Origin: Mesorhizobium sp. WSM4311
GTDB taxonomy: Bacteria; Pseudomonadota; Alphaproteobacteria; Rhizobiales; Rhizobiaceae
Assembly (NCBI RefSeq): GCF_002295115.1
Contig: NZ_NSFV01000015.1
Coordinates: 62,001-126,000, forward strand
Direction of reading: 5' to 3'
DNA: 64,000 nt
Position 1 is the stretch's first letter. Each line of letters opens with the position of its first letter. A program made the position numbers and the translations under genes. Positions 1 to 64,000 of the stretch are shown piece after piece. The notes under the pieces were generated by a model. That model was not told the DNA's origin. It did not search any database and was given only the letters and a program-made list of their open reading frames with translations.

Positions 1-1
1 C

Positions 2-3016
<3,015 letters not shown>

Positions 3017-3030
3017 CGAGTCCAAAAGAA

Positions 3031-3052
3031 AAGGCGCCCTGGAGGACGCCTT
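3031..3052 (+). terminator. Possible hairpin downstream of the cbrA-like gene
   Basis: AAGGCG at 3031-3036 pairs with CGCCTT at 3047-3052, with two further G-C pairs inside around a short loop. It starts 14 bases after the kinase stop codon. There is no real T-run after it, so it may only protect or weakly terminate the transcript. The rest of the gap to 3264 shows nothing I can assign. Confidence 0.35.
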
Positions 3053-3263
3053 AAGAGATGGGATTGCTGTCACAACGGGGGCTTGAGCGAATTCAGATCC
3101 TCCGGGGGCAGAGGAACGGGATTTCTCCCTCAAGTTACATGCGACTATCGGGGCCGGGCCTTAACAAGTCCTTACCGGCTCGCCGAAAAATTTACGAATG
3201 TGTACCACTCGTGAAATCTAGGTAAATTCCCGCGACATGGTTCGTTAACCATCCCGATCGGGA

Positions 3264-5222
<1,959 letters not shown>

Positions 5223-5419
5223 GATCGGTCCTCCCACGGTCGTCATCGCTTATGCATATCGCAGCGCGGCAGAGCAAGATTTTGTTGGGCCGAAGCGCTC
5301 AGGTGTGCGCAAATGCCATCGCCGGGCCATAAAGACTTGAAATGCCTCAGTCCTAAGTCGTAGTGACGACTGGGGTTTTGCGTCAGGCGATTAATCGGAA
5401 CGGAAGCATATAGGGCGAG

Positions 5420-7273
5420 ATGCCATCATCCTTGATCCGCCGCGGAGTATGGGCGATCGGCGCTGCCGTGATCGTCATCGCTCTGGTGGTCGCAGCCCTG
5501 CCGCTGATCGCCTCGACGCGCATCGTGCGCGATCGCATCGCCTGGGAAATGAGCGCCTGGAGCGGCTTCCGGGTCGCCATCGAAGGCTCGCCGCGCATCG
5601 AGGTCTGGCCGAAATTCCGGGCGATCCTGACCGATGTCACGCTTTCGAAATGGACGGACACCGACGCGCCGCCGGTCGTCGAAGCCGAACGCGTCGAAAT
5701 CGACCTATCGGCCATGGCGGCCTTGCAGGGCGACGTGGCGTTTTCCACGGCGCGGCTGGTGCGGCCGACGATCCGGGTCCAGCGCACCGCGGACGGCCTG
5801 TTCCTGCCCACTGCGCCGACCGGTGGGCGTATCGCGCGCTCCATCGACACGGCACGCGGCGTGGTCAGTGCCGATCCAGCCAAGCCCGACCTCGACAAGC
5901 TGCCGACAGATGCCTTCGGCACGGTTGAATTCAGGGACGGCCGCATGGTGACTTCCGTCAACGGAAAGGACGTGGAGATCCTGAGCAGCCTGAGCGGTCA
6001 GGCGACCTGGGCGGCGATGAACAGCAATGCGACGCTGTCGGCAACCGGAATCTGGCGCGGCGAAAGCGTCGCCCTCGACGCTGCCTCACAGAAGCCGCTG
6101 GTGCTGTTTGCCGGCGGTGTGGCGCCGCTCACTCTGTCTTTCAAGGCAGCACCCGCCACCTTCTCCTTCGACGGCACGGCCAGCATGTCCGACAACGCCT
6201 ATTTCGACGGCCAGGTGAAGTTCGCGGCACCCTCATTGCGCCGTGTGCTGGAATGGTCGCAGGCCGGTATCGCGCCAAGTGCCGCGATCGGCTCGGTCAG
6301 CATTTCGAGCAAGGTCACGGCGTCGGCCGGACGCGTCAAGTTCGAGAACACGGCGCTGACGCTAGACAACAATCCGGGCATGGGCGCGCTCGACCTGTCG
6401 CTTGGCGACGCCCAACCCGTGATCTCGGGCACGCTCGCCTTCGACACGCTCGACCTCAGATCGTTTCTGTCCGCCTTCACCCCGCTGGGACCGGCGAGCG
6501 GGGCCGGCCCAGGTGACGTTGAGGCAAGTTTCGCCGACCGGGTCAATCTCGATTTGAGGCTGTCGGCGGCGCATGCCACGGCCGGAACGATCCAGCTTGC
6601 CGATGTCGCCGCAACCGCCCAGGTCAAGGACGGACTTTCCGTCTTCGATATCTCCGACGCCTCGGCCTTTGGCGGCAATATCCAGACCAGCCTCCGGTTC
6701 GACCGCAAGCCCGAGGGCACACAGGTCGAGATCCGGCTGCTTGCGTCCGATGTCGATGGCGGCGCGTTCGGCACGGCGGCGGGCATGACCCGACTGGTGC
6801 CGGTCGGCACGGGCACTGTTTCGGTTATCCTCAAGGGACCGGGCAGGACCTGGGATTCGATCTTTGAAAACGCCGACGGTTCGGTCTCGGCGACCTTCGG
6901 CCCCGGCGCGCTCAGCAAGTTCAACCTGCCGGCCTTTCTCAAGCATACCGAACAGGGCGGCTTCTTCGCGCTCGACGACGTCTCGGACGGCACGCTGCCG
7001 ATCGACGGCGCCGAAGTGAAGGCGACCATTTCGCGAGGCGTGGCGCGGCTGGACAAGGCCGAGGCCAATTCGGCGAAATACAAGATCTGGCTTACCGGCA
7101 TCGCATCCTATGCGGGGCGCGGACTGGCGCTGTCCGGCGGCGTCATCCAGCCGGACCAGGCGGCAGCGCAGAAGACCGGCCAGCAAGGCCCCAACCAGTC
7201 GTCCTTCTTCGTCGGCGGAACCTGGAGCACGCCGTTCATTTCGCCGATAAGCCGTGGGGTTTCGGGCGAATAG
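5420..7273 (+). CDS. AsmA family protein
   Basis: A 617-residue envelope protein with an uncleaved N-terminal membrane segment (about residues 10-31), followed by an AsmA-type N-terminal domain (ASTRIVRDRIAWEMSAWSG, then RIEVWPKFRAILTDVTL) and a long beta-rich region. AsmA-like proteins are large inner-membrane-anchored periplasmic proteins thought to affect outer-membrane lipid or protein homeostasis. It lies between the acetoacetyl-CoA synthetase, divergent, and the potI end, convergent. The start ATG at 5420 is the only one directly before the membrane segment. The family assignment is fairly firm; the specific role is unknown. Confidence 0.75.
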   Translation: MPSSLIRRGVWAIGAAVIVIALVVAALPLIASTRIVRDRIAWEMSAWSGFRVAIEGSPRIEVWPKFRAILTDVTLSKWTDTDAPPVVEAERVEIDLSAMAALQGDVAFSTARLVRPTIRVQRTADGLFLPTAPTGGRIARSIDTARGVVSADPAKPDLDKLPTDAFGTVEFRDGRMVTSVNGKDVEILSSLSGQATWAAMNSNATLSATGIWRGESVALDAASQKPLVLFAGGVAPLTLSFKAAPATFSFDGTASMSDNAYFDGQVKFAAPSLRRVLEWSQAGIAPSAAIGSVSISSKVTASAGRVKFENTALTLDNNPGMGALDLSLGDAQPVISGTLAFDTLDLRSFLSAFTPLGPASGAGPGDVEASFADRVNLDLRLSAAHATAGTIQLADVAATAQVKDGLSVFDISDASAFGGNIQTSLRFDRKPEGTQVEIRLLASDVDGGAFGTAAGMTRLVPVGTGTVSVILKGPGRTWDSIFENADGSVSATFGPGALSKFNLPAFLKHTEQGGFFALDDVSDGTLPIDGAEVKATISRGVARLDKAEANSAKYKIWLTGIASYAGRGLALSGGVIQPDQAAAQKTGQQGPNQSSFFVGGTWSTPFISPISRGVSGE

Positions 7274-7353
7274 AAGCGCGCTTACGTTTCGTTGAGCATC
7301 AAACCGGCTTCGTCCTCGGGTCAGGCCCCAGGTCATGCTTTTCGCGATCACGT

Positions 7354-7471
7354 TTCCGTTCAGTTGAGCATGATCTTGCCCGAAAACCGGCTTCCACTTT
7401 TCGGGATCATGCTTCCGTTCAGTTGAGCATGATCTTGCCCGAAAACCGGCTTCCACTTTTCGGGATCATGC
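7354..7471. repeat. Tandem pair of 59-bp palindromic intergenic repeats
   Basis: Two nearly identical units, 7354-7412 and 7413-7471, follow each other with no spacer. Each holds nested inverted repeats: AGCATGATC pairs with GATCATGCT, and CCGAAAA pairs with TTTTCGG around a CCGGCTTCCAC loop. A weaker partial copy (GGTCATGCTTTTCGCGATCA) lies just to the left at about 7331-7350. The second unit ends one base before the potI stop codon, so it probably forms the 3' end structure of the pot transcript and separates it from the convergent AsmA gene. Palindromes with this core are common in rhizobial intergenic DNA. Confidence 0.85.
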
Positions 7472-8290
7472 TCAGCCGCGTTGCGCCGCCTGTTCGTCGA
7501 GCTGGCGTTGCACCTCACGACGCTTGTTGGCGATCGAAGCGATGATAACGCCGACCGCGACGACGGCGATCAGGATGGTGCAGGCGGCATTGATCTCCGG
7601 CGTCACGCCGAGACGGACCTGGCTGTAGATCTTCATCGGCAGCGTCGTGGCGCCCGGTCCAGAGGTGAAGCTGGCGATAACCAGATCGTCGAGCGACAGC
7701 GTGAAGGCCAGCATCCAGCCGGATACGATCGCCGGCAGGATCACCGGCAGCGTGATCTGGAAGAAGGTCTTGGCCGGCGTTGCGCCAAGATCCATCGCCG
7801 CCTCCTCCAACGACCGGTCGAAGGAAACCAGGCGCGACTGCACGACGACCGCCACGAAGCACATCGTCAGCGTGATGTGGGCGAGCGTCACCGTGAAGAA
7901 ACCGCGGTCAAGCCCGACGGCAACGAAGAGCAGCAGCAGCGACAGGCCGGTGATGACTTCCGGCATGACGAGCGGGGCGAAGACCATGCCGGAGAACAGC
8001 ACCCTGCCGTTGAACCGTGTGTAGCGCGTCAGGGTGAGTGCCGCCAGCGTGCCGAGCACGGTTGCCACAGTGGCCGAAATGACGCCGACACGCGCCGTCA
8101 CCCAGGTGGCGTCCATCAGGCCCTGATTGTGGAACAGCGAGACGTACCACTTAGTCGAGAAGCCGCCCCAGACGGTGACGAGCTTGGATTCGTTGAAGGA
8201 GAAGACGATGAGCAGCACGATCGGCAGGTACAGGAAGGCAAAGCCAAGCACGATCGAGGTGACGTTGAAGCGGCTCCAGGTGGTGTTCAT
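7472..8290 (-). CDS. potI: Putrescine/spermidine ABC transporter permease
   Basis: Inner-membrane permease of 272 residues with about six membrane segments and the permease EAA loop (EEAAMDLGATPAKTF) that contacts the ATPase. I start at the ATG at 8290 (MNTTWSRF), whose ATGA overlaps the potH stop codon by four bases, so the two are probably translationally coupled. A longer in-frame reading from 8419 would overlap potH much more and adds residues without family character. It is the last gene of potF-G-H-I; a palindromic repeat follows its stop codon directly. Confidence 0.92.
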   Translation of the reverse strand: MNTTWSRFNVTSIVLGFAFLYLPIVLLIVFSFNESKLVTVWGGFSTKWYVSLFHNQGLMDATWVTARVGVISATVATVLGTLAALTLTRYTRFNGRVLFSGMVFAPLVMPEVITGLSLLLLFVAVGLDRGFFTVTLAHITLTMCFVAVVVQSRLVSFDRSLEEAAMDLGATPAKTFFQITLPVILPAIVSGWMLAFTLSLDDLVIASFTSGPGATTLPMKIYSQVRLGVTPEINAACTILIAVVAVGVIIASIANKRREVQRQLDEQAAQRG

Positions 8291-9255
8291 TTGCCCTGCT
8301 CCTGGGCACGCGCCTGTGCCTGCTGGAAAAGCATGATCGGCACGGTGAGCAGCAAAAGCAGGATGACGGCGACGGCCGACGAGACCGGCCAGTCGCGGTT
8401 GGCGAAGAACTCGTTCCACAGCGTCTTGCCGATCATCAGCGTCTGCGATCCGCCGAGCAGGTCGGGGATGACGAATTCGCCGACGGCCGGGATGAACACC
8501 AGCAGGCAGCCGGCTATGACGCCCGGCAGCGACAGCGGGAAGGTGATCTTCCAGAAAGCCGCGGTCGGCGGGCAGCCCAGATCCTTGGCCGCCTCGATCA
8601 GCGAGTAATCCATCTTTTCCAGCGACGAATAGAGCGGCAGGACCATGAAGGGCAGGTAGGAATAGACGATGCCGATGAAGATCGCCGTATAGGTGTTGAG
8701 GATGACCAGCGGCTGGTTGATGATATGCAGCGACAAGAGCAGCTGGTTGAGCAGGCCCTCGGGCTTCAGAATGCCGATCCAGGCATAGACGCGGATCAGG
8801 AACGACGTCCAGAACGGCAGGATGACCAGCATCAGCAAGGTCGGGCGGATGGTAGCCGGCGCGCGCGCCATTCCATAGGCTATCGGGTAGCCCACCAGCA
8901 GCGTCAGCACGGTCGAAATGGCGGCGATGATCAGGCTGGTGATGTAGGCCTTGAAATAGAGCGCGTCCTGCGTCAGCCAGACATAGTTGTCGAAGTTGAG
9001 GTCGCGGAACCCGGCGAAGAAGCCGGAGACGCCGTCGCTGAAGTCGAGCACCGGCGTGTAGGGCGGCATGGCGATCGCCGTCTGCGACAATGAAATCTTG
9101 AAGACGATGACGAAGGGGATGAGGAAGAAGAACAGCAGCCAGAGGTAGGGGACGATGATGACGAGCCGGTTGATGAAACCGGCACCCAGCCGCGTCAGGA
9201 ACGGCTTGGCGGCGGTCGGTGGCGCGGCGGCATCGGCGACGGCGATGTTGGACAT
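8287..9255 (-). CDS. potH: Putrescine/spermidine ABC transporter permease
   Basis: Permease of 322 residues, with an N-terminal cytoplasmic stretch, a first membrane segment at about residues 32-55, about six segments in total and an EAA loop (EAAKDLGCPPTAAF). It pairs with PotI to form the channel of a PotFGHI-type polyamine importer. It starts nine bases after the potG stop and overlaps potI by four bases. Length and order match the PotH family. Confidence 0.92.
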   Translation of the reverse strand: MSNIAVADAAAPPTAAKPFLTRLGAGFINRLVIIVPYLWLLFFFLIPFVIVFKISLSQTAIAMPPYTPVLDFSDGVSGFFAGFRDLNFDNYVWLTQDALYFKAYITSLIIAAISTVLTLLVGYPIAYGMARAPATIRPTLLMLVILPFWTSFLIRVYAWIGILKPEGLLNQLLLSLHIINQPLVILNTYTAIFIGIVYSYLPFMVLPLYSSLEKMDYSLIEAAKDLGCPPTAAFWKITFPLSLPGVIAGCLLVFIPAVGEFVIPDLLGGSQTLMIGKTLWNEFFANRDWPVSSAVAVILLLLLTVPIMLFQQAQARAQEQGK

Positions 9256-9264
9256 ATCAGCCCC

Positions 9265-10407
9265 CTACCGCGCCAGCACGACGCCGGCATCGGGCCGGAA
9301 GGATACCCAGGCGCGGTCGTTCCAGGTCAGCGGATCCTCGGTCACGCGCGCCGCGTTCAAGGCGCTTGCCCGCACGATCTGCCCATCGTCGAGCCTGATG
9401 TGGTAGACGGTCATGTCACCGAGATAGGCAACGTCATAGACCTCGCCTTCCAGCGCGTTGACGGCATCGGCCGGCTTCTTCGACGAGACCTTGATCTTTT
9501 CCGGCCTGATGGCGAAGACGATATCGGCATTGGCCGCGGCCGCGGCACCGCCATTCTCGACGACGATCTGGGCACCGCTCGGTCCGGTGATGCGGGTGGT
9601 GTTGGCCGACCGCTCGGCGACCTTGCCCTCGAACATGTTCACATTGCCGACGAAATGGGCGACGAAGCGCGAGGCCGGGGCTTCATAGACTTCCGCGGGT
9701 GTCGCCACCTGCATGACCTCGCCCTTGTCCATGATGGCGATGCGATCGGCCATGGTCATCGCCTCTTCCTGGTCGTGGGTGACGACCACGAAGGTGAGAC
9801 CGAGCTCCTGCTGCAAGTCCATCAGTTCGAACTGGGTTTCCTCGCGCAGCTTCTTGTCGAGCGCGCCGAGCGGCTCGTCGAGCAGCAGCACCTTCGGCCG
9901 CTTGGCGACCGAGCGGGCGAGAGCGACGCGCTGGCGCTGACCACCGGAGAGCTGGTGCGGCTTGCGCTTGGCGAACTGCTCGAGCTTGACCAGCTTCAGC
10001 ATCTCGGCAACGCGCTTTTCGATATCGGGCTTGGGCATGCCTTCCTGCTTGAGGCCGAAGGCGATGTTGTTCTCCACCGTCATATGCGGGAACAGCGCAT
10101 AGGACTGGAACATCATGTTGACCGGCCGGCGATAGGGCGGGATGCCGCGCAGATCCTGGCCATCGAGCAGGATGCGGCCGGCCGTCGGTTCCTCGAAACC
10201 GGCAAGCATCCGCAGCAGCGTCGACTTTCCGCAACCCGAGGCGCCGAGCAGGGCGAAGAACTCGCGCTCGAAAATGGTCAGCGACAGATTGTTGACGGCG
10301 GTGAAGTCACCGAACTTCTTGGTGACGTTGTCGAACTGGATGTATGGCTTGGCGTTCGGGTCGTTCCATGGCGCGAAATCCCTGCGGATGCTGCCAAGCG
10401 ATTTCAT
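9265..10407 (-). CDS. potG: Putrescine/spermidine ABC transporter ATP-binding protein
   Basis: The 380-residue ATPase that drives polyamine import. Visible motifs are Walker A GASGCGKST, the signature LSGGQRQRV, Walker B VLLLDEPLGALD and the H-loop THDQ; a TOBE-type C-terminal domain follows. I use the ATG at 10407 (MKSLGSIRRDF), which has GGAGTGGGG just upstream. A reading extended to 10548 would run back across the potF-potG hairpin and into potF. Its leader contains the intercistronic stem-loop described separately. Confidence 0.93.
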   Translation of the reverse strand: MKSLGSIRRDFAPWNDPNAKPYIQFDNVTKKFGDFTAVNNLSLTIFEREFFALLGASGCGKSTLLRMLAGFEEPTAGRILLDGQDLRGIPPYRRPVNMMFQSYALFPHMTVENNIAFGLKQEGMPKPDIEKRVAEMLKLVKLEQFAKRKPHQLSGGQRQRVALARSVAKRPKVLLLDEPLGALDKKLREETQFELMDLQQELGLTFVVVTHDQEEAMTMADRIAIMDKGEVMQVATPAEVYEAPASRFVAHFVGNVNMFEGKVAERSANTTRITGPSGAQIVVENGGAAAAANADIVFAIRPEKIKVSSKKPADAVNALEGEVYDVAYLGDMTVYHIRLDDGQIVRASALNAARVTEDPLTWNDRAWVSFRPDAGVVLAR

Positions 10408-10447
10408 ATCCCCACTCCGTTTTGCTTCCTGCTTCGTCCCCAAGAAC

Positions 10448-10477
10448 GCGACCCCGGCAGTTGTCTGCCGAGGTCGC
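10448..10477 (-). promoter_or_regulatory. Strong intercistronic hairpin between potF and potG
   Basis: GCGACCCCGGCAG (10448-10460) and CTGCCGAGGTCGC (10465-10477) form a 13-bp stem with one G-U pair in the minus-strand RNA and a four-base loop. It starts ten bases after the potF stop. There is no T-run, so it is more likely a 3' stabiliser than a full terminator. Such hairpins after the binding-protein gene often let it be made in excess over the membrane parts; that role here is inferred. Confidence 0.7.
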
Positions 10478-10486
10478 TTCAGATGC

Positions 10487-11584
10487 TTATTGGCCGGTAA
10501 CGATCTTGGTCCAGGTGCGCGTGATGACGCGCTGGGTCTTGGGATCATAAGGGGAGACCGTGTAGAGCTTCTGCAAGGTCGCGTCGTCGGGATAGACGGC
10601 CGGGTCGCTCAGCAGTGCCTTGTCGACGAACTGCTGCGAGGCCTTGTTGCCGTTCGCGTAGAGCACGGCGTTCGACGATTTGGCGATCACTTCCGGCGTC
10701 ATCATGTAGTCGAGGAATTCATGCGCTTCGGCGACATGCGGCGCATCGGCGGGGATCGCCATCTGGTCGAACCACATCTGGGCGCCTTCCTTAGGCACGG
10801 AATAGCCGATCTCCACGCCCTGCTTGGCCTCGACCGCGCGGTTGCGCGCCTGGAAGACGTCACCCGACCAGCCGACCGCCAGGCAGATGTCGCCATTGGC
10901 GAGCGCATTGATGTACTCCGACGAGTGGAACTTCCTGATGAAGGGGCGGACCTTCATCAGGGCTTCCTCGGCCTTGGCGATGTCGTCGGGCGAGGTGCTG
11001 TTCGGGTCGAGGCCGACATATTTCAGCGCCGCCGGAATGATGTCGGCCGGCGAATCCAGCACATAGACACCGCAATCCTTCAGCTTGGCGAGACTTTCGG
11101 GATTGAAGAACACGTCCCAGCTGTCGATCTTGTCGGTGCCGAGCGCTGCCTGCACCTTCTTGATGTTGTAGCCGATGCCGACCGTGCCCCACATGTAGTT
11201 GATCGAATACTCATTGCCGGGGTCGTATTTGGCGGTTCTTTGCGAAACCGTATCCCACATGTTGGAGAGGTTCGGCAGCTTCGACTTGTCGAGCTTCTGG
11301 AAAACGCCGGCCTGGATCTGGCGGGCCAGGAAATTGCCGCTCGGCACGACCACATCATAGCCGCTGCCACCGGCCAGCAATTTGGTTTCCAGGATCTCGT
11401 TGGAATCGAACGTGTCGTAGACGACCTTGATGCCGGTCTTCTTGGTGAAGTCGTCGATGATCGTCGGGTCGATATAATCGGACCAGTTGAAGACGTTGAC
11501 GACGCGGTCCTCGGCATGCCCGGCGGGCGTGAACAATGTCAGAAATACCGAGGTCGCCGAAAGCCAGAGCGCTTTGCGGATCAT
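10487..11584 (-). CDS. potF: Polyamine (putrescine) ABC transporter substrate-binding protein
   Basis: Periplasmic solute-binding protein of 365 residues with a cleavable signal peptide (about residues 1-24, ending GHA-ED) and the family start VNVFNWSDYIDPTI. It captures putrescine-like amines for PotGHI. It is the first gene of the operon, followed by the hairpin and potG. Downstream of it on the map are PuuA-like and PuuB-like genes, which supports a polyamine rather than a sugar substrate. The exact ligand cannot be read from the sequence. Confidence 0.92.
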   Translation of the reverse strand: MIRKALWLSATSVFLTLFTPAGHAEDRVVNVFNWSDYIDPTIIDDFTKKTGIKVVYDTFDSNEILETKLLAGGSGYDVVVPSGNFLARQIQAGVFQKLDKSKLPNLSNMWDTVSQRTAKYDPGNEYSINYMWGTVGIGYNIKKVQAALGTDKIDSWDVFFNPESLAKLKDCGVYVLDSPADIIPAALKYVGLDPNSTSPDDIAKAEEALMKVRPFIRKFHSSEYINALANGDICLAVGWSGDVFQARNRAVEAKQGVEIGYSVPKEGAQMWFDQMAIPADAPHVAEAHEFLDYMMTPEVIAKSSNAVLYANGNKASQQFVDKALLSDPAVYPDDATLQKLYTVSPYDPKTQRVITRTWTKIVTGQ

Positions 11585-11933
11585 GCTATTCTCCTTTGGT
11601 GAGTGTTCCTTCGCCGGCTCGTCGCGAACCCGCGCGACCGGGCATTTGTTTCAGACTATTGAGCTTTCCAGAAAGCGACAAGCGCGAACCGCCGACACCA
11701 TGCAGGCGGTTCGATGAGCGGCAGGTGATGGCTCTGTGTCTCTGCAGCGGCCCGGGTGGCGTGCCGATGCCGTCAAAGGCTTTCGCCGTGGCGCGGGCAG
11801 AGATACGACGATGTGGTCCGGTCTCAATCTGACCGGCAGGGAGACTTGGCAAGATACGCCTGTCTTGTTGTTGCCGTAGTCTCAGCCTGCCCGCGCGGCA
11901 GCGAATTTGTCAATGGCAAAGCTGCACGCCGCA
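11585..11933. other. Gene-free region upstream of potF
   Basis: These 349 bases lie between the potF start and the end of the minus-strand transporter gene. Short open frames exist but show no protein-like composition or ribosome site. The region should hold the potF promoter; I see no operator, repeat or hairpin I can support. Confidence 0.5.
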
Positions 11934-12887
11934 TCAATTAGGCGACGGCACCCCGGTGACCCCCGCGCGCTCGGGCCGTGCCTGGCGCTTGAACTCGAGC
12001 CCGATATGGACGAGCAGCGCGGTGACCACCACGGCGCCGCCGATGATGGTGCGCCCGGACGGCACCTCGGAATGGATGAGCCAGACCCATATCGGCCCAA
12101 GGATCGGCTCGAAGGTGCCGAGCAGTGCCGCGATGGCCGCCGGGATCAATCGCGCGCCGGTGGCAAAGAAGGCAAGACCAATGCCGAGATTGACCACGCC
12201 GAAGGCGAAGAGAAAGCCCATGTCGGCGGCTGACACTGTGAAGGTAGACGCCTGCGAGGCGGCAAAGCCCGCGGCCAGGATCGTGCCGAGACAGGTCGCC
12301 GGCGTCATGCGCACGCTGGCGAACCGCCTTGTGATGACGGTGGCGACCGAGAACATCAAAGCGATCAGCAGCGCCAGCCCGTCGCCTATGGGCGAGACGG
12401 CGCCATCAAGCGATTCAGACACCATGATGGCAACGCCGGCAATGACGGCGGCAATCGCCACCCAGGTCACGGCACTGACACGTTCGCGAAACAAGGCCCA
12501 GGCCAACAGCGCCGCCAGAAGCGGCACGCCGGCCTGCATCAAGAGGATGTTGGCGACGGTGGTGTAGGCGAGTGCCACGACGAAGGCGGTCGATGCGATG
12601 GCGAAACAGAACCCGACGGCAAGGCCAGGCAGTCCCATGTCGCGAAACGATTTCAGCATGCCGCGCCAGCCGTCACGCCAGGTCATGAAAGAGAGCAGGA
12701 AGGCGGCGGCCCAGACGGAGCGCCAGAAAATAACCGTCCAGCTGTCGCCGACAGTGATGAAGCGGGCGATGGTGCCGCCGAAACTCCACATCAGCGCCGA
12801 CAGGAAGACCAGAATCATGCCGACACGTTCCTCGCGCGGCGAGGAAGTCGATGCAACAAGGCCCGGCGATGATGCTGCGTCTGTCAT
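11934..12887 (-). CDS. DMT family (EamA) transporter
   Basis: Inner-membrane protein of 317 residues with about ten hydrophobic segments in two homologous halves, typical of EamA drug/metabolite exporters (for example SALMWSFGGTIARFITVGDS in the first half). Substrate unknown. The ATG at 12887 (MTDAASSPG) is used; a TTG at 12938 gives a longer reading with less likely residues, and neither has a strong ribosome site. It stands alone between potF and the ScfR-type regulator, all on the minus strand. Confidence 0.82.
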   Translation of the reverse strand: MTDAASSPGLVASTSSPREERVGMILVFLSALMWSFGGTIARFITVGDSWTVIFWRSVWAAAFLLSFMTWRDGWRGMLKSFRDMGLPGLAVGFCFAIASTAFVVALAYTTVANILLMQAGVPLLAALLAWALFRERVSAVTWVAIAAVIAGVAIMVSESLDGAVSPIGDGLALLIALMFSVATVITRRFASVRMTPATCLGTILAAGFAASQASTFTVSAADMGFLFAFGVVNLGIGLAFFATGARLIPAAIAALLGTFEPILGPIWVWLIHSEVPSGRTIIGGAVVVTALLVHIGLEFKRQARPERAGVTGVPSPN

Positions 12888-13029
12888 GGCCGCGACTGTC
12901 GAGCTTTTGTGGACGGGGCGATGCGCAAGGGGCGACAAAAAACTGCTCTGTTCGCGTAACGCAAAGAGCTACGCCGCGAGTGATCCAGAAACCGGCGACG
13001 ATTGTGGCACCTTTACTGCTGCTGCCGCA

Positions 13030-14478
13030 TTACTGGAAGTCGAAGGCGCTCAGGCCCGTCACCATCTCGTCGAGGCCAAGCGGACGCGTCACCGGCGGTT
13101 CGGCGCGCGCCAGACAGCCGACGCGCTCGCAAAGCCGGCAGGCGGGTCCGACCGGCGTCGCCGCGACGGCGCCTTGTCCAGCCCTTGCGCCGACCGCGGC
13201 GCCGGGCAGTGCCGCGCCATAGACGATGTCGTCGCGAAAGCCGATGTCGCAACCGAGCAGCAGTGCTGTGCGGCGCGGACGCTCCGCGAACGCGCCCTGC
13301 GGCCCCTCAAGCGTGCGGGCGATGCACAGGAACTCGGCGCCGTCAGGCATTTCCACCGCTTCGACGAAAACCTGGCCCGGCTGGGTGAAGGCGGCATGGA
13401 CGGGCAGCTTGGGGCAACCGCCGCCGAAGCGGCTGTGCGGAAAGCCCTGGCTGCCGGCCCTGCGAAAGCGGTTTCCCGCATTGTCGACCTCCAGCATGAA
13501 GAACGGCACTCCGAGTGCGCCCTGCCGCTGCAGCATGGTCAGCCGGTTCGCCGCCTGCTCGAAGGAGACGCCGAAGCGCGAACGCAGGACGTCGATGTCG
13601 TAGCGGGCGCGGACGGCGGCGGCATGAAAGGTCTGGTAGGGCATCATCAGCGCATGCGCGGCATAGCGGCCGAGCTCGAAACGGGCGAGGCGGCGGGCCT
13701 CGTCCGTGGTCAGCTTGAGCGCCTGGATCTCGCCGGCGACCGCGACCGTCATGCGGATCAGGCAGGCCTCCATCGCCACCTCGCGCAGTTGGTCGAACGG
13801 TGACAGGCGCTCGGACAGGAACAGGCGCTGCGAATGGCGGTCATAGCGGCGGCGCCAGTTCGGCATGGTGGCGACCGGCAGCACCTTGACCACGATGCCG
13901 TATTCGCGCTTCAGCCATGCCTTCAACGCACCGAACAGATCGTCGCCGGGATCGAGCACCGCGGTGAACGCCTCGGCTTCTTCCTCAAGTGCCGTAAAAT
14001 GGTTTGGCCGCCGCTCGAAGGTCTCATGCACCTCGTCGATCGGCAGGCGAGCGCCGGACAGCGCGGTCGCCCGCCCCTCGCGCGCCAGGAGTTCGTTGAG
14101 GTCTGACAGCCGATCGGCCTGCTCGCGATAGGCACGAAACAGTTTTATCACCGCCGCGGACGCATTGGGCGCCGCCTCGGCAAGTTCGATCAACTCCTGG
14201 TCTCCCGGCAATTCGCCGACCAGCAGCGGATCGGTGAACACCTCCTTCAAGGCCGCGACCGATCCCCTCGCCTCGCCCTGCAGCTCATGCGGGTCGACCT
14301 TGTAGACGGATGCCAGCTTGAGGATCAGCTGCACCGTCAGCGGCCGCTGGTTGCGCTCGATCAGGTTGAGGTAGGACGGCGAAATGCCGAGCCCCTCGGC
14401 CATCGCCGTCTGGGTCAGGCCCTTGGCGTTGCGGATGCGGCGGATGCGCGGCCCGGCGAAAATCTTCTGCTCAGCCAT
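13030..14478 (-). CDS. ScfR/RamB-type short-chain fatty acyl transcriptional regulator
   Basis: A 482-residue DNA-binding regulator. It begins with an XRE helix-turn-helix (about residues 9-65, GLTQTAMAEGLGISPSYLN), has an IrrE/ImmA-like central region and ends with a cysteine-bearing C-terminal domain (VGPACRLCERVGC). This arrangement is that of the ScfR family (RamB of corynebacteria, PccR of Rhodobacter), which senses acyl-CoA status and controls acetate, propionate or glyoxylate genes. It is divergent from isocitrate lyase across a 238-bp gap with repeated TTTACA motifs, so aceA is the likely target. Whether it activates or represses is not visible. Confidence 0.82.
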   Translation of the reverse strand: MAEQKIFAGPRIRRIRNAKGLTQTAMAEGLGISPSYLNLIERNQRPLTVQLILKLASVYKVDPHELQGEARGSVAALKEVFTDPLLVGELPGDQELIELAEAAPNASAAVIKLFRAYREQADRLSDLNELLAREGRATALSGARLPIDEVHETFERRPNHFTALEEEAEAFTAVLDPGDDLFGALKAWLKREYGIVVKVLPVATMPNWRRRYDRHSQRLFLSERLSPFDQLREVAMEACLIRMTVAVAGEIQALKLTTDEARRLARFELGRYAAHALMMPYQTFHAAAVRARYDIDVLRSRFGVSFEQAANRLTMLQRQGALGVPFFMLEVDNAGNRFRRAGSQGFPHSRFGGGCPKLPVHAAFTQPGQVFVEAVEMPDGAEFLCIARTLEGPQGAFAERPRRTALLLGCDIGFRDDIVYGAALPGAAVGARAGQGAVAATPVGPACRLCERVGCLARAEPPVTRPLGLDEMVTGLSAFDFQ

Positions 14479-14497
14479 CGACTGCCCTTGACAGGAA

Positions 14498-14647
14498 TTT
14501 ACACGACGTTCGCGGCAATCCCATTGCCGGTGTGTTTTACAATTATGACAGATTTACATCACCCCCCTGTCAAACACAACACAGGTTTTCCCTAATTCTC
14601 GGCCACATAGCCTGATTTTTCTGGCTGATTTCGCGCCGCAATGTAAA
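14498..14647. promoter_or_regulatory. Candidate ScfR operator region with four TTTACA motifs
   Basis: TTTACA occurs at 14498-14503, 14536-14541 and 14553-14558, and inverted as TGTAAA at 14642-14647. The two middle copies are 17 bases apart. An inverted TTGACA (TGTCAA at 14568-14573) suggests a leftward promoter close to these motifs. The position between the regulator and aceA makes them candidate binding sites; this is inference from repetition and location only. Confidence 0.4.
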
Positions 14648-14716
14648 TTCGGTCACATCCAGATGTGCCAGAAGATCGGCGCGTGAACAAAGTCCAGCAA
14701 TCCTTCGGAGTGACTC

Positions 14717-16006
14717 ATGACCGATTTTTACAATCTCGTTCCCTCGGCGCCGGAAGGTCGCTTCGACGGTATCGAACGTCCCTATTCGCCGGAGGACGTG
14801 AAGCGGCTGCGCGGCTCGGTGCAGATCCGCCAGAGTCTCGCCGAAATGGGTGCCAACCGGCTGTGGAAGCTCATCCACGAGGAGGATTTCGTCAACGCGC
14901 TCGGCGCCATGTCCGGCAACCAGGGGATGCAGCAGGTCCGCGCCGGACTGAAGGCGATCTATTTGTCGGGCTGGCAGGTCGCCGCCGACGCCAACACCGC
15001 CTCGGCGATGTATCCCGACCAGTCGCTCTATCCGGCCAATGCCGCGCCGGAGCTGGTCAAGCGCATCAACCGCACGCTGCAGCGTGCCGACCAGATCGAG
15101 ACCTCGGAGGGCAACGGGCTTTCGGTCGAGACCTGGTTCGCGCCCATTGTCGCCGACGCCGAAGCCGGCTTCGGCGGGCCGCTCAACGCCTTCGAGATCA
15201 TGAAGGCGTTCATCGAGGCGGGCGCCGCCGGCGTCCACTACGAGGACCAGCTGGCGTCGGAAAAGAAGTGCGGCCATCTCGGCGGCAAGGTGCTGATCCC
15301 GACTGCCGCGCATATCCGCAACCTCAACGCCGCGCGCCTGGCCGCGGATGTGATGGGCACGCCGACCCTGGTCGTGGCACGCACCGACGCCGAAGCCGCG
15401 AAGCTTCTGACATCCGACATCGACGAGCGCGACCAGCCCTTCGTCGACTACGATGCCGGACGCACGGTGGAAGGCTTCTACCATGTCAGGAACGGTATCG
15501 AGCCCTGCATCGCGCGGGCCGTCGCCTATGCGCCTCACGCGGACCTGATCTGGTGCGAGACCTCGAAGCCGGACCTCGCACAGGCCAAAAAATTCGCCGA
15601 GGGCGTGCGCAAGCACCATCCGGGCAAGCTGCTCGCCTACAATTGCTCGCCCTCGTTCAACTGGAGGAAGAATCTCGACGACGCGACGATCGCCAAATTC
15701 CAGAGGGAACTCGGCGCCATGGGCTACAAGTTCCAGTTCATCACGCTCGCCGGCTTCCACCAGCTCAACTATGGCATGTTTGAACTGGCGCGTGGCTACA
15801 AGGAACGGCAGATGGCGGCCTATTCCGAGTTGCAGGAAGCCGAATTCGCAGCGGAAGCCAATGGCTACACCGCGACCAAGCATCAGCGCGAGGTCGGCAC
15901 CGGCTATTTCGACGCCGTGTCGATGGCAATCACCGGCGGCAAATCGTCGACCACCGCCATGCATGAATCGACCGAGCACGCACAGTTCAGGCCGGCCGCC
16001 GAATAG
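14717..16006 (+). CDS. aceA: Isocitrate lyase
   Basis: Splits isocitrate to glyoxylate and succinate (EC 4.1.3.1), the first glyoxylate-shunt step, needed for growth on acetate, acetoacetate or fatty acids. The 429-residue protein carries the catalytic KKCGH motif (about residues 178-182) and WCETS later on, with full family length. The start ATG at 14717 gives the expected [20 protein letters not shown]-terminus. Malate synthase is not in the window. A small conserved gene and a hairpin follow, probably in the same transcript. Confidence 0.97.
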
Positions 16007-16061
16007 CGGATCAGAAACACCGAGGAACGCCCAACAGGGCTTCAGACACAGGAGAAGACCA

Positions 16062-16304
16062 ATGGCATCGATAAGCCGCGTCAAGGAACGGGCAGAAGAA
16101 CAATCGACCACGATGAGCGTCGACCAGCAGGCAACGATCCGCATGCTGGCCAACGATCTGCACAGGCTCAACCAGTCGGTGATGAAGGCAGTCGAGGCCG
16201 GCGTCTCGGTGGAGCTGGTGCGCTCGGCGAGGCACCATGGCGGCGACGGCAATTGGGGCGACCTGCTGATCCCGGTGATCGTCACACAGCAGAGCCATGG
16301 CTGA
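16062..16304 (+). CDS. Small conserved hypothetical protein downstream of aceA
   Basis: An 80-residue protein starting MASISRVKERAEEQ, with a mostly helical, charged N-terminal half and the C-terminal end GNWGDLLIPVIVTQQSHG. The ATG at 16062 has GGAG eight bases upstream, and the frame ends just before the terminator-like hairpin. It starts 55 bases after the aceA stop on the same strand. I do not recognise a characterised family and cannot give a function; its position suggests co-expression with aceA. Confidence 0.7.
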   Translation: MASISRVKERAEEQSTTMSVDQQATIRMLANDLHRLNQSVMKAVEAGVSVELVRSARHHGGDGNWGDLLIPVIVTQQSHG

Positions 16305-16330
16305 CCGGAAATCGTTGCAACCGGCCCCTC

Positions 16331-16366
16331 ACCTGCGCAGTGTATGCGCAGGTAAATTATATTTTT
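16331..16366 (+). terminator. Hairpin terminator after aceA and the small gene
   Basis: ACCTGCGCA (16331-16339) and TGCGCAGGT (16345-16353) form a perfect nine-pair stem with a five-base loop. An AT-rich stretch ending in five T residues follows at 16354-16366. It lies 27 bases after the small gene's stop codon. Confidence 0.6.
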
Positions 16367-16545
16367 ATGCAACCGATCCGTGGACAGGGCAGTACAGTAC
16401 TGTTGCTTGACTCCACTGTCGCAGGAGGCGTTTTCGGAAGCCTTTTATTTCAACTTGACATGGGGTGCGATCTCACGCCAATTGTCGACCAGATTCAACT
16501 CTGCATTGAAATAGGGGCGAGTTTCTTGGCCGACTTGGGTGCCCA

Positions 16546-16989
16546 GTGACTAACAAGGGCGAGACCACAAAACATCCGAATCTGGTAACCCAGGATTCAA
16601 GCACCGAGACGATCCGCGGTCCCTCGCAAGTGCTTGTTGTCGGGAAATCGCCGATCAATCGCGTGGTGGTGTCGAAGATCGTCGAGCGATCCGGGCTCAA
16701 GCCAATCTCGGAATCGCCCGACATGGCGGCGAAGACCTTGCGAACACTGGTGCCAGGCGTGATCGTTCTGGATGGCGGCGCGGACAACAAGGACTGCGAC
16801 ACCCTGATGTCCGGCATCGAAACGTTGCGACGGGCTTCGGGAAAATCGTTTCCTCCCGTGATCCTGCTTTCAACCAAGACCGGTACGCCGGAGAGCCTGG
16901 GCCTGTCGAATTTGATTGACGTCGTGGTCGCCAAGCCGATCACGCCTGAACGGCTGCAACCGGTGATCGATCGCCTGATAAGCCGCTAA
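16546..16989 (+). CDS. Degenerate receiver-domain (response-regulator-like) protein
   Basis: A 147-residue protein, essentially one receiver fold after a short polar N-terminus. The beta-1 strand reads VLVVGKSPINR, where active receivers have an acidic pair, so the magnesium-binding acids are missing. The phosphoacceptor-position Asp (VIVLDGG), the Ser of LLSTKTG and the Lys of VAKPITPE remain. It may work without phosphorylation. The GTG start at 16546 has only a weak ribosome site, so the N-terminus is uncertain. No kinase gene is adjacent. Confidence 0.65.
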   Translation: MTNKGETTKHPNLVTQDSSTETIRGPSQVLVVGKSPINRVVVSKIVERSGLKPISESPDMAAKTLRTLVPGVIVLDGGADNKDCDTLMSGIETLRRASGKSFPPVILLSTKTGTPESLGLSNLIDVVVAKPITPERLQPVIDRLISR

Positions 16990-17078
16990 GGGCGTCGCCT
17001 GACGCGCTTCAGGTCATTGTTCCATGCATGTCGTTCTCCCAAAACCGAGGTCACTTTTGGGCGACGTGCAAAGCGCGA

Positions 17079-17795
17079 TCAACTCCCTCCGGTGATGGTT
17101 TGGACCAGTTCGGGCAATTGCCCGAGGTCCGATATCTGGCGAAACCGCGGCTCGGCGAGCGGCGCCTCGACATGCTCGAGCACCCAGGTGAGTTCGTGCG
17201 GCACATGAACACCCCAGCCGCCGGCCTCGATGGCCGGCACCACGTCCGACTTCAGCGAATTGCCGACCATCATGCTCTTTGCCGGACCGTCACCGTGGCG
17301 GCTGAAAAGGCGGGAATAGGTCGCGGCATTCTTGTCGCTGACGATCTCGACCGCGTCGAACAGGTCGCCGAGGCCGGACCCGGCCAGCTTGCGCTCCTGG
17401 TCGAAGAGGTCGCCCTTGGTGATCAGCACGAGGCGGTACGCGCCGGCAAGTTTCTCCACCGTCTCGCGAACATGCGGCAAGACCTCGATCGGGTGGCTCA
17501 GCATCTCGCGGCCAGCCTCGAGGATCTGCGCTATGACCGAAGCCGGTACGCGCCCGTCGGTGACCTCGATCGCCGTTTCGATCATCGACAGGGTAAACCC
17601 CTTGATGCCGAAGCCATAGACGGCAAGGTTGCGCCGCTCGGCCTCGAGCAATCGCGCCGAAATCTGGTTCTCCTCGCCATGATCGGCAAGCATGGCGGCG
17701 AAACGCTTCTCCGTCATGCGGAAGAACTGTTCGTTCTGCCAAAGCGTGTCGTCTGCGTCGAAGCCAATGGTCGTCAGTTCGTCGTTGTTTCGCAT
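17079..17795 (-). CDS. HAD family hydrolase
   Basis: A 238-residue haloacid-dehalogenase-superfamily phosphatase-like protein. Motif I is FDADDTLW (residues about 12-19), motif II is LITKGD, and MMVGNSLKSDVVPAIEAGG forms motif IV. Substrate unknown. I start at the ATG at 17795 (MRNNDELTTIG) because GGAAGG lies five bases upstream; an extended reading to 17954 would cross the divergent promoter. It is divergent from the glutamine-synthetase-like gene with a gap of about 140 bp. Confidence 0.85.
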   Translation of the reverse strand: MRNNDELTTIGFDADDTLWQNEQFFRMTEKRFAAMLADHGEENQISARLLEAERRNLAVYGFGIKGFTLSMIETAIEVTDGRVPASVIAQILEAGREMLSHPIEVLPHVRETVEKLAGAYRLVLITKGDLFDQERKLAGSGLGDLFDAVEIVSDKNAATYSRLFSRHGDGPAKSMMVGNSLKSDVVPAIEAGGWGVHVPHELTWVLEHVEAPLAEPRFRQISDLGQLPELVQTITGGS

Positions 17796-17938
17796 CGATG
17801 CCTTCCGGGTTGCGAGCCGTACGAACCTAGGCCGGCCGACGTGATTTTCAACCGGCACGAGGAATGCCGGCAGCACCTCCCCTTCCCTTAAACGGTGGGG
17901 CACGGCTATACTCCGAAATCCGCAACCCAATCTGGTGA

Positions 17939-19375
17939 ATGATGCCGCCTGCAAAAAAGGAAGTCCGTCCGTCGAGCCGCGGAGGACGAGCGCGTACGCC
18001 TGCCTTCGTGAAAAACCTGCGTGGTGTGAAGAACTGGAAGGAAGTCAGCGAGTGGCTGGAATGGCGCGGCATCGAGGACATCGAATGCATCACGCCTGAT
18101 CAGGCGGGCGTGGCCCGCGGCAAGATGATGCCGTCGAAGAAATTCACCTCCAACACCTCGCTGGCGCTGCCTTCGGCCGTTTTCATGACGACGATTTCCG
18201 GCGGCTATCCTGAAGACGGCAACGGCTTCCACTATCCTGAGGACGACGGCGACCTCAAGCTGATGCCGGACCTGTCGACGCTGACAGTGGTGCCCTGGGA
18301 AGAAGACCCGACGGCCGCTGTCATCTGCGACCTCGTCCACCAGGACGGCCGCTCGGTCGAATTCACGCCGCGTAATGTGCTGAAGCGCGTGCTTGCCGCC
18401 TATGACAAGCTCGGGCTGAGGCCGGTGGTGGCGCCCGAGATCGAGTTCTACCTGGTGCGCAAGAATCCGGACCCGGACTATCCGCTCACCCCGCCCGTCG
18501 GTCGCTCGGGCCGTGCGATCGGCGGCGGCGCCGGCTATTCGATCGCCGGCGTCAACGAGTTCGACGAACTGATCGACGACATCTACCACTTCTCCGAAAG
18601 CCAGGGCCTGGAAATCGACACGCTCATCCATGAAGAGGGCGCCGGCCAGCTCGAGATCAATCTGCGCCACGGCGACCCGATCGAGCTCGCCGACCAGGTG
18701 TTCATGTTCAAGCGCACCATCCGTGAAGCCGCGCTCAAGCACGAGATCTACGCCACCTTCATGGCCAAGCCGATCCAGGGCCAGCCGGGTTCGGCCATGC
18801 ATATCCACCAGTCGATCATCGACAAGAAGACCGGCAAGAACATTTTTTCGGCCGAGGACGGCTCGGAGACCGAGGCGTTCTTCCATTTCATCGGCGGCAT
18901 GCAGAAACACGTGCCGAACGCGCTGGTGATGTTCGCGCCCTATGTCAATTCCTACCGGCGGCTGACGCAGGCGGCCTCGGCTCCGGTCAACAACAAATGG
19001 GGCTATGACAACCGCACCACGGCGTTCCGCGTGCCGCGTTCGGATCCGGCGGCGCGGCGAGTCGAAAACCGTATCCCGTCCTCCGATGCCAATCCCTACC
19101 TGGCGCTGGCGGCTTCGCTTGCCTGCGGGCTGATCGGCATCACCAGGAAGGTCAAGGCCGAGCCGCCGGTGCTGACGACCGCCAATGCGGACGAGATCGA
19201 CCTGCCGCGCAGCCTGCTCGAAGCCGTCGACCTGTTCGAGGGCGACGAGGAACTCTGCGCGCTGCTGGGCAAATCCTTCGCCGCCACCTATGCGGCGATC
19301 AAGCGGGCGGAATTCGAGACCTTCATGGAAGTGATCAGCCCGTGGGAGCGGGAGTATCTTCTGCTCAACGTATGA
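17939..19375 (+). CDS. Glutamine synthetase family protein, probable gamma-glutamylpolyamine synthetase
   Basis: A 478-residue member of the glutamine synthetase fold. It keeps the substrate and metal-binding segments (VAPEIEFYLV, GAGQLEINLRHGD, GSAMHIHQS, NSYRR) but has the N-terminal character of PuuA-like ligases that join glutamate to amines. An FAD oxidoreductase of PuuB type follows on the same strand, and a putrescine importer is nearby, which supports the polyamine role. Other GS-like ligases, for example for ethanolamine, cannot be excluded. The start has two successive ATGs at 17939 and no clear ribosome site. Confidence 0.8.
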   Translation: MMPPAKKEVRPSSRGGRARTPAFVKNLRGVKNWKEVSEWLEWRGIEDIECITPDQAGVARGKMMPSKKFTSNTSLALPSAVFMTTISGGYPEDGNGFHYPEDDGDLKLMPDLSTLTVVPWEEDPTAAVICDLVHQDGRSVEFTPRNVLKRVLAAYDKLGLRPVVAPEIEFYLVRKNPDPDYPLTPPVGRSGRAIGGGAGYSIAGVNEFDELIDDIYHFSESQGLEIDTLIHEEGAGQLEINLRHGDPIELADQVFMFKRTIREAALKHEIYATFMAKPIQGQPGSAMHIHQSIIDKKTGKNIFSAEDGSETEAFFHFIGGMQKHVPNALVMFAPYVNSYRRLTQAASAPVNNKWGYDNRTTAFRVPRSDPAARRVENRIPSSDANPYLALAASLACGLIGITRKVKAEPPVLTTANADEIDLPRSLLEAVDLFEGDEELCALLGKSFAATYAAIKRAEFETFMEVISPWEREYLLLNV

Positions 19376-19387
19376 GCGGCGACGCTT

Positions 19388-19479
19388 GAATGGTGAATAG
19401 TGAATGGTGAGTAGCTTCATACTGGATGGATGAGCGCAGACGGTTGCGGTCTCTCACAGCCATTCGCTATTCACCATTC
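19388..19479. repeat. Inverted repeat between the GS-like and oxidoreductase genes
   Basis: GAATGGTGAATAGTGAATGG (19388-19407) is the reverse complement of 19460-19479 with one mismatch in 20. The left arm is itself a near-tandem of a 14-base unit. The arms are separated by 52 bases, and the second ends 12 bases before the oxidoreductase start. It may be a mobile-repeat remnant or an RNA hairpin controlling the second gene. Confidence 0.75.
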
Positions 19480-19491
19480 TTTGGCGTTCCC

Positions 19492-20778
19492 ATGTCTTAC
19501 CAATCCCCCATTTCTCCCGGCCGCTCCTGGTATGAGGACACGGCCGGGCCTCAGCCTGAGTATCCAGCGCTCGACGGCGACCGAAAATGCGATGTCGTCG
19601 TTGTCGGTGGCGGGTTCACAGGCCTGTCAGCGGCGGTTCACCTGGCGAAGGCCGGAGCAGATGTGGTGCTCATCGAATCGTATCGCTTCGGTGACGGCGC
19701 ATCGGGCCGCAACGGCGGCCAGCTCGGCACCGGCCAGCGCGCCTGGGCAGAAGATCTGGAGGCCGAATACGGCCTGTCCCGCGCCAAGGCGCTGTTCGAT
19801 CTCGCCGAAGAGGCGAAGGCGCATCTCATCGAATTCGCCGCAGCCAACCAGATCGATATCGACTACATGCCGGGCCAGCTCTCGGTGGCGCACAAGCCGC
19901 GCCATGTCGACGACTACAAGGCGCATGCCGAGATCATGGCCGGCCGTTTCTCCTATCCGTACATCTCCTTCATGGATGCGAAGGAGACGGCGGAGCGGCT
20001 CGGCTCGACCGCCTATTTCGGCGGCACGCGCGACACCGGCACCGGCCATATCCATCCGATGAAGCTGGTGATCGGCACGGCGCGGGTGGCTGCGCAGGCC
20101 GGCGCGCGGCTGTTCGAAGGGACGCCGTCGACCGGCATCGTTTCCGCTGGCGGCAAGGTCAGGGTTTCCACGCCAAGAGGTACCGTGACGGCGCAGAAAT
20201 GCCTGATCGCGGTCAACGCCTATGGCGGCACGCTCGAACCGGTAAGTGCCGCGCACATCATGCCGATCGGCTCCTTCATCGGTGCGACCGTGCCTTTGGG
20301 GGCGGATTCGAAAGTGCTGCCCGGCGGTGAGTCCGTCGATGATTCGCGCTTCGTGGTGCGCTATTTCCGCAAATCGAGGGACGGCCGGTTGCTGTTCGGC
20401 GGACGCGAGGTCTATGGCGTCAACGACCCGAAGGATATCCACATCCACATTCGCCGCCAGATCGTAGAGCTCTATCCGGCGCTGAAGGATATCGAGATCA
20501 CCCATGGCTGGGGCGGCTATGTCGGCATCACCGTGCCGAGGAAACCATTCGTGCGCGAAGTGATGCCCAACGTGATCTCGGCCGGCGGCTATTCCGGCCA
20601 CGGTGTCATGCTGTCGAACTTCTTCGGCAAGCTCTATGCCGAGACCGTCGCCGGCAATCGCGACCGGCTGAAACTGATCGAGGATCTGAAAATTCCGCCA
20701 TTTCCCGGCGGCCGCCGTTTCCGCACGCCGCTGCTTTTCCTGGCTCTCAACTGGTTCGCCCTGCGCGACCGGATCTAG
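19492..20778 (+). CDS. FAD-dependent oxidoreductase, probable gamma-glutamylputrescine oxidase
   Basis: A 428-residue DAO-type flavoprotein with the FAD-binding motif VVVVGGGFTGLSAAVHLAKAG (dinucleotide fold, residues about 36-56) and the GASGRNGGQ segment seen in PuuB/OrdL oxidases. It would oxidise the gamma-glutamylated amine made by the preceding gene. The ATG at 19492 (MSYQSPISPGRSWYEDTAG) gives the usual N-terminus; an earlier in-frame ATG at 19426 falls inside the inverted repeat. PuuC and PuuD partners are not in the window. Confidence 0.85.
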   Translation: MSYQSPISPGRSWYEDTAGPQPEYPALDGDRKCDVVVVGGGFTGLSAAVHLAKAGADVVLIESYRFGDGASGRNGGQLGTGQRAWAEDLEAEYGLSRAKALFDLAEEAKAHLIEFAAANQIDIDYMPGQLSVAHKPRHVDDYKAHAEIMAGRFSYPYISFMDAKETAERLGSTAYFGGTRDTGTGHIHPMKLVIGTARVAAQAGARLFEGTPSTGIVSAGGKVRVSTPRGTVTAQKCLIAVNAYGGTLEPVSAAHIMPIGSFIGATVPLGADSKVLPGGESVDDSRFVVRYFRKSRDGRLLFGGREVYGVNDPKDIHIHIRRQIVELYPALKDIEITHGWGGYVGITVPRKPFVREVMPNVISAGGYSGHGVMLSNFFGKLYAETVAGNRDRLKLIEDLKIPPFPGGRRFRTPLLFLALNWFALRDRI

Positions 20779-21137
20779 GGGAATATTGGCCAAAAGCGCC
20801 CCCCCGGTTAGGGAAACCATATAGGCCTGAAGTGAGTCGCATGGACCCGGTTCGACGCGACGCGCCTCGTGCTCGGTCCAATCGCCATCACGATCTGATG
20901 TAATATTGTAATATTCATTGCCCTTGCGACACATTGCGGAAATGGCGGCAAAGGCGCAGAATCCTTTATAATGGCGTACTGATGCCACAATCGGGGGCGA
21001 AAGGTTCGCGCTTCTGGGCGACTATTCGGGGATTGCTGCGGGCTTGCCCGTGTTGATTTTTGGGACCGATGCCGATCAGACACCGGACTTGCGGCAATGA
21101 TCGAAAGAACATCGGCCCGCTTATGGAGGTGGCGAGA
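20779..21137. other. Intergenic region before the SH3 gene
   Basis: These 359 bases contain no convincing gene. A TATAAT sequence occurs at 20967-20972 but without a matching -35 element at the right distance. The sequence around 20900-20920 is AT-rich and repetitive (TAATATTGTAATATT). The region probably holds the promoter of the SH3-domain gene. Confidence 0.45.
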
Positions 21138-22013
21138 GTGAGAGAGCCCTTCAGTTTCGGTGCTCCGGAACGTCGGCGCTTTGCCATGCAGTTTGGATAC
21201 GACATGCGGCCGTCCTTCTGGCAGGGAGTCCGTTCGAACTCGCATCTGGTGATTGCCGCGGTGGGCACCGCCGCGCTGCTCGGCGTGGCCGCGGTGGCGC
21301 TCTGGCTGGCATTGCCGACGAGCGAGCGGCAGGCAGCTGCCAGCCAGGAACAGAGTATTCCGGCCATTCCGGTGAAAACGACGAAGATCGTCCCCGCCGG
21401 AACCACGGTGGCCGCGGCGACCGTGCCGCAGCCCGCCCGCAAGTCCGATCAGGTCTCGCCGACGATGGCGGCGGCGAAAGCAAACATACAAGCGCTGGCG
21501 GCCAATGATCCCCGCTGGACGGGAGCGCAGCCGAAGGCCGCTTCGGCGGCACCCGATCAGGCGGCTGCCTCCAGCCAAGCGGCCAATCAGGCTAAGCCGA
21601 CGCCGGTCAAGCCGGCTGTCGCGGCGGCATTCGCGCCACCGGCGACCGATACCGATGCCGCCAGCGAACTTGCCAAGGTTGCGGCGCCCGCACCAGCGGC
21701 AAGCAGCAATCCGGATGGAGCCAAGACCGCCGCGATCCCTGAAGTGCAGCCACAGGCGCCCGAACAGCAGCCGACGGCGAGTGATGATGGCAGCAAGTCC
21801 AAGGCCAAACCACAAAAGGTGGCGGCGGCCGGCAACGGGCGAATCCTGAGACCGGTGACCATGCGCAGCGGCCCGAAGAAGAACGCAGCCGCCATCGTCA
21901 CCGTGCCGGCAAGAACCTCGGTGCAGGTGATGAACTGCAAGCAATGGTGTCAGATCGTCTACAACGGCAAGACAGGCTGGGTCTACAAGAGCTACATCAA
22001 GACCGGCGGCTGA
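21138..22013 (+). CDS. SH3 domain-containing membrane-anchored protein
   Basis: A 291-residue protein with a short cytoplasmic N-terminus, one membrane segment (about residues 35-58), a long Ala/Pro/Lys-rich linker and a C-terminal bacterial SH3 domain (VTMRSGPKKNAAAIVTV then GKTGWVYKSYI). Such domains often bind cell wall or partner proteins in the periplasm. I choose the GTG at 21138 because GGAGGT lies seven bases upstream; an ATG at 21123 overlaps that site. It stands alone. Function is not known. Confidence 0.75.
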   Translation: MREPFSFGAPERRRFAMQFGYDMRPSFWQGVRSNSHLVIAAVGTAALLGVAAVALWLALPTSERQAAASQEQSIPAIPVKTTKIVPAGTTVAAATVPQPARKSDQVSPTMAAAKANIQALAANDPRWTGAQPKAASAAPDQAAASSQAANQAKPTPVKPAVAAAFAPPATDTDAASELAKVAAPAPAASSNPDGAKTAAIPEVQPQAPEQQPTASDDGSKSKAKPQKVAAAGNGRILRPVTMRSGPKKNAAAIVTVPARTSVQVMNCKQWCQIVYNGKTGWVYKSYIKTGG

Positions 22014-22056
22014 TGTACCGGCGCATTTGCGGCTGAGGCCGTACGTTGCCGGTACA
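22014..22056 (+). terminator. Possible hairpin after the SH3 gene
   Basis: TGTACCGGC (22014-22022) and GCCGGTACA (22048-22056) are perfect nine-base inverted arms that begin directly after the stop codon, with a 25-base spacer. No T-run follows, so termination is uncertain. Confidence 0.35.
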
Positions 22057-22115
22057 AGTCAAACTCGAAGTCGCGGGCACTGTCGAACCGACCGGCGCCA
22101 CGATGACGATGCGCT

Positions 22116-22877
22116 TCAGATGCAACGGCCGCCATCGACCTCCAGCGCCACGCCGGTGATGAAGGCGGCTTCGTCCGATGCCAGCCAGAGTGCGGCATTG
22201 GCGATATCGAGTGGGGTCGAAAGCCGGCCGAGCGGGATCGAGGCGCGGAAAGTCTGGCGAATCTCGGGCGTGTCGGCGCCCATGAACTTCTCCAGCATGC
22301 CGGTTTCGCCGGCGACCGGGCAGAGGCAATTGACGCGAATGTTCTTTGGCGCGAGTTCCACCGCCATCGACTTGGTGGCGGTGATCGCCCAACCTTTCGA
22401 GGCATTGTACCAGGTGAGGCCGGGCCGTGGCCTGAGGCCAGCGGTGGAGGCCGTGGTCAGGATGACGCCGCCACCTTGCCGCTCCATGATCGGCACCACG
22501 GCAAGAGCCGCGTGATAGATCGCCTTCATGTTGACAGCGGTGATGAGGTCGAAGGTTTCCTCGTCGATCTTCAGCATGTCGCCGTTGCGGTGGGTGTAAC
22601 CGGCATTGTTGACCATGATGTCGATGCGGCCGAAGGCGCTCTTGGCGGCATAGACCATCTCGTCGAATTCGGAGCGCAGCGAGACATCGGTCTGCGTCCA
22701 GATCGCCGCCTCGCCTATCTCGCCGGCGACGCGCTCCGCCCCCTTGGCGTTGAGGTCGGCGACAACGACTTTGGCGCCCTCCTGCGCGAAGCGCTTGGCC
22801 ATGCCTTCGCCGAAGCCGGATGCCGCGCCGGTGATGATGGCAACCTTGTTTTCCAGACGCATGCTTTTCCCGCTCAT
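22116..22877 (-). CDS. SDR family oxidoreductase
   Basis: A 253-residue short-chain dehydrogenase with the cofactor motif TGAASGFGEGMA (residues about 14-25), NNAG, and the catalytic Ser/Tyr/Lys set (TTASTAG, then WYNASKGW). VADLN at the second strand suggests NAD(H). The ATG at 22877 has GGGAAG upstream; MRLENK five codons later is an alternative. Its C-terminus has the classical ALEVDGGRCI end. Substrate unknown. It is divergent from the zwf operon. Confidence 0.88.
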   Translation of the reverse strand: MSGKSMRLENKVAIITGAASGFGEGMAKRFAQEGAKVVVADLNAKGAERVAGEIGEAAIWTQTDVSLRSEFDEMVYAAKSAFGRIDIMVNNAGYTHRNGDMLKIDEETFDLITAVNMKAIYHAALAVVPIMERQGGGVILTTASTAGLRPRPGLTWYNASKGWAITATKSMAVELAPKNIRVNCLCPVAGETGMLEKFMGADTPEIRQTFRASIPLGRLSTPLDIANAALWLASDEAAFITGVALEVDGGRCI

Positions 22878-23170
22878 CGATGTCTTCCCGGAACCATAAG
22901 GCGGCTGACCGGCGCGGCCCATGCCGCGACAGACAAGGCGCCATTTCTCCCTTAGCTTTCGTCACATTCACGTTCTATGCTGCAACTGCGAAAGCTTCCG
23001 GAGTCTTCGTTCACCGACAAGCCTCCGGCAAGCGCCAGTGTCAAGCGCACATGTGGACCCAATCAATATCCAGCGATTGGTCCTCGATGTGACACCATGG
23101 CACTGGAAAATTTAAATCGATTAGAATATATCAGCCGCGTACTCGCGACCGGCGTCAAAGCGGACAGACC

Positions 23171-24624
<1,454 letters not shown>

Positions 24625-24643
<19 letters not shown>

Positions 24644-25341
24644 ACGGCGCCAGCTACAACTGGAACGCTTTCCCCGACCGGCCGCACCTGGCCGCGGCGC
24701 TGGCCGGCCGCGTCGCCGATCGGCTGACCAGGGCAATCGGCGAGCGCGGCACGGCCGTGCTGGCCGTCTCCGGCGGCACGACGCCGGCAAAATTCTTTGC
24801 CGCCCTTTCGGTGATGCCGATCGCCTGGGACAAGGTGATCGTGACGCTGGTCGACGAGCGTTTCGTACCGGCCTCCTCGCCGCGCTCCAATGCCGGGCTG
24901 GTGGCCGCCAATCTCTTGCAGAACGCCGCCAAGGCGGCGCGCTTCGTGCCGCTCTACCATGAGGCATCGGGCATCGAGGATGCGGCGGCGTCCGACGATG
25001 CCGCACTGCGCTCCCTGCCCTGGCCGCTCGATGTCGTGGTGCTCGGCATGGGGCCGGACGGCCACACCGCCTCGTTCTTTCCCGATGCCGACGATCTGGC
25101 CAAGCTGCTCGACCCAGCGTCGGACAGGATCATCCTGCCGGTCCACGCGGCCAGTGCGGGCGAGCCGCGGCTGACCCTGACGCTGGCGCGCATCATCGAT
25201 GCCGGCTTCATCGCGCTGCACATAGAGGGCGAGGACAAGCGCACCGCCTTCGACGGCGCGGTCGCGCCCGGGCCGCGAAAGCCGATCCGCGCCGTGCTCG
25301 ACGCCGCTCCCAGGCCCGTAGAGGTTTTCTGGGCGCCCTGA
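24625..25341 (+). CDS. pgl: 6-phosphogluconolactonase
   Basis: Hydrolyses 6-phosphogluconolactone to 6-phosphogluconate (EC 3.1.1.31). The 238-residue product shows LVDERFVP and [13 protein letters not shown], the conserved motifs of the DevB/Pgl type, after the [10 protein letters not shown] segment. Its ATG lies inside the zwf 3' end (19-base overlap), which suggests coupled translation. The edd gene follows. Confidence 0.95.
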
Positions 25342-25411
25342 TTTTAGATTTAGTGGTCCCGGCAACGGCGGGAGGATGTTTCCGGGACCTCGCCTGAAAG
25401 GACCGACCGCC

Positions 25412-27235
25412 ATGACCGCAAGACGCGACATCGAAGCCATCACGGAGCGCATCCGCCAACGTTCGAAGGCGGGCCGCGAACGTTATCTCGGCCGTATCGC
25501 CGAAGCGTCGAACCAGACCGCCAACCGGTCGGTGCTGTCCTGCGGCAACCTCGCCCACGGCTTTGCGGTGTGCAGCCCCTCGGAAAAGCTGGCGCTCGGC
25601 GCCGACAAGGTGCCCAATCTCGGCATCATCACCTCCTACAACGACATGCTGTCGGCGCATCAGCCCTTCGAGACCTTCCCTGCCCTGATCAAGGAGGCCG
25701 CGCGCGAGGCCGGCGGCATCGCCCAGGTGGCCGGCGGCGTGCCGGCGATGTGCGATGGCGTCACGCAGGGCCAGCCCGGCATGGAATTGTCGCTGTTTTC
25801 GCGCGACGTGATCGCCATGTCGGCGGCGGTCGGCCTGTCGCACAACATGTTCGACGCCGCTGTCTTTCTCGGCGTCTGCGACAAGATCGTACCGGGACTG
25901 GTGATCGCGGCGCTGACGTTCGGCCATCTGCCGGCGGTGTTCATCCCGGCCGGACCGATGACGACCGGGCTGCCCAATGACGAGAAGGCCAAGGTCCGCC
26001 AGCTCTATGCCGAGGGCAAGGCAGGACGCGCCGAACTGCTGGAAGCCGAGTCCAAGTCCTACCATGGGCCGGGCACCTGCACTTTCTACGGCACGGCGAA
26101 TTCCAACCAGATGCTGATGGAGATCATGGGCCTGCACACGCCCGGCGCCTCCTTCGTCAATCCCGGCACGCCGTTGCGTGATGCGCTGACCCGCGAGGCG
26201 ACGAAGCGGGCGCTGGCCATCACCGCGCTCGGCAACGCCTATACGCCGGTCGGGCGGATGATCGACGAGCGGTCGATCGTCAACGGCGTCGTCGGCCTGC
26301 ATGCCACCGGCGGCTCGACCAACCACACCATCCACCTGATCGCCATGGCGGCGGCGGCCGGCATCGCGCTGACCTGGCAGGATATTTCCGACCTGTCGGA
26401 AGCAGTGCCGCTTCTGGCCCGCGTCTACCCGAACGGGCTTGCCGACGTGAACCATTTCCATGCCGCCGGCGGGCTCGGCTTCCTGATCCGCGAACTGCTC
26501 GACGAAGGCGTGCTGCACGAGGATGTGCAGACGGTGTGGGGCGAAGGCCTGCGACCCTACGCGGTCGAGGCAAAGCTCGGCGCCGATGGCTCGGTGGTGC
26601 GCGAGGCCTCGCCGCAGGCCAGCGGCGACGAAAAGGTGCTGGCGCCGTTCAGCAAGGCGTTCCAGCCGACCGGCGGCCTGAAGGTGCTGGCGGGCAATCT
26701 CGGCCACGCCGTTATCAAGACCTCCGCCGTCAAGCCGGAACGGCGCATCATCGAGGCGCCGGCCAAGGTGTTCGACAGCCAGCAGGGCCTGAACGACGCG
26801 TTCAAGGCCGGCACGCTCACCGGCGATTTCATCGCCGTCATCCGCTTCCAGGGCCCGAAGGCCAACGGCATGCCGGAACTGCACAAGCTGACCACAGTGC
26901 TCGGCATCCTGCAGGATCGCGGCCAGCGCGTGGCGCTGGTCACCGACGGGCGCATGTCGGGCGCTTCCGGCAAGGTGCCGGCGGCGATCCATGTGACGCC
27001 GGAAGCCGTCGAGGACGGGCCGATCGCCCGGATCCATGAAGGCGACATCATCCGTCTCGACGCCGATGCCGGCACGCTGGAAGTGCTGGTGCCGGGGACC
27101 GAGTTCGCGTTGCGCCGCACCGCTGAAGCCGATCTCATCGGCAACGAGTTCGGCTTCGGCCGCGAGCTGTTCGCCGGCTTCCGGCAGCTGGTGGGCCGCG
27201 CCGACCATGGCGCCAGCGCTTTCGGAACGGCGTGA
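25412..27235 (+). CDS. edd: Phosphogluconate dehydratase
   Basis: Converts 6-phosphogluconate to KDPG (EC 4.2.1.12), the key Entner-Doudoroff step. The 607-residue iron-sulfur dehydratase has [34 protein letters not shown] and [12 protein letters not shown], with cysteines expected to hold the cluster. The ATG at 25412 ([10 protein letters not shown]) has AAAGGA upstream and is preferred to an earlier in-frame ATG. KDPG aldolase is not in the window. A strong terminator follows. Confidence 0.96.
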
Positions 27236-27255
27236 CGTGATCCGTCTCATCCATG

Positions 27256-27284
27256 AAAAAGGGCGGCTCGTGGCCGCCCTTTTT
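27256..27284. terminator. Bidirectional rho-independent terminator between edd and the vWA gene
   Basis: GGGCGGC (27261-27267) pairs with GCCGCCC (27273-27279). It is flanked by five A residues on the left and five T residues on the right, so it can terminate both the edd transcript and the convergent vWA gene, whose stop is at 27302. Confidence 0.9.
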
Positions 27285-27301
27285 ACATTATCCATGCGAT
27301 C

Positions 27302-28966
27302 CTATTGCACCGTCAACTCAGCCCGCTCGCCGGCCTTGACCGTCACAGTGCCTTCCTTCGAGCTGTTGTCCGATTTCTCCGAGACGACGGCGTAGTCACC
27401 CACCGGTATCGCCGCCTGATACTTCTGGTCGTATGCGTAGCCAAGCGACTTGCGGTTGCCGTTGATGTCCTTCTTGGTTTCGAAAATCTCAATCTTCGAG
27501 GCTCCGGGCGCGGTGATCGCCAGCACGCCGGCATTCATGGCGACCTTCACATCCTGAAATTCGCCGACCTTGACGTTGAACGGCTGCTCGACGACGGCAA
27601 GATCGACCGTCGCAATCAACACATAGTCATCAGGCGGCAGATCGAACTTGCTGTCGGGACCATAGGCATAGGTCACCTCCTCCCGGGTTCCGTCGATCTT
27701 CTTTTTCGCCTTCACGACCTTGAAGCCGATGCCCGAACCGTCGGCCTTGTCGCCGCCGGCTGTATAATAGGCGTTGGCAACGACATGTCCGACGCCGGCG
27801 ATGATGTCCTTTTCGACTGTCTTGCCGGCAGCGAGCGGTATCGTCTCGGAAGCCACGCCCTGGCCGATCGTGACCGTCACTTTCTCCTCGCCGGCCGGCA
27901 ACACGGTCTTGGTGGTCCCATAGTAGGTCGCGGGATTATCGGCACCTGGGTAGTCGATCACGACGGCCGCGCCATCGACAACATCCGCCCCCGCGCTTGG
28001 TCGCGGATGAATGATGAGCGTGCCGGCATTCAAGGTGAAGAGCGGCTTGGCGACCTGGCCTGCCTCGATCTTGACCTTCTGCTCCACCTTGGCCTCGCCG
28101 TCGCGCGCGACGATGACGTAATCGCCCGGTTCCAGATTGGCTTTGTAGGCGCCATATTCGGTGGTGACGTTGTCGCCACGCGTGCCGTCGGACTTTGCCT
28201 TGTAGACTTCCCAGGCATTGCCGTCGGTGACCGGATCACCGCCCTCGGCAAGCACCGCCGTCGGCATGAAATTGAATTCCGGCTTGGCAGGCTCGGGGGC
28301 AGGCGCCGGTGCGGGAGCCGGTTCAGGCGCGGGTGCCGGCGCCGGGGCAGCGACGGTTTCGACCAGGGCTTCCTGCAGCGCCTTCTCATCGGAGGCCCGG
28401 ATGTACTTGCCGCCGGTGTTTTCGGCCAGGCAAGCGATCTGCTTGCCCTCGTCGGCTGTCAATCCGAAGCCGACGACATCGGCGGTGAAATCGACGCCGG
28501 ATGCCTTGAGTTCCTTGCCCAGTGCACAGGGGTCACCGCCGCAGGTTTCCAACCCATCGGTGATCAGGACGACGGTTGCCTTGTCCTCGGTGTATCTCAG
28601 CGCTTCCGCCGCCTGCTTGACGGCCGCCGTCAACGGCGTCTTGCCAAGGAATTTCAAACTGTCGGCGGCATCCGTGATGGCGCTTGCCGAGCCTGCCTGA
28701 GGCGGCACGATCAACTGGATGTCGTCGCAGCTGCCTTTTTCGCGATGGCCATAGGCCATGAAGCCGATCTCGTCGTCGGCGGGAACCGATTGAAGCACGG
28801 TCCTCAGCGATTCCCTGGCGATTTCGAGCTTGGGCTTGCCGTCGATCTGTGCCCACATCGAGCCGGAAGCGTCGAGAATGATGATGACCTTGTTGGCGGC
28901 GAAGCCTACCGTCGTCATGAAAAACAGGAGGATCGCCGCAGCGATGCTCCGCGCAAATACTGCCAT
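27302..28966 (-). CDS. von Willebrand factor type A domain secreted protein
   Basis: A 554-residue exported protein. It has a signal peptide (about residues 1-24, ending GFA-AN), then a vWA domain with the metal site DASGSMW at about residues 32-38 and ITDGLETCGG, an Ala/Pro/Glu-rich spacer at about 195-220, and then repeated beta-rich modules of about 80-100 residues containing YKAN/YAYGPDSKFDLPPDDYVLIA-like segments. It probably acts in the periplasm or at the surface. The ATG at 28966 has AGGAGA five bases upstream. It is convergent with edd. Partner and ligand are unknown. Confidence 0.8.
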   Translation of the reverse strand: MAVFARSIAAAILLFFMTTVGFAANKVIIILDASGSMWAQIDGKPKLEIARESLRTVLQSVPADDEIGFMAYGHREKGSCDDIQLIVPPQAGSASAITDAADSLKFLGKTPLTAAVKQAAEALRYTEDKATVVLITDGLETCGGDPCALGKELKASGVDFTADVVGFGLTADEGKQIACLAENTGGKYIRASDEKALQEALVETVAAPAPAPAPEPAPAPAPAPEPAKPEFNFMPTAVLAEGGDPVTDGNAWEVYKAKSDGTRGDNVTTEYGAYKANLEPGDYVIVARDGEAKVEQKVKIEAGQVAKPLFTLNAGTLIIHPRPSAGADVVDGAAVVIDYPGADNPATYYGTTKTVLPAGEEKVTVTIGQGVASETIPLAAGKTVEKDIIAGVGHVVANAYYTAGGDKADGSGIGFKVVKAKKKIDGTREEVTYAYGPDSKFDLPPDDYVLIATVDLAVVEQPFNVKVGEFQDVKVAMNAGVLAITAPGASKIEIFETKKDINGNRKSLGYAYDQKYQAAIPVGDYAVVSEKSDNSSKEGTVTVKAGERAELTVQ

Positions 28967-29136
28967 CGAAATCTCCTGAGTTAGCCCCCTAATCCGCACA
29001 GGGAAGCTATTTGAGGCTGCTTCAGGACACAAGCCCGGCGCGGCCGTCTCACTCAGGCCCCCGGAGCGGAGACAAAGCGTTCGTGCGGCGGGATCGCCCC
29101 GGCAGCAGGCGTCTTGAAGCCAGATCGAAGCCCGGC

Positions 29137-30099
29137 TCAGTAGGTGGTGCGGCGCTCTTCGGAGGGCGGCCGGCCGAACTGCAGCCGGTAGCTCTGGGCG
29201 AAATAGGAATGCGAGGTGAAGCCGGTCGCGATCGCCACGTCGAGGATCGGCATGTTGGTCTGGCGCAGCAATTCGCGCGCCCGCTCCAGCCGCAGCCGCA
29301 TGTAGTAGCGGCCGGGCGTCACGTTGAGGTGGCGCAGGAACAGACGCTCGACCTGGCGCACCGAAAGGCCAGCCGATTTGGCGAGTTGCACCGCCGACAG
29401 CGGCTCATCGAGGTGGTCGGCCATCAGTTCGACGATGCGCCTCAGCTTCTCCGACTTGCCGGTCAGATCGCGCTCCGGCCCGACACGCTGGCGGTCGCCG
29501 GCCGAGCGGATGCGCTCGTGCTGGAACTGGTTGGCGACGCCATTGGCGAGGTTCGAGCCGAAATCGCCGCGCACGATCTCCAGCATCAGGTCGATCGAGG
29601 TGGTGCCGCCGGCGCAGGTGTAGCGCTTGCGATCGATCTCGAAGACATTGCCGGTGCAGTTGATGTCGGGGAAGCGCTCCATGAAGCCGGCGCGGTTTTC
29701 CCAATGGATGGTGCAGCGGTAACCGTCGAGCTGGCCGGCCTCGGCCAGCAGGTAGGACCCGACCGACAGCGCGCCGAGCGCGTTGCCGCGCCGGCCCCAG
29801 CTGCGCAACGCCGCCAGAACCTTGCTCTTGCCGGGAAATTCCGTCGTCAGGCCGACCGAAACGAAAAGGATGTCGACCGGCGGCAGGTCGGCGACGGCAT
29901 AGTCGATCTTGAGCGGCAGGCCGTTGGACGCCATCACCGGATCGCCATCGGCGGACACCGTGGTCCAGCCATAGAAATCGCGGCCGAGCAGACGGTTCGC
30001 CGACCGGAAGGTGTCGATCGCCGCGGCCAGCGAGAACATGGAAAACTTGTCGACCAGCAGGAAGGCGAACTGCCGGCCACCTTGAACGGGATCAGTCAT
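29137..30099 (-). CDS. GlxA family AraC-type transcriptional regulator
   Basis: A 320-residue regulator with an N-terminal DJ-1/PfpI-like domain (about residues 10-190, FAFLLVDKFSMFSLAAAIDTF) and a C-terminal AraC helix-turn-helix pair (about 215-315, LAKSAGLSVRQVERLF then ATGFTSHSYFAQSYRLQFGRP). Relatives control amino acid, betaine or carnitine catabolism. The ATG at 30099 (MTDPVQGG) is used; an upstream reading to 30156 is possible. It lies 64 bases after folD on the same strand. No catabolic target gene is adjacent. Confidence 0.87.
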   Translation of the reverse strand: MTDPVQGGRQFAFLLVDKFSMFSLAAAIDTFRSANRLLGRDFYGWTTVSADGDPVMASNGLPLKIDYAVADLPPVDILFVSVGLTTEFPGKSKVLAALRSWGRRGNALGALSVGSYLLAEAGQLDGYRCTIHWENRAGFMERFPDINCTGNVFEIDRKRYTCAGGTTSIDLMLEIVRGDFGSNLANGVANQFQHERIRSAGDRQRVGPERDLTGKSEKLRRIVELMADHLDEPLSAVQLAKSAGLSVRQVERLFLRHLNVTPGRYYMRLRLERARELLRQTNMPILDVAIATGFTSHSYFAQSYRLQFGRPPSEERRTTY

Positions 30100-30163
30100 G
30101 ACCGGCCGTTCCGGGGAAATGGTGGGGTTCGGCAAAACTGGCGCTTTCAGGGTCAACCCGGGC

Positions 30164-31063
30164 TCAGAAGGAGGGCCGCTTCAATCCGGCCGCAAGGTAG
30201 GCAGAAGCTAACGTATTGGCCATCAGCATGGCAATGGTCATCGGCCCGACACCGCCGGGCACCGGCGTGATGGCGCCGGCCTGCCCGGCCGCCTCGGCAT
30301 AGGCGACATCGCCGACGAGGCGCGACTTGCCCTCGCCCTTCTCGGGCGCGGGAATGCGGTTGATGCCGACATCGATGACGGTGGCGCCCGGCTTCACCCA
30401 ATCCCCCTTGATCATTTCCGGCCGGCCGACGGCGGCGACCAGGATGTCCGCGGTGCGGGCAAGCGCCGGCAGATCCTTGGTGCGGCTGTGGGCGATGGTG
30501 ACGGTGCAGTTGGCGGCAAGCAGCAGATTGGCCATCGGCTTGCCGACGATGTTGGAGCGGCCGACGACGACGGCGTTGAGGCCGGACAGGTCCTTGCCGC
30601 GCACGCGCTCGATCAGAAGCATGGAGCCGGCCGGCGTGCAGGGAACGAAGGCCGTGTCGAGTTCGCCCGTGCCGAGCTTGCCGACATTGATGAAATGGAA
30701 GCCGTCGACATCCTTCTGAGGCGCAATCGCCTGGATGATCTTGCCGGCGTCGATATGGGCGGGCAGCGGCAGCTGCACCAGGATGCCGTTGATGGCCGGA
30801 TCGGCGTTGAGGTCGGCGATGATCTTGAGCAGCGCCTCTTGGGAAGTCTCCGCCGGCAGCGTGTGCTGGAGCGAATGAAAGCCGCATTCCTTGGCGGTGC
30901 GCGATTTGGAAGCGACATAGACCTGGCTCGCCGGATCCTCGCCGACGATGACCACGGCCAGACCAGGCTTGGCGTTGCCTTTGGCGCCCAGCTCGGCGGT
31001 CAACGCCTTGACCGTCCGCACCACATCCTCGGCAACGCTCTTTCCGTCAATCACTTCGGCCAT
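30164..31063 (-). CDS. folD: Methylenetetrahydrofolate dehydrogenase / cyclohydrolase
   Basis: Bifunctional folate enzyme (EC 1.5.1.5 and 3.5.4.9) interconverting methylene-, methenyl- and formyl-tetrahydrofolate. The 299-residue protein has the [14 protein letters not shown] segment with catalytic Tyr and Lys, QLPLPAHID, and the cofactor-site motif [16 protein letters not shown]. The ATG at 31063 (MAEVIDGKS) has GAGG upstream; longer readings to 31174 lack family character. Confidence 0.96.
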
Positions 31064-31244
31064 GAACATCCTCAACCCTGTTTCGCGCGACGCCGCTTTC
31101 GAGACGCAATGTCCCCGCGACGGCAACATGCAGCGCGGCATTGTCACGAAAATTTCGGCACGCAATCCCGTCAAAGCGCCGTCCCATGCCGTTTACGCGA
31201 AAACCGGGATGGTTTTGTTCGGCCTCGGCAACGTATCTTGTGGC

Positions 31245-33704
31245 TCAGAAGTAGCGGCGGCGGGCGCGGCTCTCGGTGAGTTCGCGGACCGCCTCGCGGA
31301 ATTCGCGCAGGCTGGCACGAATTTCCTCGATCGGCGCCTGTTCGGCGCCTTCCTCAACCGGCGAAGGCTCCACCGATGGCTGGGGTTGATACGCCGGCGG
31401 CGCGGCCTGCGGCGGATACGGCATGTGCCCGGCATTGGGCGCCATGGCCTGGGTATAGGGGTAACCTGCAGGGGGATAGGGCGGCGGAGCCGGATAGATC
31501 GGCAATGGCGGCATCAGGGGCGACCGCGACGGCGGCCCCATCGGCTGGGAATAGGAGGCATCGAAGCCTGGCGGGAAAGGCGGCCGCGAATAGACCGACG
31601 ACCGCGGCATGAAGGCGGAATCCGGGTTCGGGAAGCCTGAGGGCATGGCAGCATCCGCCGGCCGCGCATTGTCGCCAAAGGGGGCGAATTCGCTGTCATC
31701 GTCCAGTTCGGCGGATGGCTTGCGGGAGAGAACATTGCGCAATTTCGCCATGATCGCGGCGACACGCCCGGGGCGTCCGGCGGGAGCGGCTTCGGCCTGT
31801 GCCAAGGGCGGTGGCGGTGCTGGCGGCGGGGGTGGCACCGGCGGCACGGGCGCTGCCGGCATTGGCGGCGCGGGCGGCTGCGCCGCCCGGAATGCCTGGT
31901 CTTCGACAGGCGCCTTGCGGTCGCGGCGCGAGCGCGATGCGGCGGTCTCGCGCAGGCTTTCATAGGCGCCGCGCATGGCACCGAGGCCAATTCCAGAGGC
32001 AAGCCCCAGAAGCAGACCGGCAAGGGCCATCACGGCCCGCGACGGACCTTTGGCCTCGAGCGGTGCGAAGGCCTTGGAGATCACATTCATGTTGGCGGTG
32101 TTGATATCCTTCTGCTCGCCGGTCTCCTTGGCGCGCAGCAGATATTGTTCGTAGACGGAGCGCTTGGCGGCGGCCTCGCGCTCCAGTTCGCGCATCGACA
32201 CCAAATCGCTGTTGACGTCGCCGCTGCGCACCTTGAGCTGGGCAAGGCGGGACGAGAGATCCTGTTCCAACTGGACGGCGCGTTTCAGATCGACCTGCAG
32301 CGAGGAAGCGATGCGGCGCAACTCGCCGGCGATGCGGTCGCGCGCCCCGGCAATCTGTGCGTTCAGCGCCTGGAGTTCAGGATGACGCGGGCCCAGCCGG
32401 ATGGCGGCACGGTCCGCCTCCTGCTTGAGCGTTGCATATTGCGAACGCAGATCGCTCATCGTGTTGGAATTGATCTCTTCCGGTAAGGTGCCGGCGAGAA
32501 CCGAATTCACGTCGATCGAGCGCGCCGAAGCCGCCCTTGCATTGAGCTCCAGCGTGCGGGCGCGGGCGACCGAGAGCTGCTCGTTGAGCTTCAGCATCTC
32601 ATCGTCGCTGATCAGATGACCCTGTGCGTCGACGAGGTCATGCGACGCTCTGAACTCCTCGACCTTGCGTTCGGCTGCCTCGACGCCCTTGCGCAGTTCA
32701 TCGAGCCTTGCCGTCAGTTCGTCGGTCGCACGGCCGGCCGTAGCGGACTGGATCTGACCGAAGGTCTGCAGGAACACATCCGTCATCGTGTTGGCGATGA
32801 GCGCCGACTTCTCGCCGTTCTGCGTGATCGCGCTGACGGTGATGACGAAAGTCTTGCCGCCACGCTCGACAGACAGGCTTTCGGCCAGATTGCCAACGGC
32901 GAGCGCACGCCGGCGGACCTCGTCGGCGCCGCTCGGGCCGTCCTGGTGCGGGAGAATCGAGCGAATGAGAGATCTGATGCCGAGGCCGCCGGCACCCTGG
33001 CCATTGAACTCCGGATCGTTGGCCAGGTTGAGCTTATCGACGACCTTGTTCAAGACCGTGCCCGAGGTCAGCACCCGGACCTGGTTTTCAACGATGGCGA
33101 GCGTGGCGTCGGAAGCGACCACATTCTGGGTAAGGTCCCGGTCGGTGAGCTTGAGGTCGCGCGGGTCAACGATCAGTTCAGCGGTGGCTTCATATTTCTT
33201 CGGTGTCGACAGCGCGATCGCGATGCCGAGCCCGGCACCGATCAGGGTGGTGGTGATGATCAGCAGTTTCGACCTGGCAATGCCACGGACGACCTGCATC
33301 GGATCGATCAGCGGCTTCCACTGTTGATCGTCCTGGCGGGATCCGGACGTGTCATGCGAGCGAGTGCTGCCGGAAGGTTCTTCAGCGGATTGCCTTGAAT
33401 ACGGCATGGCCGGCGGAAGATCGCCGGCGTCCTCTTGTGCGCGCCAGACGTCGTCCCCTGCAGCCGCTTCCGGCTCTGTCCGGAAGCGCTCTGTTCCGGC
33501 GGCGGCAGACGGCGCTGGGTTCGCCCGCACCTCACGCCGTGAACGGGCAAGGCGATGGCGCGTGGCGGCATCCTCGCGCCAAGCAGAATCTGCGCGATCG
33601 CCTATCGAGACCAGGGATGCGTCATCCTCACCGCGCATGGCCTGGCCGAGCGCCAGCAATGAACGCTCGCGCCTCCAGTCTTCACGGTTTTCCCTGTCGA
33701 CCAT
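31245..33704 (-). CDS. Wzz/GNVR-type polysaccharide co-polymerase with extended proline-rich tail
   Basis: An 819-residue inner-membrane protein of the exopolysaccharide chain-length and export family. A polar N-terminal extension (about residues 1-135) precedes the first membrane segment (about 148-170, LLIITTTLIGAGLGIAIALS). A Wzz domain and long coiled coil follow (about 180-550), with the second membrane segment at about 560-580. The C-terminal 220 residues are Pro-rich (PPVPPPPPAPPPPL and later GYPYTQAMAP) and no Walker-type tyrosine kinase is visible, unlike ExoP. It is divergent from the flippase gene. A separate kinase would be expected elsewhere. Confidence 0.82.
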   Translation of the reverse strand: MVDRENREDWRRERSLLALGQAMRGEDDASLVSIGDRADSAWREDAATRHRLARSRREVRANPAPSAAAGTERFRTEPEAAAGDDVWRAQEDAGDLPPAMPYSRQSAEEPSGSTRSHDTSGSRQDDQQWKPLIDPMQVVRGIARSKLLIITTTLIGAGLGIAIALSTPKKYEATAELIVDPRDLKLTDRDLTQNVVASDATLAIVENQVRVLTSGTVLNKVVDKLNLANDPEFNGQGAGGLGIRSLIRSILPHQDGPSGADEVRRRALAVGNLAESLSVERGGKTFVITVSAITQNGEKSALIANTMTDVFLQTFGQIQSATAGRATDELTARLDELRKGVEAAERKVEEFRASHDLVDAQGHLISDDEMLKLNEQLSVARARTLELNARAASARSIDVNSVLAGTLPEEINSNTMSDLRSQYATLKQEADRAAIRLGPRHPELQALNAQIAGARDRIAGELRRIASSLQVDLKRAVQLEQDLSSRLAQLKVRSGDVNSDLVSMRELEREAAAKRSVYEQYLLRAKETGEQKDINTANMNVISKAFAPLEAKGPSRAVMALAGLLLGLASGIGLGAMRGAYESLRETAASRSRRDRKAPVEDQAFRAAQPPAPPMPAAPVPPVPPPPPAPPPPLAQAEAAPAGRPGRVAAIMAKLRNVLSRKPSAELDDDSEFAPFGDNARPADAAMPSGFPNPDSAFMPRSSVYSRPPFPPGFDASYSQPMGPPSRSPLMPPLPIYPAPPPYPPAGYPYTQAMAPNAGHMPYPPQAAPPAYQPQPSVEPSPVEEGAEQAPIEEIRASLREFREAVRELTESRARRRYF

Positions 33705-33889
33705 TATCTTGGAGCTTCACTATTTGGCCGCTGGGGCAGCGGCGGTCGGCTACTCGTTAAGCCACGCTAAACAAGCATAGGAAACAAAAAGTTAATTTCG
33801 GCATGCCGGCATGTAAGCTTTTCATAACCTCAAGTGTCGGAATTTCAGTGCTTTCGGGCCTCAGAACGGCACGTTAAGCTTTCCCGCCT

Positions 33890-35200
33890 ATGGCTTCCCG
33901 GCGCATGACCGAAGCTCGCGGCATACCGCAAAGGCGTAGTTTCACCCGGATCGGCACTTTCGTGGCCGAGCGACGGGGGCTGGTGCGCGATTATTTTTCG
34001 GCGATCAGCGGCGCCGGCGGGCGGCTGGTGTTTTCGCTGGCCTATTTCATCGCCCTCGCCAACACTTTGTCGATCTCCGAATTCGGCATGTTCGCCACCG
34101 CCTCGGCGGCCGGCGTGATGCTGTCGCGGATCCTGGCCTTCGGTTTCATCTCGGCGCTCTACCGCACCGCCACCATCCGCCCCAATCTGATCGGCACCTT
34201 CACAGCCGGCTTCCTGCTGCTCGGCGTCATTTCGCTGCCGTTCCTGGCGTTGGCCTCGTTCGGGGTCTACCTGATGTTCTTTGCCGGCACCGTGCCGCTG
34301 TCGGTGTTTTCGGCGATCGTGTTTGCCGAAGCGCTGTTGTGGCGGCCGGTCGAGGTGGCGCTGATCGTCAACAACGGGCTGGGCAAATTCGGGCGCGCCG
34401 CGATCCTGGCAATCCTGGCAACGGCACTGCGGGCGCTTGGCGCGGTGCTGTTCATGGTCTCGGCGCAGCACAGCATCTGGGCGTGGTCGTGGTTCTATAT
34501 CGGCGCCAACGCCGCCTCGCTGCTTCTGGCTTTCGGCTGGTTCTATCCACGCCAAAGACTGCGGCTGCGCATCGAGCTTTATCTCAGGCGGCTTGCCGAT
34601 TCCATTTACGTCGCCGGCGCGGAAGTGCTGTTCTACCTGCAGTCGGAATTCGACAAGCTGCTGGTGCTGGCGATCGGCGGCCCGCATCTGGCCGGCATCT
34701 ATGCCATCATCATGCGGCTGGTCGACCTGACCGCGATCCCGATCCGCACCTTCTCGATGATGCTGGTGCAACGCATGATGCGCGCGCCGGACCTGTTGTC
34801 GCGGCTGGCGGTCAAGAGCGGCATCGAGGGCGGCGTGTTCGTCGTTTCGACGCTGGCGCTGCTGGCGCTCGGCATCGTGCTGCACTTCTTCCCCAACGCC
34901 CTCGGCAGGAACGTCTCCGAGGCCGCGCCGCTGGTGGCGCTGGCAATCTGCGTTCCGGGATTGCGCAATCTGGTCGAATACCAGGCGGAGCTGTTGTTCG
35001 CGCGCGGCCAGACGGCGGTGCGGGCGCTCAATCTCGGTTTGCTCGCCGCCCTGAAGGCACTGCTTTTGACCTATGTGCTGACCACCATCGCCGACACGTC
35101 GAAGCTGGTACTGTCGCTCAACATGGTCTTCCTGATGCTCTATCTCGCTTCGATGCTGCTGACTTATTCGGCGCTGCGCAGGCCGGCGAAGGCGATCTGA
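33890..35200 (+). CDS. Polysaccharide flippase-like (Wzx/MATE-fold) membrane protein
   Basis: A 436-residue protein with about 12 predicted membrane segments and the polysaccharide-transporter character of LPS or EPS flippases (SAISGAGGRLVFSLAYFIALAN at the start of the membrane part). It would move lipid-linked repeat units across the inner membrane. It is divergent from the Wzz-type gene with a 185-bp gap and is followed at once by a palindromic repeat element. Its position among glycosyltransferases supports the role. Confidence 0.8.
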   Translation: MASRRMTEARGIPQRRSFTRIGTFVAERRGLVRDYFSAISGAGGRLVFSLAYFIALANTLSISEFGMFATASAAGVMLSRILAFGFISALYRTATIRPNLIGTFTAGFLLLGVISLPFLALASFGVYLMFFAGTVPLSVFSAIVFAEALLWRPVEVALIVNNGLGKFGRAAILAILATALRALGAVLFMVSAQHSIWAWSWFYIGANAASLLLAFGWFYPRQRLRLRIELYLRRLADSIYVAGAEVLFYLQSEFDKLLVLAIGGPHLAGIYAIIMRLVDLTAIPIRTFSMMLVQRMMRAPDLLSRLAVKSGIEGGVFVVSTLALLALGIVLHFFPNALGRNVSEAAPLVALAICVPGLRNLVEYQAELLFARGQTAVRALNLGLLAALKALLLTYVLTTIADTSKLVLSLNMVFLMLYLASMLLTYSALRRPAKAI

Positions 35201-35319
35201 ATTCAGGTGAGGCCGGCCTGCAAACAGCGGCTCCCTGCGCTTCCGGTGCTTACGTACTGTAGTACGCTCCGCTCCGGTTCTCGGAAGCCACTGTTTTCGG
35301 CTCGTCCTAACCTGAATTC
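35199..35319. repeat. Nested palindromic intergenic element of about 120 bp
   Basis: Perfect ten-base arms GAATTCAGGT (35199-35208) and ACCTGAATTC (35310-35319) bound the element. Inside, AAACAGCGGCTCCC pairs with GGAAGCCACTGTTT with two mismatches, and CGTACTGTAGTACG is a short central palindrome. The whole can fold as one long hairpin. Its left end overlaps the flippase stop codon, and it lies between two convergent genes. It resembles repeated rhizobial intergenic sequences. Confidence 0.75.
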
Positions 35320-35328
35320 CTGCTCAGG

Positions 35329-36252
35329 CTAACCCAATCCGATCAAGCGGCGGATGCGGCCGATATCGGTGCCGATGAAGGATTGCATGCCGATCGCCAC
35401 CTGCTCCGGCGCCATGCCGGCAACGAAGCGGCGAAACTCGTCGTCCGATAACGCCTCTCCCGTCCAGTGGACGCGGCAGAATTCCTCCGAACCGTGGAAG
35501 TGGCCGGCGCCGTCCAGCAGATCGTCGACATAGCGGCCATAGATCATGCATTCGGAGAATCTGCGCGCCGAGCCGACCACCTCGACCCAGGCGCGACCAT
35601 GGACCTTCTCGATCTGGCCGCACATGGCAAGCACGGTGTCGCGGCGCCAGGCGATCAGCGTCGAGATATAATCGTGGGTCGACGTCCGCGACGGGTCGAT
35701 GCCAAGCGCGGAACCCGCATTGCGCGACCAGACGCGATGCTCGTCGTGACCGTCATCGGCAAGCACGCCGTCGCGGCGGAACAGCCGCGCCTTGCCGTCG
35801 CGCCAGAAGGCGGTGCAGTCGAAGGCCTTCAGGAAGGCGACGTCGGAATCGCAGAAGACCAGAACGTCCTCCCTGGCATGCGCCGCAATGGCGATGCGGC
35901 GCAGCTGCTGCACGTGCCAGCCGCGCAGCGGTTGCGTTTTCAGGCTGAACCAGACACGTCGGCGGAACAGGCTGAGCGGATCGTCGAAGGCGCGCAGCCA
36001 GCGCGGCAGCACGTCGCGCTCGTCGACAACAGTGCACCGGCCAGTCTCCAACTGCCGGAAAAGCGCGACGTCGCGGTGTTCGACCAGGATGTAATGGTGC
36101 GCGGCGCCGGAGACGTGCCGGTCAAGTGTCTCGCACAACAGGCGGCAGCGCTCGAAATCCGGCGCGTAGCTTGCCGTCACCACCGCCGCCGTCGGCGTCT
36201 TCGGCAACAGGCCAGGGTCGACGAGAGCGTCTGGAACGAACCTTTTGTTCAA
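35329..36252 (-). CDS. DUF6492-like putative glycosyltransferase
   Basis: A 307-residue cytoplasmic protein. TAAVVTASYAPDFERCRLLC begins a nucleotide-sugar-type fold, and VLVFCDSDVAFL resembles a DxD metal site. I believe it belongs to the DUF6492 family, found with polysaccharide genes. The likely start is TTG at 36252: GGAGAG lies five bases upstream, and the TTG overlaps the stop of the preceding gene (TTGA). An extended reading to 36504 is out-of-frame sequence of that gene. It is last of three minus-strand genes with coupled ends. Confidence 0.65.
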   Translation of the reverse strand: MNKRFVPDALVDPGLLPKTPTAAVVTASYAPDFERCRLLCETLDRHVSGAAHHYILVEHRDVALFRQLETGRCTVVDERDVLPRWLRAFDDPLSLFRRRVWFSLKTQPLRGWHVQQLRRIAIAAHAREDVLVFCDSDVAFLKAFDCTAFWRDGKARLFRRDGVLADDGHDEHRVWSRNAGSALGIDPSRTSTHDYISTLIAWRRDTVLAMCGQIEKVHGRAWVEVVGSARRFSECMIYGRYVDDLLDGAGHFHGSEEFCRVHWTGEALSDDEFRRFVAGMAPEQVAIGMQSFIGTDIGRIRRLIGLG

Positions 36253-37043
36253 CGGAGCTCTCCGGCCGTTTCGGCGCCATGCGACCATCTCTGCTTGACG
36301 ACCCGCCACAGGAACACCGGATTGCCGACGACGTAGCGGCGCCAGAGCCGGCCCGGCTCGACCGCCAGCCGGAACAGCCATTCCAGGCGCAGGCGGCGCA
36401 TCCAGAGCGGCGCGCGCGGCACCGAGCCACTCAGGAAATCCAGCAGAGCGCCGACCGCGACCGGCATCGTGCAGTGGCGTTCGTCGATGTGGCGGGCGAT
36501 CCACAGTTCCTGGCGGGGCACGCCCATGGCGACCAGCAGCATATCGGGCCGCAGCGTCGCGATCCGGCCGATGATCTCCGGCTCCTGCGCGGCGGAGAAA
36601 TAGCCGTCATGAATGACCACGAAATTGTGCTGCACGGCAAGGGCCGCCAGCTTGACCGACGCCGCCTCGGCGTTGACACGCGTCGCGCCGAGCAGCCCGA
36701 CGGTCAGCGGCCGCGTCGAGGCCTGCAAGAAGGCCGGCACGAAGTCGGTGCCGTTGAGATTGTCCGGAAAGGGCGCGCCATAGAGGAGCCGTGCGGCGAG
36801 ATCGACGCCGATGCCGTCCGGCAGGATGAGGAAATCGTCGAGCGCCTCGGCGAAGGCCGGGTCTGAATGGGCGATGTTGGCATTGTGGGCGTTGAGGAAA
36901 CTGACCTTGGTGAAGCGCCGCTCGGCGATCAGGCGGGTGAGCAGGGCGATGGCATCGTCCCAACGGATGGCGAGCACGGAGATGCCAAGGATCGTCTTCA
37001 AGCTGTCGAGCCCGAATGCGGCGCGGGCGGTGTGCATATTCAT
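36249..37043 (-). CDS. WecG/TagA/CpsF family glycosyltransferase
   Basis: A 264-residue GT26-family enzyme that adds a sugar (ManNAc-like in known members) to a lipid-linked intermediate. Motifs seen are FLNAHNANIAHSD, LPDGIGVDLAARLLYG, NGTDFVPAFL and MGVPRQELWIARH. The ATG at 37043 (MNMHTARAAFG) has GGAGGT seven bases upstream and overlaps the previous stop codon by four bases (ATGA). It sits in the middle of the coupled trio GT4, WecG-like, DUF6492. Confidence 0.9.
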   Translation of the reverse strand: MNMHTARAAFGLDSLKTILGISVLAIRWDDAIALLTRLIAERRFTKVSFLNAHNANIAHSDPAFAEALDDFLILPDGIGVDLAARLLYGAPFPDNLNGTDFVPAFLQASTRPLTVGLLGATRVNAEAASVKLAALAVQHNFVVIHDGYFSAAQEPEIIGRIATLRPDMLLVAMGVPRQELWIARHIDERHCTMPVAVGALLDFLSGSVPRAPLWMRRLRLEWLFRLAVEPGRLWRRYVVGNPVFLWRVVKQRWSHGAETAGELR

Positions 37044-38212
37044 GCGAACACCTCCTGCCTGACGGCCCCGAGTTTTTCCAAGCCGAGCCGGATGGCGACG
37101 TCCAGCGCCTTGACCTGCTGGTGATGGAACGCGCCGCCATCGACGTCCCGGACGCCGGCGGCCGCAGCCTCCAGGGCCCTGGCGAAGCCGGCCGGATCGT
37201 CGGTGACGATGCAATTGTCGGGGCGATGGTCGATGCCGCGCAATGAGCGGCTGGTGGCGACCGAGGGCAGGCCGAGTTCGAAGGTCTCGATGGTCTTCAG
37301 CTGCACGCCGCTGCCCGCGGTGCTGATCAGCGGGATGACAGCCGCGCCGCACACGAACGCCCTGGCATCCGGGACACGGCCGACAAACTCGACGCCCGGA
37401 TGCGCCGAGGTGGCGCCTGAGGGCATGTGGCCGGCGATGCGGATGCGAAAACCGGGCCGCAGATGCGGCACCACCTTGCCCAGGAACCAGTCCAGGCCGA
37501 TGCGGTTCGGCTGCCAGGTCCAGGTGCCGATCAACGCAGCGTCGCAGTCGATCCGGCGCGGGCCGTTGCGGGTTGGCGCCTTGGCGCCGGTCACCAGCGG
37601 CAGCACCGCCGATCGGTCAGCGGCAGCGACGCCGAGTGCCGCCCGGTCTTCCTCGGCCAGCGTGAAGACAAAGCGCGCGCGGCGGCAGAGACGCTCTTCC
37701 ACGACCTTGAGCAGCCTTGCCTCGCGGCGGAACAGCAGGCGCTGGAAGGGGCCGCCGGCAGCAGCCGCGTTCTCCCGCGCCGAGAGATGCTCGACATTGT
37801 GGGCGACGAAGACAGAAGGCTTGTCTTCGAAGAGCTTTTCGAAGGCGCCGGCGAACTGGACGGAATTCAGCACATAGCCATCGAACGGCCCGGCCCGCTC
37901 GAGAGCGGCCTGCACTTCGCGCTCGGACACCGCACGCAGCTTGACCGAGGCGAAGGTGAGGCCCGACAGCATGGCCTTGCCGACCCAGGCGAGCTTTTGC
38001 AGCGCTGAGGCGCTTTCCGTGCGCACGTCGATCGCACCCAGCACCACGGTGTTTTCCGGATCGGCCGCGGCCTTCCCGGGCCAGGTGAAACCGATGACCG
38101 TGACGCGCGCGCCGGCGCGCCGCAACGCAGCGATGATCGCAGCATTGGCGATCTCGTAGCCCGAGGCGAGAGCGCCGTCGGGCACGATCGATGTAACGAA
38201 CAGCAGATGCAT
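37040..38212 (-). CDS. Glycosyltransferase family 4-like protein
   Basis: A 390-residue group-1 type (GT-B fold) transferase. The N-terminal half starts MHLLFVTSIVPDGALASGYE, and the C-terminal half has IGTWTWQPNRIGLDWFL and the donor-site region AGSGVQLKTIETFELGLPSVAT. The ATG at 38212 is used; the ribosome site AGGTGAG lies very close to it. It is the first gene of a minus-strand trio and is divergent from the GT2 gene. A near-CtrA motif lies in the gap. Confidence 0.85.
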   Translation of the reverse strand: MHLLFVTSIVPDGALASGYEIANAAIIAALRRAGARVTVIGFTWPGKAAADPENTVVLGAIDVRTESASALQKLAWVGKAMLSGLTFASVKLRAVSEREVQAALERAGPFDGYVLNSVQFAGAFEKLFEDKPSVFVAHNVEHLSARENAAAAGGPFQRLLFRREARLLKVVEERLCRRARFVFTLAEEDRAALGVAAADRSAVLPLVTGAKAPTRNGPRRIDCDAALIGTWTWQPNRIGLDWFLGKVVPHLRPGFRIRIAGHMPSGATSAHPGVEFVGRVPDARAFVCGAAVIPLISTAGSGVQLKTIETFELGLPSVATSRSLRGIDHRPDNCIVTDDPAGFARALEAAAAGVRDVDGGAFHHQQVKALDVAIRLGLEKLGAVRQEVFA

Positions 38213-38322
38213 CTCACCTATCCTGTGGTGTAGCCGGTAGCAAAGCGCGGTGAACCCTTGATTAAGCGAGCACAATCAACGGCCGAACGCCCCTGCCCGA
38301 CGGGCCCCTCCGTGCAAGGTGA

Positions 38323-38337
38323 TTAACGAAACCTTAT
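38323..38337. promoter_or_regulatory. Near-consensus CtrA-type box between divergent glycosyltransferase genes
   Basis: TTAACGAAACCTTAT at 38323-38337 fits TTAA-N7-TTAA with one mismatch in the second half. It lies 111 bases before the GT4 start and 47 bases before the GT2 start. One mismatch means chance is possible; its promoter position gives it some weight. Confidence 0.3.
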
Positions 38338-38383
38338 CACCGTGGTGCTACCAGAACGCGACTCACCATGTGGTTGGACACGG

Positions 38384-39382
38384 ATGATCCCTTTGCCATC
38401 GGATGGTTCGGTATCGATCGCTGGACGGTCTCCCCGGCTTAACGTGGAGGCTGTCGAAGCGGTCGTCACCTTGCCGACCTTCAAGCGGCCCGAACAGGTG
38501 CTGGAAACGCTGGCTTCGCTGCGCGCACAGCGGACCGGCAGGCGCTTTGCCGTCATCGTCATGGAGAACGAAGCCGAGGCGCGGGAAGGCGCCAAGGCGG
38601 TGCTGCCGCTGGTCGAGCGCGGCGAGATGCCGGGCATGGTCATCATCGCGCATGAGCGCGGCAATTGCAGCGCCTACAATGCCGGCTGGCAGACGGCGAT
38701 CCTGCACTTTCCGAACTTCAGGCATCTGCTGGTCATCGACGATGACGAGATCGCCGATCCGCACTGGCTGGAACGCATGTGCACGGCTGCCGAGACGCTC
38801 GGCGCCGATATTGTCGGCGGCCCGCAGGTGCCTGTCTTCGCAGACGCTGCCCATGCGAGATGGGCCGAGCATCCGGTGTTCGCGCCGCCCTACCGCGAGA
38901 CGGGACGCGTGCCGGCGCTCTATTCGTCCGGCAATCTTCTGGTCGGCCGTAACGTGCTGATCGCCATGGGGCCGCCCTTCCTCGATCTCAGATTCAACTT
39001 CATGGGCGGCGGCGACTCCGACTTTCTCAGCCGGGCGGCGCAGAAGGGCTTTGTGCTCGGCTGGTGTGCCGAGGCCAAGGTTCGCGAGACCGTCCCGGCG
39101 CGGCGCGTCGAGGCCAACTGGGTCCGGGCCCGCAGCCTACGCAACGGCGTGATCTCGACGCTGGTCGAGAAGAAGAAGCGCGCCGGCACGCCGCTGGCCG
39201 GCGCCAAGGTGTTGGCGAAAAGCCTGGCGCTGCTGGCCGCTTCGCCGTTTCGCGGCCTGATCCGGCTGGCGCGCACAGGATCGCCGGCGATCGCCATCTA
39301 CCCCGTCCATGTGGCGCTCGGCCGAGTTCTGGCCGAATTCGGATATGCCAATGAGCAGTATCGCCAGCCCGAGAAAAACTGA
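38384..39382 (+). CDS. Glycosyltransferase family 2 protein
   Basis: A 332-residue GT-A fold transferase starting its domain with VEAVVTLPTFKRPEQVLETL. It has the metal-site region LLVIDDDEIADPHW and the later GGGDSDFLSRA acceptor-site motif. Start is uncertain: the first ATG is 38384, a GTG at 38444 lies right at the domain, and neither has a strong ribosome site. It is followed by, and overlaps, the O-antigen ligase gene. Sugar specificity is unknown. Confidence 0.82.
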   Translation: MIPLPSDGSVSIAGRSPRLNVEAVEAVVTLPTFKRPEQVLETLASLRAQRTGRRFAVIVMENEAEAREGAKAVLPLVERGEMPGMVIIAHERGNCSAYNAGWQTAILHFPNFRHLLVIDDDEIADPHWLERMCTAAETLGADIVGGPQVPVFADAAHARWAEHPVFAPPYRETGRVPALYSSGNLLVGRNVLIAMGPPFLDLRFNFMGGGDSDFLSRAAQKGFVLGWCAEAKVRETVPARRVEANWVRARSLRNGVISTLVEKKKRAGTPLAGAKVLAKSLALLAASPFRGLIRLARTGSPAIAIYPVHVALGRVLAEFGYANEQYRQPEKN

Positions 39383-40676
39383 GCGCGCGCCGCTCAGCGA
39401 CGCGTTCACGCGCGACGGCGTGGCGACGGCCATCGCCGCACTTCTGTTCACCGTCATCATGGTGTCCTTCCGCCCGTTCCAGCCCGCAGGCGCCGAACTC
39501 ACCGGCGACGGCGGCGACATCGTCAACCAGCTCGGCTTCGGTTCGCTCGGCGCCGTTTCGATCTTCTCGCTGATGGCCTTTGCCGATCCGCGCATCGTGC
39601 GCTCGCTGTTCAGCCTGTCCTGGGTGCTGATGCTGGGTTTCTTCTTCCTGTCGGTGGTGCTGGCGACCGACCCGCTCTCGGCGATGCGCGCCGCGTCCTT
39701 CACCATGATCGGCATCCTGACCATGGCAACGATCCTGGCGCTGCCGCGTGACGCCGAGTCCTTCTCGAAAGTCATCATCTTCACCGCCGTGGTGGTGATG
39801 GGCCTTTCCTATGTCGGCCTGATCGTCTTTCCGCTCGAAGCGCTGCACACGGCCGATTCCCAGGAGCCCGAACATGCGGGCCTGTGGCGCGGCGTGTTCA
39901 CCCACAAGAACATCGCCGGCCCGATCATGGCCTGCTTCAGTTTCGCCGGCCTCTACCTCTACCGGCGCGGGCAACGCTGGTGGGGCGCGGGAATCTTCTG
40001 CGCGGCGATGATCTTCATGCTGCACACCGGCTCCAAGACCACCGCCGGCCTGGTGCCGTTCTCGATCCTGATCGTCGTTCTGCCGAGCCTGATTGGCATG
40101 CGGCTCGGCACGCCGATCCTGTTTACACTGGCGATCATCGCCACCGCGGTCGGCACGCTGGGCATCGTCTTCCTGCCGCCGGTGAAGCATCTGGCGGCGA
40201 TCTATTTTCCCGACATGACCTATACCGGCCGCACGACGCTGTGGGAGTTCGCCGGCTCGATGCTGGCGAAGAAACCCTGGACCGGCTACGGCTATGAGAG
40301 TTTCTGGGGCACGCCCCTGCTGCTCAACCAGGACCAACCCTTCGACCGGCCGTGGGACATCCGGACCATCGTGCACGGCCATGACGGCTATCTCGACATC
40401 GCCGTGTTGATGGGCATCCCCGCCCTTTGCGTGGCGGCCTACACCTTCCTCATCGCGCCACTGCGCGACTACATGCGCATTCCGCTGCGCAAGGAAAATA
40501 TCTATCTCGGCGACTTCTTCATGATGGTGGTGCTGTTCACCGCGCTTAACGCTTTCCTCGAAAGCTTCTTCTTCCATCGCGGCGACCCGGTCTGGCTGTT
40601 CTTCGTGCTCGGCGTGCTTGGCCTGAGGCAAGTGTCGCTGCGGCCGATCCCGGTGCGTGGCTGCCGCCCGGCCTGA
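39351..40676 (+). CDS. O-antigen ligase / Wzy-like polymerase family protein
   Basis: A 441-residue membrane protein with about 10-12 segments and the large periplasmic loop typical of the Wzy_C/WaaL family (about residues 290-360, GRTTLWEFAGSMLAKKPWTG, GYGYESFWG). It would ligate or polymerise glycan repeats on the periplasmic side. The ATG at 39351 has GGAT upstream and overlaps the GT2 end by 32 bases, so the two are probably coupled. Ligase versus polymerase cannot be decided from sequence alone. Confidence 0.83.
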   Translation: MSSIASPRKTERAPLSDAFTRDGVATAIAALLFTVIMVSFRPFQPAGAELTGDGGDIVNQLGFGSLGAVSIFSLMAFADPRIVRSLFSLSWVLMLGFFFLSVVLATDPLSAMRAASFTMIGILTMATILALPRDAESFSKVIIFTAVVVMGLSYVGLIVFPLEALHTADSQEPEHAGLWRGVFTHKNIAGPIMACFSFAGLYLYRRGQRWWGAGIFCAAMIFMLHTGSKTTAGLVPFSILIVVLPSLIGMRLGTPILFTLAIIATAVGTLGIVFLPPVKHLAAIYFPDMTYTGRTTLWEFAGSMLAKKPWTGYGYESFWGTPLLLNQDQPFDRPWDIRTIVHGHDGYLDIAVLMGIPALCVAAYTFLIAPLRDYMRIPLRKENIYLGDFFMMVVLFTALNAFLESFFFHRGDPVWLFFVLGVLGLRQVSLRPIPVRGCRPA

Positions 40677-40737
40677 CAGGGGCTTCCCCAGGGAACCGTG
40701 AGCGTCTATGTCAAAGCCTTCCTTCGGAGGGCTTTCG

Positions 40738-41553
40738 ATGACGATCAGGCTTGTTCTCGCCGGCTGTGGCAATATGGGTTACGCCATGCTTTCGGGCTGG
40801 CTGAAATCCGGCAAGCTCGCGCCCTCGGCGGTTTTCGTGGTCGAGCCCAATGCGGAGTTGCGCCAGCGCGCTGCGACGCTCGGCTGCGCCACATCAGCGG
40901 ATGCCAATGAGATTCCAGCCGATGCAGTGCCAGATCTCGTCGTCATCGCGGTAAAACCCCAGGTGATCCGCGACGTCACCGCCGCCTACAAGCGTTTTGG
41001 CGACGGGCGGACCACATTCGTCAGCATCGCCGCCGGCACGCCAGTCGCCACCTTCGAGGACATCCTCGGCGGCCGCGCGCCTGTCGTGCGCTGCATGCCC
41101 AATACGCCGGCTTCCATCGGCAAGGGCATGATGGTGGTGTTTTCCAACCCGCTCGTCTCCGATGATACCAAGCGCTTTGTCGCCGACCTGCTGTCGGCCA
41201 GCGGCGAAGTGACCACCATCGACGACGAGGGCCTGATGGATGCGGTGACCGCCGTGTCGGGATCGGGGCCGGCCTATATTTTCCACTTCATCGAAGCGCT
41301 GACCGTGGCCGCCGAGAAGGCGGGGCTGCCTGGTGCAACCGCCAGGCTGCTCGCCATGCAGACGGTCTATGGGGCCGCCTCGCTTGCCGCCGAAAGCCAG
41401 GAGGAACCGGGCGTGCTGCGCCAGCAGGTGACCAGCCCCAATGGCACGACGGCAGCGGCGCTTGGCGTGCTGATGGGCGAGGATCGGCTGACCAAGCTGC
41501 TGACACAGGCAGTCGAGGCGGCTCGGCTGCGGTCGATCGAACTGGGGAAATAG
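40738..41553 (+). CDS. proC: Pyrroline-5-carboxylate reductase
   Basis: Last step of proline synthesis (EC 1.5.1.2). The 271-residue enzyme has the NADPH motif LVLAGCGNMGYAML at the N-terminus and the C-terminal signature TAVSGSGPAYIFHFIEAL with QVTSPNGTTAAAL. The ATG at 40738 has GGAGGG seven bases upstream, so I prefer it to an ATG at 40708. It is convergent with the vapBC pair. Confidence 0.95.
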   Translation: MTIRLVLAGCGNMGYAMLSGWLKSGKLAPSAVFVVEPNAELRQRAATLGCATSADANEIPADAVPDLVVIAVKPQVIRDVTAAYKRFGDGRTTFVSIAAGTPVATFEDILGGRAPVVRCMPNTPASIGKGMMVVFSNPLVSDDTKRFVADLLSASGEVTTIDDEGLMDAVTAVSGSGPAYIFHFIEALTVAAEKAGLPGATARLLAMQTVYGAASLAAESQEEPGVLRQQVTSPNGTTAAALGVLMGEDRLTKLLTQAVEAARLRSIELGK

Positions 41554-41566
41554 AGCGGATGTCCGG

Positions 41567-41959
41567 CTAAGCGAGATCCGTATGTGAGAAGTCGTTGCCT
41601 TTGTAGAGCAAAACTGAGCCGTAGCTCTTCGCGCAAGCATAGGACAAGCAATCGGCAAGGTTGACCTGCGCGGGGTGCCCACGTCCCTTTCCGTAGTCTG
41701 AAAACGCTTGGATGGCGAGTTTGGCATCGCCGGCGCCGATCGGCACGATTTCGATTTCGGCTTCGCGCAGAAACGCGTCTATCGCCGCTTCCGCAACCAG
41801 CGGCTCGATAGCAAGCATGGTGGAAACCCACATCGCTGCTTCAAGCACGACCAGCGCGGAAGTAACCTTGCGTGGTGCTGCGGCGATCCTGTTACTCCAT
41901 TCGCCGGCATCCGCTTCTGCCGAAAGAATTGCGACGACCACGGAGGTGTCGACGAACAT
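41567..41959 (-). CDS. vapC: VapC-type PIN domain toxin
   Basis: A 130-residue PIN-domain ribonuclease toxin. The conserved acids are visible in MFVDTSVVVAIL, in LEAAMWV and in NLADCLSYACAK followed by YKGNDFSHTDL. It starts at 41959, where its ATG overlaps the antitoxin stop (TGATG), a normal vapBC arrangement that couples toxin to antitoxin. Known VapC toxins cut tRNA or rRNA; the target here is unknown. Confidence 0.9.
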   Translation of the reverse strand: MFVDTSVVVAILSAEADAGEWSNRIAAAPRKVTSALVVLEAAMWVSTMLAIEPLVAEAAIDAFLREAEIEIVPIGAGDAKLAIQAFSDYGKGRGHPAQVNLADCLSYACAKSYGSVLLYKGNDFSHTDLA

Positions 41960-42201
41960 CAGGGATGTCCCCACATATCGTCGATCTCATCCTGGCTCAC
42001 AGGCCGGCCGCCGCGGCCGGCTTTGGTCTTAAGGTCATCGGCGATCGCAGCCAGCCGCTTCGCCAGGGGAATGCGTCCGCTTTCCCGTTCCAGTTCCGAC
42101 TCAAGCGCTTCGATAACCGCTTCGGTCATTGAAATCTTGCGTTTGGCAGCGAGTCGCTGTGCCAGTTCACGCGCACGGGGGTCTCTGATCTGGAGGTTCA
42201 T
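41959..42201 (-). CDS. vapB: VapB-type antitoxin
   Basis: An 80-residue antitoxin with an N-terminal DNA-binding part (MNLQIRDPRARELAQRLAA, then ISMTEAVIEALESEL) and a polar C-terminal tail that should wrap the toxin. The ATG at 42201 is preferred over a long upstream reading, which is out-of-frame sequence of the next gene. It is the first gene of the pair; autoregulation is expected from the family. It sits between proC and the SAF-domain dehydrogenase. Confidence 0.85.
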   Translation of the reverse strand: MNLQIRDPRARELAQRLAAKRKISMTEAVIEALESELERESGRIPLAKRLAAIADDLKTKAGRGGRPVSQDEIDDMWGHP

Positions 42202-42266
42202 TAGTCGATCCTCGGCGACATTTGCCACTACAAGATAGTGCACTGTCATGACGGCGACACAGCGAC

Positions 42267-43595
42267 CTATTTTCCGTACAGCATCTCGTCCTGCAGCCGG
42301 CGCAAGGCGAACAGCTTCGTCGTCGGGTCGGGCGCGGCGTTGTCGGCGGTCAGCAGTTCGCCCTTCCTGACCGGTTTCAGCACCTTGCCGCCCTCGAGCA
42401 GGCCGACCGGTACGGCGCGTTGGGCTCGGGCTTCGCCGACGGTCATGGTCCAGGAACGGTAGCAGGTCTCGCCGATGGCGTCGAAGGTCTCGCCGGCTGC
42501 CAAGTCCCGCTTGGCGACCGCGCAGACCTCGGCGACCGGCCTTGGCAGTGGCACCATATCGGGCTTGCCGAAAAGCACGATACGGGCGGCGGTCAGCGGC
42601 ACTTCCAGTGACGTCAGATGATAGGGTCGGAACAGGCTGTAATAGGGACCGTGGCCGATATGCAGATCGTCCATGCGCTCGATGATGCGCGGATGCGTCG
42701 CCTCGACGATGACGAAGACACCGGGCGCCACACCCTTGCCGATGGTGTAGTCGACGACGCCTTTTTTCAACAACAGCCCGCCATCCTCGCGCGGGATCAG
42801 CACCTTGACGAGATCGTCGCGGTCGGCCTTCGGGCCATGCATGCCGGGCACATCGGGCACGAGGCCGGTGGCGTTGGCGATGGCGCACATCTCGACCATG
42901 GTTTTCGAACCGTCGACGAACTCGACCAGCATGCGCGGGTTCATGTTGCGGCGGATCGCTTCCTCGCGATAGTCGTCGGGCATGGCGTCGTGGTTGAGCG
43001 GGTTGTTCTTGCCCTTGCCGGCCGAGACGATGGTCAGGCCGAGGGCGGAGGCGAACTCGATCAATTCCATGCAGCTCGAAGGTTCGTCGCCGGCGCCGAC
43101 CGAATAGACGACGCCAAGCCGGTCGGCCTGCTGCTTCAGATAGCAGCCGATGGTGACGTCGGCCTCGACATTCATCATCACCAGATGCTTGCCATGCTCC
43201 ATCGCCATCAGGTCGAAATCGGCGGCGACGCCGGGTTTTCCCGTGGCGTCGATGACGACGTCGATCAGCGGATTGGTGACCAGCATCTCGTTGGAGGTGA
43301 CGGCGATCTTTCCTGCCTCGATGGCCGCGGTGACTTTCGATGCCGCGTCTGCCTCGACTGCCATCGCCTCGTCGCCATAGGCGATGCGGATGGCGTCACG
43401 CGCGGTGTGCGGGCGCCGGGTGGAGACGGCGCAGACCGAAATGCCTGGCATCAGCATGCCTTGCGTGACGAGGTCGGTGCCCATCTCGCCCGAACCGATA
43501 ACACCGATGCGCACCGGACGACCCTCGGCGGCGCGGCTGGCGAGATCGCGGGCAAGCCCGCTCAAGGCGACATTGGTCATGCGTGAGATGTCCAT
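42267..43595 (-). CDS. Homoserine-dehydrogenase-like NAD(P) oxidoreductase with SAF domain
   Basis: A 442-residue enzyme with an N-terminal Rossmann domain (RIGVIGSGEMGTDLVTQGM, about residues 28-46), a middle catalytic region (YSVGAGDEPSSCMELIEFA, GKGKNNPLNHDA) and a C-terminal SAF-like segment (about 365-425, LAAGETFDAIGETCYRSW). Similar proteins occur in sugar-acid and related catabolic loci, but I cannot name its substrate. The ATG at 43595 (MDISRMTN) has a weak ribosome site. The vapBC pair lies downstream. Confidence 0.78.
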   Translation of the reverse strand: MDISRMTNVALSGLARDLASRAAEGRPVRIGVIGSGEMGTDLVTQGMLMPGISVCAVSTRRPHTARDAIRIAYGDEAMAVEADAASKVTAAIEAGKIAVTSNEMLVTNPLIDVVIDATGKPGVAADFDLMAMEHGKHLVMMNVEADVTIGCYLKQQADRLGVVYSVGAGDEPSSCMELIEFASALGLTIVSAGKGKNNPLNHDAMPDDYREEAIRRNMNPRMLVEFVDGSKTMVEMCAIANATGLVPDVPGMHGPKADRDDLVKVLIPREDGGLLLKKGVVDYTIGKGVAPGVFVIVEATHPRIIERMDDLHIGHGPYYSLFRPYHLTSLEVPLTAARIVLFGKPDMVPLPRPVAEVCAVAKRDLAAGETFDAIGETCYRSWTMTVGEARAQRAVPVGLLEGGKVLKPVRKGELLTADNAAPDPTTKLFALRRLQDEMLYGK

Positions 43596-43667
43596 GGTTC
43601 TTGATTTTGGATGCGGCAATAGCAGGGAACCACCCGCTTTTGCCAACGAAACCGTTCTAACCTGGCT

Positions 43668-45062
43668 TCAGACCACCCTGACGTAGCTCGTCATGCCCGA
43701 TTTCTGGTGCTCGATGATGTGACAGTGCAGCAGCCAGTCGCCGGGATTGTCGGCGACGAAGCCGAGCTGAACCTTCTCGTTGGGCTGGATAAGATAGGTG
43801 TCCGAAATCACCGGCTGCACCGGCCGCGTCGAGGACGACAGCACCTTGAAGCTCATGCCGTGCAGATGCATCGGGTGCGATTGCGGTGTCAGGTTCTCCA
43901 TGTCGATGACATAGCTTTTGCCGAGCTTCAATTCGGCCAGCGGCGCGGTCGGATCGGATGTATCGCCTGGCCACGGCACCTTGTTGATGGCCCAGAAACT
44001 GTAGCCGAGCGAACCGCAGATGCCGTCGCTCGGGACGTTTTCCGCCGTGGCGCTGAGCGCTAGCGAAATATGCTGGGCGGCGGCGAGGTCCACCTCCGCC
44101 ACCGGATTGACCTCCAGCGGTGCAACATCGCGAACATCCCGCTTGAGCGACCTGCCCGTCGCGCGCACGGTCGCCAGGATTTTGGGCTTGGTGCCCCTGA
44201 CATCGCGCAGGCTCACCACCGCGCCCTCCTGATCGGGCATGCGGATGGCGAGCTCCATGCGCTGCCCCGGCCCAAGCAGCAAGGCATCGGGCGAAAAACG
44301 CTCAGGTACCGGATTGCCGTCCAGCGCCATCACGATCGCCTCGGCGCCGTCGACGCGAAAGGCATAGATGCGCGTGACATCGGTGATGGCGACGCGCAGC
44401 CGCATCAGGCCTCCGGCCGGCGCGTCATAGTGGGGCTGGTCGAGCCAGTTGGCGGTGCGCACCGTGCCGTAAGTACCGGTTTTCGCGGCATCGCGCGGCC
44501 GGAACTGGTCGATGAACTGGCCGTCGTCGCCAAGACGCCAGTCGCGCAGATTGAGGACGAATTCGGCGTCGAATTTCGGATCGTTCGGGTTTTCGACAAC
44601 GATCACGCCGGTCAGGCCGTGGCCCATCTGCTCCAGCGTATTGCAATGCGGGTGATACCAGAAGGTGCCGGCGTCGGGCGGCGTGAAGGCGTAGTCGAAA
44701 TGATCGCCGGTGTAGACGTAAGGCTGCACCAGGAAGGGCACGCCATCCATCTTGTTGGGCAGGCGAATGCCGTGCCAGTGGATGGTCGTGGGATCATCGA
44801 TGGCGTTGACCAGACGCGCCGCGAAGGGTTCGCCCTTCCTCATCCTCAGCACCGGCGGCATTCCGGCATCGCCGTAGGTCAGCACATTGTTGGTCGGGCC
44901 GATATCCATCAGCGAGGCCTGGATCTTGGCCGTCTGCAGCACCACCGGTTCCGGGCTCGCGGCGGCGAGGCTGCCAAGCCTGCCGATGGCCGAAAGCCCC
45001 ACTCCGGTTGCGCCAGCGATGGCGGCCGTTTTCAAGAGCCCGCGGCGTGTCCATCCGGTCAT
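43668..45062 (-). CDS. Multicopper oxidase family protein
   Basis: A 464-residue exported enzyme with a twin-arginine signal (TRRGLLKTAAIAGATG). The copper ligands are complete: IHWHG, FWYHPH, HPMHLHG and HCHIIEHQKSGM, the last with the Cys-His and axial Met of type 1 copper. Relatives oxidise Cu(I), Mn(II), phenols or other small substrates in the periplasm. It is preceded by a DUF882 gene on the same strand. No other copper-resistance genes are adjacent. Confidence 0.92.
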   Translation of the reverse strand: MTGWTRRGLLKTAAIAGATGVGLSAIGRLGSLAAASPEPVVLQTAKIQASLMDIGPTNNVLTYGDAGMPPVLRMRKGEPFAARLVNAIDDPTTIHWHGIRLPNKMDGVPFLVQPYVYTGDHFDYAFTPPDAGTFWYHPHCNTLEQMGHGLTGVIVVENPNDPKFDAEFVLNLRDWRLGDDGQFIDQFRPRDAAKTGTYGTVRTANWLDQPHYDAPAGGLMRLRVAITDVTRIYAFRVDGAEAIVMALDGNPVPERFSPDALLLGPGQRMELAIRMPDQEGAVVSLRDVRGTKPKILATVRATGRSLKRDVRDVAPLEVNPVAEVDLAAAQHISLALSATAENVPSDGICGSLGYSFWAINKVPWPGDTSDPTAPLAELKLGKSYVIDMENLTPQSHPMHLHGMSFKVLSSSTRPVQPVISDTYLIQPNEKVQLGFVADNPGDWLLHCHIIEHQKSGMTSYVRVV

Positions 45063-45203
45063 TCAGCGCTCCAACTGCAAAGCCTGGGATTTATCGTCGC
45101 CTTGGATCACAGGCGAGCCACCAGTGCAAATGCCGATATTGGCACACCGCGTCTCGCCAATGCCATGGCGACGTGATGGCATCCGCTCGGGAGCGTTCGC
45201 CCC

Positions 45204-46829
45204 CTATTTGAAACTGGCGATGGGCAGGAATTTCACCGCGGAGCCGGTGAAGCGGCGGTGATCCGACGTCTGTCCCCGCGGCTGAAACCCGTCGAGATAG
45301 ACCTGCTCCGGCGCCGTGCGGATGAAATTGGCTGCAATGATGGGCGCTGCTGCCGCGCCGGTTCCTCCGGGGATGCCGCGTCCCGCCACGGGCGCAATCA
45401 CGGCGGTGGCCTCGGTATCGAGGCGTGGTTGGACACGATCGGCCTTGGGGCTGGTCCTGACACGATCCTCGGGTTTCGGTGCCGGGACGGCAACCTGCTG
45501 AGCGGCCGATCCATCAAGGACGGTATCGGGGTGGTGCATGGCCAGCAATGCAGCGACGGCATCGGCGGATTTGACCGCTTCCGGCTGACGCATCGCGCTT
45601 GCCTCATTCCGCGGCCGCCATGTCGGCAACGGGATGTTGAGCGCCACCATGTCCGGCGCGGCGCTCGCGGCATCCGTCTTGCCCAAGGGCATTTCGGCAT
45701 TGGCCACCACCGGCTTGGGCACGGAGAGTTCGGCCCGCGCCGTGGACGCGCTGGCCATCGCCAACGTTGCGTTTTGCGGGGTCGCAATGCTGGCCGTGGC
45801 GACGGCGCGCGGGGCGAAGGCGGGCAACGGCACCGCGCTGGGCGCCATGGCCATGACGATCGCTTCCGGCGACTTGCCCTTCTGCTCGGCGAGCGGTTCT
45901 TCGGCCGCACCGGCGGAAGCCATCTGGATGTCCGCCCGCTGGGCCTCCTGCGGCGGCACGGTGGCGATGCCTTGCCCCGCGGTCTTGGGTTCAACGGACT
46001 TGGCCGGTTTGCGTGGCGCGGGCGCTGCTTCGGCGATATCCTCGGACTCGTCGGCGCCGCGCCCGCCCAGAAGCGTCGCCAGCAGGCCGCGCGACTTGCG
46101 CTGGCCGCCATCGGCGCTTGCCAGTTCGATGTTGGGCGTGCCGGCGGCCTTGCGCGATTTGTAGGCGGCAAGCGCCTGGTCATAGCCGGGCAGCGGCCTG
46201 CCGTCGCTCGGCACATGCAGTGTGTTGCCGTTCGGGAAGACCCTGGCAAGTTCCTGGCGGCTGATGCCCGGCCAATGCCGCACATTGCCGACATCCATGT
46301 GAATGAAAGGCGAACCGGAGGTCGGATAATAACCGACGCCGCCGCCCTGCATCCTGAGGCCGATGTCGCGCAGCCTTTTCAGCGGCACATCCGGCAGGAA
46401 GAAGTCCATGGCACGGCCGACCATGTGCTGGCTCTCCCGGGCCACGCCCTTAGAGCGGCTGCGCAGCATGGCGTTGGTCGCCGGCGAGCGATAGGCGCTG
46501 ACGACATGGATATAGCCGGTCGAGCCGCTGGCGCGGTAGGCCTGCCAGACGAGGTCGAGCAGGCGCGGATCCATCCTGGTCGGCTCGTTGCGGCGCCAGT
46601 CGCGCAGCATGAAACTGATCTTCTTCAATCCCGCCTGATCGTAGCGCCCGTTGCGCTTGAAGACGATCTCCGCCTTCTCGCCGGTATGCAGATGCTGGAT
46701 CTTCAAGGCGCGCGTCTCTGCGAACGCACCGGTGACGCACAGGCAAAGCAAGGCGACGGCAATGGCCGGCAACCATGTCCAACGATGGCAGGCGCCGGAC
46801 GCGTTCTGTTCGCTTTCAGTCACGTTCAT
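45204..46829 (-). CDS. DUF882 (peptidase M15-like) protein with long low-complexity tail
   Basis: A 541-residue protein with an N-terminal membrane or signal segment (about residues 18-37, ending AFA-ET) and a DUF882/M15_2 domain (about 40-220). Metal-binding candidates are SQHMVGRAMDFF and SPFIHMDVGNVRHW, suggesting a cell-wall D,D- or L,D-carboxypeptidase-like fold. The last 300 residues are Ala/Pro-rich and probably disordered. The ATG at 46829 is chosen over an upstream reading to 46967 of poor composition. Usual DUF882 proteins are much shorter. Confidence 0.8.
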   Translation of the reverse strand: MNVTESEQNASGACHRWTWLPAIAVALLCLCVTGAFAETRALKIQHLHTGEKAEIVFKRNGRYDQAGLKKISFMLRDWRRNEPTRMDPRLLDLVWQAYRASGSTGYIHVVSAYRSPATNAMLRSRSKGVARESQHMVGRAMDFFLPDVPLKRLRDIGLRMQGGGVGYYPTSGSPFIHMDVGNVRHWPGISRQELARVFPNGNTLHVPSDGRPLPGYDQALAAYKSRKAAGTPNIELASADGGQRKSRGLLATLLGGRGADESEDIAEAAPAPRKPAKSVEPKTAGQGIATVPPQEAQRADIQMASAGAAEEPLAEQKGKSPEAIVMAMAPSAVPLPAFAPRAVATASIATPQNATLAMASASTARAELSVPKPVVANAEMPLGKTDAASAAPDMVALNIPLPTWRPRNEASAMRQPEAVKSADAVAALLAMHHPDTVLDGSAAQQVAVPAPKPEDRVRTSPKADRVQPRLDTEATAVIAPVAGRGIPGGTGAAAAPIIAANFIRTAPEQVYLDGFQPRGQTSDHRRFTGSAVKFLPIASFK

Positions 46830-47037
46830 GCCTTGCACATTGTTCTTGTTTCGGGCGATTTGACGACTTCGCCGCAAGCGGAGCCTTCTTTTCAAACGCT
46901 GGACACGCAGGCTTCGCCAGCAAGGCGGGCATCCGTCCTTCGAACTCGTCCTGTCGATGAACAGCATCTTGGTTAACGAATCGTGTTCGCGCCAGGAACG
47001 AACCTTCCCCGCCCCGGAATGACTTCAATCGACCGCT

Positions 47038-48174
47038 TCAGCGGAACAGATATTTCGAGACTTCCGGATTGCCGCGCCGCCACATGACATTGTCCAGGAA
47101 GTAGTGGTGCACGTTGATGAAGATCCAGGCGATGAAGAGGAAGAGCGACGAGCCGAGCACGGCCTTGTCGTAGGGAACCATGGCCGTCAGCGCCATCGGC
47201 ACCAGCCAGAAACCGAGCGCTCCGAGGATTGCACCGAAGACCACGAACGCCAGCACGCGCAGCCTGTACAGCGGTCCAAGAACGGACAGGGCCTTCAATG
47301 CCGGCCTCTCGACGGCATCCGCGCGGTCGCGCTCGACATTGGTCTGGTAGCGCCAGACCACGGCCAGATACTGCAACGAATGCATCGCCGGCACGACGAG
47401 CAGCCAGAGCGGGTTCAGCGTCACGAACAGGATCCAGGCATAGAGGGACACGACGTAGGCGACGACGCCGTTATAGGGCAGCGCGCCACCATGTTTGCGC
47501 CAGCGGTTGATGAACATAACGGCCGTTGCCGCCGAGGAGGCGGCGGCGATCGACATGGCGATGGTGATGAGCCATGGCGGCACCGCGAAGGTGTAATAGT
47601 CCAGACCCCAGAACTGCCTTTGGGTGATCACCACATTCGTCTGAAGCCAGGCGAACAGCCACACGGCGTAGCCGTTGAACAGCAACACCTTCTTGTCCTG
47701 ATCACTGAAGAATTTGCGCTTCAGCACGGCATCCACCATCAGCATGCCGTAACCCTGCTTGACGTAATGCCAGCCGACGAAAAAGCCCATCGCGTTTGTC
47801 GCATTGCCGAGCAGGCGGGCGTTGCCCGTCAGCGCGCCATAGGCAAAGAAGGCAATCATCGCCAGCGGGACGACAATGCCCGCGAGGATATAGCGGATCT
47901 GAAGGCTCCGGCCGTAACCCTGACCGCGCACCTTGCGCGCGAAATTGCGATAGAAGATCTGGTACGAATGACCGAAATGCGGCTGGTTTATGAGGTGCGA
48001 GAGCAAGAACATCGTCAGCGTCACGCTGGCTTCATACCGCAGCGGCAGGAAATACAGGACCGGCAGGATGAAAAGCGCGCTTCCGCCAAGCATGAAGAAG
48101 TCGATGAACGGGCCAAAGAGATATTTTTGCGGGGCGACTGAAGCCGGGGTATCCGCCGAAAGGTGAAGTGCCAT
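47038..48174 (-). CDS. Polytopic membrane protein rich in conserved-looking histidines
   Basis: A 378-residue protein with about nine or ten membrane segments. Histidines cluster at segment ends: SHLINQPHFGHSYQ, GWHYVKQGYGM, PAMHSLQYLAVVWRY and NVHHYFLDNVMWRRG. The pattern recalls membrane di-iron or heme proteins, but I do not recognise a characterised family. The ATG at 48174 has GGAGGA six bases upstream, an excellent site. It is divergent from the PAP2-type gene. Function unknown. Confidence 0.75.
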   Translation of the reverse strand: MALHLSADTPASVAPQKYLFGPFIDFFMLGGSALFILPVLYFLPLRYEASVTLTMFLLSHLINQPHFGHSYQIFYRNFARKVRGQGYGRSLQIRYILAGIVVPLAMIAFFAYGALTGNARLLGNATNAMGFFVGWHYVKQGYGMLMVDAVLKRKFFSDQDKKVLLFNGYAVWLFAWLQTNVVITQRQFWGLDYYTFAVPPWLITIAMSIAAASSAATAVMFINRWRKHGGALPYNGVVAYVVSLYAWILFVTLNPLWLLVVPAMHSLQYLAVVWRYQTNVERDRADAVERPALKALSVLGPLYRLRVLAFVVFGAILGALGFWLVPMALTAMVPYDKAVLGSSLFLFIAWIFINVHHYFLDNVMWRRGNPEVSKYLFR

Positions 48175-48332
48175 GATGCCTCCTCCCCCTGTGATCGGAA
48201 CGTCGTCGCGAGTAGATAGGCCGTCGATCGCATCCAACCAGCGGCGGGACGTGTTTAAGAACTAAGTTCGCTTGTTAGCAGGTTTTGCAGTTCTCTGAAA
48301 TTTCGAATATTGTCCGCCCACGGGGGTAGTGG

Positions 48333-49319
48333 ATGCTGGCTTACGAAGCTCCGGGGGTACGCCGATATGCGCAAATCATCGGCCTGTCCATCTGCACGTT
48401 TGTTCTGGCCGACTTACTCTGGCTATCAGTCAGCAACATCACGATCGATTCCTATAATGGTGTCGAACTGATCATCGCTTGTTCGATCGCTGGCGCTTAT
48501 TGGGGTGCCGGAAAATTTGCTGCCCTGATGGCAACCCGAAGCCAGTCTCGACTTTCCCGAGTATGGAAGGGTGCCGGCGCTACCTTCGAAAACATCGCGA
48601 TCTTCATGGCGGTATTCATCCCGATGTCGATTGTCAGCTGCCTGTTCATGTATCTTGCCGCATCGACAACCAGACCTCGCCTCGACTGGCTGCTCGTCGC
48701 CGGAGACAAGACACTTGACTTCGACTGGCCCTTGGCGCTCGGCTATGCCAATTCCCACCCGAAGATTGCAGCAGTTTTGGTGTTCTGCTACGAGGCACTC
48801 ACCTATCAGTTGCCGATGGTGGTGCTCTGGCATGCTGTCACAAATGCGCGGCTCCGGCTGCTTGAGTTCATTGCTATCCTGTTTGCATCGTCGGTGTTGA
48901 CCGCGATCATCATGGCCGCCGTCCCGGTGGACGGCCCCTACCTCTATTTCCGCCCGGCGCCTTCCCTATTCGACCACTTCACGAATGCCGGCCTCTCCCA
49001 TGCCGCCACGGTCGATGCGCTGCGTTCCGGGGCGCCTTTCAACTTCTTGATCTCAAATACAGTTGGAATCACATGCTTTCCCTCATTCCACACTACTCTC
49101 GGGATCATCATCACCTATGCTATGCGAAGGACCCCCTTGCTGATCCCGATTGCCTTGGTCAATGCGGTTATGATTGTGTCGACGGTGCCGGAAGGCGGCC
49201 ATTACCTAGTCGATGTCATCGGTGGAGGTGTCGTGGCGGTCACAGCCATCGTCGGCGTCGCCATCTTGACTAGCGCAAATCAACAAGAATTGGCACGGAG
49301 GATCCTGGCCCGAAGCTGA
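48333..49319 (+). CDS. PAP2-superfamily-like membrane protein
   Basis: A 328-residue protein with about eight membrane segments. The C-terminal half has PAP2 motifs CFPSFHTTLG and STVPEGGHYLVDVIGGG with the catalytic-type His residues; the first PAP2 motif (KxxxxxxRP) is not evident. It fits the PAP2_3 / inositol-phosphotransferase-like group acting on lipid phosphates. Base composition is more AT-rich than in flanking housekeeping genes, hinting at transfer. Divergent from the histidine-rich protein. Confidence 0.75.
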   Translation: MLAYEAPGVRRYAQIIGLSICTFVLADLLWLSVSNITIDSYNGVELIIACSIAGAYWGAGKFAALMATRSQSRLSRVWKGAGATFENIAIFMAVFIPMSIVSCLFMYLAASTTRPRLDWLLVAGDKTLDFDWPLALGYANSHPKIAAVLVFCYEALTYQLPMVVLWHAVTNARLRLLEFIAILFASSVLTAIIMAAVPVDGPYLYFRPAPSLFDHFTNAGLSHAATVDALRSGAPFNFLISNTVGITCFPSFHTTLGIIITYAMRRTPLLIPIALVNAVMIVSTVPEGGHYLVDVIGGGVVAVTAIVGVAILTSANQQELARRILARS

Positions 49320-49424
49320 TCGATCCGACCGCCGCCGAGAAGAGCACCATGATGACGCCGGTGCACCATGTGGTCGACGCAATGTTGACGGTTGAAAACA
49401 ACGCGAATGCGCCGAAATATTATT

Positions 49425-49770
49425 ACATGAAAGAACCTCGGCAGAAGCATTGGGACGCGCCGAGCGTATTCTTCATATTCGGGGAATGTCTGTCGAAGGA
49501 TGCCTTCCTCGTTCCGTGCGCGCCGGTGTTGCAGAAGAAACTGGACCGCGCCTAGCGCCACCATCAACGCTGAAAAACGCGAAAGGATCGCTCCAACAAT
49601 GAATACTGCCTCGTAGCGTCGGAGCCAGTAGAGACAAAACACCGAGCTAACCATACGAACAAAAATCGACCCGAGCGCCACCATTTGCACGGCCTCGTTT
49701 TCCAATGCAGGGGTGAAAAACATCGCAACGACGATCACCTTGCACGGCGGCCGAAGTGATGGTTCATTAG
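49425..49770 (-). pseudogene. Truncated, internally deleted isoprenylcysteine-methyltransferase-like copy
   Basis: The minus-strand translation matches the intact gene at 51021-51686 over the segments MFFTPALENEAVQM...VFCLYWL and VQFLLQHRRARNEEGILRQ...RVPMLLP. It lacks about 26 residues in frame, including the SGPYSIVRHPLY motif, and lacks the N-terminal half. The reading frame also runs past the position of the intact copy's stop. DNA similarity begins at 49427 (compare 51048) and fades at about 49768. It is a broken duplicate. Confidence 0.85.
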
Positions 49771-49888
49771 CGTGGACTGAAACGCGCTCCTTGAGGCAGG
49801 TCCTGAGCAGAGCACCACCAGAGCGTCTGAGATGGGCTTTGAGAGTGGCAGCTGCCATCTTGGCTGAGCCGGTGGCGCAGGTGCTGCT

Positions 49889-50935
49889 GTGATCTGGTCG
49901 CTGCAGATCCTTCGCTTCGTCGCGGCGCTGCTGGTGGTCTACGTCCATTCGGCCGAGATCGCGGCGGTCGCGACAGGATCGAACGGACTGCTGCCGCAAG
50001 ATGTGCAGCTTGTCGGCCGCGCCGGCGTCGACATCTTCTTTGTCATCTCGGGCGTCATCATCACGCGGATAGGAGCAGGTTTGAGCTGGCGTGAGTTCGC
50101 CTGGCGGCGCTGGCGGCGCGTCGTGCCGATCTACTTTCTGGTCTGTATCCCTACGCTGCTGATCGCGGCGAAGACGGGTTTCGGCTGGCGCAGCCTCGTT
50201 GCCACGTTCCTCTTTTGGCCGGCAACCGGCGTCATGACCGAGCCGCTTTTGCCGGTCGCGTGGACGTTGTGTTTCGAGATGCTGTTCTATGCAGCTGCAA
50301 CCCTGGTCCTCTTGAATCGCCGATCGATTTACGTGCTGATCGGCCTCTATGGCGCGGCGATGCCGCTCCGCCCCTTCGGCCCGGCTTTCCAGTTCCTTGG
50401 CAACCCCATCATCCTTGAATTTCTGATGGGTGTCGTCATCGCCAATGCGCCAGCGCGGCGGGCTGGCCTCTTGGGCATCCCGCTCGGCGCCCTTGCGCTA
50501 GTGATGGCCGGCCCGTTCGGAATCGCGCCCAGCGGCGGCACTCTCGATTTTCTCATTGGGACAGATGGCTTCCGGCGCGTACTCGTCTATGGCCTACCCG
50601 CAGCGCTGATCGTCTATGGAACAATGCAGATCAAGGCGAAGCCGAGTGTCTGGACCGAGCAAGGCGACGCGTCCTATTCGCTCTACCTCACGCACACGCT
50701 GATCGCCTCGGCAATGCTGCAGTTGTGGATGGCCTACCCCATTCAGCCCGATCTCATTATCCTGGTCACCACGGCGGCCTGCGTGCTTTTCGGCTGGCGC
50801 ATCCACATCAGATTTGAGAAGCCGCTCTTGGCGATGTTCAATCGCTTCGGTCAGAGATCCAGTCGTCACGGCCCGAAACTGATCGCGCCAGCCACCACCG
50901 CCCACGTAGTAGAAGTTGTGAGCCGCAAACGATAA
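49889..50935 (+). CDS. Acyltransferase family 3 (OafA/ExoZ-like) membrane protein
   Basis: A 348-residue inner-membrane acyltransferase with about ten segments. LQILRFVAALLVVYVHSAE near the N-terminus carries the family His, and RAGVDIFFVISGVII and WRRWRRVVPIYF follow, as in ExoZ acetyltransferases that decorate exopolysaccharide or O-antigen. The start is GTG at 49889 with a weak CAGGTG site. It lies between the deleted and intact copies of a methyltransferase-like gene, as if inserted within or next to a duplication. Substrate unknown. Confidence 0.87.
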   Translation: MIWSLQILRFVAALLVVYVHSAEIAAVATGSNGLLPQDVQLVGRAGVDIFFVISGVIITRIGAGLSWREFAWRRWRRVVPIYFLVCIPTLLIAAKTGFGWRSLVATFLFWPATGVMTEPLLPVAWTLCFEMLFYAAATLVLLNRRSIYVLIGLYGAAMPLRPFGPAFQFLGNPIILEFLMGVVIANAPARRAGLLGIPLGALALVMAGPFGIAPSGGTLDFLIGTDGFRRVLVYGLPAALIVYGTMQIKAKPSVWTEQGDASYSLYLTHTLIASAMLQLWMAYPIQPDLIILVTTAACVLFGWRIHIRFEKPLLAMFNRFGQRSSRHGPKLIAPATTAHVVEVVSRKR

Positions 50936-51020
50936 TGCCTCTGATAGGAACAGTCGCGCCCATCTCACCACCGGGCAAAGCGTAAAACTGCTTCCCGGGG
51001 TGCGTAAGTAGCCATTTGAT

Positions 51021-51686
51021 CTATGACCGACCGGAAACCGTGGCTGCATGAAAGAGCCGCGGCAGAAGCATTGGGACGCGCCGAGCATATTCATCATATT
51101 CAGGGAATGTCTGTCGAAGGATGCCTTCCTCGTTCCGTGCACGTCGATACTGCAGAAGAAATTGGACCGCGCCTAACGCCGCCATCAACACCGACAAGTG
51201 CGAAAGGATCATTCCGAGAACGAATGTCGCCTCGCAGATGTAAAGCGGATGGCGAACAATGGAATATGGGCCAGAGGTAACCAGCTGCCGGGCCGTAGCC
51301 ATGATGGAGAAAGAACGGCCGAGCCAGTAGAGGCAAAACACGGAGCCCACCATGCCGATGAAAATCAAGCACAGCGCCGCCATTTGCACTGCCTCGCTTT
51401 CCAATGCCGGGGTCACAAACATTGCAACGATGATCAGAAAAGTTCCGGCTACAGAAGTGACCCTTGGTTCGATTCCCTGCGCGGTTCCTTTTGGCGGAAG
51501 GCGACCGATCGTCAGGAAAACCTGCAGGCCGGACATAACAGTCGCCAAGACCTGATTGACGACGGCCAACGAATTTCCCGATGCGTTCTGATGGAAATAG
51601 GCGAATAGAGGAATCGCGCTGAGAACCGCCAGAACCGTCATGATACAGACGATCGCGATCCGGCCAAGAAAATCTTCATTCAACAT
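51021..51686 (-). CDS. Isoprenylcysteine carboxyl methyltransferase-like membrane protein
   Basis: A 221-residue protein with about five membrane segments and the ICMT/PEMT-type C-terminal motif: SGPYSIVRHPLYICE, then RNEEGILRQTFPEYDEYARRV with the conserved Glu pair and RVPMLLPRL. It probably methylates a lipid or lipid-linked acceptor with S-adenosylmethionine; bacterial substrates are mostly unknown. The ATG at 51686 (MLNEDFLGRI) follows a G-rich ribosome site. It is convergent with the acyltransferase, and a damaged copy lies 1.6 kb away. Confidence 0.82.
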   Translation of the reverse strand: MLNEDFLGRIAIVCIMTVLAVLSAIPLFAYFHQNASGNSLAVVNQVLATVMSGLQVFLTIGRLPPKGTAQGIEPRVTSVAGTFLIIVAMFVTPALESEAVQMAALCLIFIGMVGSVFCLYWLGRSFSIMATARQLVTSGPYSIVRHPLYICEATFVLGMILSHLSVLMAALGAVQFLLQYRRARNEEGILRQTFPEYDEYARRVPMLLPRLFHAATVSGRS

Positions 51687-51912
51687 TTTGCCCCCCCTGC
51701 AAAGCAGCACTGAAGCATTCCTCGCGTGCGCCGACAAGCAAATGGTTTCCAGAGCGTTAACGGCCAAAACGGCCGCCAATCGAGATGTGTCATCAGGTCG
51801 TCAAAGCCTCCCGGCCAGAAGGTCACGGCGCACCGGCTAACTGTTTGGAAACCATTGCCTTGTGTGAGGGGCCATGAAGTGGTTCACTCCCTCTGGTAAA
51901 TGACATTGCGAG

Positions 51913-52743
51913 ATGGAGCCGATGGACCTCTTTGGTCTGAAAACGCTGCTCATTTGCGCCCTGATCTTCGTACCGCTGGAGCACTTCCTCGCCCTGCGGA
52001 CGCAACAGAAGATATTCCGCAAAGGTCTCGGCACCGATGTGATCTACGCGCTGGTCAACGGCGCTTTCCTCAAGATCTGCATTTTTCTTATGGCGGCAGG
52101 GGCAATGGGCGTCTCGGCATCTTTGGTACCTGAGAAGGTAACGATGACGGTGAGCGGTCAGGCGACATGGCTCCAGGTCATAGAGATCATCATCCTGGCC
52201 GATCTCGGTGTCTACGCTTCCCACCGAGCGTTTCATGCCATCCCGGCGCTCTGGAGATTCCACGCCATCCATCACGGCATCGAGGAGTTGGACTGGATGG
52301 TTGCTTTCCGGGCGCATCCGGTCGACCAGATCATCACCAAGGCTGTCTCGCTTCTGCCTGTATTCTTTCTGGGATTTTCGTTGGAAGCCATTGCGGTATA
52401 CTTCGTCATCGCTACCGGGCATGCGTTGCTTCTACATGCCAACGTCAGGATGAACTTCGGGCCGCTCAAATGGGTGATCGCAAGCCCCCAGTTCCACCAC
52501 TGGCATCATGCCGATCAACGCGACGCCTACGACAAGAACTTCGCCAGTCACTTGGCCATCATCGATGCGTTGTTCGGCACTTTCCATATTCCAGGCTCCA
52601 GAATGCCCGAGAAATATGGTGTCGATGAGCCGATCCCGACGAATTATGTCGGCCAGCACGGCTACCCGTTCGTGCGCGGGACTCAACAGGGCCGGAATAC
52701 AGCGGATGCCGTCGCCAAGCCGACGCCCGAAGCGCGCGGGTAG
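51913..52743 (+). CDS. Fatty acid hydroxylase / sterol desaturase family protein
   Basis: A 276-residue di-iron membrane oxygenase. The histidine boxes are SHRAFH, FHAIHHG and FHHWHH, with LLHANV between, and about four membrane segments carry them. Members hydroxylate or desaturate lipids such as ornithine lipids, sterols or carotenoids. Starts are possible at 51913 (used) and 51922. It follows the methyltransferase-like gene divergently and ends 19 bases before the convergent cpaA gene. The substrate cannot be read from sequence. Confidence 0.88.
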   Translation: MEPMDLFGLKTLLICALIFVPLEHFLALRTQQKIFRKGLGTDVIYALVNGAFLKICIFLMAAGAMGVSASLVPEKVTMTVSGQATWLQVIEIIILADLGVYASHRAFHAIPALWRFHAIHHGIEELDWMVAFRAHPVDQIITKAVSLLPVFFLGFSLEAIAVYFVIATGHALLLHANVRMNFGPLKWVIASPQFHHWHHADQRDAYDKNFASHLAIIDALFGTFHIPGSRMPEKYGVDEPIPTNYVGQHGYPFVRGTQQGRNTADAVAKPTPEARG

Positions 52744-52762
52744 CCCAGCGCCCGTCAATTGT

Positions 52763-53287
52763 TCACATCGATGGAGAGCCGGGGACGACAAAGCCGTATC
52801 CGACCTGCAAGGCGATTATGCAAATCGACGCCACAGAGATAGGTACGCCAAACGGGACAACACCTTTGCGGTCAAGGTGTTGCACGTAGACGCGGAAGGC
52901 GCCTTGTGGGAGCAAGAATGGATTCTTCACAACCATGGCCGTGGCGAGGGCGAACAACAGCAGCAAGATGGAAAACCCGACAAGATCATTTCCACCGACC
53001 AGAAACGGCACGACTGCCATCAGCTTGACATCGCCTGCGCCGACCTTTCGCAGAACCCAGAACGGAAAGAGCCCCACGAACAGCACAAGCGCGGCGATGG
53101 CGCTCAGCCCCATGTCCCACCACGATCCGGACTGAAGCGACAAAAGCAGCAGCGACCCCGCCCCAAGGCAGAGCAGCAGCAGCGCGTCGCGATTGGCTAT
53201 CTTCTGTGTCGTGAAGTCCAGCCATGCAATCCTTGCGAGCAAAGGGATGGCAAGCGCTTTCAGCAACAGCACTTCGACAAGCAGCAT
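52763..53287 (-). CDS. cpaA: Prepilin peptidase CpaA/TadV
   Basis: A 174-residue A24-family aspartic membrane protease that cleaves Flp prepilins. The two catalytic Asp regions are visible: WLDFTTQKIANRD and GAGDVKLMA. It has about five membrane segments. It starts one base after the tadD stop codon, so translation is probably coupled. It is the last gene of the leftward tad operon. The Flp pilins at 57.7-58.4 kb are its likely substrates. Confidence 0.9.
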   Translation of the reverse strand: MLLVEVLLLKALAIPLLARIAWLDFTTQKIANRDALLLLCLGAGSLLLLSLQSGSWWDMGLSAIAALVLFVGLFPFWVLRKVGAGDVKLMAVVPFLVGGNDLVGFSILLLLFALATAMVVKNPFLLPQGAFRVYVQHLDRKGVVPFGVPISVASICIIALQVGYGFVVPGSPSM

Positions 53288-53288
53288 G

Positions 53289-53846
53289 TTAGCGCTCGAT
53301 GTTCTGCACGCTTGACGACAGTAGCTTCAGATTGTTGGCGACCGTCGGATCGTTGGGCGCCAATTCATAGGCCTTCAGGAAACTCGCGCGGGCATCCTGC
53401 AGCTTGCCGCGCAGCAAATAGGAATAACCGACATTGTTGTAATATTCGGGTGACGCGCCAACCAGCTTGAAGGCTCTGCCATAGGCCCGGTCGGCGAGAT
53501 CGAATCGATGGATGCGGTCGCAGGAGGCGGCTAAACCCATCCAGGCGCCACCGTCATTGGGGGCCAGTTGCGTCGCCTTGAAGAACAGCGCGCCGGCGTT
53601 GCCGTAATTTTCCGCCCGAAACTGGTTCGTGGCTTCGGCCACGGCCTGGTCCGAGGCGTAGTACTCGACGTTGCCGACTGTCTTCAGCCCGTCGAAGGCA
53701 TCGCCAAAGGACGTGACGTCGCCTTTCGACGGCTCGTTGGTGCGCACGACACCATCGGTGCTGTCCGCACCTTTCGTTTGGCAACCGGCAAGCGCCATCA
53801 AAAGACTGGCTGCGGCTACGGCTGCGAGGCGCATTGGCCCTGTCAT
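53289..53846 (-). CDS. tadD: Tad pilus assembly lipoprotein TadD (TPR protein)
   Basis: A 185-residue lipoprotein with signal and lipobox MALAGC (Cys about residue 22), then TPR-like helices (ALFFKATQLAPNDGGAWMGL, YYNNVGYSYLLRGKLQDARA, SFLKAYELAPNDPTVANNL). TadD acts as pilotin-like factor for the secretin. The ATG at 53846 has GGGAG five bases upstream. It lies between tadC and cpaA in the leftward operon. Confidence 0.9.
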   Translation of the reverse strand: MTGPMRLAAVAAASLLMALAGCQTKGADSTDGVVRTNEPSKGDVTSFGDAFDGLKTVGNVEYYASDQAVAEATNQFRAENYGNAGALFFKATQLAPNDGGAWMGLAASCDRIHRFDLADRAYGRAFKLVGASPEYYNNVGYSYLLRGKLQDARASFLKAYELAPNDPTVANNLKLLSSSVQNIER

Positions 53847-53899
53847 TTTGTCTCCCAAGAGTCCCCCGACTCCGTTTTAGAACCAAAGCATATAAACAT

Positions 53900-54856
53900 T
53901 TAGAAGAAAATGCCCTTCATGCGAATGAGCACCGGCAACATCACGACCATCATCACAACCGGAAAGATGCAGAGGCCGAGCGGTATCATCATCTTGACCG
54001 GCAGCGCGTTGGCACGTTCCTCGGCGCTCATGATTCTCTGGTTGCGCATTTCGTCGCTGTAAATGCGCAGGGCGTCGGTAAGACTGGTGCCCAATTCTTC
54101 CGATTGGCGAAACAGAACGGCCAGGGCGCGCGCCTCGTCAAGCCCGATGCGGTCGGCCAGTTCGCGCAAAGCCTCGCGCAACGGTTTGCCCGCACGCAAC
54201 TGCAAGGTCACGATCGACAGCTGAATACCCAGCCATTTGTGTGTGCCAGCCAGTTCAGCGCCAACGCGCTCCACGGCGGCCTCAAGGCTCATCCCGGCGT
54301 CGGCGCAGGTGATCATCATGTCCATGAAATCGGGAAAACCGCGCCGGTAGACCTGCTTTTGCCGGCTCTCGAAGCGGTCGAGAGCGATGCTGGGAATGAC
54401 AAGGCAGCCAAGCCCGATCAAGGCTGAAGCTGCAAATGCCACGAGCCCCGGCAATTGCGGCGGCAACACCCGCGACAGAAGGGCATAACAGGCCAGGAAG
54501 CCGATACAGACGGCGCCGAGGCGAGAGAGCGTGTAAATGACTGGTGCGCTTGACTGATAGAATCCCGCCCGGAACAGTTTCGCTTCCAGTGCATTCGGCT
54601 CACCGCGTTCCTTTTCCAGGCCGCGGAAATAGGCATCGACCGGCCTCTGCGCGGAAATCCTGTTGAGCTCCTGCTGGGCATAGAGCGATCGGCGACTGGT
54701 GATCCCCTCGGACATGAGGGTTTGAGCAACCAGCTTTCTCGTCTGGAACACCGGGATGAGGATAAAGGCGGCCAGCAGAAAAAAGGCTACCGCCGCCAGG
54801 AAGATGGCGAGAGAGAGCAGCGTGGCCGAATTCCCCAGATTGCTAAACACGTCCAT
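53900..54856 (-). CDS. tadC: Tad pilus inner-membrane protein TadC
   Basis: A 318-residue type II secretion F-domain protein with an N-terminal membrane segment, an F domain (DFMDMMITCADAGMSLEAAV, then LRIYSDEMRNQRIMSAEERA) and a C-terminal hairpin of membrane segments. With TadB it forms the platform on which the TadA ATPase acts. The ATG at 54856 (MDVFSNLG) lies nine bases after the tadB stop. Confidence 0.92.
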   Translation of the reverse strand: MDVFSNLGNSATLLSLAIFLAAVAFFLLAAFILIPVFQTRKLVAQTLMSEGITSRRSLYAQQELNRISAQRPVDAYFRGLEKERGEPNALEAKLFRAGFYQSSAPVIYTLSRLGAVCIGFLACYALLSRVLPPQLPGLVAFAASALIGLGCLVIPSIALDRFESRQKQVYRRGFPDFMDMMITCADAGMSLEAAVERVGAELAGTHKWLGIQLSIVTLQLRAGKPLREALRELADRIGLDEARALAVLFRQSEELGTSLTDALRIYSDEMRNQRIMSAEERANALPVKMMIPLGLCIFPVVMMVVMLPVLIRMKGIFF

Positions 54857-54864
54857 GCCCGCCA

Positions 54865-55835
54865 CTAGAAATCGAAATTGACCATTCGGTACATTATGAA
54901 GTCGCCCAACAAAGCCCACGACCCAAAGATCACGAATACCGGCATGACGATCGGGTTGCCCCAGACGTCACCGTAAAAGCTCGGAGCGGCGATCGACAGC
55001 ACGCCAAGCATCAGAAGCGGAAACAACGAGATTATCCAGGCGGACATGCGACCTTCGGCGGAAAGCGCCCTGATCTTCATGCGCAGTTTCCGGCGTTCGC
55101 GCAATACTGTCGACAGATTCGACAGTATCTCGGTGAGATTGCCGCCCGTCTTGGCCTGGATGGAAAGGGAAACCGACAGCAGATGCAGACCCTCGAAGCC
55201 GACCCGCTCCGACAATTTTCGAACTGCCTGCTCCAGACTGAGGCCAAAACTGATTTCGTCAGAAACAATGCCGAATTCAGTGCCGAGCGGATCAGGCATT
55301 TCACGCGCCACAAGCCCGATCGCGACGGTGGTTGGATGACCGGCGCGAAGAGAACGCACGATCATATCGAGTGCATCGGGAAGCTGGAGTGCAAATTTAT
55401 TGATGCGTTTGTTCCGAGCCCTTCGCAAAACGAGAATCGGCAGGGCAAATCCGACAATCAGGAAGACGATGACGGCGACAATGGCGGACAAGTGCAGAAG
55501 CAACGGTAAAATGAGCGCCAGCACGAGGCCGGCGAGAAGGAAAACTGCCAGGAAAGCCAGTGGATTGCCGGTGATGCCGGATTGCGTATAGAGCCGGTTG
55601 AGCGCGATTGCGCCGAAGATGAAGTCCCCCGACGCCGTCAATCCGCGTTCCTGCAGCAGCCCCTGCAGACTCTGCTCGGCAGGCTTTTCTTCTCCCAGCC
55701 GCTGCAAGCGTCGATTTATGATGCCTGCCCGCGCTCGCCGTCCGGCGAATGAAAGAAAGAAAGACTCGGCGGCAAGAATGACCGACGCCGCCGCCAGCAC
55801 ATAGATGAAGTAGAGGAGGGTCTGACCGGTCGGCA

Positions 55836-55836
<1 letters not shown>
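54865..55836 (-). CDS. tadB: Tad pilus inner-membrane protein TadB
   Basis: A 323-residue F-domain protein with membrane segments near both ends and the domain LPDALDMIVRSLRAGHPTTV in the middle. It is the partner of TadC. Its ATG at 55836 overlaps the tadA stop codon (TGATG), so the ATPase and TadB are coupled. Length and order are standard. Confidence 0.93.
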
Positions 55837-57221
<1,385 letters not shown>

Positions 57222-57684
57222 AATCCCTTATACCCCTCCAGCGCACATTAGCGGAAACTAAACGTTAACCAAGCGTCGCACAAGCGCCGGGACGCCTCAC
57301 GCCCGGGCAATACTTTCAACATAGTTAAGAAGCGGCGCTAGCAAATATCGTTTTTGCTTCCGGCCTCCACGCCGTCAACCATCAGTGGAGCACCATACCT
57401 CGGAGCGCCCGAGTCCCTTGCGCGCTCAAGCACCGACACCCATCCCATAATTGGCTATAACCCCTTAGATATAAAGGAATATGCCATGTTGCTAAAATAA
57501 GGATAACTCAATTAGCAAGAGGACATAATTGTGAACGAATGGTTAAGAGCGCTTGAAAAATTAGACGAATCAAGGTGTTGCTGAAATTTAAGGCCGCGCT
57601 CAACTCGAAGGTTCATGTATTGGGAAGTTAAGGAACCGTTAATCCCGTTTGACTCTGCAATTTCTCGGGACCTAGGATCGAGAT
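57222..57684. other. AT-rich divergent control region between tadA and the pilins
   Basis: About 460 bases without a gene, clearly more AT-rich than the surroundings, especially 57450-57610. It should hold the divergent promoters of tadA-D-cpaA and of the pilin operon. It contains the CtrA-type box at 57628 and a near-match TTAA-N7-TGAA at 57543-57557. Confidence 0.7.
57628..57642. promoter_or_regulatory. Perfect CtrA-type box (TTAA-N7-TTAA) upstream of the first Flp pilin
   Basis: TTAAGGAACCGTTAA at 57628-57642 matches the CtrA consensus exactly, 120 bases before the pilin start codon. CtrA is known to regulate pilA in Caulobacter. A near-match, TTAA-N7-TGAA, lies at 57543-57557. The match and position are seen directly; binding is inferred. 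Confidence 0.65.
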
Positions 57685-57761
57685 GACGGGGGATGCTTGG
57701 GTATGGGGTTCATCCTTGGCTCTGTCTCGTCGGGTTCAAACCTCCAAAGGGAGAAATTGAC

Positions 57762-57947
57762 ATGAAGAAGCTCATGACGATGACCCGGCAGTTCCGCGAC
57801 GACGAAAACGGCGCTGCCATGGTCGAATACACGGTGCTGCTCGGCATCATCACGGTAGCAGTCATCGCGACGGTGGTGCTGGTCGGCACCTGGGTCGGCG
57901 GCAGATGGACCGCGCTGAATAGCGCTCTTACGGCTGCTACGGCGTAG
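57762..57947 (+). CDS. pilA1: Flp family type IVb pilin, copy 1
   Basis: A 61-residue prepilin: short basic leader MKKLMTMTRQFRDDENGAA, then the processing region with the hydrophobic stretch VEYTVLLGIITVAVIATVVL that forms the pilus core. The ATG at 57762 has GGGAG eight bases upstream; a longer reading from 57693 includes the untranslated leader. Its leader DNA is repeated before copy 2. CpaA should cleave it. Confidence 0.93.
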   Translation: MKKLMTMTRQFRDDENGAAMVEYTVLLGIITVAVIATVVLVGTWVGGRWTALNSALTAATA

Positions 57948-57953
57948 TTCTCT

Positions 57954-57986
57954 GGCGGGCCTGAACTGAAAAGGCTTAGGCCCGCC
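57954..57986 (+). terminator. Hairpin after the first pilin gene
   Basis: GGCGGGCC (57954-57961) pairs perfectly with GGCCCGCC (57979-57986) around a 17-base loop, seven bases after the stop codon. No T-run follows. It may be an attenuator or a 3' stabiliser that lets the first pilin be made in excess. Confidence 0.45.
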
Positions 57987-58189
57987 GTTCTCACCAGAAG
58001 GTAGACGCCGTCTGGGTGCATATCAGTTGGTTGGCAGTCAGCATGCGCGCAAATACTGAAATAGTGATCTTTCTCAGTGTTGTGGTTCGCGTGTTGCCGG
58101 TCGACTTGAGGGGGACGGGGGATGCTTGAGTATGGATGTCATCCTCAGCTCGTCTCGTCGCGTTTAAATCTCCAAAGGGAGTGATTGGC

Positions 58190-58372
58190 ATGAGTAAGTT
58201 CATGACTATGGCCAGGCAGTTCCGCGATGATGAGAACGGCGCTGCTATGGTCGAATATACCGTCTTGCTCGGCATCATCACGGTGGCCGTAATAGCGACC
58301 GTTGTGTTGGTCGGTACATGGGTCGGCGGGCAGTGGACAACGCTTAACTCGACACTTACCGCCGCTGCTTAG
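58190..58372 (+). CDS. Flp family type IVb pilin, copy 2
   Basis: A 60-residue prepilin nearly identical to copy 1 in the mature core (AAMVEYTVLLGIITVAVIAT), differing mainly at MSKFMTMA and the C-terminal QWTTLNSTLTAAA. Codons differ at many third positions, so the duplication is not recent and the protein is conserved. The ATG at 58190 has a GGGAG site as in copy 1. It lies before cpaB. Confidence 0.92.
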   Translation: MSKFMTMARQFRDDENGAAMVEYTVLLGIITVAVIATVVLVGTWVGGQWTTLNSTLTAAA

Positions 58373-58475
58373 TGATACCCGGCAGGCCTGGGCGCAAATG
58401 CTTGGGCCGGCCTCTTTTTCAACCAGAGACAGGCGACCCTTGGGGGGCACGTAGTCGATTGAGTGGGTTGGGGTT

Positions 58476-59540
58476 ATGCGCGCAAATACCGTCATCATGA
58501 TCGTCCTCGCCGGCGTGTTCGGCGTGCTTGCCGTGGTGCTCGCCAATATCTGGCTGGCCAATCAGCGCAGCGCGCTTGCGCAGACAAACGATATCCAGCG
58601 CGATACCGTCGTTGTGGCCGCGGTGGCGCTGAAGTTCGGCGACACCCTGTCTGCCGACAAGTTGCGCGAAGTCGCATGGCCGGCGGGCGCGGTTCCGGCC
58701 GGCGCCTTCAGGACAACGGAAGAACTCCTGACGAAGGACGTCCCCCCTGGCGGAGGCTCCAAGCAGGCGTTGCAGTCGATCGGCGTCAACGAACCGGTTC
58801 TCGCAAGCAAGATCACCGGCCCGGGCCAGCGCGCCACGCTTTCGGCGGTGCTTGGCGAAGGCATGAAGGCAGTTTCCATTCGCGTCAACGACGTGCTTGG
58901 TGTCGCCGGCTTCGTCTTCCCGGGAGACCGGGTCGATGTGCTGCTGACGCGCACCGTGCGTGACAGTGACGGCACGGACCAGAGTTTTGTCGACGTGCTG
59001 CTGCAGGGCATGAAGGTGCTCGCCGTCGACCAGGTGGCCGACGAAAGCAAGGACAGCCCGACCGTCGTCAAATCGGTCACGCTCGAGGCCAGCACCAAGG
59101 ACGCGCAGAAGCTGACGCTGGCAGCGGGTGCCGGCCAATTGTCGCTGGCACTTCGCCAGGCCGCCGCCAGCAAGGGCGAAACGACGGAGCGGGTGACGCT
59201 TTCCGACCTGACCGGCGAAATGCCGGCCGACGTCGCCAAAAAGCAAGCCGAACTCGCCAGACAGGCCGCGGCCGACGCGGCTGCGGCAGCCGAACGTCAG
59301 CGCGCGGAAGATGCGCAGAAGCGCGCCGACGACAAGATCGCAGGATTGGCACAGGCCGTGGACCGGGTGGGAAGCAAGCTCGACGAGTTGGGCAAGGTCA
59401 AGCCGACTCCGGCCGTGGCCTCCGCGCCGGAAGCCCGGGAAGTCGTCAAATATGTCACACCTGAGCCGCCGTCGCATGCCACCGTGGGCGTTTTTCGAGG
59501 GGTGAAGCTCGAGACATATGACGTGCCGCGACAACCATGA
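58476..59540 (+). CDS. cpaB: Flp pilus assembly protein CpaB (RcpC)
   Basis: A 354-residue periplasmic protein anchored by one N-terminal segment (about residues 6-27, VIMIVLAGVFGVLAVVLANI). An SAF-like domain (VVVAAVALKFGDTLSADKL) and a CpaB/RcpC domain (GMKAVSIRVNDVLGVAGFVF, then PGDRVDVLLTR) follow. The C-terminal third is coiled and Ala-rich (AARQAAADAAAAAERQ type). It supports the secretin. It lies between the pilins and cpaC. Confidence 0.92.
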   Translation: MRANTVIMIVLAGVFGVLAVVLANIWLANQRSALAQTNDIQRDTVVVAAVALKFGDTLSADKLREVAWPAGAVPAGAFRTTEELLTKDVPPGGGSKQALQSIGVNEPVLASKITGPGQRATLSAVLGEGMKAVSIRVNDVLGVAGFVFPGDRVDVLLTRTVRDSDGTDQSFVDVLLQGMKVLAVDQVADESKDSPTVVKSVTLEASTKDAQKLTLAAGAGQLSLALRQAAASKGETTERVTLSDLTGEMPADVAKKQAELARQAAADAAAAAERQRAEDAQKRADDKIAGLAQAVDRVGSKLDELGKVKPTPAVASAPEAREVVKYVTPEPPSHATVGVFRGVKLETYDVPRQP

Positions 59541-59594
59541 TACGCTGCAACTAATAAGATGGGGCTGCCATCGGCAGCAATCGGGGAGACGGGG

Positions 59595-61040
59595 ATGCAG
59601 GGGTTTTGGGTGAGGTTGGCTGCGGTCGCGCTGTCCTGTTTCGCGACGCTACCAACGTGGAGTCTGGTGGCCGATGCCGCAGACCGCTTCATCGATGTGT
59701 CGAACCCCAGCGTTCATCGTGTTTTCCTGCCGATGTCGCAGTCGGTGACGATCGCGGTGAACGCCACCCTTGGCGATATCGTCGTCGGTGACGAAAAAAT
59801 CGCCGACGCGCAGCCGATGACCGACCGCACGCTCTATGTCATCGGCAAGGGTGCCGGCACCACCACGGTTAATCTGTTCTCACCTGAAAAGCGCTCGCTC
59901 GGCGTCATCCAGATCGAGGTCGGCGTCGACGTCAGCGACATGGCGCAGGCGATCCGCCAGGTGGCGCCAAAGTCGCGCATCGAAGTTGCCTCGGTCAACG
60001 GCAGGGTCAGGCTTGGCGGTCATGTCAAGGACGGTGCCACGCTGGCGGCGATCATGGCGGTTGCGCAGCAATATGGTCCCGACGCCATCATCAATTCCGT
60101 CATCGTCGACGACAGCCAGCAGGTCAATTTGGAAGTGCGCGTGCTGGAAGCCAAGCGCAACACCGGCCGCGACCTCGGCGTGTCAATCAAGAGCACCAAC
60201 AGCAGAGGCACGACCCGTACGGGTACTGGTGTTGCTGCCGTCGACGAAGACAACGTGGTGCTCGGACCGGGCAACCTGCTCAGCGGACTTCTGTCGAACT
60301 CCAGTCCCTTCGGAGCCCTGATCACCCGCGTTATCGACAACAACATCAAGGTCGATCTGATCATCGAGGCGCTGGAGTCCAAGGGCGCGGTGCGCATGCT
60401 CGCGAACCCCAACCTCACCACGCTTTCCGGCGAGGAAGCCAGCTTCAACGCCGGCGGCGAAGTGCCTATCCGCAGTCTCGACAAGGATGGCCAGATATTC
60501 ATCACGTACAAGCAATTCGGCGTCAATCTGGTGTTCACGCCGGTCGTACTCGACGACGGCAAGATCCACATGCGGCTGGCGCCGGAGGTCAGCGACCTGA
60601 CCGGTTTCACCAGCGCCGGCGATCCGATCTTCACCAACCGCAAGCTGGAAACCGTCGTCGAATTACGCGACGGCCAGAGCTTCGCGGTCGGCGGGCTTCT
60701 GTCGAGCAAGACCAGCAAGCTCCAGGACCAGGTGCCATGGCTCGGCCAGGTGCCGGTTATCGGGACATTGTTTCGCAGTTCAAGCAACCAGAAGGAAGAA
60801 ACCGAACTGGTCGTCATCGTCACGCCGCATCTTGTGCGGCCGGTAAAGCCCGGCGAACAGCTGGCAACGCCCTTCGACAAGACACGGCCCGCCAACGACC
60901 CGGAATTCTTCGTGCTCGGCCAGCTCGAAGTGAACAAGGACATGATCCGAAAATATGAAACCGGCGACGGCGTCACTGGCCCCTATGGCCATATGCTCAA
61001 CTTCAAATCGAAGGACAAGATGCTCTATGTCAAGAAATAG
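59595..61040 (+). CDS. cpaC: Flp pilus outer-membrane secretin CpaC (RcpA)
   Basis: A 481-residue secretin monomer with signal peptide (cleavage after ADA, about residue 30), an N-terminal pilus-assembly domain (VGDEKIADAQPM), a BON-like segment and the secretin domain (VEVRVLEAKRNTGRDLGVS, VPWLGQVPVIGTLFRS). The ATG at 59595 follows a GGGGAGA ribosome site; an earlier ATG at 59559 is less likely. It overlaps the next lipoprotein start by 14 bases. Confidence 0.94.
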   Translation: MQGFWVRLAAVALSCFATLPTWSLVADAADRFIDVSNPSVHRVFLPMSQSVTIAVNATLGDIVVGDEKIADAQPMTDRTLYVIGKGAGTTTVNLFSPEKRSLGVIQIEVGVDVSDMAQAIRQVAPKSRIEVASVNGRVRLGGHVKDGATLAAIMAVAQQYGPDAIINSVIVDDSQQVNLEVRVLEAKRNTGRDLGVSIKSTNSRGTTRTGTGVAAVDEDNVVLGPGNLLSGLLSNSSPFGALITRVIDNNIKVDLIIEALESKGAVRMLANPNLTTLSGEEASFNAGGEVPIRSLDKDGQIFITYKQFGVNLVFTPVVLDDGKIHMRLAPEVSDLTGFTSAGDPIFTNRKLETVVELRDGQSFAVGGLLSSKTSKLQDQVPWLGQVPVIGTLFRSSSNQKEETELVVIVTPHLVRPVKPGEQLATPFDKTRPANDPEFFVLGQLEVNKDMIRKYETGDGVTGPYGHMLNFKSKDKMLYVKK

Positions 61041-61326
61041 CGCCTTGATCCTCATTCTATCCACCGGCCTGCTGACGGGCTGTGCAGCGGACTATCTGAA
61101 TCACTACGATTCGGTGACCTTGGCCGCGGGCGACTCGCAGAAGCACAATTCGCTGCTGCAGACAGTCGATCCGTTTAACCCGGCCTCCAGGAATACACAC
61201 ATAGGAGGCGATGGTGCGCGCGCAGCCGCTGTTGCCAACAACTACAAATTTCCACCACCGCCGCCGCCACCGCCTGCCATCACGGTCAATGTCGGCGGGG
61301 CGGGGTCGGGTGTGACGACGCCGTAA
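61027..61326 (+). CDS. Small Tad-locus lipoprotein in the usual CpaD position
   Basis: A 99-residue lipoprotein with lipobox LLTGC (Cys about residue 18) and the segment DYLNHYDSVTLAAGDSQKH, then TVDPFNPASRNTHIGGDG. A run of eight prolines precedes the Gly-rich C-terminus. The DSVTLAAGD and TVDP pieces recall CpaD N-termini, but it is far too short for full CpaD. The ATG lies inside cpaC, so it is coupled to the secretin. Probably an outer-membrane pilus accessory. Confidence 0.7.
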   Translation: MSRNSALILILSTGLLTGCAADYLNHYDSVTLAAGDSQKHNSLLQTVDPFNPASRNTHIGGDGARAAAVANNYKFPPPPPPPPAITVNVGGAGSGVTTP

Positions 61327-61401
61327 CTGAAACGGAAGGATGCGGTTTCAGCGCGCCAGGCCAAACGAGGAACCCGGCGTCAGGGAGCAAAGAGTAAGGC
61401 C

Positions 61402-62904
61402 ATGCTGCGAACCATTCGCGCGTTCTGGCACGATCAGAGGGGAATAGCGCTGCTCCTCGTCAGCGTTACGCTGCCGGCGATCATCGGCTTTTCCCTGCTG
61501 GCGATCGACATGAGCCGGGCCAATAATCTCCACAATGATTTGCAAAAGGCGGCGGATGCCTTTGCGTTGGCTGGAGCCGCCGAGCTTGATGGCTTGCCGG
61601 GTTCATGGGCCAGAGCCGAACGCGCCATGGCGACACTTGTTGCCAACCAGGCCGCATTCTCGACCGTTGGCACCAATGGCCGGTTCACTTTGACTTCCGG
61701 GCAACCGGGCGGCACCGCACAATGCAACAGCGCCGGCAACATTTCGTGGTGTTTCCTCAAGAGCTTGCCCGTGTCGGACGGAACTCCGGTCACCAGCGCA
61801 AATTATGCCAATGCAACGCAGTCCATCGGCGAAGATGAAACCGCGTTCGTTGAAGTGAAGGTGGCGCCGACCGGTTTCGCCGCAATATTCCCGGCGTCGT
61901 TTCTGACGGGCAATTCGGCCAGTAACAGCTTCAACGTTGCAGCCCGGGCGACTGCCGGGTTCACGTCGGGCGTCTGCGATTACACGCCCGTTTTCATGTG
62001 CAACCCATATGAGGACACATCCATCACCGGCGGCGTCACGCTGGAACAGGCGGCACAAACCCGGCAATACCGTCGCCGCCAGATCGTGCTGCGCGGCGAC
62101 GGATCTTACTTTCCCGGCAACTTCGCTTTCCTGGCTTCGCCATTTGGCAATGGTGCCAATCAACTCGAAAAGATGCTCGCCGACTCCAAGCCGCAGAATT
62201 GCTATTCGCGGGACGGCGTCGATACGGAGCCGGGACAGAATGCCGGGCCTGTAGAGAATGGCATCAACTCGCGCTTCGGCATCGATTCGTCGAACTACTC
62301 GGACGGACCTGGGGTCAATGTGCGCAAGGGTGCCACGAACGGCAGCCAGTTCGTCGCGAGCAACAAGGTCGACTACGAAACAGACCCGACAAAGGGTGTC
62401 GGGCTTGAGCGCGATTCGTGCCAGATCGCCGGCAACTGCACCATGATGGGCGGCCGCATGGGCGACGGTGACTGGAATTTCGCGCGCTATTGGGCCGCCA
62501 ATCATCCCACACGTGCCGTGCCAGCGGCTCTATCGGGAACCGGCGCCAATCTCCCGACCCGTTATGAGGTGTATCGCTACGAGATCGACAACAACATCTA
62601 TCAGGATCCTTCAGTCGGTGGCGAAACGGGTATCCCGCCTGCGGCGGCAGGCACCCCGATCTCGACGCCTGACCGCCGGTTGCTTTACGGCGCAATCCTG
62701 GACTGCAATGCGCTTCAGGCTTCGGGCACGAATTTCAGCGGCCGCCAGACGGGGATTCCCGTGAGGAGGTTCGGCAGCTTCTTCATCACCGAGCCTATCA
62801 AGGACGGGAAGAATATCTACGTCGAGTTGGTCGACATCACCGGCAAGGGCGGCAACGGTACGCTCGACAACTACCTGCGCGACGAAGCGCAGCTCTACCG
62901 GTGA
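61402..62904 (+). CDS. tadG: TadG family pilus assembly protein
   Basis: A 500-residue protein with the Tad N-terminal segment (HDQRGIALLLVSVTLPAIIG at about residues 10-29, followed by FSLLAIDMSRANNLHNDLQKAADAFALAGAAELDG-type sequence). This anchors it in the inner membrane, with a large Gly/Asn/Cys-containing exported domain. No vWA metal site is clear. The stop at 62904 overlaps the GTG of the next gene by four bases. It probably takes part in pilus biogenesis or adhesion. Confidence 0.85.
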   Translation: MLRTIRAFWHDQRGIALLLVSVTLPAIIGFSLLAIDMSRANNLHNDLQKAADAFALAGAAELDGLPGSWARAERAMATLVANQAAFSTVGTNGRFTLTSGQPGGTAQCNSAGNISWCFLKSLPVSDGTPVTSANYANATQSIGEDETAFVEVKVAPTGFAAIFPASFLTGNSASNSFNVAARATAGFTSGVCDYTPVFMCNPYEDTSITGGVTLEQAAQTRQYRRRQIVLRGDGSYFPGNFAFLASPFGNGANQLEKMLADSKPQNCYSRDGVDTEPGQNAGPVENGINSRFGIDSSNYSDGPGVNVRKGATNGSQFVASNKVDYETDPTKGVGLERDSCQIAGNCTMMGGRMGDGDWNFARYWAANHPTRAVPAALSGTGANLPTRYEVYRYEIDNNIYQDPSVGGETGIPPAAAGTPISTPDRRLLYGAILDCNALQASGTNFSGRQTGIPVRRFGSFFITEPIKDGKNIYVELVDITGKGGNGTLDNYLRDEAQLYR

Positions 62905-63452
62905 CCGCGATGTTCAAGATGCTGTCCCGATATCTTGATCGATTTCGTCACGATCAACGCGGCGCGGTGATTGTCGAGATGACACTGATCACGCCGCTGA
63001 TGCTGGTTTTGTCGGCGGGAGTGTTCGAGTTCGGCAACCTGATCCATGACAAGCTGCTGATGGAGGCCGGGCTTACAGACGCCGCTCGCTATGCCGCGCG
63101 CTGCAACAGTCAGTTGTATACCGACTCCGGGCTGGCGGCGATCGACTGTACCACCATTGCCGCGAACATCGCCGTCTACGGCAAGCCATCCGTAACCGTT
63201 GTTAACGGCGCAGTAACCGATACTCCGCGCGTCAGCGGCTGGCAGACATCGAATGTCACCGTGACCACCAACAACTCCTGCCAGGACACCGTGGTGGGCG
63301 GCGTTACCCAATATCGCGCCACCACGGCACAAGTCTGCACCGTCCGCGCGTCCGGTACCTACCCATACACCGGTGTCGGGATGCTGTCTTTCATCGGCAT
63401 CGGGCCGATCACGCTTCAGGGCTCCCACGACGAGCGGTTGATCCGGTTCTGA
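62901..63452 (+). CDS. TadE-like pilus assembly protein, first copy
   Basis: A 183-residue TadE-family pseudopilin-like protein with the segment DQRGAVIVEMTLITPLMLVL and following GVFEFGNLIHDKLLMEAGLTDAARYAAR. The GTG at 62901 overlaps the tadG stop codon (GTGA); an ATG at 62910 gives a start three codons later. TadE-like proteins are cleaved by the prepilin peptidase. It is followed closely by a second TadE-like gene. Confidence 0.85.
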   Translation: MTAMFKMLSRYLDRFRHDQRGAVIVEMTLITPLMLVLSAGVFEFGNLIHDKLLMEAGLTDAARYAARCNSQLYTDSGLAAIDCTTIAANIAVYGKPSVTVVNGAVTDTPRVSGWQTSNVTVTTNNSCQDTVVGGVTQYRATTAQVCTVRASGTYPYTGVGMLSFIGIGPITLQGSHDERLIRF

Positions 63453-63454
63453 TC

Positions 63455-64000
63455 ATGATCCAGCGTTTCGCAAAATCGGAAGACGGCGCGGCGATGGTGG
63501 AAATGACCATCGTATCGACGCTGCTGTTCTCGCTTGTCCTGGGGTTCGTCGATTTCGGCTATGCGTTCTATCAATGGAATGCGGCCACCAAGGCGGTTCA
63601 AGTCGGCGCCCGGCTGGCGTCGATATCGGATGCGGTTGCAACCAACCTCGCGACCGCGGGTCCGATCTCGTCTCCCGGCGCCCCGATTGTCGCCGGCGCG
63701 TATGGTCCCTTTGTCTGCACCTACACCGCCGGCACGGGCGGCTGCAGCAACGGCGGCGGCTTCAGCGCCGCCAATTTCAGTCGCATCTTTCGTGGTGACA
63801 CCGCAAACACCAATGATGATGCCTGTCCCAATGTGGGCACTAACCAGCGGCCCGGCATGTGTCACTTCTTCCCGGGCTTGCTGCGCAGCAACGTCGTCGT
63901 CACTTATTCGGCCACCGGCCTTGGCTATCAGACCCGGCTAAGCGGTCCGGTGCCGACAATCACCGTCAGCCTGCAGAACAGGACCTTCCAGTTCTTCTTC
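63455..64000 (+). CDS. TadE-like pilus assembly protein, second copy (cut by right edge)
   Basis: An open frame from the ATG at 63455 runs to the last base (182 codons, no stop). It begins MIQRFAKSEDGAAMVEMTIV and continues with STLLFSLVLGFVDFGYAFYQ, the TadE N-terminal motif with the Glu expected after the cleavage site. It starts two bases after the previous stop codon. The rest of the gene, and any further tad genes, lie beyond the window. Confidence 0.85.
   Translation, partial: MIQRFAKSEDGAAMVEMTIVSTLLFSLVLGFVDFGYAFYQWNAATKAVQVGARLASISDAVATNLATAGPISSPGAPIVAGAYGPFVCTYTAGTGGCSNGGGFSAANFSRIFRGDTANTNDDACPNVGTNQRPGMCHFFPGLLRSNVVVTYSATGLGYQTRLSGPVPTITVSLQNRTFQFFF

Follow-up and report, generated by a model that had tools for sequence, protein, structure and literature searches.

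A broken methyltransferase copy, possibly the scar of a recombinational exchange, at a variable Tad-adjacent locus of Mesorhizobium

Genes and features of the locus

The window, a 64,000-nt stretch of the genome of Mesorhizobium sp. WSM4311, carries a row of genes in the order colap-PAP2-brokenICMT1-AT-ICMT1-FAH. Three genes of this region bear ad hoc labels: mco (43668-45062), dacd (45204-46967) and colap (47038-48237), the last of which has no Pfam match. The PAP2 gene (48333-49319, plus strand) encodes a PAP2-superfamily membrane phosphatase (PF14378, 102.4 bits) and is convergent with the broken ICMT copy. The AT gene (49889-50935, plus strand) lies between the two ICMT copies, where the first-pass annotation had placed an acyltransferase, and its product belongs to the Acyl_transf_3 family (PF01757, 77.2 bits for a cut-off of 31). 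The intact ICMT1 gene (51021-51686, minus strand) encodes an ICMT/PEMT-like membrane methyltransferase, and the FAH gene (51913-52743, plus strand), divergent from it, a protein of the fatty acid hydroxylase family (PF04116, 99 bits). A role in membrane-lipid metabolism can be predicted for the ICMT, FAH, PAP2 and AT genes. ICMT1 falls into the isoprenylcysteine/phospholipid methyltransferase superfamily at family level, with scores above both Pfam gathering scores (PF04191, 35 bits for a cut-off of 25; PF04140, 29 bits for a cut-off of 24). It scores 37.7 bits against the protein-S-isoprenylcysteine O-methyltransferase model NF040696, under the equivalog cut-off of 160, and 37 bits against the lipid A 1-phosphate methyltransferase LmtA (TIGR04571), far below the cut-off of 325; likewise, FAH reaches 129 bits with the OlsE model, under its cut-off of 475.

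The second ICMT copy (49426-49737, minus strand) has the same orientation as ICMT1, and a base-level alignment with the intact gene (51436-51047, minus strand) gives 262 identical positions out of 312 (84%), so that the DNA-level similarity reported by the first-pass annotation was borne out. The extent that it gave, 49425-49770, was somewhat too long: the copy is present, but the similarity ends at 49737. A search for repeats within the window recovers the pair as two segments, one of 191 nt with 86% identity and one of 121 nt with 81%. The copy had also been described as lacking its N-terminal half and 26 in-frame residues, correctly: it covers approximately codons 84-214, codons 1-83 of the ICMT1 gene (221 residues) being absent, and a single 78-nt gap in the alignment, in frame, removes codons 125-150 (SFSIMATARQLVTSGPYSIVRHPLYI), a segment that includes SGPYSIVRHPLY. 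Having lost both the SGPYSIVRHPLY segment and the N-terminal part, this copy does not qualify as an ICMT/PEMT methyltransferase. The ORF that runs through it (49280-49999, minus strand) is still open, and a Pfam profile search of this ORF returned no match. We call the copy dead on account of its missing parts and not of its substitution pattern, which is at most compatible with decay: the changes private to it are distributed 8:6:12 over codon positions 1:2:3 (p 0.34 against equal numbers), and its pairwise dN/dS, at 0.20-0.26, does not clearly exceed the values between intact genes (0.13-0.29).

The longest exact run shared by the two repeats is 38 nt (49482-49519), a length near the minimum for RecA. 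Given this run, the two repeats could recombine with each other and so delete AT; among the loci compared, no case of such a deletion was observed.

The locus in other Mesorhizobium genomes

We compared the locus with 146 genomes of the genus Mesorhizobium, one per species. A Tad-adjacent locus was retrieved from each of the 102 genomes with a prepilin peptidase at E<=1e-40, and three further loci without prepilin peptidase brought the set to 105. The 102 Tad-adjacent loci contain full-length ICMT (38), PAP2 (22), FAH (18) and AT (13) genes, counted over the whole retrieved stretch, which places some PAP2 genes on the far side of tadA. The orders and strands of the four genes vary among these loci; in G114 and G116, for instance, the order is FAH-ICMT2-PAP2-AT with all genes on one strand. 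The AT family (E<=1e-60) occurs in 16 of the 146 genomes, in 13 of them near Tad genes; for the AT genes of G064, G082 and G104, no Tad gene was found within the 15 kb retrieved. We infer that ICMT, FAH, PAP2 and AT have been repeatedly gained, lost, reordered and replaced at this Tad-adjacent spot. In the literature searched, we found no description of a link between such predicted lipid genes and the Tad pilus in rhizobia. G010 has, beyond PAP2, a further and incomplete copy of the prepilin peptidase gene (L067 10226-10543), another partial duplicate at the same spot.

ICMT-like matches at E<=1e-30 are present in 41 of the 146 genomes, and members of the close ICMT family (E<=1e-80) in 24, the WSM4311 genome and 23 others. 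The ICMT closest to ICMT1 is that of G058 (92% protein identity), a genome in which the row comprises colap, PAP2, one ICMT, FAH and prepilin peptidase, without AT, and in which PAP2 is contiguous with the single-copy ICMT. The window aligns with G058 on both sides of the insert (blastn, 48000-49616 at 90% and 51016-53000 at 92%). The Tad-adjacent loci of G057, G064, G012 and G052 likewise contain one ICMT and lack AT. An AT-free arrangement with one ICMT, which the first-pass annotation had named as the trace that an insertion should have left among relatives, is thus present in five genomes, and AT therefore entered the locus. The host lineage is a patchwork with no closest genome throughout, since the ICMT is nearer to G058 and the genes on the colap side are nearer to G059 (protein identity to G059 versus G058 of 98 versus 97% for mco, 92 versus 88% for dacd and 98 versus 95% for colap). 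G059 itself contains decayed pieces of ICMT1 and FAH that adjoin a divergent second PAP2/ICMT2/FAH set (L062 8390-8988), an arrangement that looks as if a replacement had been caught halfway and that parallels the scar in the window.

An AT gene is also present in G056 (93% protein identity), where the gene order is colap-AT-brokenICMT2-PAP2-ICMT1-FAH. The two genomes have in common an AT module composed of leader, gene and 3' tail (49738-50893, plus strand), and window positions 49731-50892 align with L058 11601-10455 at 90.4% (blastn), at a different position of the same locus. The window AT starts with GTG and that of G056 with ATG; a 2-nt gap near the 3' end shifts the frame of the C-terminus and replaces the last codons. 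Over 320 codons, dN/dS between the two AT genes is 0.17, and most of the history separating them was therefore spent under selection. Their dS (0.185) is below those of PAP2 (0.28), ICMT (0.34) and FAH (0.39) in the same pair of genomes, which fits a transfer of AT. The AT module ends with a 24-nt 3' tail (50869-50892, plus strand) that is also found at the PAP2 stop codon, and in G056 the tail stands at both the AT and the PAP2 ends. A search with up to three mismatches in G000, G056 and G058 found four sites, all at the Tad-adjacent locus, and we rejected the idea of a dispersed repeat. Because of this common tail, AT may once have stood at the PAP2 position, convergent with ICMT. The remnant between AT and PAP2 in G056 (L058 10226-10441) is a truncated ICMT2, 84% identical in protein to the ICMT2 of G059 and 43-52% identical to ICMT1 proteins; it is a parallel scar in another ICMT family.

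These comparisons bear on the idea of an ancient tandem, in which PAP2-ICMT and AT-ICMT units would have stood side by side before speciation, G058, G057 and others having lost one unit while the window and G056 keep traces of both. The PAP2-like tail on the AT 3' end in both genomes is as this idea would have it, as are the tandem units that G056 carries in the opposite order (AT, broken ICMT2, PAP2, ICMT1). The middle remnant of G056 belongs to a different ICMT family, however, several independent losses would be required, and AT has a lower dS between the two genomes than the linked genes, so that we regard such a tandem as improbable.

A transposon carrying AT and duplicating its target site would account for the direct repeats that bound the gene, yet this is by far the least probable of the explanations considered. 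The repeats exceed 300 nt and are 16% diverged, the flanking sequence is derived from PAP2 and ICMT, and no inverted repeat of at least 16 nt joins the ends of the AT module. Besides AT, the ORFs of at least 90 aa in 49738-51020 are parts of two antisense ORFs of 239 and 182 aa, of which the former was searched against Pfam, without a match; neither a transposase gene nor terminal inverted repeats were seen in this interval. We therefore rejected insertion by a transposon. A plasmid origin was rejected as well: no plasmid record spans the region, and eight records match 2-9% of the query at 69-79%. As to a phage origin of AT, relatives of it are encoded on 193 IMG/VR stretches, the best three at 60-61% identity, and in the 80 of these 193 that were retained no match to any further gene of the window's locus was found. 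Among the predicted viral contigs of IMG/VR, L106, L107 and L108, of about 52 kb, carry AT relatives with 60-61% identity.

A promoter-like box before ICMT, FAH and AT genes

The gap between ICMT1 and FAH contains an inverted repeat made of two divergent copies of a box, TAACN4TGGAAACCATN3CTTG, one 48 nt upstream of ICMT1 (51735-51759, minus strand) and one 50 nt upstream of FAH (51838-51862, plus strand), both matching at 18 of 18 positions. Nearly all box sites start with TTAAC, and the FAH box of the window with CTAAC. With a threshold of 15 of 18 positions, the box is present in 33 of the 38 Tad-adjacent loci with ICMT and in one of the 64 loci without it. All but three of 43 box sites precede an ICMT (21), FAH (17) or AT (2) gene, 34 of these 40 with a spacing of 47-53 nt; of the remaining three, one precedes tadA, one falls where a colap gene begins and one is unassigned. 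The full set of 105 loci yields 44 sites, whereas the motif in reverse gives none and 40 shuffled motifs average 0.3 (at most 6). Five ICMT loci are devoid of the box, and 14 of 16 AT genes and all seven PAP2 genes tested have background scores only, some of these box-less AT and PAP2 genes being downstream in apparent operons.

At 17 of 18 positions or better, the 146 whole genomes contain 36 box sites, in 31 genomes, for two matches of the reversed pattern. Every one of the 36 has an ICMT, FAH or AT gene within the next 240 nt; 35 are at the Tad locus and the last precedes the lone AT of G064, and no near-perfect box was found elsewhere in these genomes. The consensus was derived from sequences at the Tad-adjacent locus, so the presence of the box there is partly a matter of construction and its absence elsewhere is the informative part. 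When six whole genomes were searched at 15 of 18 positions, the box gave 33 sites and the reversed pattern 10. Of the 33, 13 are at the Tad-adjacent locus, at tadA or at the lone AT of G064, six correspond to a TTAA-N7-TTAA variant, and the 14 that are left are comparable in number to the control. In 297 sampled genomes of the family, five have a match to the box, two of them outside the genus; one of these two sites precedes an ORF that we read from its translation as MurA-like, the other is inside an ORF, and neither locus contains a relative of the query genes.

As in CtrA-activated alphaproteobacterial promoters, the box begins with TTAAC and ends with CTTG, which we read as −35-like. The CtrA consensus, as one source gives it, is TTAA-N7-TTAA (PMC9437464). 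The candidate box differs from it in its second half, which is GAAA instead of TTAA; most sites read TTAA-N7-GAAA and are not canonical CtrA sites. We thus treat the box as a candidate CtrA site, a lead and not a result. A very box-like variant of the TTAACCTTCTGTTAAACATGTGCTTG type with a perfect TTAA-N7-TTAA was found in all six genomes searched (e.g., L232 1501-1525); in G000, the variant precedes a DUF1465 gene, which we take to be rcdA. Only one exact TTAA-N7-TTAA occurs in the window, at 57628-57642, the expected number being 0.01; the tadA-like gene (55836-57221, minus strand) begins about 400 nt downstream of it.

The G056 AT leader carries a whole box (TAACCGCTTGGAAACCATCGCCTTG). The window AT retains approximately the last five nucleotides, CCTTG (49738-49742, plus strand), the box being cut at the junction with the pseudogene, and the site scores 11 of 18, within the shuffled background of 8-12. 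The ICMT sequence reaches 49737 and directly abuts the AT leader, and the overlap at the 49737/49738 junction is about 3 nt.

Mosaic structure of the broken copy and origin of the arrangement

On the columns of the broken copy, its identity is 84.3% with the G056 gene, 84.0% with its own neighbour ICMT1 and 82.4% with the G058 gene, whereas ICMT1 and the G058 gene are 94.9% identical on the same columns. The two parts of the broken copy have different affinities. The 3' part (49426-49517, minus strand) appears to belong to the host lineage, with 88 of 92 positions identical to G058, 87 to ICMT1 and 79 to G056, and the 5' part (49520-49737, minus strand) is probably foreign, being nearest to the G056-type ICMT: over 49518-49737, the identities out of 220 are 184 with G056, 176 with G052, 175 with ICMT1 and 169 with G058. 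A MaxChi analysis with G058 and G056 as parents placed a break at 49520/49517, on either side of which G058 and G056 matches are in the ratios 5:20 and 10:1 (permutation p 0.001), and six parent pairs gave p values of 0.0010, 0.0012, 0.009, 0.024, 0.027 and 0.19. Three of the four controls were non-mosaic (p 0.20-0.80), the fourth, the G059 remnant, being mosaic (p 0.002), and no break was found in the intact ICMT1 when G058 and G056 were taken as its parents (p 0.67). In a tree based on the 312 columns, the broken copy branches outside the group of ICMT1, G058, G057, G059 and G064 (UFBoot 92). The broken copy is thus probably a mosaic of two ICMT lineages, on evidence that is moderate because the copy is short (36 informative sites, 11 of them in the 3' part).

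The mosaic has to be weighed against a local duplication, in which ICMT would have been duplicated as AT inserted, one copy then decaying and part of it being gene-converted to the intact copy. The two copies are indeed adjacent, in the same orientation and similar at the DNA level, they agree at 87 of the 3' 92 nt, and ICMT1 ranks third over the 5' part, close behind G056 and G052. Nevertheless, G056-type bases make up 20 of the 25 informative ones in 49520-49737, and at 49472 and 49466, near the 3' end, the broken copy has the base common to G058 and G057 and not that of ICMT1, the gene from which the conversion would have come. Moreover, the broken copy is 84% identical to its neighbour and the neighbour 95% identical to the G058 gene, so the split between the copies seems older than the split from G058. 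Nor are the copies each other's closest relatives along their length, as simple duplication would have them, a result of moderate support given the few sites. Given the mosaic and the age of this split, we do not adopt plain duplication as the main account; we consider it unlikely, if somewhat less so than the ancient tandem. The insertion with duplication suggested by the first-pass annotation is therefore upheld as regards the entry of AT, but the accompanying ICMT sequence is probably foreign and not a plain duplicate.

We find it moderately probable, from the sequence comparisons above, that the broken ICMT is the recombination scar of an exchange that brought AT into a variable Tad-adjacent locus of predicted lipid genes. 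The ancestor would have had the G058-type arrangement, with PAP2 and ICMT convergent and FAH divergent from ICMT, and the donor would have been related Mesorhizobium DNA with AT beside part of an ICMT gene. A crossover some 90 nt short of the 3' end of the host ICMT would have produced PAP2, a hybrid truncated ICMT and AT, followed by a working ICMT and FAH, and the broken copy would have decayed after the event. The simplest route would be a single crossover with a molecule carrying AT and the 3' half of ICMT, which would leave a left copy without its 5' half, its lost end abutting the AT leader and the AT box cut; in this way the exchange may have severed the box from AT. Such a crossover predicts a left copy that is host-then-donor and a right copy that is donor-then-host. 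The left copy fits, and the reciprocal pattern in the right copy is not established: two of its sites, 51093 (opposite 49472 in the alignment) and 51087 (opposite 49466), fit a single crossover, and 51108, aligned with 49487, looks host-like and does not. Among the loci compared, with one genome per species, no AT-ICMT arrangement of the form required of the donor was found.

In Campbell-type or additive integration, homologous or homology-facilitated recombination leaves partial duplications. The locus resembles such cases in the direct repeats that flank new DNA, in one repeat that looks like a host/donor hybrid and in one junction almost without homology; it differs in that donor and route are deduced and the junctions are blurred by decay.

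As a scar, the broken copy is of an ordinary kind; the lipid-gene unit and its box are the better lead. Tentatively, and with less confidence than we place in the scar, we propose that the locus, in many Mesorhizobium species, holds an exchangeable Tad-adjacent unit for membrane-lipid tailoring (methyltransferase, hydroxylase, phosphatase and acyltransferase), whose own nearly invariant promoter box, TTAACN5GGAAACCATN3CTTG, would be a dedicated CtrA-like site travelling with the genes. If this is true, envelope lipid chemistry would be linked through the unit to the programme for surface attachment, and such units would be swapped by recombination inside the methyltransferase gene. The scar suggests that recombination in a shared gene may be a means of trading accessory enzymes, no mobile element having been seen here, and that a hybrid pseudogene and a severed promoter-like box are the trace of such an exchange. 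The box would offer a handle on the control of predicted lipid-modifying genes beside the rhizobial Tad pilus.
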